Assembly: GCA_013166775.1 (NCBI GenBank)
Contig: JABLTJ010000008.1
Span: 52,564 to 116,563, forward strand
Length of the DNA stretch: 64,000 nt
Direction: 5' to 3'
DNA from: Promethearchaeati archaeon
GTDB taxonomy: Archaea > Asgardarchaeota > Heimdallarchaeia > Heimdallarchaeales > Heimdallarchaeaceae
Positions 1 through 64,000 of this stretch are shown here, piece after piece. The notes beneath the pieces were generated by a model that was not told where the DNA came from, did not search any database, and was given only the letters and a program-made list of their open reading frames with translations. The stretch's first letter is position 1; each line of letters begins with the position of its first letter. A program made the translations under genes and the position numbers.

Positions 1-24
1 AAAAACTTAATTTATTTTTATCTC

Positions 25-41
25 AACCACTGCTAGTGGTT
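25..41 (+). promoter_or_regulatory. 7-bp hairpin directly before the first start codon
   Basis: The arms AACCACT and AGTGGTT are perfect inverted repeats around a 3-nt loop (GCT). They end 2 nt before the ATG at 44. The hairpin could regulate translation of the downstream gene or be an operator. The window begins only 24 nt upstream, so the promoter cannot be assessed. Confidence 0.4.
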
Positions 42-43
42 TT

Positions 44-961
44 ATGAGTAACAATCCAGAAGAACCTGAAGAAGAGCTTCAAGAAGAACCTGAAGAAGAG
101 CTTCAAGAAGAACCTGAAGAAGAGCTTCAAGAAGAACCTGAAGAAGAATCTCAAGAAGAGCCTCAAGAAGAGCTTCAAGAAGAGCCTCAAGAAGAATCTC
201 AAGAAGAGCCTCAAGAAGAATCTCAAGAAGAATCTCAAGAAGAATCTCAAGAAGAATCTCAAGAAGAATCTCAAGAAGAATCTCAAGAAGAATCTGAGGT
301 AGAAACAAAGAAAGAAAAGAAAAAATATGTTCACAACTGCACAAAGTGTGGTTCTTGTTGTGAAAAATGGCAAGAAATTCCCATCTACATAGAAGATATG
401 CAAAGATGGCTTATCGATGGTAGCATTCAATATATATTACCATTTCTTCAAGTTAGAATTTCTCCTCCAGCTTATGTCCGTCTAGTTCTGCAAAAACCTT
501 CAGTTGAAGGAGAAGATCCAAATCCCTCCGGATGCCCTCTCTATGACTTTGAGAACAAGATATGTAACTTGTACTCTTCTATGCCTTTACACTGTGCCTC
601 ATATCCCCTAGCTTTTAATGGAGAAAATTTCTATCTTGTTGATTCGGAATCTCCTGGGTTGGGAAACGAAACAATGACAGCTGAATCTCTAGAATCAGCT
701 AGAAATGTAGCTAAAGAACACTTTTCAGCTCTCTCATCATCGAGTGCTCTCTTACCTGTGCTTTACAATATTATCTTGATGAACATAATGCAACAGAGTC
801 AAGAAGCTATGAAAGCTCTATCAGATGAAGATAAAGAACAGTTAGAAAAACTTCTTTCGAAATCAAATGAGGATACTGAAGAAATTACTGAAGAAATTAC
901 TGAAGAAATTACTGAAGAAATTACTGAAGACGATGCTGCTCCAAGTTCAGATGAAGAATAG
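44..961 (+). CDS. YkgJ-type CxxCxxCC (zinc/iron-chelating) protein with acidic repeat tails
   Basis: The central region (about residues 95-200) carries the cysteine cluster CTKCGSCCEKW, followed by CPLYDF...CNLY...HCASYP. This is the layout of the YkgJ/UPF0153 CxxCxxCC family (PF03692), which is thought to bind Zn or Fe-S; no enzymatic role is proven. The family core is usually about 100-150 residues. Here it is flanked by an N-terminal Glu/Gln-rich repeat (residues about 5-88) and a C-terminal (ITEE)n repeat. Both tails look disordered and very acidic. There is no signal peptide or membrane segment. The next gene is convergent, 7 nt away. The long antisense ORFs over the repeat are artefacts of its periodicity. 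Confidence 0.75.
   Translation: MSNNPEEPEEELQEEPEEELQEEPEEELQEEPEEESQEEPQEELQEEPQEESQEEPQEESQEESQEESQEESQEESQEESQEESEVETKKEKKKYVHNCTKCGSCCEKWQEIPIYIEDMQRWLIDGSIQYILPFLQVRISPPAYVRLVLQKPSVEGEDPNPSGCPLYDFENKICNLYSSMPLHCASYPLAFNGENFYLVDSESPGLGNETMTAESLESARNVAKEHFSALSSSSALLPVLYNIILMNIMQQSQEAMKALSDEDKEQLEKLLSKSNEDTEEITEEITEEITEEITEDDAAPSSDEE
59..297 (+). repeat. 12/24-nt coding tandem repeat (EEPEEELQ / QEESQEE)
   Basis: Units of the type GAAGAACCTGAAGAAGAGC and CAAGAAGAATCT repeat with 12-nt sub-period and 24-nt period. The 5' copies alternate PEEE and LQEE; the 3' copies become homogenised to SQEE. The array stays in frame and encodes the acidic N-terminal tail. Confidence 0.9.
883..931 (+). repeat. 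12-nt coding tandem repeat (ITEE)4
   Basis: About four near-identical copies of ACTGAAGAAATT encode ITEE units at the C terminus of the CxxCxxCC protein. The repeat differs in sequence from the N-terminal array but is equally acidic. Confidence 0.85.
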
Positions 962-968
962 TCTAATT

Positions 969-1649
969 TTATTCCTCATCATCTTGACAGTACATCGCGC
1001 CTGATTCCATTAGATGACCATCTTTAGCTTTAGTATCTAAGTATTTTTTATTGTATACATTCGGTGTGATTGCAACAGGGATTCTATCTGTAACATTAAC
1101 TCCACTTTCACAAAGTCCTGCAACTTTAGTTGGGTTGTTGGTTATCAATTTTAGAGATTTAACTTTCAAAGATTTTAGAATATCTACTGCAACCAAATAA
1201 GACCTCTCATCAGCTTTGAAGCCCAGCAATTCATTTGCTTCATTTGTATCATACCCCATCTCTTGCAGAGAATAAGCTTTTAGCTTGTTAAACAACCCTA
1301 TTCCTCTACCTTCTTGTCTTAGATAAATTAAAATTCCATCATCTTCTTTTGATAGAATATTTAATGCATATTCCAATTGTTCTCTGCAGTCACATCTCAA
1401 AGATGTAAAAACATCACCTGTTAGGCACTCAGAATGAATTCTAACTGGTATGTTTTCTTTATTAAATGGGCTCCCTCGATAAATAACGGTATGTTCTTTC
1501 ATATCCCTTAGGCTAAGAACACCAATAATTTTAAATTCACCAAATCGTGTTGGTAATTCGGCAAGGGATCCAAAATGTATTAATTCTGTATCCTCTAAAC
1601 CCAATTCGATGATTTTAGTCCGTACCTTTTTCTCAACGTCTTCTGTCAA
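969..1649 (-). CDS. ribA: GTP cyclohydrolase II
   Basis: This enzyme converts GTP to 2,5-diamino-6-ribosylamino-pyrimidinone phosphate, formate and pyrophosphate, the first step of riboflavin synthesis. The zinc-site signature HSECLTGDVFTSLRCDC (C-x10-C-x-C) is intact at about residues 72-88. RQEGRGIG and the NNPTK motif follow at about 111 and 171. At 226 residues it is a single-domain GCH II, without the fused DHBP synthase seen in many bacteria. Many archaea use the unrelated GCH III instead. The start is TTG (TTGACAGAAGAC) with GAGG about 9 nt upstream; no ATG lies nearby. It is the last gene of a leftward sirtuin-acylphosphatase-ribA run. Confidence 0.9.
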   Translation of the reverse strand: MTEDVEKKVRTKIIELGLEDTELIHFGSLAELPTRFGEFKIIGVLSLRDMKEHTVIYRGSPFNKENIPVRIHSECLTGDVFTSLRCDCREQLEYALNILSKEDDGILIYLRQEGRGIGLFNKLKAYSLQEMGYDTNEANELLGFKADERSYLVAVDILKSLKVKSLKLITNNPTKVAGLCESGVNVTDRIPVAITPNVYNKKYLDTKAKDGHLMESGAMYCQDDEE

Positions 1650-1705
1650 AGCAGTTCCTCTCTCAACTGAATAATGTTTTTAGCTTTTTTAATCTTAAGT
1701 TCTAA

Positions 1706-1996
1706 CTAATAAGTTATTTTGAAGTTGGGTAGATCTTCCTTTGAATCTTCCCACTTTACATCTGTATTGTAAACTTTAGCAGAAGGAGGTCCTACTCTTG
1801 CAAAAGAAATCAGTTTAGTCAAATCCTCTTCCTCACCTTCCGCAACAATTTCTACTGAACCATCTCTCACATTTCTGACTGTCCCTTTTAAACCAAGTTT
1901 TTGAGCGAAATCACGAGTATTAGCTCTGAAAAAAACACCTTGAACCATTCCATATACTTGAATTGTCACTCGTTTTTTATTATTTGTCATTTCCAT
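1706..1996 (-). CDS. acyP: Acylphosphatase
   Basis: This small alpha/beta enzyme hydrolyses acyl phosphates such as carbamoyl phosphate. The signature VYGMVQGVFFRANTRDFA carries the catalytic Arg in VFFR, and the catalytic Asn lies in GTVRNVRDGSVEIVAEG. Length (about 96 residues) is normal. The ORF track starts at a TTG (2008). I prefer the ATG at 1996, preceded by GGAAG at 5 nt; the ATG at 1990 is also possible. The start lies inside the 3' end of the sirtuin gene, so the two are translationally coupled. Confidence 0.9.
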   Translation of the reverse strand: MEMTNNKKRVTIQVYGMVQGVFFRANTRDFAQKLGLKGTVRNVRDGSVEIVAEGEEEDLTKLISFARVGPPSAKVYNTDVKWEDSKEDLPNFKITY

Positions 1997-2777
1997 CACT
2001 TCTTCCAACTTTCTGAATAATCTTATCTACAAATTCTGGTAAAGTTTTTTCACACGGACCATAAATAGAATAATCACTTAAATCAGATATAGGTGTTTTT
2101 TCTATATTGAATTCTATAATAACGGATTCGTTACGTTTTGCTAGATAAGGTAAAGAAGCAACGGGATGCACTATTCCTGAAGTTCCGATAATTAACAAGA
2201 TTTGTGCTTGCAAAGTCCAATCGAGAGCTATGCTCCAATTATTGCTTTCTAAAGTCTCCCCAAACCAAACAACATCAGGTCTAAGCAAATTTTCCTTGCA
2301 TTCAGAACATAAAGGTGGTTCCATATCTTTTTGAGCTAATTCTAGCTTATCCCATCTTTCAATGTGTGAACAAGAGGTGCATCTGGCATATCTTATTCTC
2401 CCGTGAATTTCTACATAGTTTTTAATACCTGCAATTTCATGTAGACCGTCAACATTCTGAGTGATGACTCCAGTAGCAAGATTAGCTTTCTCTAGTTTTT
2501 TTAGAGCAATATGGGCAGGATTTGGTTTAGCATTCAGTAAAATTCTCATTCTAGCTCTATACCATTCCCAGACTAGTTTAGGATCTCTAGCAAAAGCATA
2601 GGGTGTTGCTAAATCTTCTGCTCTATATTGATTCCATAATCCATCTTCACCACGAAAGGTTGGCATACCAGAAGCTTTGGAAATACCAGCTCCTATTACT
2701 GAAACTATACTATGATCTACTAATTCGAGTTTTTCAACAACGGAATCAATATTCATATCCTCAATAATATCTCCCAT
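1980..2777 (-). CDS. cobB: SIR2-family NAD-dependent protein deacylase (sirtuin)
   Basis: It removes acyl groups from lysines using NAD. Visible motifs are GAGISKASGMPTFRG (NAD binding), TQNVDGLH with the catalytic His in EIHGRI, and a four-Cys zinc ribbon (CTSC...CSEC) before RPDVVWFGE. The sequence WEWYRARM has the Tyr-x-x-Arg spacing that in class III sirtuins (SIRT5, CobB) recognises negatively charged acyl groups. A desuccinylase activity is therefore plausible but inferred. Length (265) is typical. ATG start. It heads the sirtuin-acylphosphatase-ribA run and overlaps the next gene. Confidence 0.93.
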   Translation of the reverse strand: MGDIIEDMNIDSVVEKLELVDHSIVSVIGAGISKASGMPTFRGEDGLWNQYRAEDLATPYAFARDPKLVWEWYRARMRILLNAKPNPAHIALKKLEKANLATGVITQNVDGLHEIAGIKNYVEIHGRIRYARCTSCSHIERWDKLELAQKDMEPPLCSECKENLLRPDVVWFGETLESNNWSIALDWTLQAQILLIIGTSGIVHPVASLPYLAKRNESVIIEFNIEKTPISDLSDYSIYGPCEKTLPEFVDKIIQKVGRSDGNDK

Positions 2778-2834
2778 AAATAAAAATGTATAGTGAAAAG
2801 ATAAAATGAGATTACTATCGTATCTTTGATGATT

Positions 2835-3935
2835 TTAGATATTAAATTTACGTTTCTTTCCTGTAATCTCTTGATATAGTTTGTCGATACTATTAGCATA
2901 CTCAGGATACCTAGTATATGCAATTTGGAATGCCATATCTAATTCGGATTCTTCTAGATTAGCAAATTGCTGTTTTGGATTTGTTGTTAAAGCATAATAC
3001 TGTGAGATTATACTTGTGCCTGAATATCTGATGATTTTTACAACTTCTTCCTCTAATTTTCTGACTACTGCATCTATTATATCTTTGTGAGCATATCCTC
3101 CGCCTTCTGCGTCAGCTTGTATTCTTTGTATAATCTTCTTAGAGAAATCACTCTCTTCTCCTCCTTTTGCTGAACCAACCGTCAAATCACAAATAACATT
3201 TGCAGGATAATTTGATAGAAGTTCCGGAGTTGCGAATAAAACATCGAACTGATCAGGTGAAACATATTCAGGTGGGAATAGTGATACTAGTAATTCTCTT
3301 CTAGGTTGAAATGATTGGAGAGAAGATAGAAATGGTTTAACCATCTCTTTTGAGCACATTACTATTACTGGTTTTCCATTTAGTAATGCATGAACTACTC
3401 TATCCTGTCCTTTGATGATTAGTCTCATAAAGAAATAAGGGGACGCGGCAGATCTTACTATTTCTATTGTCTGAACACCAGCTGCAAGATCCTGTTTACT
3501 TTCTAATATAGAATTGAGATTTGTTGCCCAATTGAATACTCTAGTCTTTAGTGATTCATCCATTTGATAGCCTGGCTCATACAAAAGAAGACCTGATATT
3601 TGTTTTGCTGTGTTTGAACTGTGATAATTGAAAACTGGCACTTTTGTGTATAATTGTGATTGTAATTCTTCTGGGATAATAAAGGTAAGACAAGCCATTG
3701 TTATGGGAGATCTCTTGCTTTTGCAAGGAACACCAAAGAAGAAAGAGTAAGAAACTCCACCTATGTCATGAAGTGGCATAACTGCACTCGCTTCTCTTAA
3801 AATATCAGTAGCTGCAGCTCCCATAAGCATACGAATAGATATCTTCTGAGATTCTTCTTCAGATAGATTATCAAAGTATATTGCTTTTGTTCCAACTGTA
3901 TCATCAAATACGCTAAAACAAACTTTGTTTACCAT
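2835..3935 (-). CDS. Predicted longin/DENN-like protein (function unknown)
   Basis: I do not recognise a named archaeal family. The N terminus (KVCFSVFDDTVGTKAIYF) resembles the first hairpin of u-longin domains such as those of NPRL2 and DENN proteins. Residues about 170-260 read like a cDENN core: a hydrophobic strand (ALLNGKPVIVMCS), a helix, LFPPEYVSPDQFDVLFATPELL, and then a buried-looking strand ending in ICDLTVG. A helical tail follows. There is no membrane segment or signal peptide. Eukaryotic DENN modules act on Rab or Rag GTPases, and Rab-like GTPases occur in this window, but the match is by eye and remote. The start is the ATG at 3935; the track's TTG at 3938 is less likely. Confidence 0.4.
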   Translation of the reverse strand: MVNKVCFSVFDDTVGTKAIYFDNLSEEESQKISIRMLMGAAATDILREASAVMPLHDIGGVSYSFFFGVPCKSKRSPITMACLTFIIPEELQSQLYTKVPVFNYHSSNTAKQISGLLLYEPGYQMDESLKTRVFNWATNLNSILESKQDLAAGVQTIEIVRSAASPYFFMRLIIKGQDRVVHALLNGKPVIVMCSKEMVKPFLSSLQSFQPRRELLVSLFPPEYVSPDQFDVLFATPELLSNYPANVICDLTVGSAKGGEESDFSKKIIQRIQADAEGGGYAHKDIIDAVVRKLEEEVVKIIRYSGTSIISQYYALTTNPKQQFANLEESELDMAFQIAYTRYPEYANSIDKLYQEITGKKRKFNI

Positions 3936-4088
3936 CAATCTTTATTGGCGTTAAGTTTCTATTAAATGTATTGTTGAGGGAAATCAAGAATTGAGTAGTT
4001 GGCGTTTAAGAACCTTAAAATCTTGAATGTAGAACAAGAAGAAACATATTGTTTTTAAAGGCTATTTACATAGATAAAATACCTATCC

Positions 4089-4094
4089 GGTGAT
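4089..4094 (+). promoter_or_regulatory. Shine-Dalgarno GGTGAT deciding a GTG start
   Basis: GGTGAT sits 4 nt before GTG 4099. A nearby ATG at 4095 opens a frame that stops after about 12 codons, so the GTG is the real start. A TATA-like GTTTTTAAAGG lies near 4050-4060. Confidence 0.6.
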
Positions 4095-4098
4095 ATGA

Positions 4099-4428
4099 GT
4101 GGTAGAAAATGGAGAAATTCAAAAAGAACTAACTGAACGGTTAGGTAGAACAAAACGACTAATTCTCATAGAGCTTTCGAAGGGAGCTGCCGGATATAAG
4201 AAACTTTCAAAGAAGCTGAAAATCGGTTTAGACACAATACGTTCTCATGTTAAAACAGGTAAGCATTCAAAATCACTAACGCAACTCGGTCTGATAAAAC
4301 AAGAGGAAAGGGGATGGTCTGTAACTGATTTAGGTTTTGATGTATTGGAATTATTGAAGAGAGATCCAGAATTTGCTCCCTTCTTTGTCGTTGACCCAAC
4401 TTTAAAAGAAAAAGAACTTGATTCCTAA
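4099..4428 (+). CDS. Small winged-helix transcriptional regulator (ArsR-like)
   Basis: Residues about 12-90 form one winged helix: helices around LILIELSKGAAGYKKLSKKL, a recognition helix GLDTIRSHVKT, and a wing in GLIKQEERGWSVTDLGFDVLELL. At 109 residues it is just one DNA-binding domain, without effector domain or metal-binding cysteines, so the signal it senses is unknown. It stands alone, divergent from the DENN-like gene and convergent with lysS. The GTG start is supported by GGTGAT. Confidence 0.75.
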   Translation: MVENGEIQKELTERLGRTKRLILIELSKGAAGYKKLSKKLKIGLDTIRSHVKTGKHSKSLTQLGLIKQEERGWSVTDLGFDVLELLKRDPEFAPFFVVDPTLKEKELDS

Positions 4429-4433
4429 GAATC

Positions 4434-4460
4434 GATTTTTCTTCTTTTTTTTCTCTTTTT
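4434..4460 (+). terminator. Oligo-T terminator after the winged-helix gene
   Basis: A T-rich run (GATTTTTCTTCTTTTTTTTC) follows the stop codon. Archaeal transcription typically ends at such T tracts without a required hairpin. It lies between two convergent genes. Confidence 0.45.
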
Positions 4461-4474
4461 AAAGAAAGGGAACC

Positions 4475-6103
4475 TCAATAACACTCTAAAGCTTTTTCCA
4501 AAAACTTGATTGTCTTTTCTTTACTAAGTGCATCTATCAAGGTTCCTGCTCTTGGACCAAATTTCTTGCTAAGAACGGATACATATAATGCTCTAAAGAA
4601 GTTTGCAGTTTTGATTTCTTTTTCTTTAGCTATCTTATACAAGTATTGAGTAATATCATCACCATGAAGATTATCTGGAAGTTCTTTGATAGCAGCAAGT
4701 AGGTTTTCATAAATTCCTTGTTCTAACTGATTAACCATATCACAATCTGTCTTTTCTGAGATGCTGAATTTAAAATTGTCATTTGCATAGTTATCTAGCC
4801 AATATTTTGTTCGAGTAAAATTTTGTTCAAATGTTACTTCAAGTTGTTTGGAGTCTTCTATTGAGGATCGTTCAACCATTTTCTGAAATGTTTTGTCTCT
4901 GTCGAACATGAAGACTTGCATCAGTGTAGCTAGATGTCCTATTTCTATAGGTAGTTGATTTGAAACAGAGTCTTTATCGATTAGTGCAAGTTCAAAAGCT
5001 TTCCAAGTTTTTTCCTTTGACTTCTGATGATCTACGCCTTCACCATAGATATACACTTCTCTTGCTTTAGAAAATTCTGAAGCAATTTTCGGGAGATCAT
5101 TTTTGACATCAAAATCAAAATCTGTTCTCAGATTATGCCTATAAATTAAATATAGGAAAATCTCTGGATCAAGCATCTTATGGAACTCAGAGACAGGTAC
5201 TCCGCTTCCTACACTTCCACTTGCTTTTTTTCCACCAACTGTAAGAAAACCATGTTGAATCAATAATGGGAGCTTTGTTTTTCCAAAGATTTTTTCATGA
5301 AATGCAAGGGATGTATCAATTGATCCTCCTGCGGCACCGTGGTCTTTACCTGAAGATTCAACTGAAACACCAAAGAAATCTTGTCTAGCTGCCCAGTCCA
5401 ATCTCCATTTGAGCTTCCAAGTAGTGTCACCTAACATTATCTTTCCTTGAAAACCACACCCATTTTTCTCCTTTTGACAGAGAATTTCCATTCTGATTTT
5501 ACTGTTTTCTATTTCTGCACTCAATGTTTTTGGAGCATCTATATTCTTACATTTTGGACATTGAATCATGAAGAAATCTTCCATTCTAGATCCTGTGATT
5601 CGCTCTGTTATCTCATAAACTTCCTCCTTTTTTTCTATGAAGAGTTTTGCATATTTGTCATAATCTCCCTTTTTGTAGTATTCTGATATAATTGTTGGTT
5701 CAGGATTGACATCGAAATTATGCATGATATTAAGAGCATCGTCGATAAAGTGCCCCGCGTAAGAATCATGGCATCCTAGCGGATCTGGTACTTCATTAAT
5801 AGGATATCCTAAATATGGTTCTAATTCTTTTTCGAATTTCTTAAAGAATGAAGGGATTCTATCAAATGGATCTTGATCATCAATATTAATTATAAATCTG
5901 GGATTTGTGCCTAGATTATCTAATTCTCTTGCAATGGCTCTGCATGTTACACCCTCTCTGAAATTTCCAAGATGATAATATCCACTAGGAGACCACCCTG
6001 TACAAACAGTTTGTTTTTGACCAAAAAGCTCTATTGCTTTTTCACTAATTACTGTTGCCCAGTGTTTAAAGGTCATATCTTCTGCTTCTTCTTGCTCTGA
6101 CAT
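4475..6103 (-). CDS. lysS: Class I lysyl-tRNA synthetase
   Basis: It charges tRNA-Lys. The Rossmann HIGH-like motif is YHLGN within GWSPSGYYHLGNFREG. ESSGKDHGAAGGSIDTS and the KMSKS-equivalent KKASGSVG follow in the order expected for class I LysRS. A four-Cys insertion (CPKC...CQKEKNGC) probably binds zinc. The length of 542 is in the family range. The track's first codon (TTG 6124) is unlikely: a TATA-like box (AATTTTTAAG, 6130-6139) would place transcription start around 6105, so the ATG at 6103 fits a leaderless mRNA. Class I LysRS is typical of many archaea and unlike the eukaryotic class II enzyme. Confidence 0.93.
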   Translation of the reverse strand: MSEQEEAEDMTFKHWATVISEKAIELFGQKQTVCTGWSPSGYYHLGNFREGVTCRAIARELDNLGTNPRFIINIDDQDPFDRIPSFFKKFEKELEPYLGYPINEVPDPLGCHDSYAGHFIDDALNIMHNFDVNPEPTIISEYYKKGDYDKYAKLFIEKKEEVYEITERITGSRMEDFFMIQCPKCKNIDAPKTLSAEIENSKIRMEILCQKEKNGCGFQGKIMLGDTTWKLKWRLDWAARQDFFGVSVESSGKDHGAAGGSIDTSLAFHEKIFGKTKLPLLIQHGFLTVGGKKASGSVGSGVPVSEFHKMLDPEIFLYLIYRHNLRTDFDFDVKNDLPKIASEFSKAREVYIYGEGVDHQKSKEKTWKAFELALIDKDSVSNQLPIEIGHLATLMQVFMFDRDKTFQKMVERSSIEDSKQLEVTFEQNFTRTKYWLDNYANDNFKFSISEKTDCDMVNQLEQGIYENLLAAIKELPDNLHGDDITQYLYKIAKEKEIKTANFFRALYVSVLSKKFGPRAGTLIDALSKEKTIKFLEKALECY

Positions 6104-6129
6104 AATTGAAAGACATTTGATCAAAGTAA

Positions 6130-6139
6130 CTTAAAAATT
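6130..6139 (-). promoter_or_regulatory. TATA box of lysS
   Basis: AATTTTTAAG on the minus strand lies 27-36 nt before ATG 6103, the spacing expected for a leaderless archaeal transcript. Confidence 0.5.
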
Positions 6140-6165
6140 GTGGTTTCCGAGCTAAAAATATGGAA

Positions 6166-7518
6166 TCAAATTTTCCGATATAGTTTTTCCATCTCATCTC
6201 GCCATTCAAGAAAATTATTAGGAGATTTTGGATAATTTTTACAGAGTATATTAGTTTTTTTGCTAATATCAATAGCTTTTTTCATTAGTAGTAATAAGTT
6301 GTATCTTGGAAAACATCGCAAAGCTATTCCTAGATATGAGAAAATGGAGCGTTTTTTCAGTATACCTTCTGAGGTTAGATCTTCTTGCTTTACAACTTTT
6401 CTTTTGAGTAAAAATTCCAATTTCTTAGGACCTAGTTTATTAAGGGCTATTGTTAATATTCTCCTTCTAACATGTTTTGAGCCAAAATCTGAGAAAATGA
6501 GTTCATTATATTTCCAGAGATCCTTTGTTTCAAATCTTTTATTTACTATTGCTTCTTTTGCAATTTCACCCGCAAAACAACCTGCAATCAGAGCAGGACC
6601 ATGTCCTTCTGCTGTTAAAGGATCTGGGTGATATGCAGCATCACCTGCAATAATTAGACCAGGAGCGACTGAATTCCATAGAGGAGGTCTAATTGGTACA
6701 CATCCACCTCTACCATCTATTGTATCATACGTACCTTTTGGATAATATTTCTCCATAGCTTTGAAATATACTGATTTTACTCCTTTATCTAAGTTCTTTT
6801 CTTCTTTGATAAAACCCGTTCCACAATTTACTTTTCTATCACCATCGGCAAAAAACCAAATGTAACCTGGTTCTGGTATATCCTCTTCATATTGAAGAAC
6901 AATCTTTCCTTTCAAATCATGTTCCTTGTCCAGCTTAATGATCTCTCTGTAACAAGATGCATAATCAGCTTTTGTTAATTCTTTATCTAATAAAGGCTCA
7001 AAATCCTTCGGAAGATTAGTTCTAATTGCTGCAAGAACACCACTGCAATCAATAACCATTGAAGAAAGTAATTCTTTTTCCTCATTTTTACTGCTTCTTA
7101 CAATGACTCCACTAACTTTGTTTTTTTGGATTATTGGTTTGAGTGCTTTGGTTTCAGAAAACAACTTAACTCCACTCTGGAGTGCATCTTTCAATAACCT
7201 CTGTCCATATAAATGACGATTAATCATATATCCTACAGCAGGAAGAGTTATGTGATCAATTGGAAGCAATGTCCTTAGAGCTAGAACTTCTATATTTGCA
7301 TTAATTTCATTTTCTAGTGGAGGTTCAACATTTACTTTTTCAGAGAATCGATGTGAGGTTTTTTTTGATATTGCTTCACCACAGACTTTTTCACCAATAT
7401 CTTCCCTTTTCTTTTTGTCAATCAGAAGTACATTCAAACCTTCTCTCCTGCAACTAAGAGCTGAGCTAACACCTGCAGGTCCCGCACCTATAACAATCAC
7501 ATCGAAAGTCTCTGTCAT
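6166..7518 (-). CDS. Geranylgeranyl reductase family FAD protein (archaeal lipid saturation)
   Basis: It probably reduces double bonds of geranylgeranyl chains in archaeal membrane lipids using FAD. The N terminus has the dinucleotide-binding motif VIVIGAGPAGVSSA and the family element GEKVCGEAISKK. GYIWFFADGDRKVNCGTG and the second FAD motif IIAGDAAYHPDPLTAEGHGPA follow. The C-terminal ~110 residues are helical and basic. The track's start at 7566 lies upstream of a TATA-like AATTTATATT (7541-7550), so I use the ATG at 7518 (MTETFDVIVIG). The substrate could instead be another isoprenoid, since the family is broad. Confidence 0.85.
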   Translation of the reverse strand: MTETFDVIVIGAGPAGVSSALSCRREGLNVLLIDKKKREDIGEKVCGEAISKKTSHRFSEKVNVEPPLENEINANIEVLALRTLLPIDHITLPAVGYMINRHLYGQRLLKDALQSGVKLFSETKALKPIIQKNKVSGVIVRSSKNEEKELLSSMVIDCSGVLAAIRTNLPKDFEPLLDKELTKADYASCYREIIKLDKEHDLKGKIVLQYEEDIPEPGYIWFFADGDRKVNCGTGFIKEEKNLDKGVKSVYFKAMEKYYPKGTYDTIDGRGGCVPIRPPLWNSVAPGLIIAGDAAYHPDPLTAEGHGPALIAGCFAGEIAKEAIVNKRFETKDLWKYNELIFSDFGSKHVRRRILTIALNKLGPKKLEFLLKRKVVKQEDLTSEGILKKRSIFSYLGIALRCFPRYNLLLLMKKAIDISKKTNILCKNYPKSPNNFLEWRDEMEKLYRKI

Positions 7519-7540
7519 CAAGTTATTAGGATATAACTCC

Positions 7541-7550
7541 AATATAAATT
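7541..7550 (-). promoter_or_regulatory. TATA box of the geranylgeranyl reductase gene
   Basis: AATTTATATT on the minus strand lies 23-32 nt before ATG 7518. This fits a leaderless mRNA and excludes the longer ORF start at 7566. Confidence 0.5.
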
Positions 7551-7578
7551 TAATGAGATACAACAATGAGAAATCTCA

Positions 7579-9147
7579 TCAGAATAGGAGATCAAAGTTG
7601 TATGCTAATAATTCTCTTTCAACATTAGTCTCTTTTTCAAGAATTTCTACTTCAGTCTTTTCTCCTAATTGCACAGAAAATATCTCAAACAATGGTTGAG
7701 TATCTCCAGACACTGTTAATATCACAGTAATATCTTGATTTCTTTCTGGAGGATTTGTAACCCATGTTAGAGATTTTTGATTCTCATCTCTTATCTCTTC
7801 CATAATTTGAGCTTCAGCTGGTTCGGTGTTTACTAATACATGATTTGCTGGGATTCTATCTGAAAAGGAAACCATATCCTCTAGATGTTCCAGAGCTCTG
7901 ATAACATAAACAATCTTATATCCAGATCCTCTCGTTGAAGGTTGAAGAATTTTCAAGCATTTCATAATATCTCTATTTTCTTTATCTTTTACTAGTTTTT
8001 TACCTCGATATAGATATGGGAAGTAATCCAAGTGATAAGATTTCTCGATTAATTCTTTTGGTTTTACAGAAGTATGTTTCCACCTTACAGTAATTCCTTT
8101 CATTTTTGCTCTCTCAATGATGCCTTGCGGAGCAATTGCTTCAGGGATAGTACGTAGAATATTGAATTCAGGTGGAATAGTATCCGCAATATATAGCTCT
8201 TTAATTTGATCTTCATGAGAATTTACATATTTGGTGTATGCTCTATATTCCAAATCTGATGGATTAATATTTTCGAAAGTTTTTAGTACAGTAATGTCAT
8301 TCTCTGTAAATTCTAATATTATTCTGTTTATTCTTCGCTTAACATAATAAGTAATATTAACTCTCTCTTTGGGACCTAGTTCAGAAAGTTTCCATCTCAT
8401 GAGTAAAGAGTCTTCACCCTTAGATTGCTCTTTCTTAGCTTCTTTGTTATCACACTCTACCATTAACACATTGTAGCTGTATGGTATTTGATCAACAACA
8501 TCAATATCTTTTATGGGTTCATCATATCTGTTTATAATAGTTGAAATTATTGAGTAGCTTCCAATAGTATCTCCAACATTGATGTTTTTCTCTATCTCCA
8601 CGCTCTTCTTCTCATCCCCCAGATTGAATTGATGAACTCCTTTAATTCTATTTGGAACTACTACTTGATGTCCATCCAAAACCCTTTGAACTAGTTCATT
8701 TATCACCAATTCGTCTTCAGGTAACTGCTGAAGCTTAATTAATCTGCCAATTATTACAGTATTTTCATCAATTCCCAGAAGATCAGATAGATGATCAGTT
8801 GGTATTTTCAAAGTTTCAAGTATTATTTCCTCTAATTGCTGTGTAATCATTTCTTCTGATCTAATTAATCGTAATAATAAAGAATAATCACTTCTGATTC
8901 CCATATTCTCAAAATACTCTTCAATCCATCTTGCAACTCTTGTTTCATGAGGAGCTAGAATTGTTGCCCAAAAATCATATACTGTTCTAACTAGTTCATG
9001 AAGATTGATGCATTCTTTTTCATTTATTAAATCCCTTGTATCATAAAATGATACCAAACCACTCATTGCTGTACTAAAAAGATTAGTATCTGGTTCTATT
9101 TCAATGAAATACCTTGATGATCCCCATACTGGTTTTCTTTCAGCCAT
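7579..9147 (-). CDS. Unknown protein with three DUF11-like beta domains, no signal peptide
   Basis: I do not recognise a named family. Residues about 1-190 are mostly helical. Then come three stretches with one pattern: V-x-D-x-I/L-P, an exposed segment, W-x-x, and a beta strand rich in I/V/Y. Examples are IDVVDQIPYSYNVLMVE, IADTIPPEFNILR and FSDRIPANHVLVNTEP. This resembles DUF11/isopeptide-type beta sandwiches normally found in surface proteins, yet no signal peptide, membrane helix or anchor is visible. ATG 9147 follows the TAA of the upstream gene by 1 nt, so the two are co-translated. The track's TTG at 9156 is unlikely. Confidence 0.6.
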   Translation of the reverse strand: MAERKPVWGSSRYFIEIEPDTNLFSTAMSGLVSFYDTRDLINEKECINLHELVRTVYDFWATILAPHETRVARWIEEYFENMGIRSDYSLLLRLIRSEEMITQQLEEIILETLKIPTDHLSDLLGIDENTVIIGRLIKLQQLPEDELVINELVQRVLDGHQVVVPNRIKGVHQFNLGDEKKSVEIEKNINVGDTIGSYSIISTIINRYDEPIKDIDVVDQIPYSYNVLMVECDNKEAKKEQSKGEDSLLMRWKLSELGPKERVNITYYVKRRINRIILEFTENDITVLKTFENINPSDLEYRAYTKYVNSHEDQIKELYIADTIPPEFNILRTIPEAIAPQGIIERAKMKGITVRWKHTSVKPKELIEKSYHLDYFPYLYRGKKLVKDKENRDIMKCLKILQPSTRGSGYKIVYVIRALEHLEDMVSFSDRIPANHVLVNTEPAEAQIMEEIRDENQKSLTWVTNPPERNQDITVILTVSGDTQPLFEIFSVQLGEKTEVEILEKETNVERELLAYNFDLLF

Positions 9148-9148
9148 T

Positions 9149-9754
9149 TTACTCAATCCTCACTATCTCTTTAACGGAAATCACTTCGTATTCTTCGAGG
9201 GTCTCAGTAGTCATTCTAAGTTCTTCAGTATTCTCCAATTTATGATTGAAAATAGTTATTGAGTATGATCCTTCTGGTAAATCGTTAAGAATAAAATTCC
9301 TTACTTGAGTATTGTTTTCAAAGAGCACGTTTGGAGAAGTTACTGTAGTAGTGAAATCCCCGAAAATATCCTTTTTACCAATTTCAACTATCTCTTTGTC
9401 TGTTCTAGTTTCAGTTCTTCTTTCATAGATAGTTCTAACAGTATCTAGATGAAAGCTATGAAGATCCTTCTTGATGGATTTTTCATAAGTTTCTTTTGCC
9501 TTGCTTAAATCTACTAAAAGTAGATATCTGCTTATCAATTTGCTATAAGCATATGCAAGATAATCTTCTTCCTCGAATTTTTCCATTGTATCCTCAAAAA
9601 AGTGCCACAAAATAACTGATTCTAGCAATTGATCCTTTTTTTCAAGTTCAATAGTTCTGGTTTCAAGAAACTTCACGAAATCCTCAACGGATTGTTTAGC
9701 TAAGATATCTTTGGCTTCACGGATAGTAACTTGGACTGTATCCTCAGTGCTCAC
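9149..9754 (-). CDS. Hypothetical protein, helical N-terminus and beta C-terminus
   Basis: Unrecognised. Residues about 1-115 are amphipathic helices that could form a TPR-like bundle (LESVILWHFFEDTMEKF, SKAKETYEKSIKK). The last ~80 residues are beta-rich (GSYSITIFNHKLENTEELRM) and vaguely like a single sandwich domain. It lies 1 nt before the triple-beta-domain gene and probably partners with it. The start codon is GTG (GTGAGCACTGAG). No membrane segments. Confidence 0.55.
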   Translation of the reverse strand: MSTEDTVQVTIREAKDILAKQSVEDFVKFLETRTIELEKKDQLLESVILWHFFEDTMEKFEEEDYLAYAYSKLISRYLLLVDLSKAKETYEKSIKKDLHSFHLDTVRTIYERRTETRTDKEIVEIGKKDIFGDFTTTVTSPNVLFENNTQVRNFILNDLPEGSYSITIFNHKLENTEELRMTTETLEEYEVISVKEIVRIE

Positions 9755-9964
9755 TTTAAATCACATTCCACAACTTTACTTACAATTAATTATGTTTGAA
9801 ACTTATTATTATAATGTTTTGTTCGTTTTCGCATTTAATGTTTTTCTGTGTTTCAATAAGAAACTGAAGATGATTATAGTTGTTGGATTTTCATTCAAAT
9901 AAAGAGTTTTAAGAAAATGACAAAGGAGATAAAGTTAAAAAAACCCTAATTTTGATATGTTAAT

Positions 9965-10981
9965 ATGATTGAAAAAGATAGAGCAGAATTTTGTGCTTTC
10001 CATTATACAAATGAAACAGACGGGAAGTGCACCTTATGTGGTCTTACACTGTGTAATTTAGATCAGCAATATAATATTGCAGCTGAAAGAATCTGCCAGC
10101 TTTGTTATAATATTTCCAGAGCCAGAAAACTAATAAAATATTTCCAATTCGGTCTTTGGGGTATTGCAATAGCGATTTTTATTATAATTTGGCAAGTTAC
10201 TGATGAATTAAATCTCTTTGCTCTAATCCCACTACTTCTAGTACTAGTGTTCCCCTATCTTATGAGACCATTAATCATGAAACTTTACTTTAGAGAATTA
10301 TCGCCCAAAGAATCTGTGTTACCTATCATACGATATTTTGAAGCATCAGGGAATCAAGATCATTACAAGATATTCATGAAAATCCTGAGTAAGCTTCCAG
10401 AAGAAGAAAAGAGTGAAATTAAAACCAAGTTATTTGATTACTTAGTACCAGCTTTAGCATTCAATTATGCAAAGCTTCCAGAAGAATGGGATACTGAATT
10501 GGTTGAAAAACTAAAAATGTCAAAGGATGAATTTGTGGGGATTCTTCTTAGTGAATACAGAAAAACTCTGATACAAACTGCTGTTCATAATCCACAAGAA
10601 AATTTTTCAAAATTCCTCATCTATCTAAGTGAAAAGGCTCAAGATAAAGATTTACTCAAAGAATATATCAATGAAATAACATCTAAAGATGTAATCTCTT
10701 CAACAGATGAAGAGCTAAATACTATTTACAACAAACTTCTTGAGGAATTATACCTGTATGAAGAAAAATTCAATGAAATCTGTGACGAACTCAAACTTAC
10801 AAAACAGAAAGATCTGATTGCTCAATTACTAGAACGTTATGAACCTCCTCCTGTTCCAAAGAATCAGATTGAAGCAGTTTTAACTATTGACCAGCTAAAG
10901 GAAAAGCGAAGAAAGGAAAACGAGCAACCACAAGTTGTTATCTCTAATCCAAACGATGAACAACAGATTGTGATAGAATAA
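9965..10981 (+). CDS. Membrane protein with N-terminal B-box-like zinc finger
   Basis: Residues about 9-47 give C-x2-H-x8-C-x2-C-x4-C-x2-D...C-x2-C, close to the B-box zinc-finger pattern. Two membrane helices follow (FGLWGIAIAIFIIIW and LFALIPLLLVLVFPYL, about 60-105). The remaining ~230 residues are soluble and helical, ending in a charged, proline-containing tail. With both termini cytosolic, it could be a membrane-anchored scaffold; no enzymatic motif is visible. ATG 9965 is preceded by an A-rich TATA-like GTTAAAAAAACC about 33 nt upstream. Function not known. Confidence 0.65.
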   Translation: MIEKDRAEFCAFHYTNETDGKCTLCGLTLCNLDQQYNIAAERICQLCYNISRARKLIKYFQFGLWGIAIAIFIIIWQVTDELNLFALIPLLLVLVFPYLMRPLIMKLYFRELSPKESVLPIIRYFEASGNQDHYKIFMKILSKLPEEEKSEIKTKLFDYLVPALAFNYAKLPEEWDTELVEKLKMSKDEFVGILLSEYRKTLIQTAVHNPQENFSKFLIYLSEKAQDKDLLKEYINEITSKDVISSTDEELNTIYNKLLEELYLYEEKFNEICDELKLTKQKDLIAQLLERYEPPPVPKNQIEAVLTIDQLKEKRRKENEQPQVVISNPNDEQQIVIE

Positions 10982-11025
10982 GAATAATATTCTTCCCCTA
11001 TTTTTAATTTTTGTCAGCAATAAGA

Positions 11026-11036
11026 ACTAATAAAAC
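11026..11036 (+). promoter_or_regulatory. Putative TATA box for the C/D box RNA
   Basis: ACTAATAAAAC is centred about 25 nt before the 5' end of the predicted RNA stem at 11056, as expected for an archaeal promoter. Confidence 0.35.
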
Positions 11037-11055
11037 ACACATTTGTTTTATAAGC

Positions 11056-11134
11056 TGAGAATAGTGGACATGAAGAATAATAACAACCACTGAGTTTGTG
11101 ATTTACCTAGCTCACTCTGATTACACTATTCTCA
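11056..11134 (+). ncRNA. Candidate C/D box sRNA, predicted guide for 23S rRNA A2577 2'-O-methylation
   Basis: An 11-bp perfect inverted repeat (TGAGAATAGTG / CACTATTCTCA) closes a 79-nt element. Inside, in order: box C ATGAAGA (11070-11076), a 13-nt guide, box D' CTGA (11090-11093), a 4-nt spacer, box C' GTGATTT (11098-11104), a 12-nt guide ACCTAGCTCACT, and box D CTGA (11117-11120). The two equal guides are the hallmark of archaeal C/D sRNAs. The D guide pairs over 11 nt (one G-U) with GUGAGCUGGGU, the conserved 23S rRNA segment just before U2585. The fifth nucleotide upstream of box D faces A2577 (E. coli numbering). The D' guide target was not identified. Box C has one mismatch, C' has two, and 3 nt separate the stem from each box. 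Confidence 0.72.
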
Positions 11135-11201
11135 TTTTCATCGAAACTCTTAATAGCAATTTTTTTTCTCAATTAGATGAAAGGTTCAGTGGTCGCTTTT
11201 A

Positions 11202-12839
11202 ATGGATGAAAAGAACTCCCAAAAACAGCATAAGTCTAGATTTTGGAGAATAACAGGCACATCACTTTATTTCTTCACACTAGTTGTCTTAGTTGTTGGT
11301 TTAATTTACCTCATATGGTCTTCGAGATTAATCATAATGGAGAGAAGACTTTTTCCAAATGATTTTTCAATTGGTGCAGTCATACTGAACTTCTTATCAC
11401 TACTTGTTGAGGTTATAGGAATTCTCTACACTGTTATGCTCTTCAAACATATAGGAACAACAAGTTACCACTCTCCCATTGATGTTAACCAAAAGAGTAT
11501 TACTATCGAAGAATATCCTCAAGTAAGTGTATTAATTCCTATTCATGAAGCCATCCCTAGTATTTTGGAATTAACTCTAAAATCAGTAATAAATTCCAAT
11601 TATCCAAGAGAAAAAATAGAGATTATATTAGGCGATGATACGAACGAAAATTATGACAAACTTCCTCAAATCAGAGAATTAGCATCAAGATATGATTCTT
11701 CTTACATACATGATATCTCCAACTTGAATTTTAAGGCGGGAATGCTAAACATTATGTTAAAAGAGATTAAATCAGAATTCATAGTTTTCCTTGATTATGA
11801 TCATAAAATGTCCAAGAACTTTCTAAAACAATCTATTAGTATTTTAGTTGAAGATGATAAATTAGCATTTGCTCAATCTAAAGTGAATTTTTACAATATT
11901 CAATCAAAACTCCAAATATGGGAATCAGTAATGTATGCGCAGTTTTTCGAAATTTTCCAGCGTTCAAAGAATCAAAGACAAACAGTACTCTTTAATGGTT
12001 CAACTGCCTGTTTTCGTAAAAAAATCTTGGACGAAATTGGAGGAGTACCTATCAACACGTTTACTGAAGACATAGATCTTTCGATACAAATATTGTCTAA
12101 AGGCTATTCATCTAGATTAATAGATGATTATGGAAGTTTAGGATTAATTCCCGCTAACTTTTCTTTATTGCTATCCCAAATATTACGCTGGGCAAAAGGT
12201 AGTATGCATACGCTGAAGAAAAGATGGAGAAAAATACTTTTTTCCAAATTATCATTTTATGATAAAGTGGATCTTTTCTTTAGTACCTCTCTCTTCTTCA
12301 TAGCGTCCTCTATGTATTTGACGATTTTATTCTACGTAATTATGTTTTTCACAGGGAACAAAGCGGTAAGATTACCTATACAGGATTTTCTCCCTTTAAT
12401 CATAATGCCTATATCCTTCGTTATTGCCTATCAGATTTCTGGTTTAATTGCAATAATTTTTGCAAGAAAAAATGGCTTAACCCACATGAAAATTTATGAT
12501 TTAGTATTATTCTCAATTATTGCTTTAGCCCTAAATCCATTTACAGTATATGCCGTTTTAAAGACTGTTTTTAGAGTTAGACCACCAGAAAAAGGAAGAG
12601 ATACTTGGAATGAAAAAATTCCAATTATTCCATTTTCATTACTCTTTACATTATTGGGAGTTGGAATACTGATTATTGCATTCTTTGATTTCTTTGGAGG
12701 AACTAAAACACTATGGTTAGTCCTGTTTTTACTAGGGTCATCGTTAATAGCAACTTTTCCTGTCTCCCTTTATTACCACCTTACAACTCGCCATAACAAA
12801 CCTTATTTTTACCAACATTTATCACAAGATATTGAGTAG
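11202..12839 (+). CDS. GT2 processive glycosyltransferase, cellulose-synthase-like (first copy)
   Basis: This membrane glycosyltransferase probably polymerises or extends a surface polysaccharide from nucleotide sugars. Two N-terminal membrane helices precede the GT-A domain (about 100-350). That domain carries GDD, LDYDHKM (D-x-D-like metal site), TEDIDLS and the processive motif QILRWAKG (QxxRW). Four to five C-terminal helices follow. It heads a three-gene operon with 6 nt to the next gene. The leader contains a TATA-like CTTAATAGC near 11150, and the candidate C/D RNA lies just upstream. The sugar is not predictable. Confidence 0.85.
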   Translation: MDEKNSQKQHKSRFWRITGTSLYFFTLVVLVVGLIYLIWSSRLIIMERRLFPNDFSIGAVILNFLSLLVEVIGILYTVMLFKHIGTTSYHSPIDVNQKSITIEEYPQVSVLIPIHEAIPSILELTLKSVINSNYPREKIEIILGDDTNENYDKLPQIRELASRYDSSYIHDISNLNFKAGMLNIMLKEIKSEFIVFLDYDHKMSKNFLKQSISILVEDDKLAFAQSKVNFYNIQSKLQIWESVMYAQFFEIFQRSKNQRQTVLFNGSTACFRKKILDEIGGVPINTFTEDIDLSIQILSKGYSSRLIDDYGSLGLIPANFSLLLSQILRWAKGSMHTLKKRWRKILFSKLSFYDKVDLFFSTSLFFIASSMYLTILFYVIMFFTGNKAVRLPIQDFLPLIIMPISFVIAYQISGLIAIIFARKNGLTHMKIYDLVLFSIIALALNPFTVYAVLKTVFRVRPPEKGRDTWNEKIPIIPFSLLFTLLGVGILIIAFFDFFGGTKTLWLVLFLLGSSLIATFPVSLYYHLTTRHNKPYFYQHLSQDIE

Positions 12840-12845
12840 ATCTGT

Positions 12846-14495
12846 ATGAAATGGAAAAAAGTACTTTGGTATAGTTTAACCATTTTGTTACTTGGTTTTC
12901 TAACATACTACATTATTTTCAGTACTGTTCACATAATTAGAGAATTTTCCAGAACAGATGCTATCTGGAAACAGGTTATTACTCTTATTTGTAATTTTAT
13001 CATTCTCTTAGCAGAACTTTTTTCCGCCTTTTATTCAGTCTTTATTTATTATTTTATTGGTTCTTCTTCCAATTATAAAATAATAAAAGATGAAAAGAAT
13101 TCTTTTCTTACTCAAGACCCTCTTCCAAAAGTTGTTGTTGCAATCCCATTGTATAAAGAACCTTTAGCAGTTGTATCAGAAACTATCAAGGGAGCATTAC
13201 AGATTGATTACCCAAAGGATAGGTTTGAGGTAATAATTTTGGATGATAGTCCTCCTGACCATTCAACAGATATTGAATTCTTCTGCAAAGAAAATGGTGT
13301 GGGTTTTGTACAAAGAAAATCAAGAAAAGGTTTCAAAGCAGGTGCAATCAACAATCTTCTGAAACAGATTGAATGCGACTTTTTCAGTGTTCTTGATTCT
13401 GATCACATTCCTACTCCTAATTTCATAAAAACATGCTTATCTGGCTTTGTTTCTGATGATATAGTGCTAGTACAGGGAAAACCAATGTTTGTCAACCAAG
13501 ATGATTATTTGATGAGAAGCAGTGCATATATTCATACTCAATTCTTCCATATCTACCAAAAAAGTAGGGGAACTAGAGGTGGGGTGATTTTTGCAGGAAC
13601 AACTGGTATGTTTCGTGCTGATTTATTAAAGCAATTTGGAGGTTTTCTTGAAGACACTTTGGCTGAAGACACAGATACATCTTTTGCTCTAATGTCAGAA
13701 GGATACAAGACAAACTACATTCATGAAATTTGTTCTAAGGGTTTAGTACCTTGGAATCCGATCAGTATGATTAATCAAGTTTGGAGGTGGACTAACGGAA
13801 TTACCTCGATTTTTCGAAAGAGACTCCTTAGAATTCTTAGAGGAAAAAATTCATTCATTAATAAATTAGACATTATGAGCACAATTTCCACCCCCATAAT
13901 AGGTGTATCAATATGGTTTGTTAACCTATTGCTCTATATAATGTATAAGACAGGAATAGAATTTCTTAGACCCGATTTAGCTCAAACTATACCTCTCTTA
14001 TTGCTTGCTCCTATTCTAATTTCATTTGCAAGTTTGATTATGGCATTAGTGTCCTGGCGAAGAGAAGAAAAAGAAGATCGGATGATACGACTTCGAGGTT
14101 TCTTTGGAATGATATGGACAATATTAGCATTTTATTTACTAATGCTTACAGCTCAATCATTCCTTGTTTGGGCAGTTTTGAGTGCTTTATTTGGAGTTAA
14201 GAAGGATTTTGATAGAACAGTGAAAGAAAAGACCATTACCATGGGGAAGATGAGTCAGAAACTTAAATATACTATTTGGTCTTTAGGATTGTTAGGATTG
14301 TCAATATTATACTACATTGCAAGCTGGGAAACATTCAAAGCTGGAAATGCTCTCTTTGGATGGTTTATTATAGCTGCAATTTCAATAACTATACCAATAA
14401 TTATAACCATTACACAGTTTAGAAAATTAGAAATAATGAAAATATTTGCAGCGACAAAAACTGCTGCTGATGTTGAAAAAGAATACGGGGAATAG
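12846..14495 (+). CDS. GT2 processive glycosyltransferase, cellulose-synthase-like (second copy)
   Basis: A paralogue of the preceding gene with the same architecture: two N-terminal helices, a GT-A domain with LDDSPPD, LDSDHIP, LAEDTDTSFAL and QVWRWTNG (QxxRW), then C-terminal helices. The two proteins are almost the same length (545 and 549) and probably arose by tandem duplication. They may work as a pair or on different donors. The next gene starts 3 nt after its stop codon. Confidence 0.85.
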   Translation: MKWKKVLWYSLTILLLGFLTYYIIFSTVHIIREFSRTDAIWKQVITLICNFIILLAELFSAFYSVFIYYFIGSSSNYKIIKDEKNSFLTQDPLPKVVVAIPLYKEPLAVVSETIKGALQIDYPKDRFEVIILDDSPPDHSTDIEFFCKENGVGFVQRKSRKGFKAGAINNLLKQIECDFFSVLDSDHIPTPNFIKTCLSGFVSDDIVLVQGKPMFVNQDDYLMRSSAYIHTQFFHIYQKSRGTRGGVIFAGTTGMFRADLLKQFGGFLEDTLAEDTDTSFALMSEGYKTNYIHEICSKGLVPWNPISMINQVWRWTNGITSIFRKRLLRILRGKNSFINKLDIMSTISTPIIGVSIWFVNLLLYIMYKTGIEFLRPDLAQTIPLLLLAPILISFASLIMALVSWRREEKEDRMIRLRGFFGMIWTILAFYLLMLTAQSFLVWAVLSALFGVKKDFDRTVKEKTITMGKMSQKLKYTIWSLGLLGLSILYYIASWETFKAGNALFGWFIIAAISITIPIIITITQFRKLEIMKIFAATKTAADVEKEYGE

Positions 14496-14498
14496 AAA

Positions 14499-17273
14499 AT
14501 GGAAATAATTGATACAAGAATCATTCTTCCGATAATTTCAATTCTAGCTGTTGGTTTCTTGGAGGTCGATATAATCAAAAAATGGTTATTGAAAATCAAA
14601 ACCTCGAATACATTCCTCGAATATCTTCTCGAATCATTAGTTATGGGAACGCTTTCATTAGTCATTCCAATGCTAGCTCTTGGGATTTTAGCTGATCGCA
14701 TTAATAGTAGTAAGTTACTAGAACGATTTGTTTACGTCTATTTTGCAATAGGATTATCCTATATGGTTTTCAAAATATATATTTGGATAAGGAGAAAATT
14801 ACCAAAATTTGTTCTAAGTGAAAAAGAGAAAATCCCAAGAACAGTTGAAACTTTATTGATAATCATAGCATTATTAATGTTATTCTTCTATACTTTGCAA
14901 GGGTTAGTTTATCCTTTACGAGGTTGGGATTTTTTGCATTTCTACCTACCAAATTCATTTAGACTATATTTAACTGGACAATTAGGAGAGATTAATGAAT
15001 TAAACTTCTATCCCCAGTTTAAGCCACCCCTAAATGTTTTATTATATGCATACGTTTTCTTTGTTACTCAATCAGAAATGTTACATTTGATTCCAATTAT
15101 GTATCTTGCAGGTACAGTTTACCTTTGTTATAAGATTGCAAGATTTGAAGGAATATCAAAACGTAACTCACTTATCGCTTCTATTGCATTCTTGGCGACA
15201 CCATTTGTTTTTTTCCTAGTGTATGAATTTCAGTACTATCAAGAAACGTATGTGATGTTTTTTACGACTGCTGCTTTTTACTTCTTCAGAAGGTTTTTCA
15301 AAGAAAGCAAAACGAAGAATAAATTCTACTTTGCAATTTTAGTCTCACTATCTCTTTCTGGATGCATTCTTAGTAAAGTTAGTGGTTTCATTATTCCTAT
15401 TGTTTTATTTGTAGCAATGCCATCTGACAAAATAGGAAAAGTATTTCGAATTCTAATTGTTGCTGGCATCTCTTTTCAGTTAGTACGCAAATCTATTTTC
15501 GAGATATATCTAGGCACTAGCATACTAATTTCGTTGCTTGCCATTTATTGTATATTTTTAGTAATTAAAAGTAAAACTTTATCTTTCTCTTACAAACGAT
15601 GGAGTTTTATTCTAGGCATATATCTCCTCCCTCTTACCATTGGAATCTTATGGGGGGTATACATACTCACAATTCCAGGAGTTCAAGATTACTTATTTGA
15701 TCTCTATGTAAATCTACAATACAATCAAGTAAGATTTCAATGGCCTGGTATTGCTATACCTGAAGCTTCAACTTATCTAGAAAATGCCCATACTGCAACA
15801 TTCGTTTCATCATCATTTTCTATACTGTTTGCGTCAATGTTTGCGGGGACATGGGCTTTATTTAAGATTGTAGGTTTCATTAAATCTCATGGAAAATACA
15901 ATGAACTTCTTTTATGGTTAGTTTTCTTCTTTGTTATTTGGCAAGGTTTTTTCGCTAAAGGTTCAATAAGATATATGTCTCCAATAATTGTTCCCTTATC
16001 CATAGTTTTTGTTATAGGATTAACTTCAGTTGTTGAATTCTTTAATAAAAGGGATGGTAAAGACAGAGATGGCTTTTTAGCTATTATTTTTATTATCGCA
16101 AGTGCTTATCTTTCTCTTTATCCGATAATGCCTTTTGAAATAGTAAAAGAGAATTTTCATCTTCGATGGTATTATGCTCATTATAAGATAGGTTCACTTA
16201 TCGGATATGTTCTACTATTTAGTTTGTTTACTATCTTTCTGATATGGCAAGAAAAAAGGTTGAAAATAAGCTTTTCAATGATATATTCGAAGAAGTTTAA
16301 TTTTAGGAAAATACTTTCTGGTTTTCTTATATTCATACTCTTCTTTGTTCCTTTTGGTGCTCAGGCTGCTCTTCTTATTTATGTAAACTTTGATCTCAAT
16401 GCATTTCAGAGTGAGTATTGCCACTATACTAGAACAGAATACATGGAATTAATTGATGCCATTAATAGATTAGGATTTACTGATGATCAAGTAGTTTTTT
16501 CGCTCAATACACCAGGTTTAGAATATTATGCATCACAACCTGTGATTGATATGTTCATGCTGAGTATAATTAAAGAAGCCGGACTCGGTAATACGACGTT
16601 TCCATTGAGCATAAGAAATGTCACGAAAATGTTGGGATTCTTTGAAACTTATAACGTCGCAATATTTGTTACTCTAAATACGACACATGATTGGTATCCA
16701 GCTTTCCTAGTTCAATACTACTGGCAATATTTCATATACCGTTTCTTATACAACAATCTCTATTTCAATTTAAGATTCTCAAATTCGGAATTTATGATGT
16801 TTACTATAAACTCATATGATCCATATATTGGACCAGTTGATATTCAAATCGTAGGAGGAACTGATAAAGAAAGTCTCCTGGCTCCGAATCCTAACCCTGT
16901 TCATGTAAATGCTAATACTTCCACAATTGATGCTTTATTCGATTTAACTTCAGTACCAAGTACAAAACCTGTGAACGTTAGTATCGAAACTGGATACTCA
17001 ACTTCCTCTAATAGCACTCCTAGAACTCAAACCAGTTTTTACAGTAATGCAAAACCAACTGAAGAAGATTTTACTATAATTCATCTATTTAGTTTACCAG
17101 CAGAGACTGTTATGTTAATGTACATTGATATCTCTATAATCTATGAAGATTATGAAGGAGTTGTTGAAGAAGTGAATTATCTCCTAGCTCCAATGTTTGG
17201 GAGTTCGGTGAATATTACACGACAAGCTAATTCTTGGAATTATACCGGATATTATGGTTTCACCTTTCATTAA
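14499..17273 (+). CDS. GT39-like multi-spanning glycosyltransferase with C-terminal ectodomain
   Basis: About 12-14 membrane helices are followed by an extracytoplasmic domain (about residues 640-924). The first large loop (YPLRGWDFLHFYLPNSFRLY) with an acidic residue after the first helices is typical of GT39/ArnT/PMT enzymes that use polyprenyl-phosphate sugars. The C-terminal part has a nucleotide-free alpha/beta segment (TDDQVVFSLNTPGLEYY) and a beta domain with several N-x-S/T sites. Its position 3 nt after two GT2 genes suggests transfer of sugars to a glycan or protein outside the membrane. The donor and acceptor are unknown. Confidence 0.7.
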   Translation: MEIIDTRIILPIISILAVGFLEVDIIKKWLLKIKTSNTFLEYLLESLVMGTLSLVIPMLALGILADRINSSKLLERFVYVYFAIGLSYMVFKIYIWIRRKLPKFVLSEKEKIPRTVETLLIIIALLMLFFYTLQGLVYPLRGWDFLHFYLPNSFRLYLTGQLGEINELNFYPQFKPPLNVLLYAYVFFVTQSEMLHLIPIMYLAGTVYLCYKIARFEGISKRNSLIASIAFLATPFVFFLVYEFQYYQETYVMFFTTAAFYFFRRFFKESKTKNKFYFAILVSLSLSGCILSKVSGFIIPIVLFVAMPSDKIGKVFRILIVAGISFQLVRKSIFEIYLGTSILISLLAIYCIFLVIKSKTLSFSYKRWSFILGIYLLPLTIGILWGVYILTIPGVQDYLFDLYVNLQYNQVRFQWPGIAIPEASTYLENAHTATFVSSSFSILFASMFAGTWALFKIVGFIKSHGKYNELLLWLVFFFVIWQGFFAKGSIRYMSPIIVPLSIVFVIGLTSVVEFFNKRDGKDRDGFLAIIFIIASAYLSLYPIMPFEIVKENFHLRWYYAHYKIGSLIGYVLLFSLFTIFLIWQEKRLKISFSMIYSKKFNFRKILSGFLIFILFFVPFGAQAALLIYVNFDLNAFQSEYCHYTRTEYMELIDAINRLGFTDDQVVFSLNTPGLEYYASQPVIDMFMLSIIKEAGLGNTTFPLSIRNVTKMLGFFETYNVAIFVTLNTTHDWYPAFLVQYYWQYFIYRFLYNNLYFNLRFSNSEFMMFTINSYDPYIGPVDIQIVGGTDKESLLAPNPNPVHVNANTSTIDALFDLTSVPSTKPVNVSIETGYSTSSNSTPRTQTSFYSNAKPTEEDFTIIHLFSLPAETVMLMYIDISIIYEDYEGVVEEVNYLLAPMFGSSVNITRQANSWNYTGYYGFTFH

Positions 17274-17282
17274 AAACGATAC

Positions 17283-20200
17283 TTATCTTCTTGTATAAGT
17301 AATCTTCTTGATTTTCTTTGTTTTTCTTGCAATTAGAATTGAGGATATTAGAGCAGTTAATAGAATCAAAGCCATGTTTAGCAAAAACAGACCACCACCA
17401 CCTGAAGGTGAAAAAGTGTGACCAAAGAACACAGTTTGATTTACGTTAGCTAAAAGTTTTATAACCGCTGTTCCAATTCCATAACCAATTAACGATGCTA
17501 TTAATGAAACAAAACCTATTCGAGAGAATATAGCCATTATAGTATTAAGATTTGTCCCCCCTATCATCCTTACAATAGTAGTCTCACGTCTACTCTCTTT
17601 AAACACATTTTGTAGAATTGAATACATATTTACTATAACTACCAGAAGGATCAGGATGACCTCTGCGTATGCTAGTGTGTAAGTAAATAATAATGATCCT
17701 TTAAGATAATAGTCCATATATTCCAATGACGCTGAAATAATAAAAGCAAAACCTGCAATCGGTTTAAATGGTATCTTTAACCATTGTTCCTCAGTAACTG
17801 TTGGAAGTATAATTGTAATTGTCTCCTTTCCTGGTTCAAATGATCTCCTTAATTCGAGAATCTCCCCTGATTTTAGGGTAACAGTAACATTAACTAAGCT
17901 ATAAGAAATCCAGAGTGACACACCTGAATAAAGACCAGTTGTAGTGTGAATCTCTCCATCTATTGTTGTATTGAAAATTAATGGAATGTTGTACACCAAA
18001 GATCCATTATCATATCTGAAATCAAAAAATACCTCTCTTTTCGGTGATATAATTTTTAAGTATACTTCTTGATTGTTGGAATAGATTTGAAATGGTATAG
18101 AATATATTTTGCTTTGTATTTTGTAATAGCAAATGTAATCACCATTAAAGAACTGAGTGAAATATTGACCATTACTGTCTGTTACCAGTGTTCTTATTCT
18201 ATTACCTGAAGTATCTCTGATTACTAAAGATACATGATTCATTGGATAATTTGCATAAATATCTTGAACATTTATTGTTGCATTTAACCTACCAACTGAA
18301 ATCTCTCTCGTTAATCCTTCAGAGGTTTTTAGTTCATACATATATTGTTTACTTTTGTAGTTGAAACTTACATTATATTTACCAGTGAAGATATCAAAAG
18401 AAATCACTCCTTCTTCGTTTGTAATCCCTTGCCAGACAGTATCATTATAATAACTCTTTATTGAAATAGTAAGATCTTGAAGTGGAACAAATAAATCCCC
18501 GATTATCTCTTGGAGAGTTAGGTTAACATTAGCATAAGTTAACCCAGTTATAAATGAGTAACTAACCATCCGCTGATTGTAGTAAGAATCTGTAAGGGTG
18601 AATTTTAAGGTATGCTTTCCGTCTACACTATACTCCAAATAATAGAGTCTATCATAGACATAAACAGTATCTTCATTATCTAATTGAAAAAGAATTTCTG
18701 TTGCATCACTATCAAGATCAAGAAGAACTATAGATTCACCTTCTCCTTTTTGAGGGGAATTTATTTTGATTTGTGGTAAAGTTGTATCAATTATCAACCA
18801 TTGTTCATGTATATTTTCAATCATTCCAATTTGATATGAAATTGCAAAGAAATTACCATCAGTTAGGTGTAAAGATGTTTCGCCGTCTATTGTTTCATTA
18901 TAATCATAATATGGGAAGTATATACTAATATCTCCTGAATAACTTGAATTAACCGTAGTTGAGTATAGATATGATGAATTGAAACCATCAATTATTGTAA
19001 AACTCCATTTCCTTGCTCTGCTTTCAAATATATTTACTGCATATTTGATAGTGAGATTGTAATCACCTGGAAATAGATAAATCCTCTTTGGTTGTTCCAA
19101 GAGCCCCTGCACAGTAATAGAACCTTCAATTAGATATTCGATAGTAAAAACTGGTGTATTTGAGAAAACCTCAATATCAATAAATCCCTGGCTTATTATT
19201 CCATCAAGTTCATACAATAGATAAAAATCAATTGGCGTGCTACCCGTGAAATTCTCTGTGGTGAATTCATAATAGTATTTTACAATATTCCCAGCAAGAT
19301 CACATGCTGTAATGTTTAAGCTATGAACACCATTTTCTACTGGTACTTTTATTTTATTTTTATAATCAAAAGAGTAAGGTAAACTGTCCCATGAATACTT
19401 TAACCAAGATAAAGTTTCATTACTATCATAGAATATATTTTCTCCTGCCTCTAAGATCGTTTGATTCACATATGAAAGTGTAATATTGGGTGCAGAATTA
19501 TCTATAGTCAAATCATATGATCTATTGTGCCATTGGGATAGAACGTAAACTGAAAGGTATAAGGTATGATTACCTTCGTTTAAACTAGCTGTTGGTATGG
19601 TAAAACCAGGAGGAATTGAGGTATCTAATTGAGTGTCCCAACGGTATTGTGCAATTGTCGCTGCAAATTCATACCAAACATGCAGTTCTTCTCCTCCCAT
19701 AATTTGATAATGAATTGGTAATCCAATAAGTCCAATCTTCTGCGGACTGTTTTCTATAATAAAGAAAAATATCCATTCTTTACTTTCAGTTCCAGTTGCT
19801 GCTTTTACTATCAATTTATGAATACCAATCTCTGATGGACTTTTGATTTCATAACCTGTAAGTATATTCCATGCTTCATTATTCCATTTGTAAATTGCAG
19901 TTTGACAAACACAAAGTGATGTATTTAGAAATAGTGTTGTTGAAGGTGGTAAATGAGTACCATTAACAGCATTTGAAAATATTAGATTTTCAGGAAGACT
20001 ATGAGATACTGAAAAGAATACTGTCGTTTCTCCATAATTCTTACTCCTATCTTCGCTTCCTGGATAATCTTTATTGAATACAATAACTGTGATGGAATGG
20101 ACTCCCTCATCAAAAGGGACTAAGATTCCTGGAGGAGCAATCTCTCCTTCTTCAGCTATATAATATTCTCTCAGATCTCCAAAGTTTCCATCTGCATAGT

Positions 20201-21596
20201 AGTAAATAGAATATCCTCTCGTTGCAGAGATAGAAACATTCACTTCATTACCTATGGAAATGCTGTAGTTTTTTGGATTTCTTACATTTATTGATGGATG
20301 ACGACTAATTAGTTCTACTTCTATATTATTTGTCTCACTCGTTGTAAACGCTATTGATTTCCCGTAGACCTCATATTCAAATTCAGCGAAATAACTTCCA
20401 TTACTTACAGAGATAAATGCTTCACCGTTCTCATCAGAATAAGTACGATATGTTTTCGCACCTGTTACTTTTTCATGTTTATCTTGACTAAAAACATCTA
20501 TTTCCACTCCTTCTATTGGCTCATCTTCATCAGTAATTACTCTAAAATTAAGGTTTCTTTGAATATATGGAACAAGAACTGTAATTATCCTGTCAATTCC
20601 TAAAATTAATTCCATAGGTTCAGAAAGTAATCCTTCCACATCCGCTTGTATTTCGTACTCACCAAATGGAAGAGTAACAGAAATCGAATTGGAATTGAAA
20701 ATGATTTCTTCTTTGATTACATTACCTTTTCCACTCCTGATGTATACGGTTGCATTTAAATTCACTATATTATTAGGTGTAGCAATATTCACAGTGAGTT
20801 GATATTCACTAGTTACAATTTCCCTGACTCTTTCTTTTGATACCTGATTTAGATCAATTTTAACACGTATGTGAGTTATATAGTTTGAAGATTCGAATGC
20901 AAAGAATTGTCCTATCCAGAGCGGGGCAATAATCTCATCATCTAGAAGTGTATTTGTTACAAAGATCGATTTGATTTTGAATTCCATCACTGCATTTGAT
21001 CTTGTGGAGTACACTACAAATAAATCACCTACTTCCAAATTATTCCTACTAGCGAATTTGGTCCCTATACTGATTTCATAGGTATCATTGCGGTCTAGAG
21101 GTGCTCCATCAATATAGTTAACATCCGTAAATTCCCAGAATTTGTTTATATCTACACCGCGAAAGTAAACTGCTTTATCTTTGTACACTGCAGCTGTCAT
21201 GACTTCTGGACTTACATCCATAACACCTGGAACTGTTCTAACTGTTTCAGCTAATTCTAAAGGCAATATACTTGTATAAGGAGTAGAAGCTAGAGGATTA
21301 GATATTACAAGAATGTTCTCACTTTCTCCAAGATAAGATGAAGTCGCATCTATTATACTATCCATGAGAATAGCTCCACCTGTTATTATAGTAGAGCTTA
21401 TGAGAAAACCTAGAAATGCAATGAAGATTCTTTTCTTTGGAAGAATGTTGTATAAGAAGATCTGGTGTAAGAACTGTTGAAAAGTGTCGATAAGATAGTG
21501 AAAAGCATGGAAAATTCCGCGGAAAACGGGACGAATAAGGGAGTAAAAAATATAGCGGAAAAAGACCTTGATAGGTATAAGTAAATCAGTCATCAT
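17283..21596 (-). CDS. MacB/FtsX-type permease with giant beta-domain ectodomain
   Basis: The N-terminal membrane segment (FIAFLGFLISSTIITGGAIL) and following MacB-like periplasmic core domain, and the C-terminal three-helix FtsX domain (VFKESRRETTIVRMIGGTN), match the MacB/LolC permease fold. Between them is an insertion of roughly 1000 residues made of carboxypeptidase-regulatory-like and Ig-like beta domains. Typical MacB-type permeases are 400-650 residues. The start overlaps the upstream permease stop as ATGA. A strong Shine-Dalgarno, GGGAGGATC, supports translational coupling. No ABC ATPase gene is adjacent. Confidence 0.8.
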   Translation of the reverse strand: MMTDLLIPIKVFFRYIFYSLIRPVFRGIFHAFHYLIDTFQQFLHQIFLYNILPKKRIFIAFLGFLISSTIITGGAILMDSIIDATSSYLGESENILVISNPLASTPYTSILPLELAETVRTVPGVMDVSPEVMTAAVYKDKAVYFRGVDINKFWEFTDVNYIDGAPLDRNDTYEISIGTKFASRNNLEVGDLFVVYSTRSNAVMEFKIKSIFVTNTLLDDEIIAPLWIGQFFAFESSNYITHIRVKIDLNQVSKERVREIVTSEYQLTVNIATPNNIVNLNATVYIRSGKGNVIKEEIIFNSNSISVTLPFGEYEIQADVEGLLSEPMELILGIDRIITVLVPYIQRNLNFRVITDEDEPIEGVEIDVFSQDKHEKVTGAKTYRTYSDENGEAFISVSNGSYFAEFEYEVYGKSIAFTTSETNNIEVELISRHPSINVRNPKNYSISIGNEVNVSISATRGYSIYYYADGNFGDLREYYIAEEGEIAPPGILVPFDEGVHSITVIVFNKDYPGSEDRSKNYGETTVFFSVSHSLPENLIFSNAVNGTHLPPSTTLFLNTSLCVCQTAIYKWNNEAWNILTGYEIKSPSEIGIHKLIVKAATGTESKEWIFFFIIENSPQKIGLIGLPIHYQIMGGEELHVWYEFAATIAQYRWDTQLDTSIPPGFTIPTASLNEGNHTLYLSVYVLSQWHNRSYDLTIDNSAPNITLSYVNQTILEAGENIFYDSNETLSWLKYSWDSLPYSFDYKNKIKVPVENGVHSLNITACDLAGNIVKYYYEFTTENFTGSTPIDFYLLYELDGIISQGFIDIEVFSNTPVFTIEYLIEGSITVQGLLEQPKRIYLFPGDYNLTIKYAVNIFESRARKWSFTIIDGFNSSYLYSTTVNSSYSGDISIYFPYYDYNETIDGETSLHLTDGNFFAISYQIGMIENIHEQWLIIDTTLPQIKINSPQKGEGESIVLLDLDSDATEILFQLDNEDTVYVYDRLYYLEYSVDGKHTLKFTLTDSYYNQRMVSYSFITGLTYANVNLTLQEIIGDLFVPLQDLTISIKSYYNDTVWQGITNEEGVISFDIFTGKYNVSFNYKSKQYMYELKTSEGLTREISVGRLNATINVQDIYANYPMNHVSLVIRDTSGNRIRTLVTDSNGQYFTQFFNGDYICYYKIQSKIYSIPFQIYSNNQEVYLKIISPKREVFFDFRYDNGSLVYNIPLIFNTTIDGEIHTTTGLYSGVSLWISYSLVNVTVTLKSGEILELRRSFEPGKETITIILPTVTEEQWLKIPFKPIAGFAFIISASLEYMDYYLKGSLLFTYTLAYAEVILILLVVIVNMYSILQNVFKESRRETTIVRMIGGTNLNTIMAIFSRIGFVSLIASLIGYGIGTAVIKLLANVNQTVFFGHTFSPSGGGGLFLLNMALILLTALISSILIARKTKKIKKITYTRR

Positions 21597-22765
21597 AGAT
21601 CCTCCCTTATAACCTTGATTTTTGCAGCTTCAATTGAAGGATAAATTCCTGATACTATGGATAAAGAAACCGAGAGAAGGAAAATTATTCCTATGAGACT
21701 CCCATTAATGTTTAACGCTATAAATGGCAGCCCAGTTATAGCTGATACAACAGCTACAATTCCGCTTACACTTAGGTAACCTACTATAATCGCAAGAATA
21801 CCTGCAATCACTCCAATAAATAAGGATTGTATCATAAAGAGGAGAATAATGTGAAATTTAGTTGAGCCTATAGACCTTAAGACAAATATCTCTTCTTCAC
21901 TTTCTTTAACCAAAGTATAAATGCTGTAAGTTATCGAAACCAGCATTAAAACAAAGAATAGTATCTCTAAGAGTGTAAGTGTTCTAATAACCTCATCTGT
22001 AGCGTAAATTATGAAATTTTGAGTTTGTTTTTCTTCAGTTAGCTCTAAATTTTTAAATTCAGCTTGAATTTCACTTATGATTGTTCCTACCTCTCTGGTA
22101 TCCATAATATATAATTCAATAAAAGATACAAAATTCAAGGCTGTATTAAACTCAAAATTGTCTATAGAAGCTAGTATTTCAATATCGAATTCTTGGCCTG
22201 ATTCAATAATATTCGTAATAGTGAAACTATCATTCACTACTGTATCAGCAATTTCGTTTAGCTGAATTACATCGCTTTTGACCTCTATTTCTGCTCCTAC
22301 TCCTGCTGATAGCATACTCTTTAATTGTTGTCCCATAATTATTTCATCTTTATCAGGTGTAATTAGGGTATACGAGTAACTATGTCTCTGATACAGTTCG
22401 AACGTTGTGAAATTCAATAGTCTTAAATGTGTATTAATTTTCTTTTCCGTTTCTCCTACGACTGAAACCTCAAAATACAATTGGGGAAGAATAATATCAA
22501 CATTTGGAGTTTTTTCTGAATATTCCTCTAAAAAGCTTAAAACTTCCAAATCGATTCTACTCTCTGAAAGACTTTGACCTCCTTCTGTTATCAGAAGAAA
22601 GTTGGATGGTTGAACAATAGAAGCCATACCACTTATATTGGCTGCATAACCCCCAACTAGAAGTACAGTAGCGATATATATCACTAATGCTAAGGTAAGT
22701 GTAATTATTGCTTGAAATGTCCTCTTCCTATTATGAAAAAAGAACCGTACAACAAATCTTAACAT
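21593..22765 (-). CDS. FtsX/MacB-type permease
   Basis: One N-terminal helix (TFQAIITLTLALVIYIATVLL), an extracytoplasmic core of about 220 residues, then three C-terminal helices with the cytosolic ESEEEIFVLRSIGSTKFHI loop typical of FtsX-like permeases. It ends in a coupling-helix-like tail (PSIEAAKIKVIREDL). It is likely the heterodimer partner of the giant permease downstream, since the genes overlap by 4 nt. ATG 22765 is used; the track's GTG 22768 is one codon upstream. Substrate unknown; the cognate ATPase is not in this window. Confidence 0.82.
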   Translation of the reverse strand: MLRFVVRFFFHNRKRTFQAIITLTLALVIYIATVLLVGGYAANISGMASIVQPSNFLLITEGGQSLSESRIDLEVLSFLEEYSEKTPNVDIILPQLYFEVSVVGETEKKINTHLRLLNFTTFELYQRHSYSYTLITPDKDEIIMGQQLKSMLSAGVGAEIEVKSDVIQLNEIADTVVNDSFTITNIIESGQEFDIEILASIDNFEFNTALNFVSFIELYIMDTREVGTIISEIQAEFKNLELTEEKQTQNFIIYATDEVIRTLTLLEILFFVLMLVSITYSIYTLVKESEEEIFVLRSIGSTKFHIILLFMIQSLFIGVIAGILAIIVGYLSVSGIVAVVSAITGLPFIALNINGSLIGIIFLLSVSLSIVSGIYPSIEAAKIKVIREDL

Positions 22766-22858
22766 CACTAATCACATTGCTCTTCCTACTATCTAAAAAC
22801 TGTCGATATAAAAGTTTCTAAAAGAGAAAAAGATTGGTTATCCTCCCAGGTATAATGA

Positions 22859-24181
22859 TCACATCGGAGCTACTAATACAAAGTAAATTAATCTTTGAAT
22901 TATTAGTGTCAAATAGATTGCTACACCAACAGCAAAAAGTGATGGGACTCTTGTTTTTGATGGAGTTACTCTGTTTACTCCCAGACCTAAGTATAACAGA
23001 AAACCATAGAAGAATATATTCACAGGAATACCTGTAATCAGCTGATAGAGAGCAGTTATTTGTTCTGTTCTCCAAATCTCTCTATCTCTCGGATGAAATC
23101 CTACTGCTTCAAGATACTTAACTCCTGCAAAAATATAACATATTATTAGGATGAACATAGCAATGGATGCTATGTAAACAGCATTTCTGTATATTTTTCT
23201 CCACTTTCTTTCTCCCAATAAAAGTGAATAAATTAGTGGAAAAACAAACACCCAAGTAGCCCAAGTTAGTAGTCCAATTATCATCTGATCTAATATATCA
23301 CTAGAAAGGGGATCTGCGAAATTAAAAGGTTGGTCCAATTCTGGAAATAGCCCTCCTGGAAAGAGTGGAAACACTGTTAATTCAGTGAAATATCCTCCAG
23401 AAAATATCATAAAGCTTGTATAAATCAGAAACGAAACAAGAATTGTAAACAAGAAGTAATTTGGAAGCAATTCCGAATAGCTTGCTCTTGTTGGTCTAGC
23501 TATATAATCTCTTGAGAATCTAAAAATATCTTTAACATGTGTAAACTTGAACAACAAAAACACTGCTATAGCTGGAATCGCTACTACTGCTATCAGTAAT
23601 AAAAGGTATAACACAAAGCCGACTGGGTCACCAATTTTAATCAGCAAATTATCCCAAACAAAAGTCTTAATGCCGAATTCTGGCATTCCTAGGATTGGAG
23701 GAGAACCAAAAATTAATAATGTATACCAGCATAAAGCTAATGTTACAAAAACTGTTGAAAGATAATCCCAAATCCTAAATTTCCGTTTTTGTGTATCAAG
23801 ATACCAGAGTTTCTTGTAGATGATTTCAGTAGCATCAACTTCAAAATCTGTTAAAACTAGCCCATCGATTCGGAGCTCACCATACTTTTCAAAGAATCTT
23901 TTGGAAATCATACCAAGAAGTTCGTATGTATCCTTAACATCCATTCTCTTATCTACAGTGAGAACGAAGAGTAAATCACCTTCTTCCTCTTGGAAAATAA
24001 TTCTAGAGGTAATAAGCTCGAACTCGGAAATTTTTTCTCTTTGAGTTTCAGAAGCCATGGAGTAAATCGCACTCATCAACCCTCCAGTCAGTGCAACATC
24101 AACAGCTTCTTCAGTTTTTTCAAATTCTTGACTATAAAATATCTGACCATAAGTTGTAAGAATCAGAAGATTTTTTATCAC
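22859..24181 (-). CDS. Longin-like domain fused to a polytopic membrane domain
   Basis: Residues 1-125 have the longin/profilin-like order: first strands IKNLLILTTYGQIFYSQEF, helix VDVALTGGLMSAIYSMASE, strands ITSRIIFQEEEGDLLFVLTVD, and helix DTYELLGMISKRFFEKYGEL. This resembles the longin of the SRP receptor alpha subunit. After a linker, six or so membrane helices follow (about 150-440) with no transporter or enzyme motif I can name. The start is GTG, with no nearby ATG. Longin domains often bind small GTPases, so this could be a membrane receptor for one; that is inference. It stands downstream of no obvious operon partner. Confidence 0.6.
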   Translation of the reverse strand: MIKNLLILTTYGQIFYSQEFEKTEEAVDVALTGGLMSAIYSMASETQREKISEFELITSRIIFQEEEGDLLFVLTVDKRMDVKDTYELLGMISKRFFEKYGELRIDGLVLTDFEVDATEIIYKKLWYLDTQKRKFRIWDYLSTVFVTLALCWYTLLIFGSPPILGMPEFGIKTFVWDNLLIKIGDPVGFVLYLLLLIAVVAIPAIAVFLLFKFTHVKDIFRFSRDYIARPTRASYSELLPNYFLFTILVSFLIYTSFMIFSGGYFTELTVFPLFPGGLFPELDQPFNFADPLSSDILDQMIIGLLTWATWVFVFPLIYSLLLGERKWRKIYRNAVYIASIAMFILIICYIFAGVKYLEAVGFHPRDREIWRTEQITALYQLITGIPVNIFFYGFLLYLGLGVNRVTPSKTRVPSLFAVGVAIYLTLIIQRLIYFVLVAPM

Positions 24182-24294
24182 AGTTTATTCCCCTTTCTTA
24201 TATCTCTCTATATGAAAACTCTAGGCTAAAAATCTTGTGGCGAAAAAAACAACATGTGTGAGTTGTTTATTAGAAGAGGAGAAAGTGGAGGAAA

Positions 24295-25548
24295 TTATGT
24301 TCCTTCAAAATATGCATCTTTATATTTTTCTTGTTCTGATGAAAGTTTATCTATTTTATACCCCATCAATTTTAGTTTCAAACCAGCAATCCTTTCATCT
24401 TGTTCTCTTGGAATATCATAAACGATATTTTCTAATTTTTTCCCCGATTCAGCAAGATAGATTAAGCTCAGTAACTGATTTGCGAAAGACATATCCATCA
24501 CCTCTGAAGGGTGTCCTTCAGCTGCAGATAAATTAACGAGTCTTCCTTTTGCAAGCAGATAGATTTTTCGACCGTCCTCCAGAGTATATTCTTCATTATT
24601 TTCTCTTAATTCTCTTTTTGATTTTGATAGATTTTCAAGTTCCCCAATATTAATTTCAACATCATAGTGACCTGTATTGCAAATTATAGCTCCATCCTTC
24701 ATCTTTTCAAAATGCTTACCTACAAGAATATCTTTCATACCAGTTGCTGTAATGAAAAGATCACCCTTGCTGGAAGCTTCATCCATTTTCATGACTCTAA
24801 ATCCATCCATAGCAGCTTTCAAAGCTTGAATTGGGTCTACTTCTGTTATGATTACATCAGCTCCCAAACCTGAAGCATTTTTAGCTAATCCCCTTCCACA
24901 ATGTCCATAGCCTGCAATTACAACTATTTTTCCTGCAATAATAATATTAGTTGATCTTAATACACCATCTAAAGTTGATTGACCTGTACCATAGTAATTG
25001 TCGAAATCACTTTTTGTCTCAGCATCGTTAACCGCAACAATTGGGTAAAGTAATTTTTTTGCTCTATCCATAGCTCTCAATCGATGGACGCCCGTTGTGG
25101 TTTCCTCTGTTCCCCCAATGATACCTTCTGCTAACTCTTGAAAATCTGAATGCACTCTAAAAATAAGATCTGCTCCATCATCTAACGTTAATGTGGGTTT
25201 GAATTCTAGAACTTTATCTATTGCCCAGTAAAAATCTTCAGTTGTCATTCCATACCAAGCAAAGATTGGAATATCCTCAGCTGCAAGAGCAGCTGCTATA
25301 TCATCTTTTGTTGATAAAGGATTGCAACCACTCCATGCTACTTCAGCTCCAGCTTTAGTCAATGTTTCTACAAGAACTGCGGTTTCTTTTGTAACATGAA
25401 GACAACCAGCAATCTTCATTCCTTTGAGCGGTTTTGTTTCGCTAAATTTCTTACGTAATTCCATTAAAACAGGCATTCTTGATTCTGCCCAATCAATTTT
25501 CTTTCTTCCTTGTTCAGCTAAATTTATGTCCTTTATCTTATAGACCAT
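24295..25548 (-). CDS. ahcY: Adenosylhomocysteinase (S-adenosylhomocysteine hydrolase)
   Basis: It splits S-adenosylhomocysteine into homocysteine and adenosine, relieving product inhibition of methyltransferases. Motifs in order: CLHVTKETAVLVETL, SGCNPLSTKDD, DDGADL, EETTTGVHRL, VNDAETKSDFDNYYGTGQS (active-site Lys/Asp/Asn) and the NAD-binding VVIAGYGHCGRGLA. The C-terminal LSAAEGHPSEVMDMSF segment is intact. Length (417) is typical. ATG start. Single-gene unit, cytosolic. Confidence 0.97.
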   Translation of the reverse strand: MVYKIKDINLAEQGRKKIDWAESRMPVLMELRKKFSETKPLKGMKIAGCLHVTKETAVLVETLTKAGAEVAWSGCNPLSTKDDIAAALAAEDIPIFAWYGMTTEDFYWAIDKVLEFKPTLTLDDGADLIFRVHSDFQELAEGIIGGTEETTTGVHRLRAMDRAKKLLYPIVAVNDAETKSDFDNYYGTGQSTLDGVLRSTNIIIAGKIVVIAGYGHCGRGLAKNASGLGADVIITEVDPIQALKAAMDGFRVMKMDEASSKGDLFITATGMKDILVGKHFEKMKDGAIICNTGHYDVEINIGELENLSKSKRELRENNEEYTLEDGRKIYLLAKGRLVNLSAAEGHPSEVMDMSFANQLLSLIYLAESGKKLENIVYDIPREQDERIAGLKLKLMGYKIDKLSSEQEKYKDAYFEGT

Positions 25549-25645
25549 GATTTAAACAAATATTAGTTTCTTAAAAATATGTCGAGAACAGTGATGTGTA
25601 CTAGTAAACATAACATTAATTTAATACTGTTTTCAGCTGAACGTA

Positions 25646-26356
25646 ATGATAGAGAAAACTTCACCACTTATTATAGCGCATAGAGGTTCATCAGAAGAAG
25701 CTTATGAGAATTCAATGGAAGCTTTCAATCTTGCAGTTTCACAGAAAGCTGATATGATAGAATTAGATTCTCATTTAACTAGTGATGGTATTTTCATAAT
25801 ACACCATGATAAAAATATTGTATTTGAAAATAAAAAATATCTAATAAAAGAAACTCCATTCAAAGTTATAGAAAAGATACAATTGCCAAATGGTGAGAGT
25901 ATTCCAATTTTGGAAGACGTTTTAAATGATTTATTACCAAACATTCAATTTAACATTGAGATCAAGTGCAAGATAAACAAGCAAGAACTAGATATTTTAC
26001 TCAAGAGAGTTGGACAAGATAATACCAGAATTGTCGTCAGTTCTTTTAGAAGAGATGTTATGCATGAATTGAAATCTTCAAACATGGAATACAGATTAGC
26101 TTTTCTTTATATGATTCCAAGTACTGTAAGTAGGAGAATGTCTGATAAAAGTTATATTCACTCCTTGAATGCTTATCACAAATTCCTTTCCTCCAGAATT
26201 ATTGAACTATATCACAAAAAGAACAAAGAAGTAAACGCTTGGACAGTCAATAGGGAAGATGACATTAAGAAGTTTGTAAGATTGGGAGTAAACGGTATAA
26301 TTACAGATCATCCACCTAGAGCTATGAAAATAATTAAATCAATTAATCAAGTCTAA
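25646..26356 (+). CDS. Glycerophosphodiester phosphodiesterase family protein
   Basis: A TIM-barrel enzyme that hydrolyses glycerophosphodiesters to glycerol phosphate and an alcohol. IIAHRGSSEEAYENSMEAF holds the catalytic His-Arg, DMIELDSHLTSDG the metal-binding Glu and Asp, and IFIIHHD the second His. INVEIK-type strand INFNIEIKCK and C-terminal NAWTVNREDD and GVNGIITDHP complete the barrel. Length 236, no signal peptide, so cytosolic. TATA-like AATTTAATAC lies 21-30 nt before the ATG. Its last codons overlap the convergent next gene by 4 nt. Confidence 0.9.
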   Translation: MIEKTSPLIIAHRGSSEEAYENSMEAFNLAVSQKADMIELDSHLTSDGIFIIHHDKNIVFENKKYLIKETPFKVIEKIQLPNGESIPILEDVLNDLLPNIQFNIEIKCKINKQELDILLKRVGQDNTRIVVSSFRRDVMHELKSSNMEYRLAFLYMIPSTVSRRMSDKSYIHSLNAYHKFLSSRIIELYHKKNKEVNAWTVNREDDIKKFVRLGVNGIITDHPPRAMKIIKSINQV

Positions 26357-27066
26357 TCTTCAATTCTCTTGATTAAAGAGAACGTATATTCTTGCCAATC
26401 TGTGATAGAATTTATCCTTTCGAAAGTTTTTTTCATATCAACATCTTCTACATAAAATATCATACTAACGATTTCAGGAGTGAAGCCATTCTCTATGACA
26501 CCTCGGTAATCTTTAGGCTCTTCAATAATCTCTAGTTGATATGTGTCATTCTTTGAAACCATCAGCTCAATGAGCTCAGGTTTGATTCCCTTTTCAATTG
26601 TATTGTAAATTTGTATGAACTCTGTTTTCTTAGCTAGTTCTTTGCTGACCCTAAGCATTGAGGAGGAGTACCCCCCCTCATCAATGAAACTTGGGATTAA
26701 CCAAAACGATTGACTTGGAAGAGTTATTTCTATATTGGAAACCTTGTTCTTATCTTTGATACTCTCTATATCCTGTATCAGTTGATTAGCGGTAGTAATA
26801 TTTTGGTGAGTTTTCATAATTACTATCTCATCAACAATTAGAGAATCGATTGTTTTCTCTGATTCTTCATCTTGTTCTTTTTCTAGAAACCAGATAAGAT
26901 ATCCTATTTTTTCACTGTCTTGCTTAATCAAGTTAATTTTTGCTTTCTTTGTAAGAAAAGTAGAATCAATCAAATCTTGTGGTGAAATGTCCTTCCCATA
27001 AATCTCTTTGAGTACGTTCTTTAAATCAGTAGAAGCTTCTGGATTGGAAAGCTCTTCTAATGTCAT
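26353..27066 (-). CDS. Hypothetical protein, possible degenerate GNAT fold
   Basis: Unrecognised family. The order of a mixed sheet (KINLIKQDSEKIGYLIWFLE, IDSLIVDEIVIM, a helix, NIEITLPSQSFWLIPSFIDEGG) loosely recalls a GNAT acetyltransferase. However, the acetyl-CoA loop (R/Q-x-x-G-x-G/A) is absent. The C-terminal ~90 residues could be a second alpha/beta half. No membrane segments. Start at ATG 27066; the track's TTG at 27069 is unlikely. TATA-like TTATTAAAAG precedes it. Confidence 0.45.
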   Translation of the reverse strand: MTLEELSNPEASTDLKNVLKEIYGKDISPQDLIDSTFLTKKAKINLIKQDSEKIGYLIWFLEKEQDEESEKTIDSLIVDEIVIMKTHQNITTANQLIQDIESIKDKNKVSNIEITLPSQSFWLIPSFIDEGGYSSSMLRVSKELAKKTEFIQIYNTIEKGIKPELIELMVSKNDTYQLEIIEEPKDYRGVIENGFTPEIVSMIFYVEDVDMKKTFERINSITDWQEYTFSLIKRIED

Positions 27067-27181
27067 CAAAAACTTGTAACGCTTTTAATAAATAAAGGTG
27101 ACCATTCAATCTAATTCAATTCTTTAAGTGAACTGAATTTTGAGATAATCAAAAGAAAGGAAAAAAAGGGTTTTACTCCGC

Positions 27182-27589
27182 TTATGATGGAGTAAATACT
27201 GCTGTACCTATTGCTGTACTTTCACCAGAAGAGAAGTTTATTGTTAATGTATATTCTATTCCAATTGTAAAAGATCCAGTAAAAACTATCTGTTTTGTAG
27301 CACCGTTTGATATCGAAAACGGTTCTGTTGAATCTAATACAAGATACGATACTATTGGAGATGCAGATACATCCGTATACAGTATATCGTTACCTTCAGC
27401 TTGGATTGTAATAGTGACTGTATAGTTTAAACCATCACCTGCTAAAACAACGTTGGATTCTTGAACAATTGCTTTTGGTGCTGGATTTAGCATAGGTATA
27501 ACAACTAAAAATACAATTGCTGCTGCAGCTGTTACCAGAGCAATAAGTAGAATTGTTGCGATTACTGGAGATACACCACGTTTTTTCAT
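27182..27589 (-). CDS. Archaeal type IV pilin-like protein
   Basis: The N terminus MKKRGVSPVIATILLIALVTAAAAIVF is a class III signal: a basic n-region, processing after the Arg-Gly-type site, then a ~20-residue hydrophobic helix that would pack in a filament core (archaeal pilin N-terminal domain, DUF1628-like). The remaining ~95 residues are beta-rich and form the exposed head. No assembly ATPase or prepilin peptidase lies nearby. A strong Shine-Dalgarno (AAAGGAG, 9 nt before ATG) and a palindrome beside the TATA box suggest strong, regulated expression. Confidence 0.85.
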   Translation of the reverse strand: MKKRGVSPVIATILLIALVTAAAAIVFLVVIPMLNPAPKAIVQESNVVLAGDGLNYTVTITIQAEGNDILYTDVSASPIVSYLVLDSTEPFSISNGATKQIVFTGSFTIGIEYTLTINFSSGESTAIGTAVFTPS

Positions 27590-27598
27590 AAATTTATA

Positions 27599-27634
27599 CT
27601 CCTTTAGATTTTAAAGTAGTCAATTCTTTTTATG
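27599..27634 (-). promoter_or_regulatory. Pilin promoter and strong Shine-Dalgarno
   Basis: On the minus strand a TATA-like CATAAAAAG (27626-27634) precedes AAAGGAG (27599-27605), which is 9 nt before the pilin ATG. Unlike the leaderless neighbours, this gene appears to have a short leader with a good ribosome binding site. Confidence 0.45.
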
Positions 27635-27640
27635 TTTCTT

Positions 27641-27658
27641 GTTACTTAAAAAAGTAAC
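27641..27658. promoter_or_regulatory. Perfect palindrome GTTACTT-AAAA-AAGTAAC beside the pilin TATA box
   Basis: Two 7-nt arms around AAAA lie directly upstream of the pilin TATA box and about 65 nt from the divergent gene's promoter. The symmetry and position suit a dimeric repressor or activator site. It could also be a chance AT-rich palindrome. Confidence 0.4.
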
Positions 27659-27722
27659 GATAGTATTAAGCGAGCATTTGGACAAAGTCTCTAATTCACG
27701 GTCTTTTGCTAATTAACAATGG

Positions 27723-27730
27723 TTTATATT
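27723..27730 (+). promoter_or_regulatory. TATA box of the zinc-ribbon protein gene
   Basis: TTTATATT lies 29-36 nt before ATG 27759. This fits a leaderless mRNA and argues against the track's GTG start at 27732. Confidence 0.45.
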
Positions 27731-27758
27731 AGTGTATGTGTTAAGATTATTGAAGAAA

Positions 27759-28454
27759 ATGGACACTACTGCTAATATAATTTTTAGATCAATTAGCGCG
27801 ATATATGAAAGCGCAATTAGTGGTAGTGCTCTTTATCCAACTTTATATTTTGAAGATAATGAGAGAGACAATACATACTATGGTTTTAGATTAAATGAGG
27901 TTATTCCTACTAGATTAATAATACGAACATATGAAGAAGGAAAAAGTTGTTTTGTTGATATGCTGTGGTTTGTGGATGATTCCAAGATCGAAGGTAAAGG
28001 TTGTGTAACATTTTACCCAAAAAGTAATGAGATCGCTGTGAAAGGAGATTCGAAGGATTTTATTTCTAAACTTCAATCTGATGCAACAATTGAAGCATGT
28101 TACAAAGATCTTATTGAACCATCTGGATTTCTGAATAAAGTAATTGTGGGTACTAAGAACTCTTGTCCTTCAAAACTCCAAAACGAAACTAAATTGAATC
28201 TTAGTAATTTACCAACAAATCTATTTGCTTTTTCCAGATCTACTTTGAATCTAAAGAAAATCAAAGATGAATCTTATCAAGATGTTGCTATTAATGGTTT
28301 TCTTGCTGTAATCGATTTATTACACAGATCATTGGAAATACTCAGCTCTCATGCTCAGACAAAACTAGATAGCAAAACATTCTGCATACGATGTGGTGAA
28401 AAACTCCCAACAGATTCATATTTCTGCCCAATTTGTGGAACAAAACAGGGATGA
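27759..28454 (+). CDS. Hypothetical protein with C-terminal zinc ribbon
   Basis: Unrecognised. The last ~25 residues (FCIRCGEKLPTDSYFCPICGTKQG) form a C-x2-C...C-x2-C zinc ribbon. The upstream ~205 residues are alpha/beta, with no catalytic motif, membrane helix or signal peptide. The start at ATG 27759 (MDTTANIIFRSI) is preferred on promoter spacing. It is divergent from the pilin gene with the palindrome between them. Confidence 0.55.
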   Translation: MDTTANIIFRSISAIYESAISGSALYPTLYFEDNERDNTYYGFRLNEVIPTRLIIRTYEEGKSCFVDMLWFVDDSKIEGKGCVTFYPKSNEIAVKGDSKDFISKLQSDATIEACYKDLIEPSGFLNKVIVGTKNSCPSKLQNETKLNLSNLPTNLFAFSRSTLNLKKIKDESYQDVAINGFLAVIDLLHRSLEILSSHAQTKLDSKTFCIRCGEKLPTDSYFCPICGTKQG

Positions 28455-28471
28455 GTTTTCCGCAATATCTT

Positions 28472-28807
28472 TTAAGTGTGATATAATATCTCTGCTTTTT
28501 CAATTAGTTCTAAAGTATCAGTTTGATTAGCTAGATCCCTTGCATTAGGTGAAAAATTATTTGCTACTACAAAACCTCCACTAAGATTTGATCTTTGTAT
28601 TATACGTTCTATGTGAATTATTTTATCAGTACCCACAGACCTTTTCCAATCTAAAATCCACACCCCTACGAGAAGTTCTTTGATTATTATTATAAATTCG
28701 ATTGAATGTTTAGGAGGTCCCTGAATCAAGGATAAATTATGAGTAATATTTCCAAAATTCTTCAAGTATTCTAGAGCTAATTCGATTAGAGGTTTATCTC
28801 GGTCCAT
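28472..28807 (-). CDS. Small Mrr-like PD-(D/E)XK restriction-endonuclease-fold protein
   Basis: At 111 residues this is a minimal Mrr-type catalytic domain. The strand GVWILDWKRSVG supplies a D-x-K catalytic pair. The later GGFVVANNFSPNARDLANQ and LELIEKAEILY match the GIlVTt.sFt..A..lA...iElid pattern of Mrr-type nucleases. The N-terminal acidic residue is less clear. There is no DNA-recognition domain and no methyltransferase nearby, so it is not an ordinary restriction system. A TATA-like TATTTTAATAG lies 27-38 nt before the ATG. Confidence 0.6.
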   Translation of the reverse strand: MDRDKPLIELALEYLKNFGNITHNLSLIQGPPKHSIEFIIIIKELLVGVWILDWKRSVGTDKIIHIERIIQRSNLSGGFVVANNFSPNARDLANQTDTLELIEKAEILYHT

Positions 28808-28914
28808 AAGTCACACGCAGACAAAGTTAACAACTATTAAAATATTTGTATGAATTATTTCGAATTTTGTCGGGATTTTTATTGAATTTACATGACTTTT
28901 AGTTCTCTTAAATT

Positions 28915-29229
28915 CTATTCCTCAACTTCAATCTCTATACTTTTAGTATTGCAATGAACCGTCCACTTTCCACCTGATAAAAATGTAAGTAAAAATTCTT
29001 TCTTAAAATCCTTTATTACTTGAATAGCAATAGTATTTGGTTCCTTCTTTGCAAATAATCGAATTTTAACTATTTTTCTATCTTCATCAAAATCCAGAGT
29101 TTCAGGTAATAATTTCCATGAAGGATCACCTAGATATCCTTTAACAATTAGAGTTGTTTGAACTCCTCTTTTTATTTCTTCTTGAAAAATCAATTCTGTA
29201 ATACTAGCTGCTTTCTGAAATTTTTTCAT
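28915..29229 (-). CDS. Small hypothetical protein, predicted beta-sandwich
   Basis: Unrecognised. Of 104 residues, most form alternating beta strands (TTLIVKGYLG, KIVKIRLFAKKE, TIAIQVI, KEFLLTFLSGG, SIEIEVEE). There are no cysteine pairs, signal peptide or membrane segments. ATG 29229 is preferred to the track's TTG at 29241. Divergent from the signal peptidase gene. Confidence 0.45.
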   Translation of the reverse strand: MKKFQKAASITELIFQEEIKRGVQTTLIVKGYLGDPSWKLLPETLDFDEDRKIVKIRLFAKKEPNTIAIQVIKDFKKEFLLTFLSGGKWTVHCNTKSIEIEVEE

Positions 29230-29310
29230 CAAAAGAATCAAGAAAACTCTGAATATAAATTTAGTTATCGATTTTTGTAAAACAACACGCTATCTAATAA
29301 AAGGAAATGT

Positions 29311-29318
29311 TTTATAGT
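29311..29318 (+). promoter_or_regulatory. TATA box of the signal peptidase gene
   Basis: TTTATAGT starts 29 nt before ATG 29340; the same TTTATAG box occurs before the genes at 51143 and 55046. Confidence 0.5.
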
Positions 29319-29339
29319 ATCTGATATACAAAAAGAATA

Positions 29340-30524
29340 ATGTCTTCATCTTTGTCTAAATTTCTGAAGAAAATTGATATCAAAGAAACTGCAATTATGA
29401 TTGTTATTGCAATCGCTTTATTCTTTCTTGTTAAGATGATGTTTGGTGGTGTTTTAGGAGTATCATTGGTAGTCATAGAAAATGGACCATGTCCAAATTC
29501 TTCAATGTGTCCTACATATGATCAAGGAGATATGTTTCTCATATTCAAAAATAAACCAGAAAACATTCAACTTGGAGATGTAATTGTTTATGAATCTGCA
29601 ACAGTATATAGCAGAGGAACTTTAATCATTCACAGAGTTGTTAATATTACAGTTATAACTGATACTGAGGGTGATCACTATTATTTTCTAGTAAGTGGAG
29701 ATAATCCATCTTCAAATAACTATATAGATTATTATGACTCAACAACTCACTTTATACCCTATGAAGCTGTTTTAGGGAAAACAAAACTTATCATTCCCAA
29801 ACTTGGGTACGTAAAACTCTGGTTATCCATTCCAGATTTTATCTGGCTACGTTATGTTTTAATTGCAGTACTTCTAGGCCTAGCAGTATATTTGATATTC
29901 GCACCTGATGATAAAGATAAGAAGAAGAAAGATGAAGAACAAGAGAAAACAGATGCTGAAGTAACAAAAGAAGAATCCAAAGAAGAAGATTCAAAATTTA
30001 GTTTTAAAGACATACTTAATACTTTCTGGATTAAAACAAAGAAATTTTTTGTCGAACTTGTTACTGTTCGCAAGAAAAGAATTAAGTTAATTATTACTGC
30101 TTCAGTAATCATCTTCCTAATAATTTTCATACCGGTGCTTGACACTTTGATTAAATCACCTGGTGTCGAAACAGGAATCGATAATGTTGTTCTCTTATCA
30201 GCTACAAGCTTTATTGGAGAAGATATTGTATTTCTCCCATTCAACATCTATTTCAAACACGATGGTTCATGGAACACAGTTCTAAAGAGTTTTGAAGTGA
30301 TTGGAATACAAAATGGTTCTATTTTGGCAACAATGAAATGGGGATCGTACACTCAAATTGAAGGTGATAATATCATAGGAGGCTCTTTAATTTTCGATTC
30401 AAATCAGTTTAATGCCAATGAATCACTTACAATTAGCATTTCTTATATTATACATTACAGATTTGGTTCAGATGTACCTCAAGTATTTGAGGATATTTTT
30501 GACCCGCCCTATTTGCAAATTTAA
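29340..30524 (+). CDS. Sec11-type signal peptidase I with C-terminal membrane and ectodomain extension
   Basis: It cleaves signal peptides from exported proteins. After the first membrane helix, PNSSMCPTYDQGD has the catalytic Ser box (S-M-x-P). GTLIIHRVV carries His instead of the bacterial Lys, as in archaeal and ER Sec11 enzymes. SGDNPSSNNYID supplies the Asp box. A second helix, a long Lys/Glu cytosolic linker, a third helix (IKLIITASVIIFLIIFIPVL) and a ~115-residue beta ectodomain follow. Archaeal Sec11 is usually 150-250 residues, so the C-terminal half is an addition. It may recruit substrates. Confidence 0.85.
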   Translation: MSSSLSKFLKKIDIKETAIMIVIAIALFFLVKMMFGGVLGVSLVVIENGPCPNSSMCPTYDQGDMFLIFKNKPENIQLGDVIVYESATVYSRGTLIIHRVVNITVITDTEGDHYYFLVSGDNPSSNNYIDYYDSTTHFIPYEAVLGKTKLIIPKLGYVKLWLSIPDFIWLRYVLIAVLLGLAVYLIFAPDDKDKKKKDEEQEKTDAEVTKEESKEEDSKFSFKDILNTFWIKTKKFFVELVTVRKKRIKLIITASVIIFLIIFIPVLDTLIKSPGVETGIDNVVLLSATSFIGEDIVFLPFNIYFKHDGSWNTVLKSFEVIGIQNGSILATMKWGSYTQIEGDNIIGGSLIFDSNQFNANESLTISISYIIHYRFGSDVPQVFEDIFDPPYLQI

Positions 30525-30561
30525 AAAGAAAGCTCCCTCTACTCTATATTACTATAAAACA

Positions 30562-31428
30562 TCATATATTCTCTTTTATCTTTAATGGAATTTCATTAGG
30601 GGTTTTTACAGTGGTTATACCTGCTTCACTAAGTATTCTCATCTTTTCTTGAGCTGTGCCTGATTTACCATGAACAATAGCGCCAGCGTGACCCATTTGT
30701 TTTCCAGGAGGTGCTGTCTGACCGGCAATAAATCCATAAACTGGTTTAGAAATTTCAGTTTTAACTAAATCTGCTGCTTCTTGTTCTCCTGTTCCACCAA
30801 TCTCCCCAACTAGAACGATGTGCTCTGTCTGTGGATCTTCTTCAAACCATTTCAAGCATTCATTAAATCCTATCCCTTTTATTGGATCACCACCTAATCC
30901 TACACAGGTTGATTGACCAAAATCATTGATTGTTAGATTCTGAATAATTTCATAGGTTAATGTTCCACTTCTACTTACTATTCCAACATTACCTTGTTTG
31001 CATATTTCTCCTGGAATTATACCTATCTTACTCTCTCCTGGAGTGATTATACCAGGGCAATTGGGACCAATCATTATTACATTTTCTTCCTGTACTCTTT
31101 GTTTGATTTTAGCGGTATCCTTGATTGGCACTCCTTCAGTAATAACGGTAAGCAATTCAATCCCTGCATCAATTGCTTCTAAAGCAGCAGAATAGGTGAA
31201 TCTTGCAGGAATGAAAATAACAGAAGCTGTTGCTTGTGTCTCTTTGACTGCTTCTTTCATGCTATCATAAACAGGAACTCCCAAATGCTCTTGTCCCCCT
31301 TTTCCTGGAGTTACTCCTGCTACAACTTTTGTTCCATATTCTATCATAGACCGTGCATGAAAAGTTCCTTGTTTTCCTGTGATGCCTTGAACAATAACTC
31401 TTGTGTTTTTATCTAATATAATTGCCAT
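30562..31428 (-). CDS. sucD: Succinyl-CoA synthetase alpha subunit
   Basis: With SucC it converts succinyl-CoA, ADP (or GDP) and phosphate to succinate, CoA and ATP (GTP). RVIVQGITGKQGTFHA is the CoA-binding Rossmann start, SRSGTLTYEI contacts phosphate, and GKQMGHAGAIVHGKSG carries the phosphohistidine. Length 288 is standard. It starts 1 nt after sucC, so the two are one operon. It could serve the oxidative or the reductive direction of the TCA cycle. Confidence 0.96.
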   Translation of the reverse strand: MAIILDKNTRVIVQGITGKQGTFHARSMIEYGTKVVAGVTPGKGGQEHLGVPVYDSMKEAVKETQATASVIFIPARFTYSAALEAIDAGIELLTVITEGVPIKDTAKIKQRVQEENVIMIGPNCPGIITPGESKIGIIPGEICKQGNVGIVSRSGTLTYEIIQNLTINDFGQSTCVGLGGDPIKGIGFNECLKWFEEDPQTEHIVLVGEIGGTGEQEAADLVKTEISKPVYGFIAGQTAPPGKQMGHAGAIVHGKSGTAQEKMRILSEAGITTVKTPNEIPLKIKENI

Positions 31429-31429
31429 T

Positions 31430-32572
31430 TTAGTTTCCTCCTTTTACAAGTTCAACAATTCTTTTTGCTGCAGGTTCCATTTTTCCATAAGCGTTAATAC
31501 CATTTTCTTCCAGTATCTGAATGCCCAGATCATCATTAGTACCAACAAGTCGTATCACCATTGGAACTTTAATTTCATATTTTTTTGATGCATTGATAAT
31601 CCCATTTGCAACGTCATCACATCGAGTTATTCCCGCAAAGAAGTTTACAAAAATTCCTTTGATATTCTGCCTTGAAAGAATTTCCAGAGATTTCTCAATT
31701 TTAGTTTCATCAGCACCACCACCAACATCTAGAAAATTAGAAGGTGAGCTTCCATAAAATTCCAGCAAGTCACAAGTTGCCATTGCAAGTCCAGCACCAC
31801 CAGATATTATTCCAATCTCTCCGTCAAGTTGTACATAACTTATACCTGATTGATCAGCTTCAAATTCTAAATCGGTATGTCTGTCTCTTTGAGATTTAAG
31901 ATTTGCAATATCAAGTTGTCGATAATCAGCGTTTCCATCGATAACAACTTTTGAATCAGCAGCAATTATCTGCTTATCAGGAGTTAAAATCAAGGGATTA
32001 ATTTCTATAAGTGTAAGGTCTCTTTTTTGTGCCATTTTAAACATGTTAGTCATAATATTGGTGAACGAGGTTAGAGTTCGAGCTTCAAATCCAAGTTTTT
32101 TTCCAAGGTCTATGAACATGTAAGGCTGTGGTTCACTAAAAACAGAAAAATAATCTTTGTAAATTTCATCAGGATATTTTTCTGCTACCTCTTCAATGTC
32201 AACTCCACCTCGTGAACTAGCTAAAACCAGATATTTGCTAGATGCATTATCAAGCATTATAGACAAATAATACTCGTTTTCAATTTCCATTGGTTCTTCA
32301 AGCATGACTAAATCGACAGGTTTTCCTCTATGATCTCTACCAAGTATACTTTGAATATAGTCTTCTGCTTCAGATGTTTTAACTTTTTTTATCAACCCAG
32401 CTTTTCCTCTTCCTCCTGAAAGAGCTTGAGCTTTAGCCATCATGATGTCATTACCTAATTCTTCAGCAAAAGTCTTGATACTGGAAACTCCATCGTAAGC
32501 TTTGAATTTCGGAACAGGAATTCTGTTCTCTTTGAATAATTGTTTTCCCTCAATTTCATAAAGCATTGGCAT
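31430..32572 (-). CDS. sucC: Succinyl-CoA synthetase beta subunit
   Basis: ATP-grasp subunit pairing with SucD. MLYEIEGKQLFKENRIPVP is the canonical N terminus, MAKAQALSGGRGKAGLIKKV the ATP-binding loop, and the C-terminal CoA-ligase domain has ISGGAGLAMATCDLL. Length 380 is typical. ATG 32572 (ATGCCAATG; the second ATG at 32566 is also possible) follows a TATA-like CCTTAAAAA by 26 nt. Direct repeats flank that TATA box. Confidence 0.96.
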   Translation of the reverse strand: MPMLYEIEGKQLFKENRIPVPKFKAYDGVSSIKTFAEELGNDIMMAKAQALSGGRGKAGLIKKVKTSEAEDYIQSILGRDHRGKPVDLVMLEEPMEIENEYYLSIMLDNASSKYLVLASSRGGVDIEEVAEKYPDEIYKDYFSVFSEPQPYMFIDLGKKLGFEARTLTSFTNIMTNMFKMAQKRDLTLIEINPLILTPDKQIIAADSKVVIDGNADYRQLDIANLKSQRDRHTDLEFEADQSGISYVQLDGEIGIISGGAGLAMATCDLLEFYGSSPSNFLDVGGGADETKIEKSLEILSRQNIKGIFVNFFAGITRCDDVANGIINASKKYEIKVPMVIRLVGTNDDLGIQILEENGINAYGKMEPAAKRIVELVKGGN

Positions 32573-32587
32573 ATTGTAACCAACTGG

Positions 32588-32616
32588 CTTTGAAGTCTTT
32601 TTAAGGTCTTTGAAGT
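32588..32616 (-). promoter_or_regulatory. sucCD promoter: TATA flanked by 9-bp direct repeats
   Basis: On the minus strand ACTTCAAAG occurs twice (32588-32596 and 32608-32616), exactly 20 nt apart, on both sides of the TATA-like CCTTAAAAA (32598-32606). This would place regulator subunits on the same DNA face around the core promoter. A second direct repeat (AATATGTTCAA at 32625 and 32640) lies further upstream. Confidence 0.4.
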
Positions 32617-32691
32617 AAGCTCATAATATGTTCAAGGAAAATATGTTCAATACTCTCTATATCGATTGTAAAATAGAAAGAGATTGTTAAG

Positions 32692-32994
32692 TTATTTTAC
32701 GAATTCAACTCTTTTAGTTCGTGGATATGATAATACCCATTTCTTACTACATTCTGGGCAAGTAAGTCTTAAATCCACCTTTTTAGAGGTTTTAGAAGCC
32801 ATCTTTGTTTGAGTGACTGGTCTCTTACTAAATCTGCCTTTATTACCATACCCTCGTCTCTTACGCTTCTCTCTTCTAGACATTGCGGAAAATCCTCCTT
32901 TTCTTCTAGCACTTTTTTCTTGCTTTACTTTCATACTTTGGTGTTTTCCACAATTTGGGCAGTATTTATTCATTATTTCTGGTATTTTAACCAT
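32692..32994 (-). CDS. rpl44e: Ribosomal protein L44e
   Basis: Large-subunit protein of archaea and eukaryotes. The zinc ribbon is CPNCGKHQ near the N terminus and CPECSKKW near the C terminus. Between them is the basic, rRNA-binding stretch RKGGFSAMSRREKRKRRGYG. The length is about 100 residues. ATG 32994 (MVKIPEIMNKYCPNC) is chosen: GGTGAG lies 8 nt upstream, while the track's GTG at 33003 would overlap that site. rpoK lies just upstream. The usual partner S27e is not adjacent here. Confidence 0.95.
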   Translation of the reverse strand: MVKIPEIMNKYCPNCGKHQSMKVKQEKSARRKGGFSAMSRREKRKRRGYGNKGRFSKRPVTQTKMASKTSKKVDLRLTCPECSKKWVLSYPRTKRVEFVK

Positions 32995-33066
32995 TTTCGT
33001 CACTCACCATAGTGCTTGGACTAGTATTTTTATTTGTTTCCTTTTGTGAGTATGATGAAGGAAATA

Positions 33067-33384
33067 TCAAACTTCTCTAAGAGCTTGAATATCTCTTAGT
33101 TTTTGCAAAGGTATAACCTGAAAGGTTCTGTTAGGCATTTCTCGTCTTATACTCAACGGAAGAATTTTAGCTCTTAATTCCATCTCTGCAATTACAAGAG
33201 GTGATTTTGCTTCAAGATTTTCCATTTGTAGAAGAACGGGAGCTCCCATACTTAGTTGGAGTGCACGAGCACCGACAATTCTTGCTCTTTCAAAGCGAGT
33301 AATACGATCAGGACCAACCTTCACTGATTTCGATACAATTTCTAACTCCTTCTCTGTTGCGTCCTCATCTGTAATAAGTGCCAT
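33067..33384 (-). CDS. rpoK: DNA-directed RNA polymerase subunit K (Rpb6 homologue)
   Basis: Small assembly subunit of RNA polymerase, homologous to eukaryotic Rpb6 and bacterial omega. The core [21 protein letters not shown] is diagnostic, followed by the conserved basic/hydrophobic tail [16 protein letters not shown]. At 105 residues it includes a short acidic N-terminal extension, as in Rpb6. It precedes rpl44e on the same strand with a 70-nt gap. Confidence 0.95.
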
Positions 33385-33678
33385 AATCGTTCACCAAAAC
33401 CTATCAACTGAGATTACAAATTCAGACGCTTGTCTCATCTTAAAAATATTTAGTTAGATGGGAAATTAGAGGGATACTTAATAAAAACTTTATTGTAATG
33501 CTTTGCTGATAAAAATATGTGCAATTGGAAATATTTTAATACCGACACAAAAGCAGAAAACTGATGGAATTTGAAGTGATTGGGCTCTAGAACTGTGAAA
33601 GTTCATTTGCATATCTGGAAAAACTTTAATAAGAAATTAACACCGAATTAAACAGACAGAGCGAGAAGAAAAACAACA
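33385..33678. other. Intergenic region, no gene seen
   Basis: This AT-rich stretch between divergent rpoK and the Arf-like gene contains several TATA-like runs (CTTAATAAAAACTTTATTG, AAACTTTAATAAG) but no ORF, tRNA or convincing C/D box arrangement on either strand. Confidence 0.5.
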
Positions 33679-33687
33679 CTTATAAAA
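33679..33687 (+). promoter_or_regulatory. TATA box of the Arf-like GTPase gene
   Basis: CTTATAAAA lies 41-49 nt before ATG 33728, predicting a leader of about 15-20 nt. An out-of-frame ATG at 33718 lies within that leader. Confidence 0.5.
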
Positions 33688-33727
33688 CCACTACGAAAAG
33701 TAAAATAATAAAACGGAATGTCAGTAC

Positions 33728-34294
33728 ATGAGCATGTTTGGTTCGTTTTCCTCATGGTTGAGAGCAAAACTAAAGAAAGAGCAAAAGGCTAAAATATTGA
33801 TATTAGGGCTGGATGCAGCAGGTAAAACAACCTTAACTCGATTTATGAGATTTGGTAGATTTGCAGAAAACCTCACACCGACCATCGGGCAAAACATTGA
33901 GTCGTTTGAATTTGAAGGATGGACTATAACAGCTATAGATGTTGCAGGACAATCACATTTTCGTTTCCTATGGGAAGCACATTATCCAGGATGTAGTGCT
34001 GTTATTTTTGTTATTGATGCAGCTGATATTGAGCGTCTTCCTGAAGCAAGAGACGTACTCAAGACTCATGTTTTTAACAACCCTTACATGGAAAATGTGC
34101 CTACATTAATCATGGCAAACAAGCAAGATCTCCCTGGAGCAGTAGAGGCCCCATTATTAATACAAATGTTAGGGTTGCATCTTGATTTGAAAGATAGAAC
34201 ATTCGCTGTTTTTGATACTAGTATTCTACATGGGAAGGGAATTAAAGAAGCATTTACTTGGCTTGTAAATGAACTAGATACACATCTAGAATAA
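33728..34294 (+). CDS. Arf/Arl-family small GTPase
   Basis: Eukaryote-like GTPase. P-loop GLDAAGKTT is the Arf-family signature. TPTIGQN is switch I with its Thr, DVAGQ is the G3 motif (a mix of Arf DVGGQ and Ras DTAGQ), ANKQDLPGA is G4, and G5 is a weak DTSIL. An amphipathic N-terminal helix (MFGSFSSWLRAKLKKE) precedes the fold, as in Arf proteins. The Gly2 needed for myristoylation is absent. Length 188. It stands alone with its own promoter. Likely role in membrane or cytoskeletal regulation, inferred only from family. Confidence 0.93.
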   Translation: MSMFGSFSSWLRAKLKKEQKAKILILGLDAAGKTTLTRFMRFGRFAENLTPTIGQNIESFEFEGWTITAIDVAGQSHFRFLWEAHYPGCSAVIFVIDAADIERLPEARDVLKTHVFNNPYMENVPTLIMANKQDLPGAVEAPLLIQMLGLHLDLKDRTFAVFDTSILHGKGIKEAFTWLVNELDTHLE

Positions 34295-34315
34295 TTCTTT
34301 CAAAATAATTCTGAT

Positions 34316-35593
34316 TTACTTTGTTTTCTGTTTAAATTTAAATTTAGCAAGAAAACCACCAATATTGCCAGTTTCAATAGGATCCAAAAAAATTGATGAA
34401 TTTCTTAAATCCAACGAGATTCCTTTTGTATCTATAACTGGAACTTCCCTAGATTTGAATATTTTCTTTGATTGAAGGATTCTTATTTCCTCTGGAAAGC
34501 TCTGACTCTCATAATATGCTTTCTCCAATATTTTCTTGAATATTCCTTCATTCTCTAAATAATCCATAGAATGAGTAGTATAAGTTACTGATGCATTCTC
34601 ATGCAGGCATCTATAAAGGTAGGTAATTATGTTCGCCTGTGCTTTCGTCATCTCTCTCAATCTTCCTGCACTAAGATTTGAAGAAAAAACAGGTTTAACA
34701 GCAGTTCTTGAATTCTGTAATCCAAGATATACAGAGCTATATTTCATTTCATGAATCTCTCTCAAAAAGGAAAGAAAGGGAACATGTAATAATCTAATTG
34801 CTCTTGTTTTGATTCTTTCAATTTGCCTTGATATAGCTTTAACTTGTAACTCATTTTGAGCTATAACCGTTATAGGTGTTTTATGATTTGTTAGCTCTGC
34901 AATATAACATGCAACTTCACCTCTATCGCTTGAAGCTACAAGGATATTATCTAATTTATCTAAATATAATGATTTTACTCCAAGTGCTTGAACTGGGGTT
35001 AATATATTAAAGAAACCTCTTCTGTAAAAACTAAGTTCTGTTAAGGGAGGTGCATATCCATGAGAATCTGTTACTTTTACAACAGTCATTTGGTGAAGTG
35101 AATGAATCTCCTTACTGTTTACCTCTGCTGTTCCTGCTGCAATTATGCTCCCTGTGTGGTCTAGTATCTTTACTTTGTCACCAGAGACAAACTTGTCATT
35201 CTTTACTATTGAAGCTGTATGGACATCTTTTCCTAAAGAAATATTCGAAGAAGATTCGATATCAACTATAACAGAAGGAATTTCAGAATCCTTAATTGAG
35301 AAATCTCTCTTCTCTACTTTGACCTCGAGAAAATCATCAAACAAGTGATGTTTTTGTACATTATACTCCATATCCTCGAAAATTATACGAAGAGAATCAA
35401 AATCAATTCTACTTGTATTCACTTGAACCCAAATAGTGTCATATGGGTTTCTTAGATTCTCTATAATCTGCAGAGTTTTGTCCAATCCAAATGATGTAAT
35501 CCAATGATTCAGCAAGCTATCTGCATAATCATATTTTTTTACAAGTTCTCTAGATAATTCTATTGAATCATCTGGTTCTTCTGGAGATGACAT
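34316..35593 (-). CDS. NSUN6-like PUA-methyltransferase pseudoenzyme
   Basis: The layout matches NSUN6-type RNA cytosine-5 methyltransferases: N-terminal region, a PUA domain (about 110-170, HTASIVKNDKFVSGDKV), a Rossmann domain, and the family C terminus IETGNIGGFLAKF. The catalytic elements are lost. The SAM loop (usually LDLCAAPGGKT) reads NILVASSDRGE, the PCSG motif is replaced (LGLQNSR), and the catalytic TCS motif is YTTHS. It should bind RNA but not methylate. The start is ATG 35593; the track's TTG is unlikely. It is transcribed convergently with the Arf-like gene. Confidence 0.72.
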   Translation of the reverse strand: MSSPEEPDDSIELSRELVKKYDYADSLLNHWITSFGLDKTLQIIENLRNPYDTIWVQVNTSRIDFDSLRIIFEDMEYNVQKHHLFDDFLEVKVEKRDFSIKDSEIPSVIVDIESSSNISLGKDVHTASIVKNDKFVSGDKVKILDHTGSIIAAGTAEVNSKEIHSLHQMTVVKVTDSHGYAPPLTELSFYRRGFFNILTPVQALGVKSLYLDKLDNILVASSDRGEVACYIAELTNHKTPITVIAQNELQVKAISRQIERIKTRAIRLLHVPFLSFLREIHEMKYSSVYLGLQNSRTAVKPVFSSNLSAGRLREMTKAQANIITYLYRCLHENASVTYTTHSMDYLENEGIFKKILEKAYYESQSFPEEIRILQSKKIFKSREVPVIDTKGISLDLRNSSIFLDPIETGNIGGFLAKFKFKQKTK

Positions 35594-35711
35594 ATAATGC
35601 AATATGCTTTCAGTTTTCTAGCTTTAAGAATATTTTTGAAACAGTGTAAGTTAAAGCCTCATCAAAAAATTGAAAAACAAGCTCAATTCTGAACCCTATA
35701 GAGGATAATTA

Positions 35712-36209
35712 ATGGAACAGAAATCCTTTATTAGACAAGCGGATTTAGGAGACATAAATGCAATAATAAAGATAAATAGGCAATGTCTCCCCGAGAACTA
35801 TTCCTTTGATTTCTTCTATAGAATTATAACTGATTTTGGTTTTGCATGTGTGGTTGCAGAACAAGATGGTAAAGTAATTGGTTATCTCCTCTCCAGATTA
35901 GAACGTCCTTTTTCTTCCTTTCTTGGCATGAATCCAGCAAAAGGCCATGTAATCTCAATCGCAGTATTACCTAAATATCGACGGCAAGGATTGGGTTTTG
36001 AGATTATGAAATATGGTATGAAGAAATTAATTGAACAGAAGGTTTCATCAGTTTATCTTGAAGTAAGAGTTTCCAATATTGCTGCAGTTGAAATGTACAA
36101 AAAATTAGGTTTTTACATAAAAAGGGAACATAAGGAATATTATAGAGATGGAGAGTCTGCGCTCGTAATGGAATGGGGTAAAAGAAAAGAAAATGAAGAC
36201 AATTTATAA
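35712..36209 (+). CDS. RimI/Ard1-like GNAT N-acetyltransferase
   Basis: It probably acetylates protein N termini. VISIAVLPKYRRQGLGFEIM contains the acetyl-CoA loop (R-R-Q-G-L-G). VYLEVRVSNIAAVEMYKKLGF is the RimI/Ard1-type substrate and CoA element. Length 165 is standard for archaeal Ard1. GAGGATAATTA precedes the ATG as a Shine-Dalgarno. The Lhr-like helicase follows after about 60 nt but has its own TATA box. Confidence 0.88.
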   Translation: MEQKSFIRQADLGDINAIIKINRQCLPENYSFDFFYRIITDFGFACVVAEQDGKVIGYLLSRLERPFSSFLGMNPAKGHVISIAVLPKYRRQGLGFEIMKYGMKKLIEQKVSSVYLEVRVSNIAAVEMYKKLGFYIKREHKEYYRDGESALVMEWGKRKENEDNL

Positions 36210-36232
36210 TAATAATTCATCTCAATGACACT

Positions 36233-36244
36233 CAAATATATATA
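36233..36244 (+). promoter_or_regulatory. TATA box of the Lhr-like gene
   Basis: CAAATATATATA ends just before the track's GTG start (36245). It places transcription start near 36263, favouring ATG 36272. Confidence 0.4.
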
Positions 36245-36271
36245 GTGAAAAACTTACCTAAAAGTAACATA

Positions 36272-39200
36272 ATGACTCTGCATTATCTTGACCAGCCTTC
36301 TACAACAGGAGATATATTCTCCTTTCTTGCTGAGGAAATAAAAGATTGGTTTACATCTAGCTTTCCTAGTGGATTTACTCTACCTCAGTTGTATGCTATT
36401 CCATCCATACACAATAGAAGAAATACTCTGGTTTTTAGTTCGACAGGATCAGGTAAAACTTTTGCAGCATTCTTAGCTGCGATAAACGAACTATTTGTGG
36501 AATCTAAGAAAGGTACTTTGAAAGATCAAATTTATGTTCTTTATATCTCTCCCCTCAAAGCATTGGGTAATGACATAAGAAAAAATTTAGAAGAACCCTT
36601 ACAAGGAATTCAAGATTTAGCTGCAGCAAATAATATAGTTATCCCCAAGATAAGAGCAGAGGTGAGGACAGGAGATACAACTCAAGCTGAAAGAACTCGA
36701 ATGCTGAAAACACCCCCACATATATTGATTACAACACCTGAGAGCTTAGGTTTAATTCTCACATCACCAAAATTTTCTCAACATCTAAAGAGTGTAAGGT
36801 GGATAGTACTAGATGAAATTCATGAAGTAAGCTCCAACAAAAGAGGAGTATTCTTGTCTCTTTGTTTGGAATACCTTCAAGCAGAAATTACTAATCAAAA
36901 AGTTACAAAAATAGGATTGTCAGCAACTCAAGCACCAATTGAAGAGATTGCTAGATTTTTAGTGGGTTTAGATGATGATGGAAAAGAGAATGAGTGTTAC
37001 ATAGCTAATTTACCTCCACAAAGAAAGCTGGATTTGGAGGTTAAAAGTCCAGTTAAAGATCTTCTGCACACACCTTATGTTATGGCCCAAGAAGGAATTT
37101 ACACTATACTTTCAGACCTAATTCTTGATCACGAAACTTCTATTATTTTTACTAATACAAGAAAAGGAGCTGAAAGTGTTGCTTTTAAACTAAAAGAGTT
37201 TCTTGGTGATGAATACTCATCTTTAATAGCTGTTCATCATTCGAGTTTATCTAGAGAGATAAGACTTGATGTTGAAGATAGATTAAAAAACAATGAATTA
37301 TTGGCAGCTGTAACCTCAACATCTCTAGAATTGGGTATAGACATAGGAAGTGTAGAGCTAGTAGCACAGATAGGCTCTCCAAGAACTGTAGCAAAGTATA
37401 TGCAGAGAGTTGGACGAAGTGGGCACTCTCTTGATAGATTTGCAAAAGGAAGGTTAATTGTTACAGACAGGGATGATGCAATAGAATGTGCTGTAATAAA
37501 TAAAAGCACTTATAGTCGTGACATAGATAAAGTTCAAATCCCGAGAAACTGTTTGGATGTCCTTGCACAATTTGTTGTTGCTATGTCAATAAACAAAAGG
37601 TGGCAAGTGGATGAAGCTTATCGATTAATAAAGAGATCTTATAATTTTCAATCACTTAAATTTACAGATTTTATTAATGTCCTTGAATATCTGGGAGGTC
37701 ACAATCTTGAAATGGAGGAAAGGAAGGTATACAGAAAGATATGGTATGATCACCAGGAAAAGGCATTTGGAAAGAAAAGAAATACACGCATGATATTTTA
37801 TACAAATGTAGGAACAATCCCAGATAGTTCAGATTTCAGAGTTGAATTGGAAACATATCGAACAAGACTAGGAATGCTTTCTGAGAAATTTGTAGAAAGG
37901 TTAACTCCAGGAGATATATTTGTTCTTGGAAGTCATACATACCAGTTCAGAAGAACTGTTGGATCTAGAGTTGTGGTCTCAGAAGCGTTTGGAAGAAGAC
38001 CAACTATACCAAACTGGATAGGAGAAGACCTACCTAGATCATTTGAGTTATCACAACAGATTGGTAGATTCATTGAAGTAGTTGCTCAAAAAATCCAAAA
38101 AGAAGATGATGTTGAAGTCAAAGATTGGGTAATAAGGTCTTTTCAAGTTGATGAAATAGTAGCTCAGACAATAGTCGACTATGTCAGAGAACAATTACTC
38201 TTCTTGAATACTGTTCCAAGTGATAAAAGATTGTTAATTGAATCTTTCATCGATCCACAAGGAAGATTGAATCTTATCTTTCATTGTTATTATGGAAGAA
38301 GAGTAAACGATGCGTTATCTAGATCTTTCGCATATGCAATAGGAAAAAAGATTGACGCGGATGTAGGTTCCGCAGTAAACGACAATGGTTTTCTATTAAT
38401 GCTCCCCTTGAATAAAATGATTGATACAGCAATCATTCCAGATTTGGTATCTTCAGAAAATCTTGAAACAATACTCAAACAAGCTATAATTAACACCGAA
38501 CTCTTTCAAACAAGATTCAGACATGTTGCAAATAGAGCATTAATGATTCTTAGAAGGAATGTAGATCGAAATGTTCCTGTTTCCAGACAATCTATGTACG
38601 CAAAAAGAATCTTCACAGTAATTAAAGATCAAGAAAATTTCTGTATAATTAAAGAGACATATAGAGAAATATTAAGAGACTATATGGATCTAGAAAATTC
38701 AATAAATGTTCTCAACAAATTAGAGAAAGGGCTTTTCAAATATGAAATCACACCTCTTTCTGACATTTCTAGCCCCTTCTCTCATGGTATAGTGTTGTTG
38801 GGAGTAGCAGATATCGTGCAAATTTCAGATCGTAGTGCTTTACTTAGAGAATTACATCAACAAGTTCTTGCTAAAGTATTTGGAAAAGAAGGAACTAAAG
38901 AAATTCTCTTCAGCAAAGAATTAGTTACTAGAATCTTTGATAATAGAAGCTACAAAAATGACGAATTACCCATTTCTACACTAAAACAATTAAGAAGTGC
39001 AATTAAAGCACTAGCTCCAATCAGAACAATTGAAAGTGTTGATCCCAGTATCTATCATTCATCTATTTCAGATTCCAAACAGATAAAAAAATGGGTTCTT
39101 TCTCTCCATAATAGTAAGGAGCTTTTAGAGATTCACATTGCTAAAGGAGAAAGAAGAACCATACTCGTTAATGATTTTCAGATTTTCTGGAATGTGTATG

Positions 39201-41995
39201 GTAAATCTATTGAGCTAACAGATATAGATAAGAAAATCCTGAAACTACTGAAGACCAAACATCCACTAGATTCTGAGGATATTGTAGAAGAAATAGATGA
39301 ATCCAAGGATGTTTTAGAAAAGAGATTAAATGTTCTAGAAAGCGCAATGCTTGTTGTAAGAACTGATTTCGAACTCTTTGGAGGAAGAGAAAAATGGAAG
39401 TATTGTTTAATCGATGAGATTATCCCAGAGGATTTGAGAAAACAAGCAAAACGATTAGATCCGGAGGAATGCTTGAAGAAACTCCTGTTAAGATATCTTA
39501 AGGTTCATGGCCCATCCACAGCAAAAGAAATAGTAGAATATCTAAGAGTAGAGGAAGAGAAAATAGTAAGAGCTTTAACTGAGTTAGAACAGAAGAGTGA
39601 AATACTCAAAGGTCAGATAATTGAAGCTTCAGTTGAACCTCAATATATAAGATTAGCAGACAGGGAGCTGTTAAGAAACTTAAGCAATAGAAAACCTGAT
39701 TCTCTGATATTGACTCCAGAAGAATTAAACTTCATTCATTACTATTTTACTGTTGAGACATATCTTGTTCAAGAAACTAAAGGACAAGAAAGTATTATTG
39801 AAATCTTGGATACTCTGGGATCAATTGAGGAATTGAGTTCATTAGCAGTGAGAATTCAAGATTATGATATCGGTTGGGTAAGAGATTATATTGAGAAGAA
39901 TGAGATTATAAGGGGAAGATTCAGTCACGGAAGAATCGCTTATGTTACAACATCAATGTTTCCCTATTACTACACTGCATATCGAGAACACTTTAAACTA
40001 ACTCAAGTTGAGGATAAAATACTTTCAGCAATAAGGAAATATGGACCTCTGACGAAAAGAGAAATTATTGAATTCACAGAATTGGATGATGATGTTGCAC
40101 AAGAAAGTATCATGATACTTGACAAAACTCTTCAACTGGTGAGGAAATCACTTACAACAGACTCATTCCTACCTAAACAATTTATACCCAATGTCTATGA
40201 TATCTCTTCAAGATATCTACCTTCAGGAAATCTTCCAAGTTATGAAGAAAGCCAAAAATATATCCTACTCAAATTTATTGAGTCGTTGGGGCCAGTTTCT
40301 CTTATAGAACTTACTCACATTCTAGGATTTAGATACAGCGATATCGAGAAAATAATTAAGGACCTTCTTCAGAAGAAGAAGATTATTGAAAAGAAATTAA
40401 CTGAAAGAGAAACAAATTACTATATGACAAAGAACCGATTCGACGATATTTCCAAAATTAAAGAATCTCTGATTTATACTGCATTAAGAGAAGATGAAAA
40501 AATATTAATTCTACCAAGAAACGATCCCTTCACGAAGTTAGGACTTAGGCTTCATTTAAGAGATGTGTATGGAGAGGGACTTATAGATCCGCTGTTGTTA
40601 GATGGAGGAGTTGTAGGATCAATAGAATATAAGCTCTATAAAGGTCAATATCTACAAATCTATGATTTAAAGATAAATGATGAAATTTTTTTCAATCCAA
40701 TAATTTTGCAGAAGATTGCTGCAGAACTGGTCAAATATACAAGAAGAATTCATAGGGTTTTAAGTTTACAAATAGAGGATATTAATGGAAAGTCTGTTTT
40801 ATCAAAATCAAACAAGTTTGTTACATCAACTCTAGTTAAGACAGGATTTAAGCTAATAAAAGACACTCTAGTTGGAGGGGATACGATTACTAGAGTTTTC
40901 AATAAGAAAACAGTTGATAATTATATCCTAGATAATCTGTGGTTAAAGAGACAAGTTCCAGCTTTGAATGCTGACTCATTGCTATCTTTGATAAACAAAT
41001 TTGGCTTCATCAGATTCAATGAGATTATAGCAAGATTCCCAGAAAGCATGACAACAGTGATTGTTTTTCTCATAAATCAACTACTTGAAGATAAAAGTAT
41101 CATCTGTCAAAATAATACACTTTACTCTCTTTCTTTTGCTCGTTATAGAAAATGTGGTCTGATCAAAAGAATGAAATTAAAATCAGAGTTTGATAAACTC
41201 TATAATCACATTCAAAAGGGACCCGTTAGTCTTTCCGAGCTAAATAGTAGATGGAAGGATTCTGATATAAGTATCAAATCTACTATATCAGCTCTTGAAG
41301 CTAATATGCTTATTGGAGTAAAATCAATAGATAATCAGTTCAAACCTTTGGAATATTGGGACATTAAGAACTTCATATCTAAAATTGATGCTGATCTAGC
41401 AGATATTAAGAAAAGATACATCAAACATTTAATGAACTGCTTTGGACTAGCATCAGAACAACAGATATCGGAAAGAGGTTCAATCCCTGGTGTTCTTACT
41501 AAGGTTAGAGTCAAAGAAATCTTGTCTTTACTTATTGATGATGAAGAGGTTTTAGGTGGTCGGTTCGTAGAGAATGATCTTAATTTCTATTATATTACAA
41601 AAGAAAATTATGATGAACTTGAAATGAGGGAAAAGAGAGAACAAGACGTCGAGTACACAACAAAAGAAGAGATGCAGAGATATTATCTTATTCACCCAAA
41701 TGACATAGCAAGTATTGTGTTTAATGGTAATTTACCTGAAAGATTCGATGTCTCATCTGACACTTATTTAATAGTCCTGAATATGAAGCTCGCAGCTCAA
41801 TGTAAACTAGAATCTTCTGATGAAAAGCAGACTAAGATAAAGAATCTAAACATAGCTCCGTGGCTTCAATCCGAAAGTTCCTTCAACTACATAATAAACG
41901 CTCTAGAGGATATTTCGTTGTTCCATGTGGGTGAAACTGAATCAATAATCATTGAGAGAATCAATGGACTTTCTACAAATAGGTTGGTGATCTAA
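36272..41995 (+). CDS. lhr: Giant Lhr-type superfamily 2 helicase with winged-helix array
   Basis: The N-terminal ~850 residues are an Lhr core. Counted from the track's GTG start, motifs are SSTGSGKT (about 65), TTPESL, LDEIH (about 189), LSATQ and QRVGRSGH (motif VI). Archaeal Lhr is usually ~850-950 residues; this one has about 1000 more. The extension holds at least six winged-helix repeats (such as LLRYLKVHGPSTAKEIVEYL and AIRKYGPLTKREIIEF). It also has an AlkZ/HTH_42-like segment ILPRNDPFTKLGLRLHL. Bacterial Lhr C-terminal domains of this kind act as DNA glycosylases, so a repair role is plausible. The next gene follows after 6 nt. Confidence 0.85.
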   Translation: MTLHYLDQPSTTGDIFSFLAEEIKDWFTSSFPSGFTLPQLYAIPSIHNRRNTLVFSSTGSGKTFAAFLAAINELFVESKKGTLKDQIYVLYISPLKALGNDIRKNLEEPLQGIQDLAAANNIVIPKIRAEVRTGDTTQAERTRMLKTPPHILITTPESLGLILTSPKFSQHLKSVRWIVLDEIHEVSSNKRGVFLSLCLEYLQAEITNQKVTKIGLSATQAPIEEIARFLVGLDDDGKENECYIANLPPQRKLDLEVKSPVKDLLHTPYVMAQEGIYTILSDLILDHETSIIFTNTRKGAESVAFKLKEFLGDEYSSLIAVHHSSLSREIRLDVEDRLKNNELLAAVTSTSLELGIDIGSVELVAQIGSPRTVAKYMQRVGRSGHSLDRFAKGRLIVTDRDDAIECAVINKSTYSRDIDKVQIPRNCLDVLAQFVVAMSINKRWQVDEAYRLIKRSYNFQSLKFTDFINVLEYLGGHNLEMEERKVYRKIWYDHQEKAFGKKRNTRMIFYTNVGTIPDSSDFRVELETYRTRLGMLSEKFVERLTPGDIFVLGSHTYQFRRTVGSRVVVSEAFGRRPTIPNWIGEDLPRSFELSQQIGRFIEVVAQKIQKEDDVEVKDWVIRSFQVDEIVAQTIVDYVREQLLFLNTVPSDKRLLIESFIDPQGRLNLIFHCYYGRRVNDALSRSFAYAIGKKIDADVGSAVNDNGFLLMLPLNKMIDTAIIPDLVSSENLETILKQAIINTELFQTRFRHVANRALMILRRNVDRNVPVSRQSMYAKRIFTVIKDQENFCIIKETYREILRDYMDLENSINVLNKLEKGLFKYEITPLSDISSPFSHGIVLLGVADIVQISDRSALLRELHQQVLAKVFGKEGTKEILFSKELVTRIFDNRSYKNDELPISTLKQLRSAIKALAPIRTIESVDPSIYHSSISDSKQIKKWVLSLHNSKELLEIHIAKGERRTILVNDFQIFWNVYGKSIELTDIDKKILKLLKTKHPLDSEDIVEEIDESKDVLEKRLNVLESAMLVVRTDFELFGGREKWKYCLIDEIIPEDLRKQAKRLDPEECLKKLLLRYLKVHGPSTAKEIVEYLRVEEEKIVRALTELEQKSEILKGQIIEASVEPQYIRLADRELLRNLSNRKPDSLILTPEELNFIHYYFTVETYLVQETKGQESIIEILDTLGSIEELSSLAVRIQDYDIGWVRDYIEKNEIIRGRFSHGRIAYVTTSMFPYYYTAYREHFKLTQVEDKILSAIRKYGPLTKREIIEFTELDDDVAQESIMILDKTLQLVRKSLTTDSFLPKQFIPNVYDISSRYLPSGNLPSYEESQKYILLKFIESLGPVSLIELTHILGFRYSDIEKIIKDLLQKKKIIEKKLTERETNYYMTKNRFDDISKIKESLIYTALREDEKILILPRNDPFTKLGLRLHLRDVYGEGLIDPLLLDGGVVGSIEYKLYKGQYLQIYDLKINDEIFFNPIILQKIAAELVKYTRRIHRVLSLQIEDINGKSVLSKSNKFVTSTLVKTGFKLIKDTLVGGDTITRVFNKKTVDNYILDNLWLKRQVPALNADSLLSLINKFGFIRFNEIIARFPESMTTVIVFLINQLLEDKSIICQNNTLYSLSFARYRKCGLIKRMKLKSEFDKLYNHIQKGPVSLSELNSRWKDSDISIKSTISALEANMLIGVKSIDNQFKPLEYWDIKNFISKIDADLADIKKRYIKHLMNCFGLASEQQISERGSIPGVLTKVRVKEILSLLIDDEEVLGGRFVENDLNFYYITKENYDELEMREKREQDVEYTTKEEMQRYYLIHPNDIASIVFNGNLPERFDVSSDTYLIVLNMKLAAQCKLESSDEKQTKIKNLNIAPWLQSESSFNYIINALEDISLFHVGETESIIIERINGLSTNRLVI

Positions 41996-42001
41996 ATTTC
42001 A

Positions 42002-44347
42002 GTGGATCATAAATTAACAATGACCCTTGAAATGCTAGCTATTTACCTTGCTGAGAAACAAGGGTTAACAACTGAATATAAAGGCATTAACTATGGACAT
42101 TCCGTTTCAATAGTTAAGAACACTGTATTGTTTCAAGATCCTGAATCACTCTTTGCTAGGATGAGAACCTTCTCCCCTACACTGATTCATTCTTTGATTA
42201 GAAACAAACATCTGATCCAAGCTCCTTTCAAAGAGAATAAATTAGCATATATTGGAAAAGAATTCTTACCTATTTTTTATTATTCGAATGTTAAGGATGA
42301 GATAGAGTATAAACGCTCTGAAACGCGTTCTGTTCTGGAATTCCTGAATGAAAAAGGTTCATCTACACGACAAAAAATAATGGAACAGTTTAAGCTGACA
42401 AAAGAACAAGTAATGGAAGTCTTAACAGAACTTCGAAACAATTTCCAAATCTTCATGTTCTATGACGGAACTAGATGGACTATTTATAGTTCTGATATCT
42501 TGTTAGATTCAAATCCAATAAGCAAAGCTTCTGCCGTTACTGAACTAGTTTATCAAACAATCAAAAGTTATGGACCAATCACTGTTCCACAAATTATGCA
42601 TATGTTGGAAATGTCAGGGGGACGTATTAGTACCAGCATTATAGAGTTGTACGAGAATAAGAAAATAATAAGAGGTTATTTTGTGGAAAACTCTAGTTAT
42701 GAAGCTTTTATTGCAGCAGATGAACTACAATATATGACCGAATATATAGAAAAATACACTCCTGAAGAGAAAAAGGAATTAATGATTATACCTTCATCTG
42801 ATTTTGTAGCGAGATACTGGTCATCAGCTGATTTTACAGTTTTGGAGGAAACTGAAAAGGAATTGGTTCTAATTTCAGGAAAACCCGTATGCACATTTGA
42901 CTACAAAGTCATTGGAGATAACTTGCATGTAATTAACCTTCGTAAAACATCTGAATATAGCAATTATGAGGATGAGATTAGGATTAAGATTCAAGAATTT
43001 GCTGAAAATAAAGGAAAGATGCTAGTTTTTCCTAAACTTGAATCAGAAGAAATTGAAACACAATCCAAAGAATTCGCAAGAGTATTGTCTCAAAGAGGAT
43101 ATTCTGCTCGAACTTCTGGTCTTGTCTATCATCTCTCAAAATTTGCTAAAAAAGAAGTTAGCAAGCGTTTAGTTACTTATGATGATGTTTTTCCCCTTCT
43201 CTTACACTTCCAGTTCATGAGTACTCAAAAACAATCATCATCAAAAAATGGATTAAGAAACAGCATCACTTCATTAGCTATCCCCTTATCTCTTCCTTCG
43301 ATTAAGCTTAGAGTAAGTTTAGGAAAAGAGCATCTAACGAATGAAATGGTCATTGAAAAACAACTTGCATTAGGGAAATTTGGTGGTTTTACAAGAGGAT
43401 ATGTATCTTCTGAATACTATCTTGTCTACTCCAAATTAAGTCCAACAAGACATCTGGGTGTTTTAGAAGAGAAAGCTGTTGGAATAATAAAAAGAAAGGG
43501 GAAGATAAATTTCAAACAGCTTAAAGAAGAGATGAGTCTTTCAGAGAGAGTCCTATTAGCAACTCTCCAACGATTAGAAATAGCTCATGAAATAATACAA
43601 ACTAAATCAGTTTCGAATCAAATCATTTGGTTACCTGTTTCTGATTTTCTAAAAAATATAAATGCAAAAAATGTAGAAACTCAGAGAGAAGCATGGATAG
43701 AGGTTGTACATCGGATGTTATCTTCCAATCTTCCTCTTACTATATCACAAATAGCTAATATCACTGGTCTATCAAACACCCAAGTTGAGGTATACCTCAA
43801 AGAACTAATAGCTTCTAGAGGGGTGAGATCAGGAAAGTACATTGAGGATGTCAATGAAATTCAGTTCACAGTTAAAGAAGTAGAAGAACTGATTGCAGGT
43901 TATATCTTACAAAAAGAAGAATCAAGTTCTAAAATTAAAGAAGCTTCTTCTTCAATTTATCTTCCAAGGAATGATCCAATAATAACTCTTTATCGAACAT
44001 ACTTATTAAAACGCTTTAAACTGCGCTCTCTTTTCTTAAGGAGTTTACCTACTGACTTTGCAGAGCTTATTCTAATTAATGGTTTACCTGCAGCAGCTTT
44101 ACATTTCAAAAAACAAGAGAATATTGAATTTGTTAATAACATAGAAATTTTACCTGAATATGCAGATTCACATTCCATCATGCTTCTCTTTAGTGCTATT
44201 CAAAATTATCTTAATAAAACAAAAGAAGAAGGAAAGAGACAATTGAGGATCAAACAGATTAACGGAATTCCATTATATTCCGAAGCTGGCAGGAAGTTTT
44301 TAACGCTAATGAAGGATATGCAAGTAGATTTTCTCATTCAACCATAA
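42002..44347 (+). CDS. Winged-helix array protein, paralogous to the Lhr extension
   Basis: This 781-residue protein lacks helicase motifs but repeats the pattern of the upstream protein's C-terminal half. It has serial winged helices (SVLEFLNEKGSSTRQKIMEQF, LVYQTIKSYGPITVPQIMHML, IIKRKGKINFKQLKEEM, MLSSNLPLTISQIANITGL). It then has IYLPRNDPIITLYRTYLLKRF, matching ILPRNDPFTKLGLRLHL. It probably binds DNA as a partner or separate AlkZ-like glycosylase module of the Lhr helicase. The start is GTG 42002, 6 nt after lhr; ATG 42020 is an alternative. Confidence 0.65.
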   Translation: MDHKLTMTLEMLAIYLAEKQGLTTEYKGINYGHSVSIVKNTVLFQDPESLFARMRTFSPTLIHSLIRNKHLIQAPFKENKLAYIGKEFLPIFYYSNVKDEIEYKRSETRSVLEFLNEKGSSTRQKIMEQFKLTKEQVMEVLTELRNNFQIFMFYDGTRWTIYSSDILLDSNPISKASAVTELVYQTIKSYGPITVPQIMHMLEMSGGRISTSIIELYENKKIIRGYFVENSSYEAFIAADELQYMTEYIEKYTPEEKKELMIIPSSDFVARYWSSADFTVLEETEKELVLISGKPVCTFDYKVIGDNLHVINLRKTSEYSNYEDEIRIKIQEFAENKGKMLVFPKLESEEIETQSKEFARVLSQRGYSARTSGLVYHLSKFAKKEVSKRLVTYDDVFPLLLHFQFMSTQKQSSSKNGLRNSITSLAIPLSLPSIKLRVSLGKEHLTNEMVIEKQLALGKFGGFTRGYVSSEYYLVYSKLSPTRHLGVLEEKAVGIIKRKGKINFKQLKEEMSLSERVLLATLQRLEIAHEIIQTKSVSNQIIWLPVSDFLKNINAKNVETQREAWIEVVHRMLSSNLPLTISQIANITGLSNTQVEVYLKELIASRGVRSGKYIEDVNEIQFTVKEVEELIAGYILQKEESSSKIKEASSSIYLPRNDPIITLYRTYLLKRFKLRSLFLRSLPTDFAELILINGLPAAALHFKKQENIEFVNNIEILPEYADSHSIMLLFSAIQNYLNKTKEEGKRQLRIKQINGIPLYSEAGRKFLTLMKDMQVDFLIQP

Positions 44348-44394
44348 CTTTTCTGAGGGATATCTTTTTTATTTCTAACTCCAAAGTTATTTTG

Positions 44395-45246
44395 ATGATA
44401 AGATCTGCTCAATATGCTGGTTCTTTCTACGCTAATAGACCTGATGATCTTCTAGCTTCACTAAAACATTGCTTTAAGGGTCCTTTTGGACCACAAAAAC
44501 TACCTGAGGATGTGGAAAAGATTGAAAAACTAGCTCCTTTCCTTTTAGTTCCTCACGCAGGCTATATTTATAGTGGTCCTGTAGCAGCTTGGAGTTATCT
44601 AGAATTAAGCAAATTCACTCATCCTGATACAGTTATAATTCTTGGTCCAAATCATACTGGATTTGGAGCTGAAATAGGAGTACCTAAAGAAGTAAGTGTT
44701 TGGAGTACTCCTTTCGGTGATGTTGAAATCGACCATACTATAATAGATAAAATGGTAAATATAAGTAAGCATATCTCAAAAAACGATCTCTCACATGCTA
44801 GAGAACATTCAATAGAAGTTCAACTGCCTTTTCTTCAATTTGTATTATCTGAACCTTTCAAGTTAGTTCCTATATCTTTATTAAATCAAGGATTGGACAC
44901 AGCGATACTCTTAGGAGAAATATTAAGCGATATCTGCTTGAACGAAAATGTTGTAGTTATTGCAAGTAGCGATTTTTCACATTATGAATCCCATGAAATA
45001 GCTAAAAGTAAAGATTCAAAAGTCCTCAAAGCAATAGAAAAACTTGACATAAAAGAAATGTATGATACAAAGTACAGTCAAAATGTTTCAATGTGTGGCC
45101 ATGGTCCTATAGGTGCTACAATAGAAGCTGCAAAAAAAACCAATAGAACAAAAAGCAAAATACTAAGTTATGCGACATCAGGGGATGTTTCAGGAATGAA
45201 AAATCAAGTGGTCGGGTATAGTGCTGCAGCTTTTTACAAAGAATAA
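44395..45246 (+). CDS. MEMO1-family protein (AmmeMemoRadiSam system protein B)
   Basis: A dioxygenase-fold metalloprotein conserved in archaea and eukaryotes. Metal-site motifs PHAGYIYSGP, LGPNHTGFG, SSDFSHYE and the Cys in MCGHGPIGA are all present, and the C terminus GMKNQVVGYSAAAF is typical. Length 283 is normal. The AMMECR1 and radical SAM partners are not adjacent. Biochemical role unsettled; human MEMO1 binds iron/copper. ATG 44395 is preferred to the track's TTG. Confidence 0.93.
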   Translation: MIRSAQYAGSFYANRPDDLLASLKHCFKGPFGPQKLPEDVEKIEKLAPFLLVPHAGYIYSGPVAAWSYLELSKFTHPDTVIILGPNHTGFGAEIGVPKEVSVWSTPFGDVEIDHTIIDKMVNISKHISKNDLSHAREHSIEVQLPFLQFVLSEPFKLVPISLLNQGLDTAILLGEILSDICLNENVVVIASSDFSHYESHEIAKSKDSKVLKAIEKLDIKEMYDTKYSQNVSMCGHGPIGATIEAAKKTNRTKSKILSYATSGDVSGMKNQVVGYSAAAFYKE

Positions 45247-45302
45247 TGAGAAAAGTGTCATTAAAGAAAAACATATCAGTAAAGTGAATATGACGTTACT
45301 GA

Positions 45303-45839
45303 GTGAGTAAAGTGCCAATGAAAATACATTCTACAAGCAAGATTGTTCTCATAGGTGATGCAAGGGTAGGAAAAACCTCGCTAGTAAGAAGGTTTGTTGC
45401 AAACATGTTTGAACCATCATACCAAATAACACTAGGAACAACAATAATGAAAAAGGACGTTGAATACTTAAATTATATCGTAACACTAGCAATTTGGGAC
45501 GTAGGCGGCCAGGAAGTTTTCAGACAAATTCGTAGTAAGTATTTTTTTGGTAGTAGTGGTGCTTTAGCTGTTTGTGATGTTTCCAATTCTAGATCTTACG
45601 ATAATCTTCCCTCTTGGATTGATTCTTTTAGGAATGTCGTTGGTGATAAACCTATTGTCTTTTTAGCTAATAAATGTGATCTGAAAGATTCACAAATTAC
45701 CGAAAAAGATGTTCAAGCTCTTATTGATAAATATGAAAATTCTGAATTTCTGTTTACTTCTGCAAAAGATGGGACCAATACAGAGAAGGCCTTCATTAAT
45801 TTAGTAAGATTGATGGTAGCTGAAGAAGATGTAATCTGA
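45303..45839 (+). CDS. Ras/Rab-like small GTPase with Arf-like WDVGGQ
   Basis: Motifs: P-loop GDARVGKTS, TLGTTI (switch I), WDVGGQE (G3), LANKCDL (G4) and FTSAKDG (G5). The body resembles Rab/Ras, but the double Gly in G3 is the Arf version. There is no C-terminal cysteine, so no prenylation. GTG start 45303; ATG 45318 (MKIHSTSK) is equally possible. It follows the MEMO gene by 56 nt on the same strand. Role inferred as membrane-associated signalling, not established. Confidence 0.92.
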   Translation: MSKVPMKIHSTSKIVLIGDARVGKTSLVRRFVANMFEPSYQITLGTTIMKKDVEYLNYIVTLAIWDVGGQEVFRQIRSKYFFGSSGALAVCDVSNSRSYDNLPSWIDSFRNVVGDKPIVFLANKCDLKDSQITEKDVQALIDKYENSEFLFTSAKDGTNTEKAFINLVRLMVAEEDVI

Positions 45840-45843
45840 ATTT

Positions 45844-46317
45844 TTAGCTTTCAACATTTTGTCGCAGAAGATAAAGAGCAATAGTTATTTCTCCCAAACA
45901 ACCAATTTCGTTCACTTTATCAAAATAAATCGGTTTTCCTAAATCTAGCTCTTGTTTTGTTAAACCTGGATCCGCACCACCGAATACCAAAAGAACTGTT
46001 TTTCCTGATAAGTATGATTCTGCAATTGAAACTGGATCGAAAGTTTCTTTTGAAAAAGGTCTTTTGATGAATAAATATATCTCGTTTGGAGAACATAAAT
46101 CAATTGAATCTTTTATTTCTTGTAGATAAAGAACATTGGCTTGATTTGAATGAGCCATTTTCTGAGCAATGGGGATACCTGTTGTAGCTGCTGTTCCTAC
46201 AGCCTTTGAAAAAACAATATCTCTAGCGCCTAATCCTAAAGCAATTTTAGTGAATTCTTTACATAAATTAATGCTACTGAAATTATGAAGTTGAACGATA
46301 AGCTTTCCTTCAGTCAT
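45844..46317 (-). CDS. SPOUT-like/RecB-annotated archaeal conserved protein (COG4080-type)
   Basis: Residues LGARDIVFSKAVGTAATTGIP and LVFGGADPGLTKQELDLG, ending EIGCLGEITIALYLLRQ, resemble a small SPOUT methyltransferase-type knot in which a Gly-rich loop binds SAM. Archaeal homologues have been annotated both as RecB-like nuclease and as SpoU-related. No PD-(D/E)XK motif is visible, so I favour the SPOUT reading. Length 157. Convergent with the upstream GTPase gene (4-nt gap). Confidence 0.5.
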   Translation of the reverse strand: MTEGKLIVQLHNFSSINLCKEFTKIALGLGARDIVFSKAVGTAATTGIPIAQKMAHSNQANVLYLQEIKDSIDLCSPNEIYLFIKRPFSKETFDPVSIAESYLSGKTVLLVFGGADPGLTKQELDLGKPIYFDKVNEIGCLGEITIALYLLRQNVES

Positions 46318-46380
46318 AGGAAAGAAAGAATCTTACATAATAAAAAAGTAACCATCTTGATTATAGTAGAAAAGAAAATT

Positions 46381-46389
46381 CTTAAAAAG
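46381..46389 (+). promoter_or_regulatory. TATA box of tRNA-His
   Basis: CTTAAAAAG lies 27-35 nt before the mature tRNA 5' end at 46416. Confidence 0.5.
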
Positions 46390-46415
46390 TAATAAATAGG
46401 ACAAAGATTAACTGA

Positions 46416-46506
46416 GCTCCGATAGTATAACGGTTAGTATTGGGGATTGTGGATCTTAATGAGCAAAATTCCCTAGGTGACGGTTCGATTCCGTCTCGGG
46501 GCACCA
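46416..46506 (+). tRNA. trnH: tRNA-His (GTG) with 16-nt intron and encoded CCA
   Basis: The acceptor stem GCTCCGA/TCGGGGC, D arm GTAT...GTAT, anticodon stem GGGGA/TCCCT, anticodon GTG (46449-46451) and T arm GACGG-TTCGATT-CCGTC all pair. CCA (46504-46506) is encoded. An intron (46453-46468) sits at position 37/38 in a bulge-helix-bulge: TTGT/GCAA with 3-nt bulges GGA and AAT. The base before G1 is A, so G-1 is not encoded, and the discriminator is A73 rather than the usual archaeal C73. Confidence 0.95.
46453..46468 (+). other. tRNA-His intron (bulge-helix-bulge)
   Basis: ATCTTAATGAGCAAAA is removed by cuts in the two 3-nt bulges. The central 4-bp helix is TTGT (46447-46450) with GCAA (46463-46466). 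The inner helix is only 2 bp (TC/GA) with a TTAAT loop, so this is a relaxed but canonical motif at position 37/38. Confidence 0.85.
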
Positions 46507-46532
46507 AATTTCTCTTTTTTATATTTTTAGGA
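46507..46532 (+). terminator. Oligo-T tract after tRNA-His
   Basis: AATTTCTCTTTTTTATATTTTT follows the CCA end and is a likely archaeal terminator between the tRNA and coaD. Confidence 0.4.
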
Positions 46533-46579
46533 AAATTTAAAGGAAAGTAGTGTTCTCTTTAGATAATCAAGGTGATATG

Positions 46580-47053
46580 ATGCCATGGGTAGATGAAGTG
46601 ATAATGGGAGGAACTTTTGATCATCTTCACCAAGGACATAAGGCACTTTTAGAAGCAGCAATAAGCATGGGTGAATTCATTAGAGTGGGAATAACTTCAG
46701 ATGAATTCGCTAAAAGTCTTAGACGAACTGATTCCCATATACATCTTATGCAACCATTAGCAATTCGAAAAGAAGAACTAGAAAAGTATCTTCTATCTAG
46801 AGGTTGTGAGAAATTTGAGATTATAGTGATAAATGATAGATATGGTTTTGCTCTTAACTCACCTGATGCCGAGGGAATTGTTGTAACTGAAGAAACATAC
46901 CCTACTGCTGTGGACATTAATAAGCTTAGAATAATGAATACTATGGATCAATTACTGATTCTAGTGATTCCTTTTGTTTTTGACGAAAAGGGGATAATTA
47001 TAAGTTCTAGAAGAATCCGACAACAACTAGCTGAAATGACTGAAAAAGAATAA
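46580..47053 (+). CDS. coaD: Pantetheine-phosphate adenylyltransferase (archaeal type)
   Basis: It transfers AMP from ATP to 4'-phosphopantetheine to make dephospho-CoA. VIMGGTFDHLHQGHKALL carries the T/HxGH nucleotidyltransferase motif, and IIISSRRIRQQL the ISSxxIR motif. Length about 157 matches archaeal/eukaryotic PPAT. The track's start (46550) adds MFSLDNQGDM. A Shine-Dalgarno GGTGAT (46571-46576) lies 3 nt before ATG 46580, which I use; the ATG at 46577 directly abuts it. Confidence 0.92.
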   Translation: MPWVDEVIMGGTFDHLHQGHKALLEAAISMGEFIRVGITSDEFAKSLRRTDSHIHLMQPLAIRKEELEKYLLSRGCEKFEIIVINDRYGFALNSPDAEGIVVTEETYPTAVDINKLRIMNTMDQLLILVIPFVFDEKGIIISSRRIRQQLAEMTEKE

Positions 47054-47076
47054 ATGTGAAACATTATAGAAGGAAG

Positions 47077-47607
47077 TTAACTTCTTGTCTCTATTCCTCT
47101 AAGGATTTCTTCACCCATTGTTATGAAAGCATCAGGAACATTAGTACCTGTTTTTGCAGAAGTTTCTATAAAGCCAATACATCCCGACTCTTGAGCAAAT
47201 TTCTTTCCTTCTTCTGTAGAAACATCTCTAAGATCATCCAGATCATTTTTGTTACCTACTAACATTAACATGATTCTTGGACTTTCAGTTTTAGCTTCTT
47301 TTATCCATGTTTGTAGATTTTCAAATGATTGTCGTCTGGTTATATCATATGTAACTAAAGCTCCTAAACTCCCTTTGAAAAATATCTGACGCATAGAAGC
47401 AAAACGATCTTGCCCTGCTATATCCCAAAGCTGTAAACAAATCCTTGTATCTTTTATTGTTTCAAATCTAGAATATGGTTCCATTCCAATAGTCATAAGA
47501 TAGCCAGCTTGGAATTTGTTATGAATGAACCTTTGAACTAAGCTTGTTTTTCCTACAGCCCCATCGCCTAATAATAGTATTTTAAAGGTGTATTTGTAGC
47601 TAGTCAT
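47077..47607 (-). CDS. Rab-like small GTPase
   Basis: A very eukaryote-like Rab/Ras domain: GDGAVGKTSL (G1), TIGMEPYS (switch I with Thr), LWDIAGQDRF (G3), VGNKNDLDD (G4) and ETSAKTG (G5). At 176 residues it is just the G domain and ends GIETRS, without a prenylation cysteine. TATA-like TTATAAA (47634-47640) lies 27-33 nt before the ATG. It is divergent from gatE. Effector and regulator unknown; a DENN-like candidate is encoded at 2835-3935. Confidence 0.96.
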   Translation of the reverse strand: MTSYKYTFKILLLGDGAVGKTSLVQRFIHNKFQAGYLMTIGMEPYSRFETIKDTRICLQLWDIAGQDRFASMRQIFFKGSLGALVTYDITRRQSFENLQTWIKEAKTESPRIMLMLVGNKNDLDDLRDVSTEEGKKFAQESGCIGFIETSAKTGTNVPDAFITMGEEILRGIETRS

Positions 47608-47633
47608 TTTATAACAACTTCTTATCGTTCTTG

Positions 47634-47640
47634 TTTATAA
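47634..47640 (-). promoter_or_regulatory. TATA box of the Rab-like gene
   Basis: TTATAAA on the minus strand, 27-33 nt before ATG 47607, consistent with a leaderless mRNA. Confidence 0.5.
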
Positions 47641-47714
47641 TCATTTTGTTAGAGTGTAATGAAATTGTAATATTTATTTTGTTTATTTGTTTGTGACATG
47701 TCGCTTTAAAGAAA

Positions 47715-47723
47715 GTTTAAAAT
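47715..47723 (+). promoter_or_regulatory. TATA box of gatE
   Basis: GTTTAAAAT lies 29-37 nt before ATG 47752. Confidence 0.45.
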
Positions 47724-47751
47724 CATTATTTTTTTCATACATTTAGTTGAT

Positions 47752-49704
47752 ATGTTAGAACCCAATAATCTCGATTTCATAAAACTAGGTTTTCATGCAG
47801 GTCTAGAGGTTCACCATCAGATTAAATCTGATCGCAAGCTCTTCTGCAATTGCCCTCCTATTTTAGAAGAGGATCCAGAAGCAATGGATTATAGTTTTTT
47901 CCGATATTTTCGACCCGTACTAGGAGAAATGGGTGATTTTGATCCTGGAATGTTGGTTGAATTTGAAAAAAATTACAAAGTCATCTATTTTGCTTGTGAG
48001 AGAAACACGTGTACGTATGAGATGGATGAAACACCACCCTTTAGTCCTGATATTGAAGCTATTAGAAAGGGTTTTCTTCTCTCTGCATATTTCAACTGCT
48101 CTGCCTATGCAGAAGAAATAGTTGTTAATCGCAAACAATATCTTGATGGTTCCATCACCACTGGTTTTCAGCGTACTTTTATTTGTGGAAGAGATGGATG
48201 GGTTCCTGTCAATGGAAAAAAAGTCAGAGTAACCAATGTATATATCGAAGAAGACGCAGCAAGGAGAGTTAATTGGATTGATACTTCAAGCAGGATAGTT
48301 TATTTTAATTTAGATAGATTGGGGGTACCTCTTACTGAAGTAATAACTGAATATACTGACGTTGAAACACCTGAAGAGCTAATTGAAACAGCTAAACAAA
48401 TAGGGCGTGTTCTAAGATTAAGTAGAGTTGGACGAAGAGGACTTGGCTCTGCTAGACAGGATGTAAATATTACAATTGAGGGTGGAGATCGGGTAGAAGT
48501 AAAAGGTGTTCAAGACCTTCATCTGTTCGATATCCTATGCAGACACGAGGTTGTCAGACAACATGCTCTTATTGGAATCATGGAAGAAATGAAAAAGAGA
48601 GGCATCAAAAAGGAGGATTTTGAACATACTTACATTGATATAAGTCATGTTTTAAATTTGGAAGAAGGATCAAAGGCTTTCGCTTCTGTTTTTCCTAAAA
48701 TGAAAGGGATTTTTGGTATTGAAGTACAACCAAACAAAGATTTCGGTTTGGAAATCTTTGAAAAGAGCATGTTAATAACTGGTATACCACGCGAGTATCA
48801 TTTTCATAGTGATCAACTTGAAGAAAATGCTGTAAGAAATAGGTCTGATTATCCTTGTAAAATTAACATTTCTCAGGAGAACTACCAGGAGATCTGTTCG
48901 ATTTTGAATCCTGAATCATCAGATGCAATCATTTTAGTTGTTGGTTCTGAAAGAAAAGCAATGCATTGTTTGAAGAAAATCGTTGAGCGTGTCAAGATTG
49001 CTATCGATGGTGTCCCTCAGGAAACAAGAAGACTAGTCCAAAATGGGAATACAGAATTTCTCAGAGTAATTCATGGGAAAGACCGTATTTATCCAGATAC
49101 AGACACTCCTCCAATAGTTATTTCCTTGGATAAAATACAAGAAATGACAAAGGATTTAAGAAAACGACCTTGGGAAGTGTTTGAAGATTTGAATGATAAA
49201 TATGGTTTCTTACAAGAAAAAATTGATCTTTTAATTAGAGATGAAAAAGTTGAGAAATTCTATGATTATACTGAAACAAAAAGGATTAATGCAAATCTAG
49301 CTTACAAGCTCCTAATAGATCTTCCACGTGAGAAAAGAAGAAGCGGTGTGATTCTTTCAAACAAAATAATTGATACTATAGCGGAATGGTTAGCGAAGAG
49401 GAATATAATAGCAGAACAAATCGGTATTTTGTTAAAGATTCTTTTAGAAAATCCTAATTTAACTTCAACAGAGATTAAAGCAAAATTAGGCACAAGACAG
49501 ATACCAATAAACGAATTGGAGGAGATGATACTTTCAAAATTGAAAGAATTTAATTTTGTTCCTTCAAAACAAGATGAAATCTATGATGACATACTTGTAT
49601 CAAAAGTAGTAGGTGTAATTATCAAAAATATTGGTTATGCTTACTCTGGCGAGTATCTAGTTGAAGCTGTGAAACATGTGATTTCTAAACAGGAGGATGA
49701 ATAA
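47752..49704 (+). CDS. gatE: Glutamyl-tRNA(Gln) amidotransferase subunit E
   Basis: Kinase and tRNA-binding subunit of the archaea-specific GatDE complex, which converts Glu-tRNA-Gln to Gln-tRNA-Gln. The N terminus GFHAGLEVHHQIKSDRKLFCNCPP is the GatB/E signature. The GatE-specific insertion (ERNTCTYEMDETPP and an AspRS-like domain, about 280-420) and the C-terminal helical tail domain are present. Length 650 is usual. It overlaps gatD. Presence of GatDE implies that the cell lacks a direct GlnRS route, a standard archaeal arrangement. Confidence 0.97.
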   Translation: MLEPNNLDFIKLGFHAGLEVHHQIKSDRKLFCNCPPILEEDPEAMDYSFFRYFRPVLGEMGDFDPGMLVEFEKNYKVIYFACERNTCTYEMDETPPFSPDIEAIRKGFLLSAYFNCSAYAEEIVVNRKQYLDGSITTGFQRTFICGRDGWVPVNGKKVRVTNVYIEEDAARRVNWIDTSSRIVYFNLDRLGVPLTEVITEYTDVETPEELIETAKQIGRVLRLSRVGRRGLGSARQDVNITIEGGDRVEVKGVQDLHLFDILCRHEVVRQHALIGIMEEMKKRGIKKEDFEHTYIDISHVLNLEEGSKAFASVFPKMKGIFGIEVQPNKDFGLEIFEKSMLITGIPREYHFHSDQLEENAVRNRSDYPCKINISQENYQEICSILNPESSDAIILVVGSERKAMHCLKKIVERVKIAIDGVPQETRRLVQNGNTEFLRVIHGKDRIYPDTDTPPIVISLDKIQEMTKDLRKRPWEVFEDLNDKYGFLQEKIDLLIRDEKVEKFYDYTETKRINANLAYKLLIDLPREKRRSGVILSNKIIDTIAEWLAKRNIIAEQIGILLKILLENPNLTSTEIKAKLGTRQIPINELEEMILSKLKEFNFVPSKQDEIYDDILVSKVVGVIIKNIGYAYSGEYLVEAVKHVISKQEDE

Positions 49705-51097
49705 ATTGAGTGGTTCAGAAAATGAATTTGATCCTGAAGGATATAGAGGTCCATTAAGAGATCGATTATTAAAAGGTAAAATCAGAACCTGGAGTAAAGT
49801 CAGTGTTAAGAAAGGAGATGCAACTTATGAGGGTTTGTTACTTCCTAGAAGTCAACATACTGATGATAATTATATAACTCTAAAAGTTGATACAGGTTAT
49901 AATTTAGGGATTCTAATTGATGAAGAAACAATTATTACAGAAATTGGCTACCAAAAAGGTATATATCAGCTTCCTCATGTCGATGTTCAGTTTAAAGAAG
50001 AATTACCTAATGTAACTTTATTGGGAACAGGAGGAACCGTTGCTTCTAGGTTGGATTACAGGACTGGAGCAGTTCTTCCTGCATTTACGCCAGAAGAATT
50101 ATTTTCAGCTGTTCCAGAACTAACCTCTACAGTTAATTTAACCCCAAAGACATTATATCAGATTTTGAGTGAGAATTTCCAACCAGAGTACTGGGTGAAA
50201 ACAGCAGAAGCAATTGGAAGAGAAATAGAACAAGGAGCAAATGGAATAATCATAGGTCATGGTACAGACACTATGTGTGTGACAGGATGTGCGTTATCCT
50301 ATTTTCTTAGGAATCTTCCTGTTCCAGTTGTGTTAGTAGGTAGTCAAAGAAGCTCAGATCGTCCTTCATCAGATGGTCCACGGAATATTCTATTTGCGGC
50401 TAATTTAGCTGGGCATCAAGATTTTGCTGAAGTTGCAATTTGTATGCATGGGAGTTCAAGTGATAGTTATAATTTAATACATAGAGCAACCCGGTGTCGC
50501 AAAATGCATTCTGCCAGACGAGATACTTTTCGTACATTATCCGATATTCCACTTGGTAAAATTGATGAATCAGGTGTAACGTGGTTTAAAGATGATATTT
50601 CACCAAGAAAACCTATTGATGATTTCTATGTGGATACAAAAATCGATACTAGAGTGGGAATGCTGTATTTCTATCCTGGTATGAATCCTGATATGCTTAA
50701 TTCTATGGTCGATTTAGGATACCATGGAGTAGTAATAATAGGTACAGGATTAGCTCATGTAGGAACTGATGTATATCCTGCTTTGGAAAGATGTCAAGAA
50801 GAAGAAATACCTGTAGTTATGGTAGTCGAACCACTCTATGGTTTTGCTCAACTACGTGTATATGAAACAGGACGTGATATGTTAGCAAGAGGAGTAATAG
50901 AAGGTGAAAATATGCTACCATCAGCTGCTTATACAAAATTAATCTGGACACTTGGGCATACAAGGGATTTAGAAGAGGTTAAGAAAATTATGCTAACTCC
51001 AATAGCTGGTGAAATTACAAATAGAGAAAGCCCAAGAGGATTTATGATACTCCAAGGTATAGAAAAAGGAATAGAAAATATTCTAAAACATCTTTAA
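49697..51097 (+). CDS. gatD: Glutamyl-tRNA(Gln) amidotransferase subunit D
   Basis: Asparaginase-like subunit of GatDE that releases ammonia from glutamine. After an N-terminal beta-barrel domain, LLGTGGTVASRLDYRTGAV holds the first catalytic Thr. GHGTDTM holds the Thr-Asp pair, and VLVGSQRSSDRPSSDG the Lys-equivalent segment, where the usual Lys position reads Arg or Ser by eye. Length 466. The track's ATG 49697 directly abuts GGAGG; TTG 49706 has that site at 9 nt and may be the true start, just after the gatE stop. Confidence 0.95.
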   Translation: MNKLSGSENEFDPEGYRGPLRDRLLKGKIRTWSKVSVKKGDATYEGLLLPRSQHTDDNYITLKVDTGYNLGILIDEETIITEIGYQKGIYQLPHVDVQFKEELPNVTLLGTGGTVASRLDYRTGAVLPAFTPEELFSAVPELTSTVNLTPKTLYQILSENFQPEYWVKTAEAIGREIEQGANGIIIGHGTDTMCVTGCALSYFLRNLPVPVVLVGSQRSSDRPSSDGPRNILFAANLAGHQDFAEVAICMHGSSSDSYNLIHRATRCRKMHSARRDTFRTLSDIPLGKIDESGVTWFKDDISPRKPIDDFYVDTKIDTRVGMLYFYPGMNPDMLNSMVDLGYHGVVIIGTGLAHVGTDVYPALERCQEEEIPVVMVVEPLYGFAQLRVYETGRDMLARGVIEGENMLPSAAYTKLIWTLGHTRDLEEVKKIMLTPIAGEITNRESPRGFMILQGIEKGIENILKHL

Positions 51098-51112
51098 TTT
51101 GTCAACTAAAAC

Positions 51113-51119
51113 TTTATAG
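51113..51119 (+). promoter_or_regulatory. TATA box of the RecB/RNase H-like gene
   Basis: TTTATAG (in ACTTTATAGT) begins 30 nt before ATG 51143, matching the leaderless spacing seen at other genes. Confidence 0.5.
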
Positions 51120-51142
51120 TAAGTGAGAAATTTCATAGATTA

Positions 51143-52498
51143 ATGTATATTAGTCACTATGATGTTCGATTATTTTACAAATGCCCAACACTGCTCTACC
51201 TTAATCTGCATGGACCTCAAGATGCAAAACAGATTCACCCAATAATACAAAGAAGAAAACGTTATACAAGAAACTCCTTTTTGGATTCAATTAATGTGGA
51301 ACAAGAAACTCAAAAAACTATATCTCAAATGGAAAAAGCAAAGAAATCAATCAATCAATGTTTGATAAGTACCAATAATCTTGTTGCAAAAGTTGATCGT
51401 CTTAATAAAGTAGACAATAATAGTAATTTAGGTTCATATTCCTACAGAGCTTCTTTTGCGAGAAATACTCTCACTCCTAAGAAACCTCTCTTAATGGAAG
51501 GAGTATTTGTTTCTTACATCCTTCAAAAAATATTGAACACTGAAATCAAAGAATTTTATGTCCAAAAACAAAATGATATCCAATCAATCAATATAGCAGA
51601 ATACTTTGCCGATTTTGAAAACGATCTAGTTTTAATCGATGAAATTATTCGAGGGGAGAAGGAAATATCACCTAATTACGTTCGTACTTGTAGAGTATGC
51701 GAATGGAGATTCTATTGTAAAAAAACCGCTGCTGAAAGTTCAGATCTAACTCTAATAAGCGGAATTGGTGGAAGAATCAAGAAGAAGCTGATTACACTTG
51801 GGATAGAAGATGTTCCAAGCTTAGCACAAGTTGATTTGAACAGCTTACCTAAGGATCTTACAAATAATGCAGATTTTGATTTTTTTGTCAAACAAGCAAA
51901 ATCATTAACTACGAAAGAAGCAATTGTAAGAGAAAGCATAAAATTCCCTAAAAATCGGATCGAGCTATTTGTAGATTTAGAAGGTTCTTCTCATCACAAT
52001 TTCGTTTGGATTATAGGTTGTTTAATGAGAAAAGAGGGAGAAGTAGATTATATTTCATTTCTAGCTAACACACCAAAAGAAGAAAAAGAAATGGTTGTTT
52101 CATTTTCAGATTTTATTTCAGATCTTGGGGATGATTTTACTCTTTATCATTGGTCATCTGCAGAACCACAGTATTTCAAGAATCTATTCACCAAATATTC
52201 CCTCCCATTCAAGATGCTAAATAAACTACATCATAACTCATTTGATCTTTTTCCAATTTTTAAAAGAAAGATTATCCTCCCATTGTTTACTTACACGTTA
52301 AAGGATGTAGCGAATTTTCTTGGTTTCCAATGGCACGATCCACTTGCCGATGGAGCAACAAGTATAGTACTCTTTGATAAATGGTACTTAGAGAAAGATA
52401 AGAAATCTCTTCAGAAAGCTATTTCTTATAATTCAGATGACTGTAAAGCCTTGCTTATCATAAAGGATTATCTATCTAAAAAACTATCAGCTGATTAG
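51143..52498 (+). CDS. TM0106-family RecB-like/RNase H-like nuclease
   Basis: The C-terminal half is a DEDD exonuclease-type RNase H fold: ELFVDLEGS (D-x-E), LYHWSSAEPQYFKNL, FDLFPIFKRKI...TLKDVANFLGF and YNSDDCK. A helix-hairpin-helix (LISGIGGRIKKKLITLGI) precedes it. The N-terminal RecB-like half keeps the cysteine set (YKCPTLLYLN, CRVCEWRFYC) that could hold an Fe-S cluster, but I cannot find the D...(D/E)-x-K catalytic core. At 451 residues it is shorter than typical TM0106 proteins, mainly in that half. DNA-processing role likely; no CRISPR array is nearby. Confidence 0.75.
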   Translation: MYISHYDVRLFYKCPTLLYLNLHGPQDAKQIHPIIQRRKRYTRNSFLDSINVEQETQKTISQMEKAKKSINQCLISTNNLVAKVDRLNKVDNNSNLGSYSYRASFARNTLTPKKPLLMEGVFVSYILQKILNTEIKEFYVQKQNDIQSINIAEYFADFENDLVLIDEIIRGEKEISPNYVRTCRVCEWRFYCKKTAAESSDLTLISGIGGRIKKKLITLGIEDVPSLAQVDLNSLPKDLTNNADFDFFVKQAKSLTTKEAIVRESIKFPKNRIELFVDLEGSSHHNFVWIIGCLMRKEGEVDYISFLANTPKEEKEMVVSFSDFISDLGDDFTLYHWSSAEPQYFKNLFTKYSLPFKMLNKLHHNSFDLFPIFKRKIILPLFTYTLKDVANFLGFQWHDPLADGATSIVLFDKWYLEKDKKSLQKAISYNSDDCKALLIIKDYLSKKLSAD

Positions 52499-52559
52499 TA
52501 TAACTTATGCTCAATGCAAAAAGATTATTAGTATGAAATTTTTGTTTCTTTCGGTTAAT

Positions 52560-53534
52560 ATGTCTGACGATATATTCTATGGAGATTTAGGAATTATTGG
52601 AGGAGGAGTAGGGGGACTTGGTTGTGCAATCATAGCAGCTTACAAAGGACTCAAAGTAACTGTGTTCGAAGGAGGTCGTTTGGGTGGAATAGTAACAACT
52701 TTGTATGCAAGAAAGATTGTTGAAAACTATCCTGGAGCCCCCAGTATCTTAGGTAAAAGATTAATTGATGAATTTGTTATTCAAGCTCGAGAAGTTCAAG
52801 CTGAAATCAAAGATGAACGAGTTGTTAATGTTGAAAAACAAGATGATATCTTAACAATCATCACTAATGAAGGTAGATATAGTTTTAGAAGTATTGTAAT
52901 TGCAACAGGATCTCGACCCGCTGAATTGGGTATTCCTGGTGAAAGAAAATTCAGAATGAAAGATAAAGGAGTGTATAATTTCGTCACTGATCCTGACAGA
53001 TTCAAAGGAAGCGAGGTTGTTATTGTGGGTGGAGGAGATACAGCTATTGATGCAGTACATGCAATAAGCAATATTGCTAAGAAAATCTATTTAGTTCACA
53101 GAAGAGATAGTTTTCGAGCAGCTGAAACTAAGGTAAGTCAGATAGTAGATGATAATTTGGCTGAAATCTGTTACAATAATGTTGTTGCAGAGCTAAAAGG
53201 AGACAAAATGCTCGAGGAAGTTGTTCTGGAGAATGTTGATACTAAAATGAGAAGAGAAATATCAGCTGATAAATGTATCTTAGCTGTAGGTATGAGTACA
53301 AATCTAGATATCTTTGAAGATTTAGGTTTAGAAACTGATGGTAAATATATACGTGTGGATAAAGAAATGAGAACCAATATTCAAGGTGTATTTGCTATCG
53401 GTGATATAGCTACCCAATATCAGTTAATTGTTATAGCAGTTGCCCAAGGGGCTAAAGCAGCCCATAATGCATTTGGCATGATACGTAAACCATATTGGTA
53501 CAAAGACGAAGTATGGCCTACAGAAGATTGCTAA
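52560..53534 (+). CDS. Thioredoxin-reductase-like flavoprotein lacking the CxxC
   Basis: FAD motif LGIIGGGVGGLGCAI, NAD(P)H motif VVIVGGGDTAIDAVHA and the C-terminal FAIGDIATQYQLIVIAVAQGAKAA give a TrxB fold. The redox-active CATC box, expected before the second Rossmann motif, is replaced by NFVTDPDRFKG. It cannot reduce thioredoxin in the usual way. It may be a ferredoxin/flavodoxin-NADP reductase (YumC-like) or a deeply-rooted flavin-dependent TrxR-like enzyme. A lone Cys ends the chain (TEDC). The start is ATG 52560 (MSDDIFYGDLG) rather than 52533. Confidence 0.85.
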   Translation: MSDDIFYGDLGIIGGGVGGLGCAIIAAYKGLKVTVFEGGRLGGIVTTLYARKIVENYPGAPSILGKRLIDEFVIQAREVQAEIKDERVVNVEKQDDILTIITNEGRYSFRSIVIATGSRPAELGIPGERKFRMKDKGVYNFVTDPDRFKGSEVVIVGGGDTAIDAVHAISNIAKKIYLVHRRDSFRAAETKVSQIVDDNLAEICYNNVVAELKGDKMLEEVVLENVDTKMRREISADKCILAVGMSTNLDIFEDLGLETDGKYIRVDKEMRTNIQGVFAIGDIATQYQLIVIAVAQGAKAAHNAFGMIRKPYWYKDEVWPTEDC

Positions 53535-53562
53535 TTTTACTTCTTTTCTTTTCCTTTTTCTA
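53535..53562 (+). terminator. T-rich terminator
   Basis: TTTTACTTCTTTTCTTTTCC and following T-rich bases come directly after the stop of the flavoprotein gene, before the convergent kinase-like gene. Confidence 0.4.
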
Positions 53563-53571
53563 ATTCTAATA

Positions 53572-54282
53572 TCATAATTCAAATAGAAGGAATGCTACAA
53601 ATGCTACCGATATCACAAGCGTCGTGTTATCAATAAATTTGTAATTAAATGCTTCTATTACCATTGCAACGAAACCAATAACCAATGCTTTCCACCAGAA
53701 TCCTGGTAATGGAAGCATATTATTAAAACCAAATGTAATGATGACCCCAATGAAGGTACCAAAAAAGACAAAGAATGATCCTTCAACACTTCTTTCTACA
53801 AAAATCTTGTATTTTATTCTCCCGTAAGGTCTTCCTATCATCTCTCCCAAACCATCCCCTAAAGCAACAGCTAGAACAGCAATAGTGTAGATATATACCA
53901 TGTCCCTATAAGCAAAGGCAAAGAATACTACAAACAAAGCAAAAGCAGATGAGAAAGTATTTAATATCAAATTGTATTTTTTTTCACCTTCCCTCGTACA
54001 ATCATCAAGGATTCTTTGAATGAAACTGAGTTTTGGTATTGCAGAAACTAATAGAAGAAGACTCGAAATTATTACAATTGTCACAATAACATCAAATATG
54101 TTCTCAGAGAAATAGGGGAAAAAAGCTAGAAATAAATGCAGTATCATATGCCCTAATTTTCGAACCCTCCATTTAGGCAATTTTAGTGCTTTAAAAAGGA
54201 AAACTAGATTCAAAATGATAAATGATAGAACTACTGAGACTACTACAAATACCCAATTAACTTGAGTAGTATCGAATATCAT
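53572..54282 (-). CDS. Dolichol/phytol kinase-like CTP-dependent membrane protein
   Basis: Seven or so membrane helices with the family signature GDGLGEMIGRPYGRIKYKIFVERSVEGS, the D...G..G......KS.EGS pattern of CTP-dependent polyprenol kinases and phosphatidate cytidylyltransferase relatives. RKLGHMILHLF is the N-terminal family element. It could phosphorylate dolichol-like polyprenols or phytol/geranylgeraniol, feeding glycan carriers or lipid salvage. Length 236 is typical. Next gene (pyruvate kinase C-domain-like) lies 15 nt upstream on the same strand. Confidence 0.8.
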   Translation of the reverse strand: MIFDTTQVNWVFVVVSVVLSFIILNLVFLFKALKLPKWRVRKLGHMILHLFLAFFPYFSENIFDVIVTIVIISSLLLLVSAIPKLSFIQRILDDCTREGEKKYNLILNTFSSAFALFVVFFAFAYRDMVYIYTIAVLAVALGDGLGEMIGRPYGRIKYKIFVERSVEGSFFVFFGTFIGVIITFGFNNMLPLPGFWWKALVIGFVAMVIEAFNYKFIDNTTLVISVAFVAFLLFEL

Positions 54283-54297
54283 TAAACCATTCCCTTA

Positions 54298-54846
54298 TTA
54301 ATTCGCTGGTTTACAAAGTAATTCTTTAATTTTCATGTCGAAGAAATTTTGAGTGTGAGCTGGTTTGATTACCCATGCAGTATCAGCCCCTCTTCCTGTT
54401 CCACTTACTGCAATCACATCATCCATTGTGATTACTCCTGCATCGGCAGCCATTGCAACTATCTCCGCACATACTTTTGTTCCTTGACCAAAAACTCTGA
54501 ATGTTTCAGCTATTAATTCTGCTATCATCCATGTTCCATGTTTTTTTCGTATTGCTCGATCAATACCAGCAAGTGCATGAGTCGCAGTTACAACTATAAC
54601 ATTATTCTCCTGAAGTTTTTCTATTGTTTCGAGTGGTATTTCCATCTCCCCAGGAGCCTGAAATCCTGCTTGATGTGTAACTGCTACTAGTTTTACATTA
54701 GAAAAATAGTTCATAGCCTTTAATGCTGAAGCTCCTGATGTTGTAGCGATTATTATCTGATTTATACCTCCTTTCTCCACCCTCTCCTTAACAATTTTTA
54801 ATACTTCATCAGTATAATTTCCTGGTTTATCAAAATAAACAACCAT
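54298..54846 (-). CDS. Stand-alone pyruvate kinase C-terminal domain protein (COG1751-type)
   Basis: The fold of the pyruvate kinase alpha/beta C-terminal domain (PF02887) is recognisable from IIIATTSGASALKAMNYF, VKLVAVTHQAGFQAPGE, VIVVTATHALAGIDRAI and DDVIAVSGTGRGADTAWVI. No catalytic barrel is attached. Such solo proteins are conserved in archaea with no assigned activity and may bind a sugar phosphate. ATG 54846 (MVVYFDKPGNYT) is chosen over the track's 54918, which adds 24 atypical residues. Likely co-transcribed with the kinase-like gene. Confidence 0.8.
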   Translation of the reverse strand: MVVYFDKPGNYTDEVLKIVKERVEKGGINQIIIATTSGASALKAMNYFSNVKLVAVTHQAGFQAPGEMEIPLETIEKLQENNVIVVTATHALAGIDRAIRKKHGTWMIAELIAETFRVFGQGTKVCAEIVAMAADAGVITMDDVIAVSGTGRGADTAWVIKPAHTQNFFDMKIKELLCKPAN

Positions 54847-55013
54847 ATCTATGAATAGTATGCCTTCCTTATATTTTTTTACTAACGTATAGACAATGTT
54901 GGAGCACATATTAAACAAGAACTCCTTCCTTGTTTCATTATTCGAAACTATTATTTTGTAATGATGAAAAGTATTTCTCCAAAATACATCTTTTCCTTGC
55001 TTTCTTGAAAAAC

Positions 55014-55020
55014 TTTATAG
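55014..55020 (+). promoter_or_regulatory. TATA box of the gene at 55046
   Basis: TTTATAG in AAAACTTTATAGATAAC starts 32 nt before ATG 55046. Confidence 0.45.
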
Positions 55021-55045
55021 ATAACAGTGAGTTAAGGTTTTTCAA

Positions 55046-55459
55046 ATGAGCGTTAGATTCGAGCTTGATCAAGGCAAAGTTAACGCAGTGAAAATAAGTA
55101 TTCGAAAAAGAATTCTGAACAAAAAACAAACAGAAATTATCGATACTTTTACAGATTGTATTATTAATGCTATGCCTAGTATAGTTAGAGACACATTAAG
55201 ATCTATTCTCATCTGTGCAACCAGAGATTGGGAAATGAATAGAGCACTCCCTCTTAATGACTTTAATTTCATGCATGTTAATGATAGAATTAAAGAATTT
55301 GACAGCATATATGGTTTCTTTATTGCGAGGATTCAAGATATTTTAATTGAGGAATTGGATGAGGAAACAATAGATTTTTTACGAAAAGCATCTCTTACAA
55401 ACTATAGCGATTTTCTAGGATCAGAAGGTTATGCAGTAGATTACTATAGCTTTAATTAA
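55046..55459 (+). CDS. Hypothetical helical protein
   Basis: Unrecognised. The 137 residues begin with a beta hairpin (VRFELDQGKVNAVKISIRKR) and continue as amphipathic helices (TEIIDTFTDCIINAMPSIVRDTL, FDSIYGFFIARIQDILIEEL). No membrane segment or metal motif. It has its own TATA box and lies 80 nt before the flippase on the same strand. Function unknown. Confidence 0.55.
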   Translation: MSVRFELDQGKVNAVKISIRKRILNKKQTEIIDTFTDCIINAMPSIVRDTLRSILICATRDWEMNRALPLNDFNFMHVNDRIKEFDSIYGFFIARIQDILIEELDEETIDFLRKASLTNYSDFLGSEGYAVDYYSFN

Positions 55460-55539
55460 ATTTAATATCTATCACTCCTATTTTAGGTAAAAAATAAATA
55501 ATAGTAATAATCCCCCCTTGATAAACCTAAGGTGTTATC

Positions 55540-58161
55540 ATGAGAAAGAAACTATTCAATTTATTTGTAATTATTGCTTTATCTTTAATTCTCTTAAATA
55601 CATTCAGTAGTCGAACTAATGCTCAAGATTCTATTAATGTTCTTTTAGTTGGAACTGAGATAGAAGATGCTTTCTTTGCAAGGATACAACTAGATCCAAT
55701 TTTTGTGGTTTCTAGTCAAGAAAACATAGGTTCTGATTTATCAGGAATTGATTGTTTAATAATTCTCGATTATGCTCCTACTTGGTCTGAAGTATCTATA
55801 TTGGATACTTATGCTGGTGGATTAATCATTTTTGTTGGTGAAAACCTAGTAAATAATGCCAGTCTACTAGTTCAACTAGGTTTCAGTTCTACATCAGCTG
55901 GAATCCTTTATGATGATTATGCCTTACCCATCCCTACAGAAGCTGGAGAGGATCACTTATTCATCAACAATATTCAATGGAACTCTGTTCCCACATTATC
56001 AAATTACACAAGCCTAGATTTAACAGGAGAAATTTTAGTTGAAACAAGTTCTGATAGTGAAAATCCTGGTATTCCTCTAATAGTTGGCTCTTCTGATGAT
56101 GAACAAATAGTGTTTAATTTCTACCCTCAAATGACTTCTAATCATGAGATAATAGAATGGCCTTATTTCAATTATCTATTGTATTTAACCATGACTTCTA
56201 CCTCTGAAAATCCAAACCTTTCCTATGGAAAATGGGAGTATTCACCAGTTCCACATACACTAGAGACCACTATTTTAGGAGTATCAGTAATATTTACAAT
56301 TATAGCAACAGGTATTGCATTCTTTTATGCGAGAAAGTACTCAAAGAATACTCCTATTGAAAAGAAAGATCTAGATGAGATGAGTAAAGAAACAGAAACT
56401 AATGATAAATGGGAAGAGGTAGGAATGCATCGTCAATTAGGAGGATTTCTAGTTCAACTATTTATTGGCCTTCTCATTATATTACCAAATGTTGTTATGA
56501 GCGCTTTGGTTTTCCCATTAATTATTTTACCAAGTCCTCAAGCCGCAGGATTTTACGATTTTACAATTAGATTCTTTGAAGCTCTTTGGTTATTCTTTGA
56601 TATGGGAACTTCAATTGTGCTTGTCAAATTCTTTAGTGAACATAGAGTGAAGAGACCTCAACAAGCGATTAAGTATGTTCAGTTATTTGTTTGGTTCCAG
56701 ATGTTATCTGGTATTGCACAATTATTTCTATTTTCATTTTTAGGTTCAATGATATTCCCCCATACCTTTTTAGCACATATGACTTGGATTTTTGTAACTC
56801 ATGCATTTTTCCAGTGGCCAGCATTTTTCCTAGTTTTCATGTACCTTTTCCAAGCAATGAATCGAATAGATTATTATCAAGTACTCAACATACTACTTTA
56901 CGGGATTCTAAATATTTCACTGCAATATGTAGTGATAGTTCTTTTCAGATTTACTTTAGGTAAAAATCCGATTTTTGGGGATGGATTAGCTGGTGCAATG
57001 GGATATAGTATTGGATTTTATGTGATTCAAGTGACGTCTTTCTTGATTGGCTTATGGATGTTCAAAAGATTAGGATTTTCCTTGAAATCTATATTTAGAA
57101 TAGACTTTTCATGGGCTGAAATAAAAGAATCATTTAAATTCGGAATTAAATGGATGATGGGTGCAATTCTCCCCCCTCTCGGTTGGTTTATTCAGTTATA
57201 CTTATTGTCAGCTTTCCTACCTAACTATACTCAACAACAAGGATATTTCTCAATTGCTTGGAATTTTGCTATGATTGTGATGCTTGTTGGATTGTTTACT
57301 AATGGAATATTGCCAGCGGTGTCTGAATCCTTCCATGCAAAGAAGAAAACATTGACTCGGTACTATACTGTGAGTTCTCTAAAATGGAGTGCTTACTTTG
57401 ATTGGTATCTTGTTGCATCTTTATTAGCAGTGGGATGGCGATTTATCATAGGTGGTGCGGGAGCTGAATGGGCTGATGCTTCAGTCTTAATTGCTTGGTT
57501 CTTATTCTTTCATTCCATCGGCTACTTCTCATGGCTTGGAGATTGGATGTTTGCAGGCTCTGATAGACCTGGATGGGCGGCAACTAGCTGGGTTATAGAA
57601 CAAGTTTTACGAGCTTCAATCCTAGCGATATGTATTCCAAGATACGCTTTCTTTACTACGAACTTTGGTTCCCCGTTAGTAGCAGTTATGTTCGCATATT
57701 TTCCAGCTCTAATTGTTAAGATTATCTTCATGTGGTGGCAAATAAGACGTAATGAATACTTCAAATTCAAATGGAAGGATTTGTTATGGCAAGGTGTTGC
57801 AGCTCCACTTATTTCGGCAGCGATTCTATTCGGAATCTTCGAAGGATTATTTAGATTGGTATGGCAAGGAGAGATTATAACTTCAGTTGTAATCCTTCTA
57901 ATTGGAACTTTGTTGGGACTGTATCTTTTCGCATTTCTAGCCAGCTGGTTTGGAGCTTTTGATGATAACACTCTTGAAGAATTAAAAAGAGCAACAGGAA
58001 TGGTTAAAGGTTTTGGATTCATGGCTAAACCTCTGTATAAAATTACAGAATGGGCAGCAAAAATTTCCCCATTGCACAATAAATTTCCAATCTCAATATA
58101 TGAAGAAGCTGCTAAAGAAGCTACTGAATTAACACAAGAAAAAACCCAACTTGTAATTTAA
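55540..58161 (+). CDS. MATE/polysaccharide-type flippase with N-terminal GATase-like ectodomain
   Basis: A signal peptide (LFNLFVIIALSLILLNTF) leads into a ~210-residue extracytoplasmic domain. Its strands (INVLLVGTE, CLIILDYAP, GGLIIFVGENL, IPLIVGSSDD) resemble a class I glutamine-amidotransferase-like fold without its catalytic Cys. A membrane helix (about 245-268), a short cytosolic linker, and about 12 helices of an oligosaccharide flippase/MurJ-MATE type follow (about 300-830). It likely exports lipid-linked or surface glycans; the ectodomain may gate or recruit. Length 873 is well above the usual 450-500. Confidence 0.7.
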   Translation: MRKKLFNLFVIIALSLILLNTFSSRTNAQDSINVLLVGTEIEDAFFARIQLDPIFVVSSQENIGSDLSGIDCLIILDYAPTWSEVSILDTYAGGLIIFVGENLVNNASLLVQLGFSSTSAGILYDDYALPIPTEAGEDHLFINNIQWNSVPTLSNYTSLDLTGEILVETSSDSENPGIPLIVGSSDDEQIVFNFYPQMTSNHEIIEWPYFNYLLYLTMTSTSENPNLSYGKWEYSPVPHTLETTILGVSVIFTIIATGIAFFYARKYSKNTPIEKKDLDEMSKETETNDKWEEVGMHRQLGGFLVQLFIGLLIILPNVVMSALVFPLIILPSPQAAGFYDFTIRFFEALWLFFDMGTSIVLVKFFSEHRVKRPQQAIKYVQLFVWFQMLSGIAQLFLFSFLGSMIFPHTFLAHMTWIFVTHAFFQWPAFFLVFMYLFQAMNRIDYYQVLNILLYGILNISLQYVVIVLFRFTLGKNPIFGDGLAGAMGYSIGFYVIQVTSFLIGLWMFKRLGFSLKSIFRIDFSWAEIKESFKFGIKWMMGAILPPLGWFIQLYLLSAFLPNYTQQQGYFSIAWNFAMIVMLVGLFTNGILPAVSESFHAKKKTLTRYYTVSSLKWSAYFDWYLVASLLAVGWRFIIGGAGAEWADASVLIAWFLFFHSIGYFSWLGDWMFAGSDRPGWAATSWVIEQVLRASILAICIPRYAFFTTNFGSPLVAVMFAYFPALIVKIIFMWWQIRRNEYFKFKWKDLLWQGVAAPLISAAILFGIFEGLFRLVWQGEIITSVVILLIGTLLGLYLFAFLASWFGAFDDNTLEELKRATGMVKGFGFMAKPLYKITEWAAKISPLHNKFPISIYEEAAKEATELTQEKTQLVI

Positions 58162-58163
58162 TC

Positions 58164-58193
58164 CTTCTTTTTTCTTATTTTTTTGTTTTTTTT
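58164..58193 (+). terminator. Long T-rich terminator of the flippase gene
   Basis: CTTCTTTTTTCTTATTTTTTTG and more T follow the flippase stop. The same bases encode the Lys-rich tail of the convergent small gene. Confidence 0.45.
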
Positions 58194-58636
58194 GCAGATT
58201 GAATAGTTCTCTTTATCCACTCATCACTATTGGAATCATTCTCTAACTCTTCACAGTATTCCCAGTAATCTCCAGCAATCAAACCCATCAGAGATATTTT
58301 TTTGAACTTCCTAGGTTTGTTTGGTGTTGCAGTGAATAAGAATAATAGTCTTGCAGCTTTGGTTTTTAGTTTATTAACATCTAAAGAATAATCTAGCGGA
58401 ATTTCATCATCTTGAAGAGTAATGGCAACTTCTAATGATTCTGTGTTGATAGCTGCAAATTTAGTTAGAGCTAATAAACTGTAGTTTCTAATCCAGTCCA
58501 TTCTAGAAGAAGTTTGTGCATGGTTATATAGAGAGGTTAAGCATCCTTCCCTAATCAAATTCTGGAGTGCTTCTCTCCTAGCATCATCTCCAATCGAGGG
58601 AGATTCAATCAAACGATCATATTTCCTACAATCCAT
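58175..58636 (-). CDS. Hypothetical HEAT-like helical protein
   Basis: Unrecognised. 153 residues of paired helices with HEAT-like spacing (DDARREALQNLIREG, WIRNYSLLALTKFAAIN, LKTKAARLLFLFTATP). Lys-rich C terminus. No catalytic motif or membrane helix. ATG start. Divergent from the YdjM-like gene. Possibly a binding scaffold. Confidence 0.5.
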   Translation of the reverse strand: MDCRKYDRLIESPSIGDDARREALQNLIREGCLTSLYNHAQTSSRMDWIRNYSLLALTKFAAINTESLEVAITLQDDEIPLDYSLDVNKLKTKAARLLFLFTATPNKPRKFKKISLMGLIAGDYWEYCEELENDSNSDEWIKRTIQSAKKTKK

Positions 58637-58719
58637 TATATTATATTGTATTTACACCAAAATAAATGTTAACTATATGAATGAGAAAATTTAAAACAAT
58701 CTCTATCCTCAAAAATTCA

Positions 58720-59238
58720 ATGGATTCAGTAACTCATGGAAGTGTCTCTGTTTTAATAGGATTAATTTTCATTCAATTCTACGAAGATATTCCTTTATGG
58801 TTACTGATAATAGTAATGTTCGTTTTTGGGGTCTTGGTGGATTATGACCATGTTTTCTATTACAAAAGAAAATTTCCAGAAATAAAGCTGTGGAATATCC
58901 CTCAATTAATTAAAATCTACTTCAAAACATTAGATGATAGAGATGATTTTATTTATCATACTTGGATGCAAGAACCTGCAGGAATCGTTGTTGTAGGAGG
59001 AATAAGTTATTTATTATTTGGTGTAACAAAATTCTATCCTCCTGTAGCAATACTTGCAGTAAGTTGTTATGCTGGTCATTATTTGATTGATTTATTATCA
59101 GGGAAAATGAAACCCCTAGCACCATTCAATAGCAAAATTACTATTGACTTGAAATTTTTACCTCCTAATGCTTTTACAGCTGCAACTATCTCACTAGCAG
59201 CTTTTCTGATTGGTTTGATTATTTTTCTATATGTTTGA
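58720..59238 (+). CDS. YdjM/DUF457-type predicted membrane-bound metal-dependent hydrolase
   Basis: MDSVTHGSVSVLIG, DYDHVFYYKRK and CYAGHYLIDLLSGKMKPLAPF contain the spaced His/Asp residues of the DUF457 family, embedded in about four membrane helices. The track begins at 58681; a TATA-like ATTTAAAAC at 58689-58697 and the family's usual N terminus favour ATG 58720. Substrate unknown; bacterial YdjM is LexA-regulated. Confidence 0.7.
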   Translation: MDSVTHGSVSVLIGLIFIQFYEDIPLWLLIIVMFVFGVLVDYDHVFYYKRKFPEIKLWNIPQLIKIYFKTLDDRDDFIYHTWMQEPAGIVVVGGISYLLFGVTKFYPPVAILAVSCYAGHYLIDLLSGKMKPLAPFNSKITIDLKFLPPNAFTAATISLAAFLIGLIIFLYV

Positions 59239-59299
59239 TTTTTATCAAAAAACTCCTTTTTCTCGATAGATTTTTGAATTTCAACGTAAATGTACATTA

Positions 59300-61696
59300 A
59301 TGTCTCATGAATATGTGGATAAAATTCCATTTTGGGTAGTGAAATTAGCTGTAAACAAGCTAGCACGAAAGAAAATGATGCGATACAATACTGTTGTTTT
59401 GCCAGAAGATCAAACAAAATGGGTAAAACTTGGACCCATTAAAACTCAGAAAACAAGAAAAACTGATATCGATTTCATTCTAGAAAATGGTATTTTAAAA
59501 ATCGCATCACTTGAAAACGGTATCCTTCGTATCCAATGTACGAGAGATCTTCAAGAAATTCCTGAGACTACTGCTGTAATTCTGAAAAGCAAAGCACCTC
59601 CTCCTCTCATTGTTGAGAAGGAAGAAGGAAAAATTAAGCTTCAACAAGAATCTGGACCGACTGCATTTGTGGTTATAGAAGTAGATAAAGAAAATGGTAC
59701 CATTCTTTTCAAAGATGGCTTTGGCTTTGGTATTTTTACTGAGGAATTACCAAGCTTTCATGAAGAAGGGTGGTATAAAGTAGAGAAGAAACCAGAAGTT
59801 GCTTGCGAAAATCATTATGGATTTGGGGAAAAAGGTGGCCCCTTAGATAAAAAGGGTGAAACAATCTCATTTTGGAATACAGATTCTTTTTCTTATAGTA
59901 CAAAGGACTCAAAATTATATCAAACTCAACCTATCCAAATAATTGTTCGATCCAATGGATTCTGTTATGCAATAGTGTATGATAATCCATACAAGAGTCA
60001 AATCATAATTGGAGAAGATGGAGATTGTTCATCAGAATATTATGTTGCAGGAGGGGGGATTAACTATTACTTGATCGTAGGACCAACAGTAAGGAAAGTG
60101 TTTACCAAATTATCAAATCTGTTAGGGAATGCACCATTACCACCAATATCGGCATTAGGTCATCATCAAAGTAGGTGGTCATACTATCCAGAATCAGTTG
60201 TTAGAGAACTTGCGGAAGAATTCAGAACTAGAAAGATTCCATGTGATTATATTCATCTAGATATTGACTATTTAGATGAATATCGTATCTTTACTTGGAA
60301 TAAGGAATATTTTCCAAATCCAGGTAAATTATCACAAGATTTACTAGAACAAGGATTTCGGTTAATGTCTATAACAGATCCTGGTGTAAAAGTTGATTCT
60401 AAATATAAATTATGTAAAGAAGGATTGAAAGATGGTCATTTCTGTTTGAACCCAGATGGTTCCGTTTATGTTGGACCGGTTTGGCCTGGTGATTGTCATT
60501 TTCCTGATTTCTCACAAACTAGAACTAGAGAATGGTTTGGAAGCCAATATAAGGTTTTGACTGACTCGGGAATAAGTGGTTTTTGGATTGATATGAATGA
60601 ACCTTCAGTCTTTGATGAGAAAGGAACAATAGGCGATGATATTGTTCACCCATCGGATGGCGCAAATAAACTCCATAAAGAGATTCATAACCAATATGGA
60701 CACTTGATGGCACAAGCATCATATGAGGGATTGCAAAAGCTATTACCAGATTCTCGAATCTATATCAATTCTCGTTCAGCATATCTTGGAACTCACCGTT
60801 ATGCTGGGACATGGACAGGTGATAACTTATCTGAATGGTCTCATCTTCAAATTTCAATACCAATGCTACTCAACATGGCAACTTCTGGACAAGTTATGGT
60901 AGGACCGGATATTGGTGGTTTTGGTGGTAAGCCATCATCAGAGCTGTTAATCCGATGGTATCAAGCTGGATGCTTTTATCCTTATTTTAGAAATCATACC
61001 ATAAGCGAAAAAAAATCTCAAGAACCATGGGCGTTTGGTAAGAAAACTGAAGCTATAATTCGAAAAGTAATCCAGTTTCGCTATTCCCTAATGGTCCATA
61101 TCTATAATGTAATTCGTCAAGCCTGCCTAACTGGTATTCCAGCTTTTCGTGCTTTATGGATAGATTATCCTAAAGATCCTATGGCACATCTACCAGAGTG
61201 GGCTGAATCTCAGTATCTTTTTGGGGATAATCTACTTGTTGTTCCAATTTTAAAGAGAGGAAAACGTAAAAGAGATATCTATCTTCCTTCAGGGAAATGG
61301 TACAGTTTTTGTGGTGAATTAATCCTAGATGGAGGTAAAATCCACGAAATTTCTGTTCCTCTAGATATTACACCTATTTTTGTTAAAGAAGGTTCCATAA
61401 TTCCCTATATTAATGAAGAAATACAACATACAGGAGAAATTAAAGATTCAAAAATATCTCTTAGAATTTACCCAAAAGATTCTGAAGCTAAAGGGGAAAT
61501 TTACTTAGATGACGGAGAAACTCTCAATTATGAAAAAGGAGAATTTGAATTAATCAAAATTGAGGTAGAGAAGAAAGCTAGGGATACTTGGTATGTGAAT
61601 ATTTCTAGAGAAGGTAAGAAGAAAAAATACATAGAAATTGGAGAGATTACTATACTTGGAGAGGAAAAATCAAACTATTTAGTATTTGAGAAGTGA
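59300..61696 (+). CDS. Family GH31 alpha-glucosidase
   Basis: It hydrolyses alpha-glucosides or related oligosaccharides in the cytosol (no signal peptide). The catalytic nucleophile lies in GFWIDMNEPSVF, and the acid/base in GTWTGDNLSEW. HLDIDYLDEYRIFTWN and VGPDIGGFGG are the other subsite motifs. An N-terminal beta-sandwich (about 1-240) precedes the barrel. The length of 798 exceeds the ~690 of well-studied archaeal MalA because of that domain and a C-terminal beta domain. Substrate could be alpha-glucose or alpha-xylose. Single gene. Confidence 0.93.
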   Translation: MSHEYVDKIPFWVVKLAVNKLARKKMMRYNTVVLPEDQTKWVKLGPIKTQKTRKTDIDFILENGILKIASLENGILRIQCTRDLQEIPETTAVILKSKAPPPLIVEKEEGKIKLQQESGPTAFVVIEVDKENGTILFKDGFGFGIFTEELPSFHEEGWYKVEKKPEVACENHYGFGEKGGPLDKKGETISFWNTDSFSYSTKDSKLYQTQPIQIIVRSNGFCYAIVYDNPYKSQIIIGEDGDCSSEYYVAGGGINYYLIVGPTVRKVFTKLSNLLGNAPLPPISALGHHQSRWSYYPESVVRELAEEFRTRKIPCDYIHLDIDYLDEYRIFTWNKEYFPNPGKLSQDLLEQGFRLMSITDPGVKVDSKYKLCKEGLKDGHFCLNPDGSVYVGPVWPGDCHFPDFSQTRTREWFGSQYKVLTDSGISGFWIDMNEPSVFDEKGTIGDDIVHPSDGANKLHKEIHNQYGHLMAQASYEGLQKLLPDSRIYINSRSAYLGTHRYAGTWTGDNLSEWSHLQISIPMLLNMATSGQVMVGPDIGGFGGKPSSELLIRWYQAGCFYPYFRNHTISEKKSQEPWAFGKKTEAIIRKVIQFRYSLMVHIYNVIRQACLTGIPAFRALWIDYPKDPMAHLPEWAESQYLFGDNLLVVPILKRGKRKRDIYLPSGKWYSFCGELILDGGKIHEISVPLDITPIFVKEGSIIPYINEEIQHTGEIKDSKISLRIYPKDSEAKGEIYLDDGETLNYEKGEFELIKIEVEKKARDTWYVNISREGKKKKYIEIGEITILGEEKSNYLVFEK

Positions 61697-61705
61697 TATA
61701 ATTTT

Positions 61706-62410
61706 CTAATCAAGATAAAAGCAAGCTTTTCTCCAAAGTACTTTTTTGAAAACCTCTGCATATTCTACTCCCAAGAACATACCATTAACTGACATTTCTG
61801 AAACAACATATTTTCTAACTGGCCATTGACCATATGCCTCTTCATAAACATCAAAGCATTGCATTATTTTATCAAATTGCTTCGATACATCAATATAGAT
61901 GCTAGCATCAGATGTGCCTGATCCTTCAATTGGAGTGTATAGACTAACTGGTTCTCTGTGTGGAGGATATTCATCATCATTATTCTTGTATCTAGCATAA
62001 GATAGAGCATCCAAAGTAATAGTATGTGTATACCTGTGATCAGGATGTCCTAATCCTAAAGTCTTATACTCACCCCATGTTATTACGATATCTGGCTTTA
62101 ATTTTTTGAAGATGGTTGCAAGCTTTTTTGCGTTTTCAATAGATGGAGTAACACCTGAATCTGGTATGTCCATTAGAATATATTTACCATCAATGATTTT
62201 CTCAATTTTGCTTACATGTCCTTCTCTTGTCTTAGCAATTTCTTCTGGTGTTCCTTTTAAAGAAGAAGCATTTTCACCATGAGTGAGCATTACTACATAA
62301 ACATTATCTCCCCTCTCACTATGATTGGTAAGAGTACCTAGAATCCCCGCTTCATCATCTGGATGTGCAAATACTGCTACAACATTTAAAGGTCTTTCTT
62401 CGATTTTCAT
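61706..62410 (-). CDS. PIG-L/LmbE-family deacetylase
   Basis: It probably deacetylates an N-acetylated sugar using zinc. VVAVFAHPDDEAGILG carries the AHPDDE motif and GLGHPDHRYTH the second His set. Relatives include GlcNAc-PI and mycothiol/bacillithiol-pathway deacetylases. Length 234, cytosolic. It could supply glucosamine for the surface glycans encoded elsewhere in the window, but no direct link is visible. Confidence 0.88.
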   Translation of the reverse strand: MKIEERPLNVVAVFAHPDDEAGILGTLTNHSERGDNVYVVMLTHGENASSLKGTPEEIAKTREGHVSKIEKIIDGKYILMDIPDSGVTPSIENAKKLATIFKKLKPDIVITWGEYKTLGLGHPDHRYTHTITLDALSYARYKNNDDEYPPHREPVSLYTPIEGSGTSDASIYIDVSKQFDKIMQCFDVYEEAYGQWPVRKYVVSEMSVNGMFLGVEYAEVFKKVLWRKACFYLD

Positions 62411-62476
62411 TGAATAACAAGCACTCTTAAGTTTAAAAAAGCAATCTTGTTACAAAAATAAGAGAAAGAGAGAAAT

Positions 62477-63991
62477 CTAGAATCCGTAGATCTCTGAATA
62501 TTTTTTATTTAGAAATTCAATTAGATATTTCGGATTAGGATATTCTCCTGTTACTTCTTTTACAAGTTCTGGTGGATCAAATAGATTTCCTTTCTCTTGG
62601 ACGTTCTTCTTCATCCAATCTGTCAAGATTTTGACATTACCCTTTTCAAGCTGAATGTTCCAATCGGGAATGTCTTTTACTAATTTTGCAAATAACTGTG
62701 CTGCATAAAGATTACCTAGTGAATAAGTAGGGAAATAACCAAAAGAACCACCGCTCCAATGAATATCCTGTAAAACTCCATCACTATCAGTTTCCACAGG
62801 TATTCCAAGTGTCTCTATCATTTTATCTTTCCATAAATGGGGTAAATCTGATATTTTGATTTTTCCTTCAAACAAATCTCTTTCTAATTCGAAACGCAGT
62901 ATTATATGAAGATTATATGTAACTTCATCTGCCTCCACTCGAATCAGTGAAGGTTCTACTCTGTTAATTGCAAGCAAGAAATCATCAAATTCCACATCTC
63001 CAAAAAGACTCCCAGTTAGCTCCTTAAACTTAGAGAGATAATAGAACCAGAATGATTTACTTCTACCTATAGTATTCTCATAGAATCTTGATTGTGATTC
63101 ATGCAGTCCCATTGAGCAATAATTGCCTACTGGTTGATAGCGTAATTCCTTAGGTAAATTCTGTTCATAACAACCATGTCCTCCTTCATGCATCAATGCA
63201 AATAGAGAACTGGTAAAATTATCTTCGATATATCTAGTTGTTATCCGAACATCATCATAAGCTCCTGTTGTAAATGGATGAGCAGCTGTATCTAGACGAC
63301 CTCTATCTAAATCAAAATTAATTCGAGACATAAGATCTCCCGATATTTTTTCTTGTATGTCTATTGAAACTTTTCTTAATATCAAGGTCTTATCCGGTTG
63401 TTTTGTTGCAGTTTTACATTTTTCTATTAAACCTATTGTTGCTTCTTTTAAGGGATCAAATATCTTATTGTAACTTTCAATAGACATTCCTGGTTCAAAA
63501 TCATCAAGTAAGACTTCATATGATGGTAAATCTGGATTAAGGTATTTTGTGTATTCTTTGGTTAACTCGAAAACTTTTTCCAAAAATGGTTGAAAAAGAG
63601 CAAAATCATTCTTTCTTCTAGCTTCTTTCCATTTTTCAACTGCACTCACTCTAGCTTTTGTATATTCTACTACAAAATCCGCGGGTAATTTTGTTTGTTT
63701 ATCATAATCTCTTTGGATAAGATGGATGTTTCTTTTCTCCAAAAGGGATAGTTTTTCATAATTGGTGTCGTTTTTGATTTCTTGTAGTAACTTGCCAATT
63801 TCTGTATCTGTCATTTTTCCGTGAATCAGTCTAGCCAGAAAAGCTTGTTGATTTCCTCTTTGTTCTATTCCCCCTTTTGGCATCATTACTTCTGTATCCC
63901 AGCCAGTAAGCATTGAAATTTGACTAATGACACTGATCTCTCTAAATCTTCTTAGAAGTTCATCGTATTTCTCTTTCATATTTTTTCCCAT
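62477..63991 (-). CDS. Thermostable carboxypeptidase, M32 (Taq) family
   Basis: Zinc metallocarboxypeptidase that removes C-terminal residues. The zinc motif HEGGH lies in LFALMHEGGHGCYEQNLP, with the family helices RFYENTIGRSKSFW and RVEADEVTYNLHIILRFELE (third ligand and substrate elements). GNLYAAQLF is also typical. Length 504 is normal, so the gene is complete although it ends 9 nt from the window edge. ATG 63991 or the second Met (63979) could start it. Confidence 0.95.
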   Translation of the reverse strand: MGKNMKEKYDELLRRFREISVISQISMLTGWDTEVMMPKGGIEQRGNQQAFLARLIHGKMTDTEIGKLLQEIKNDTNYEKLSLLEKRNIHLIQRDYDKQTKLPADFVVEYTKARVSAVEKWKEARRKNDFALFQPFLEKVFELTKEYTKYLNPDLPSYEVLLDDFEPGMSIESYNKIFDPLKEATIGLIEKCKTATKQPDKTLILRKVSIDIQEKISGDLMSRINFDLDRGRLDTAAHPFTTGAYDDVRITTRYIEDNFTSSLFALMHEGGHGCYEQNLPKELRYQPVGNYCSMGLHESQSRFYENTIGRSKSFWFYYLSKFKELTGSLFGDVEFDDFLLAINRVEPSLIRVEADEVTYNLHIILRFELERDLFEGKIKISDLPHLWKDKMIETLGIPVETDSDGVLQDIHWSGGSFGYFPTYSLGNLYAAQLFAKLVKDIPDWNIQLEKGNVKILTDWMKKNVQEKGNLFDPPELVKEVTGEYPNPKYLIEFLNKKYSEIYGF

Positions 63992-64000
63992 CTAAATGAT

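Follow-up and report, generated by a model that had tools for sequence, protein, structure and literature searches.

Among the longin-DENN GAPs of eukaryotes, folliculin (FLCN), a human tumour suppressor, combines a longin (Pfam PF11704) with a C-terminal domain (PF16692), while SMCR8 and C9orf72 form an ARF GAP complex in which the catalytic arginine is located on one chain. Small GTPases are abundant in Asgard archaea, for which few dedicated GAPs or GEFs have been identified to our knowledge. DENN GAPs are defined by a conserved arginine between the longin strands beta4 and beta5 (preprint, PMC12803157), and in the solved ARF1 complex the Arg147 finger of SMCR8 points at the nucleotide (PMC8213707). 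The multimeric eukaryotic longin-DENN GAPs are pairs, with the arginine coming from one chain (PMC8213707, PMC12803157), and an arginine finger was also proposed for NPRL2 of GATOR1 (PMC8213707). The DENN module itself has been presented as having arisen in eukaryotes from a prokaryotic longin/roadblock ancestor (PMC3521125), and a 2016 HMM search of archaea found only scattered marginal matches for proteins of the Rab-regulator type (PMC4915359). Longin domains, roadblock domains and numerous GTPases are known from Asgard archaea, and among these GTPases Thor-Rab behaves as though it needed a GAP or a GEF (PMC10933270). Our literature search, with supplements and most subscription papers outside its scope, returned no prior report of a DENN module in archaea, and the parts of Eme et al. 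2023 (PMC10307638) that were available to us make no mention of one.

The original prediction, made from the letters of a 64,000-nucleotide stretch of DNA (the whole of which is hereafter called the window), had proposed an ORF coding for a DENN-like protein at 2835-3935. The source genome belongs to an Asgard archaeon whose closest named relatives are 'Candidatus Heimdallarchaeota' bins. Such an ORF is indeed present on the minus strand, and its parts are as follows:

2835..3935, minus strand: longin-DENN gene (366 aa, ATG start), supported by the ORF, by orthologues at 71-94% identity and by the structural model
3492..3935, minus strand: N-terminal longin domain of FLCN/SMCR8 type, residues 1-148 (VIA-align and Pfam matches of relatives)
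3699..3728, minus strand: beta4-beta5 loop, the putative arginine-finger loop, PCKSKRSPIT, residues 70-79 (model strands 60-71 and 78-87)
3711..3713, minus strand: codon of Arg75, in the column of FLCN Arg164 (hmmsearch and hhalign alignments to FLCN)
3450..3491, minus strand: variable linker, residues 149-162 (modelled with low confidence; every position varies among close orthologues)
3150..3449, minus strand: cDENN-like alpha/beta domain, residues 163-262 (VIA-align and SMCR8 profile match)
2862..3149, minus strand: dDENN-like helical domain, residues 263-358 (model helices)

The codon before the ATG is an in-frame TTG, which would extend the ORF to 2835-3938 (367 aa), but the ATG (codon 2 counted from the TTG) is the start used by most orthologues. 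The gene is considered real because orthologues of 71-94% identity occur in a fixed gene order in all but one genome of f1, the GTDB family of the source genome. Eukaryotic contamination was rejected, since orthologues in the same order recur in independently binned genomes amid ordinary archaeal genes. As a sole query, the 366-aa protein matched zero Pfam families, NCBIfam families or PDB sequences, and the family was therefore reached through its relatives.

The AlphaFold2 model, built on a 46-row alignment, displayed a pLDDT of 86.7 and a pTM of 0.72 (residues 149-152 of the linker fall below pLDDT 50). Residues 1-148 adopt the topology b-b-a-b-b-b-a-a and are followed by an alpha/beta domain and by helices over residues 263-358, so that the three parts of a DENN module (longin, cDENN and helical dDENN) are all present in the model; the helical C-terminus is additional to what had been read from the letters. 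Both the longin N-domain and the cDENN-like core expected by the original prediction were recovered: FSVFDDTVGTK, proposed as a longin hairpin, corresponds to beta1-beta2 (strands 4-11 and 15-22), and the pattern ALLNGKPVIVMCS, LFPPEYVSPDQ...FATPELL and CDLTVG corresponds to cDENN strands and helices. In a Foldseek search against the PDB, folliculin came first (6nzd, E 4.2e-8), followed by C9orf72 (7mge), DENND10, DENND1A, DENND1B, SMCR8, FNIP2 and the Lst4 longin, and all 15 matches with E <= 0.001 were DENN-family or Lst4-longin chains. Domain by domain (VIA-align), the N-domain reached Z 17.1 to a Lokiarchaeota longin (8yqg) and Z 15.3 to the Lst4 longin, whereas residues 163-343 reached Z 12.6 to the C-terminal crystal structure of FLCN (3v42; 171 residues, 3.6 A) and were placed on FLCN 346-558, i.e., on cDENN plus dDENN. 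Whole-chain superpositions were loose (rmsd 10-25 A, TM 0.3-0.46), and thus only single domains match, their mutual arrangement in the model being tentative. The protein also differs from the tri-longin RabGEFs (Mon1-Ccz1, HPS, Fuzzy-Inturned), as it contains one longin and not three, its second half aligning with the C-domains of FLCN and DENND proteins.

Compared with the described systems, the 366-aa protein and FLCN have in common the longin-cDENN-dDENN order and an arginine in the beta4-beta5 loop (Arg164 in FLCN, Arg75 here), but FLCN is longer (579 aa) with long inserts that are absent here, identity is ~12%, and the FLCN motif ARGF is replaced by KRSP. SMCR8 and C9orf72 display the same longin-DENN build, although the archaeal protein is much shorter and a heterodimer would be only presumed for it. 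The cDENN-dDENN fold is also common to DENND1A/B and DENND10, with weaker scores than for FLCN (Z 9.7 to DENND1B, Z 12.1 to DENND10), but classical DENN Pfam profiles are absent among the matches listed for the protein and its relatives. For NPRL2/NPRL3, the model matches the longin fold (Z 9-11) in VIA-align alignments that mainly cover the longin, and the finger proposed for NPRL2 resembles Arg75. Finally, the Lokiarchaeota Roadblock-Longin protein 8yqg has the same longin type, but paired with a roadblock domain and without a DENN part.

The kinship of the 366-aa protein is drawn from its alignment to relatives of ~20% identity and from the model. A profile (A1) was made from 46 relatives at full length and then divided into an N-domain and a C-domain profile (A2). 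Against the PDB, the full-length profile found only the Loki longin (E 0.018) plus chance matches, and since this result was nearly empty, splitting into domains was required; phmmer with a single relative of the RGG type gave no match in the PDB. At the profile level, the Lokiarchaeota longin 8yqg was matched with E 3.8e-5, and for A2 the best PDB sequence was the cDENN of SMCR8 (E 0.0084). Against human FLCN (letter for letter the sequence of 6ulg), hhalign aligned each half to its counterpart (longin P 6.9e-5, C-domain P 3.3e-4), and the stretch from ALLNGKPVIVMCS to CDLTVG, which had been called cDENN from its letters, aligned with FLCN 367-423 and, as a profile, with SMCR8. Pfam Folliculin (PF11704) was matched by 10 of the 46 relatives (best 4.2e-7) and by 23 of 54 N-domains (best E 1.7e-8), and 7 individually tested relatives scored above its curated cut-off of 23.3 bits; the longin-DENN relatives above this cut-off include L027, L029, L053, L065 and L075. 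Note that the 366-aa protein itself has no PF11704 match, and that several relatives in the same alignment exceed the cut-off. C9orf72-like (PF15019) was weakly matched by 10 of the 46 relatives (best 0.003), and Folliculin_C (PF16692) weakly by 6 of 59 C-domains and 16 of 23 partner-type proteins (best ~1e-3). In contrast, the classical DENN, uDENN and dDENN families gave zero matches for the 366-aa protein and were not among the 25 best families listed for either set of relatives (46 and 59), and the NPR2 family was not among the matches listed. The original prediction had left the choice between a Rab GEF and an FLCN/NPRL2-like protein open; the matches to PF11704, PF15019 and PF16692 place the protein on the FLCN/SMCR8/C9orf72 side. 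The 366-aa protein is very probably a complete minimal DENN module (longin-cDENN-dDENN) of this class. Judged by sequence, its closest kin are the FLCN/SMCR8/C9orf72 longin-DENN GAPs and not the classical DENND GEFs, and its likeness to the FLCN class is one of anatomy, a claim that stops short of strict FLCN orthology.

The column of Arg75 falls on FLCN Arg164 in both the hmmsearch and the hhalign alignments of the profile to FLCN, and in the model the residue lies between beta4 (60-71) and beta5 (78-87), i.e., at the position that defines the DENN GAPs (PMC12803157). Residues 70-83 are strongly conserved among 18 close orthologues (12 of 14 invariant, Arg75 included, versus 43% overall), and an arginine occupies this column in 38 of 54 N-domains against a background of 3.9%. 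In families f5 and f6, however, most relatives of full length lack the residue, which is thus not universal, and the loop motif varies, being KRSP in the 366-aa protein versus RGG in most relatives. An arginine that is aligned with FLCN Arg164 and invariant in close orthologues favours a GAP over a GEF, and its loss in f5 and f6 is as expected if some chains are non-catalytic partners. We therefore consider it fairly probable that the 366-aa protein acts as a GAP through an arginine finger, either by itself or as the catalytic chain of a heterodimeric GAP. GTPase binding, GAP activity and dimerisation are inferred steps in the following scheme. A small Asgard GTPase (Rag, Arf or Rab type) would be contacted at its switch regions by the longin domain, and Arg75 in the beta4-beta5 loop would reach the nucleotide, as Arg147 of SMCR8 does. 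The cDENN-dDENN half would probably serve for pairing with another longin-DENN chain or for positioning the GTPase. A candidate partner encoded in the same genome is the 342-aa protein L002, a longin-DENN protein lacking the arginine.

Several other readings were weighed against this one. The likeness of the second half to DENN could be a memory of the predictor, the protein then being a longin with a non-DENN alpha/beta C-half; indeed, the AlphaFold2 training data included DENN structures, and the 366-aa sequence has no Pfam match of its own. Such an artefact appears very improbable, since the C-half was also found by sequence without any model (SMCR8 cDENN at the top of the PDB for A2), several members match Folliculin_C, hhalign places the C-half on FLCN 367-423, and L002, which was aligned separately, yields the same fold match. 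Accepting the DENN fold, the protein could act as a longin-DENN GEF in the manner of DENND1A/B on Rab35, opening the switch regions of a Rab-like GTPase so that GDP is released. DENND1A, DENND1B and DENND10 among the top structural matches, as well as Rab-like GTPases in the genome and in the window, speak for this activity, but it remains unlikely given the arginine conserved at the GAP position and the detection of Folliculin and C9orf72-like families in place of classical DENN or uDENN among the Pfam matches listed.

Slightly less unlikely is a non-catalytic subunit or scaffold comparable to FNIP2, NPRL3 or C9orf72, which would bind a GTPase or a partner without a catalytic residue of its own. 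The eukaryotic pairs in which one chain gives the arginine (PMC8213707, PMC12803157) and the f5 and f6 relatives without it are in line with such a role; however, the arginine and its nearly invariant loop are retained in the 366-aa protein and in all close orthologues, a point against this role.

Two further proteins of the genome carry the C-domain, namely L002 (342 aa) and L112 (454 aa). In the L002 model (pLDDT 72), residues 1-134 match longins and residues 164-328 match the FLCN C-domain (Z 13.3), while the beta4-beta5 turn is tight and without an arginine, and L002 is thus a plausible partner for the 366-aa protein. Its assignment as a roadblock-DENN protein was rejected, as this weaker model best matches longins (Sec22b, sigma adaptins). 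A second DENN architecture, with an INTU/CCZ1/HPS4-like first longin and a DENN C-domain, is represented by L112:1405-2766 (minus strand), L084 and L085; for the L112-type N-domain, the match to this INTU/CCZ1/HPS4 longin is weak (E 2.4e-4 for the best relative). The genome also encodes ORFs of ~1470-1600 aa (L113, L114 and L116) with an internal FLCN-type longin bearing an ARGG motif.

The genes around the longin-DENN gene, and one GTPase gene farther away, are:

4099..4428, plus strand: small protein, divergent, upstream of the longin-DENN gene; helix-turn-helix-like by eye, no Pfam match
1980..2777, minus strand: Sir2-type deacylase (Pfam SIR2 4e-51), the next gene downstream
1706..2008, minus strand: acylphosphatase (PF00708), overlapping the Sir2 gene by 29 bases, order conserved
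969..1649, minus strand: GTP cyclohydrolase II, RibA-like (PF00925), end of the conserved block
33728-34294: Arf-family GTPase (Pfam Arf 9.9e-44), tens of kb from the longin-DENN gene

In all f1 loci examined, the Sir2 and DENN genes are direct neighbours, the RibA-like gene keeps its position wherever the locus extends far enough (L022 excepted), and the small gene at 4099..4428 flanks the DENN gene in the majority of these loci. The fixed DENN-Sir2-acylphosphatase-RibA order, which spans 969-3935, argues for co-expression with an NAD-dependent deacylase without indicating a direct function, and a tie between a GTPase regulator and this deacylase is possible. The original prediction had also mentioned nearby Rab-like GTPases, at 45303 and 47077: both are in the same window, but they are 41-43 kb away among unrelated neighbours, and an operon link was rejected. 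The Arf-family GTPase at 33728-34294, likewise in the window, is another candidate substrate. The window also encodes a 1916-aa protein that joins a Lhr-type helicase to an AlkZ-like DNA glycosylase domain (36245-41995), and a protein with a CxxCxxCC metal-binding domain and, at its N terminus, a long repeat rich in E, Q and S (44-961).

On a larger scale, relatives of the 366-aa protein were matched in 59 of the 227 Asgard genomes surveyed, and distant full-length relatives (~20% identity) were found in families f5, f6, f7 and f16. A single ORF encodes both the N- and the C-domain in at least 42 Asgard genomes (21 of f1 and 21 others), mostly of Heimdallarchaeota type, and several genomes encode two or three longin-DENN proteins each. 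PF11704 was detected in 88 of the 227 Asgard genomes, in 40 of them with a score over the cut-off; 14 control genomes gave no match. The C-domain profile was detected in 62 of the 227; in a wider set of 392 genomes, which is less than a full survey of prokaryotes, the count stayed at 62, with none seen in the ~165 genomes outside the phylum. Some relatives may already bear an automatic 'Folliculin' label in public databases, given that they score above the Pfam cut-off, and what is new here is thus the identification of the full module with its arginine rather than each single label.

Other domain combinations were observed as well. In another Asgard genome, one protein combines the FLCN-type longin with a RagA-like GTPase and, at the C-terminus, a roadblock-like part (L077:569-1984, minus strand; L079 has the same architecture, judged by its length and N-domain), and in L078:891-1955 (minus strand, other Asgard genome) this longin is fused to a Rab-like GTPase; such fusions tie the domain to small GTPases. 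Tandem pairs of DENN C-domains were found in f7 genomes (L086:757-2994 and L089:699-2399, both minus strand), and the FLCN-type longin is combined with a different C-terminal half in L048:1514-2632 (plus strand), L050, L080 and L096, that of L048 showing a weak NucS/nuclease-like match.

Altogether, a longin-DENN module with an arginine at the catalytic position in Asgard archaea suggests that this class of regulators existed before eukaryotes. With a full longin-DENN protein, catalytic arginine included, present in the closest archaeal relatives of eukaryotes, the origin of the class shifts to before eukaryogenesis. The broader proposal, to which we give about an even chance, is that the entire longin-DENN GAP system predates eukaryotes: paired longin-DENN proteins of Heimdallarchaeota-type archaea, one with and one without the arginine finger, would switch off Rag-, Arf- or Rab-like GTPases, and FLCN-FNIP, C9orf72-SMCR8, GATOR1 and the DENND GEFs would descend from this Asgard toolkit, which, if so, had already joined cDENN-dDENN with several kinds of longin. 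The question of origin thereby becomes testable with one protein, a few GTPases of the same genome and one point mutant, and the 366-aa protein offers a minimal model for a protein family with roles in renal cancer (FLCN) and ALS/FTD (C9orf72).

Follow-up and report, generated by a model that had tools for sequence, protein, structure and literature searches.

The window analysed here, a 64,000-nt stretch from a member of the archaeal family Heimdallarchaeaceae, carries a C/D box sRNA gene at 11056-11134 on the forward strand, and every letter of it is as given in the first-pass annotation. The gene occupies a 220-bp spacer; upstream lies a gene of 338 amino acids without a match in Pfam, downstream a family 2 glycosyltransferase gene, and all three share the same orientation. 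Its 5' portion reads TGAGAATAGTG GAC ATGAAGA... and it is ended by the closing arm CACTATTCTCA, TGAGAATAGTG and CACTATTCTCA forming 11 perfect pairs. Inward of one bulged A, two further pairs (A-U and G-U) extend this terminal stem to 13 pairs, reaching the kink-turn, such that the complete 5' arm (TGAGAATAGTGGA) spans 11056-11068 and the 3' arm (TTACACTATTCTCA, including the bulged A) spans 11121-11134. Between the arms lie box C (ATGAAGA, 11070-11076), the 13-nt D' guide ATAATAACAACCA (11077-11089), box D' (CTGA, 11090-11093), box C' (GTGATTT, 11098-11104), the 12-nt D guide ACCTAGCTCACT (11105-11116) and box D (CTGA, 11117-11120). Box D (CUGA) and the stem abut, as a kink-turn requires. Box C (AUGAAGA in this species) departs from the consensus RUGAUGA, whereas most orthologues carry the canonical ATGATGA. 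The internal boxes, D' as (C/A)TGA and C' as an invariant RTGA, are present in all single-copy orthologues, with ATGA as the D' box in most relatives, and the spacer between them is 4 nt here and 4-6 nt overall. Downstream, the window encodes two consecutive family 2 glycosyltransferases (11202-14495) that are distantly similar to each other, and the same gene order follows the sRNA in those relatives with enough flanking sequence.

The sRNA probably has its own promoter, with transcription starting near the first base of the stem, because a TATA-like box (CTAATAAAAC, 11027-11036, +) precedes the stem, its best-scoring window having its midpoint at -25.5 relative to the first stem base. Of the 15 orthologues checked, 14 have a comparable window with its midpoint between -23 and -27. 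Most archaeal C/D genes lack an apparent promoter of their own, only some 20% having one (PMC7994747), and the element differs from them in this regard. A further TATA-like motif, CTTAATAG, preceded by a GAAA motif, lies at approximately 11148-11155 (+), and a similar motif occurs downstream of several orthologues; it probably does not belong to the sRNA but serves as promoter for the glycosyltransferase gene that follows. These signals bear on the proposal that the element is a cis-acting leader, i.e. a kink-turn hairpin in the 5' region of the glycosyltransferase mRNA that regulates via L7Ae and guides nothing in trans. In every case the element does sit immediately 5' of this glycosyltransferase gene, and a role of L7Ae in controlling translation through kink-turn binding has been suggested (PMC5539422). 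However, the TATA-like box some 25 nt ahead of the stem and the second motif behind the sRNA suggest separate transcripts, and not only the kink-turn but also the guides count among the best-conserved parts of the element, the guides tracking 23S rRNA complementarity. We consider a cis-acting leader very unlikely.

Conservation of the element is extensive within its own family. BLAST searches with the element recovered orthologues from its own genus and family, and a covariance model found them in 21 of the 23 genomes of its GTDB family (E 1e-8 to 1e-19), in agreement with the initial description of a C/D box guide RNA with an 11-bp perfect inverted repeat and boxes C, D', C' and D. The named records containing orthologues are Candidatus Heimdallarchaeota MAGs, and the two genus members lacking a match are incomplete genomes. 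Beyond the family, phylum-wide models run over 227 genomes yielded weak matches only (E 0.015-0.09 per genome, not significant). The flanking genes were the same at each orthologous locus tested, with neighbour protein identity falling to about 40%. Over 20 distinct sequences, 86.9% of stem cells are paired and six pairs are changed on both sides; the inner pairs vary among GC, AU and GU, while the outer GAG/CTC becomes GGG/CCC in a sister clade. Stem covariation in relatives, the absence of which had been named beforehand as grounds for rejecting the annotation, was 0.279 in an alignment fitted to the structure, compared to 0.194 when shuffled (0/500 as high), and slid versions did not exceed 0.138. 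The sign was the same for 13 sequences aligned by MAFFT without such fitting (0.209 vs 0.145, 2/500). The fold of the single sequence is modestly better than that of its shuffles (z -1.98, 7/200 as good). Two genomes (G008 and G005) also contain a second copy in tandem, some 80 bp further downstream (L009 1340-1419 and L010 1666-1744, respectively). The second copy of G008 retains the D guide, has CGGA as box D, and has its D' guide moved by 3 nt in the A-loop (U2555), while the D guide of the second copy in G005 has no 23S match.

The individual boxes are short, and 11 of the 542 CTGA sites in the window (2%) are accompanied by an 11-bp match to rRNA; such a guide match is by itself weak evidence. 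One could accordingly imagine box motifs that happen to be arranged at random in an AT-rich spacer. The element is nonetheless far above chance, because orthologues occur throughout the family and always between the same two genes; this conservation refutes a random arrangement, and the covariation and the lack of a second candidate in 442 kb add to it, leaving chance with virtually no probability. The latter scan, which covered 442 kb of the genome with the window included and required C/D boxes with a stem of at least 5 bp, matched solely this element, and its reversed-sequence control gave no match. C/D RNAs thus seem few in this genome, with no other in about 378 kb beyond the window, as judged by a strict scan of uncertain sensitivity in a MAG that is 88.7% complete. 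Matches to the stem sequence GAGAAT...TATTCTC in the same genome included no other C/D RNA. Two matches to a canonical C/D pattern in this genome were both coding-like, as was a pattern match in G221, and pattern matches labelled Chloroflexota look like repeated coding sequence instead. No Rfam family reached threshold with the sRNA, the best being SNORD51 (23.7 bits vs a cut-off of 50).

The D guide provides the clearer of two predicted targets. The organism's own 23S rRNA (L001) contains GTGAGCTGGGT at one place only, and the D guide pairs there over 11 nt (one G-U) with GUGAGCUGGGU, exactly as had been proposed. By the N+5 rule, this specifies own 23S base 3021, the equivalent of A2577 in E. 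coli numbering, which we checked on MG1655 rrlH across an ungapped stretch against the organism's own 23S rRNA and which upholds the original assignment. Since the target stretch is nearly universal, its presence in the organism's own rRNA is a weak test. Among the main clade, CCTAGCTCAC of the D guide is invariant. In the sister clade, the D guide is CTCAGCTCAC or CTCGGCTCAC, and when compared to the 23S target of the window organism, 11 nt are still paired, with the G-U pair moved to another place. Changes in the guide that preserve pairing are the pattern to be expected under selection for complementarity.

The D' guide had been given no target, even though it is in register with U2552; the initial reading of the guides was thus right for D and incomplete for D'. 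Its core, AACAACC, pairs with A-loop 23S GGUUGUU, and ACAACC is invariant in single-copy orthologues while the rest of the guide is variable. ACAACC sits in N+5 register with own 23S base 2996, the U2552 equivalent, which places the two predicted targets 25 nt apart. Contiguous D' pairing amounts to 7 bp here and to 6-9 bp elsewhere in the main clade, including relatives with fewer than 7 bp, mostly below the 9-bp rule of Dennis et al., which is relaxed for double guides (PMC4644070). In most of the sister clade (L093-L097), GCGAACAACCT and GGGUUGUUCGC form 11 pairs, one of them G-U, again with N+5 at U2552. We infer that the D' guide directs U2552 methylation, on 7 contiguous pairs only in this species. 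It could be argued instead that only the D guide works, with the D' guide being either an orphan or a sequence that pairs without methylation, while an FtsJ/RlmE enzyme methylates U2552. The short pairing is compatible with this, 28% of Pyrobaculum guides lack a clear target (PMC7994747), and the genome has a strong FtsJ-family gene whose product could methylate U2552 without a guide. Yet the invariance of ACAACC in all single-copy orthologues falls exactly at the positions U2552 requires, and the sister clade pairs over 11 bp in the same register, which makes a single-target guide somewhat unlikely. With a probability of roughly 0.87, we regard the element as a C/D box sRNA gene that encodes an archaeal-type double guide for U2552 and A2577.

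Very probably, then, the RNA directs methylation at two neighbouring sites in the catalytic core of the ribosome. The genome encodes fibrillarin, Nop5 and two L7Ae-family proteins. The Nop5 and fibrillarin genes are side by side on G000 contig C94, and the FtsJ/RlmE-family gene lies on the same contig about 6 kb before them, the three falling within 26072-34147. Expression, RNP assembly and methylation can be envisaged from these components. The sRNA would be transcribed from its own promoter, beginning at the terminal stem; box C/D would form a kink-turn and box C'/D' a kink-loop bound by L7Ae, after which Nop5 and fibrillarin would join the RNP. The D guide would pair with the 23S rRNA beside the peptidyl-transferase centre, leading to 2'-O-methylation of A2577, and the D' guide would pair with the A-loop, leading to methylation of U2552. 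Both duplexes may additionally chaperone folding of this 23S region. The unusual part of the sRNA is its long, nearly fixed outer stem. It may stabilise the termini of a transcript that has a promoter to itself, or may equally well serve in protein recognition or processing.

Compared to known systems, the layout is archaeal: guides of 12-13 nt, a D'-C' spacer of 4-6 nt, a well-formed C' box and two linked targets. Archaeal C/D box sRNAs (Breuer 2021, PMC7994747) share with it the boxes C, D', C' and D, guides of 12-13 nt, and a pair of targets less than 100 nt apart in the region of helices 90-93. Double guides are common among them, and U2552 is a predicted target in five of the species studied by Dennis et al. 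(PMC4644070). Pyrococcus abyssi sR25 is likewise predicted to target A-loop U2552, as cited in PMC2584109. The closing stem distinguishes the present RNA from the general archaeal type, having 11-13 bp and a nearly fixed outer sequence. It had initially been taken as a eukaryote-like trait, a view that the archaeal box spacing and linked double targets do not support.

The comparison with eukaryotes concerns positions rather than sequence. A2577 corresponds to yeast Am2946 (snR71) and human A4493 (U29, SNORD29) (PMC8307265, PMC3542256); yeast Um2921 and Am2946 are 25 nt apart (PMC8307265), as are U2552 and A2577, which bears out the correspondence to Am2946 suggested initially. There is no significant sequence match to snR71/U29, and the SNORD29 model scores the sRNA at 14 bits (E 5.3) against a gathering score of 48, so that this family is not recognised. 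In yeast, snR52 and Spb1 both serve Um2921, the D' target position (PMC8307265), and a guide candidate and an FtsJ-family enzyme are also both present here. Unlike the present RNA, snR52 also guides 18S Am420, and yeast uses a separate RNA for position 2946 (PMC8307265). In two Sulfolobales genomes, we observed a C/D-like element containing CCCAGCTCACTCTGA, with CCCAGCTCACT as its A2577 guide (L066 5010-5057 and L078 7074-7121). Its position is orthologous in the two genomes, where it overlaps an opposite-strand gene resembling speD at that gene's 3' end; as an A2577 guide it is suggestive only. The sites are eukaryote-shared in the sense that both occur in yeast, but they are no sign of a special eukaryote link, because U2552 is modified in all domains (PMC2584109) and a candidate A2577 guide occurs in Sulfolobales. 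Shared sites do not establish shared descent with eukaryotic guides. That an A2577 (and A-loop) guide is old within the Asgard archaea, and that the eukaryotic Am2946 guide (snR71/U29) descended from it, is a conjecture we regard as doubtful. Touching on this question, a candidate C/D RNA in another Asgard family (G036, L099 1501-1570, -) addresses both of these target regions but is closed by a 5-bp stem unlike the one described here (TTGCG/CGCAA). Its box C is GATGATGA and it has no clear D' box; GGCGAACA forms 8 bp with the A-loop, while its D guide matches the A2577 site over 12 nt, three of the pairs being G-U. The model score of this candidate alone is not significant (E 0.02-0.03 per genome). 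If common descent were true, part of the eukaryotic snoRNA set would be traceable to the archaeal host.

Our literature search turned up no C/D guide RNA described from Heimdallarchaeota, which are close relatives of the eukaryotes; for the guide presented here there are orthologues, stem covariation and two specified target sites. Both predicted sites are at the peptidyl-transferase centre and both are methylated in yeast. The RNA predicts Um2552 and Am2577 for any study that maps modifications on Asgard ribosomes, and it can serve as a seed model in working out which of the rRNA methylations of eukaryotes may have already been guided in archaea.
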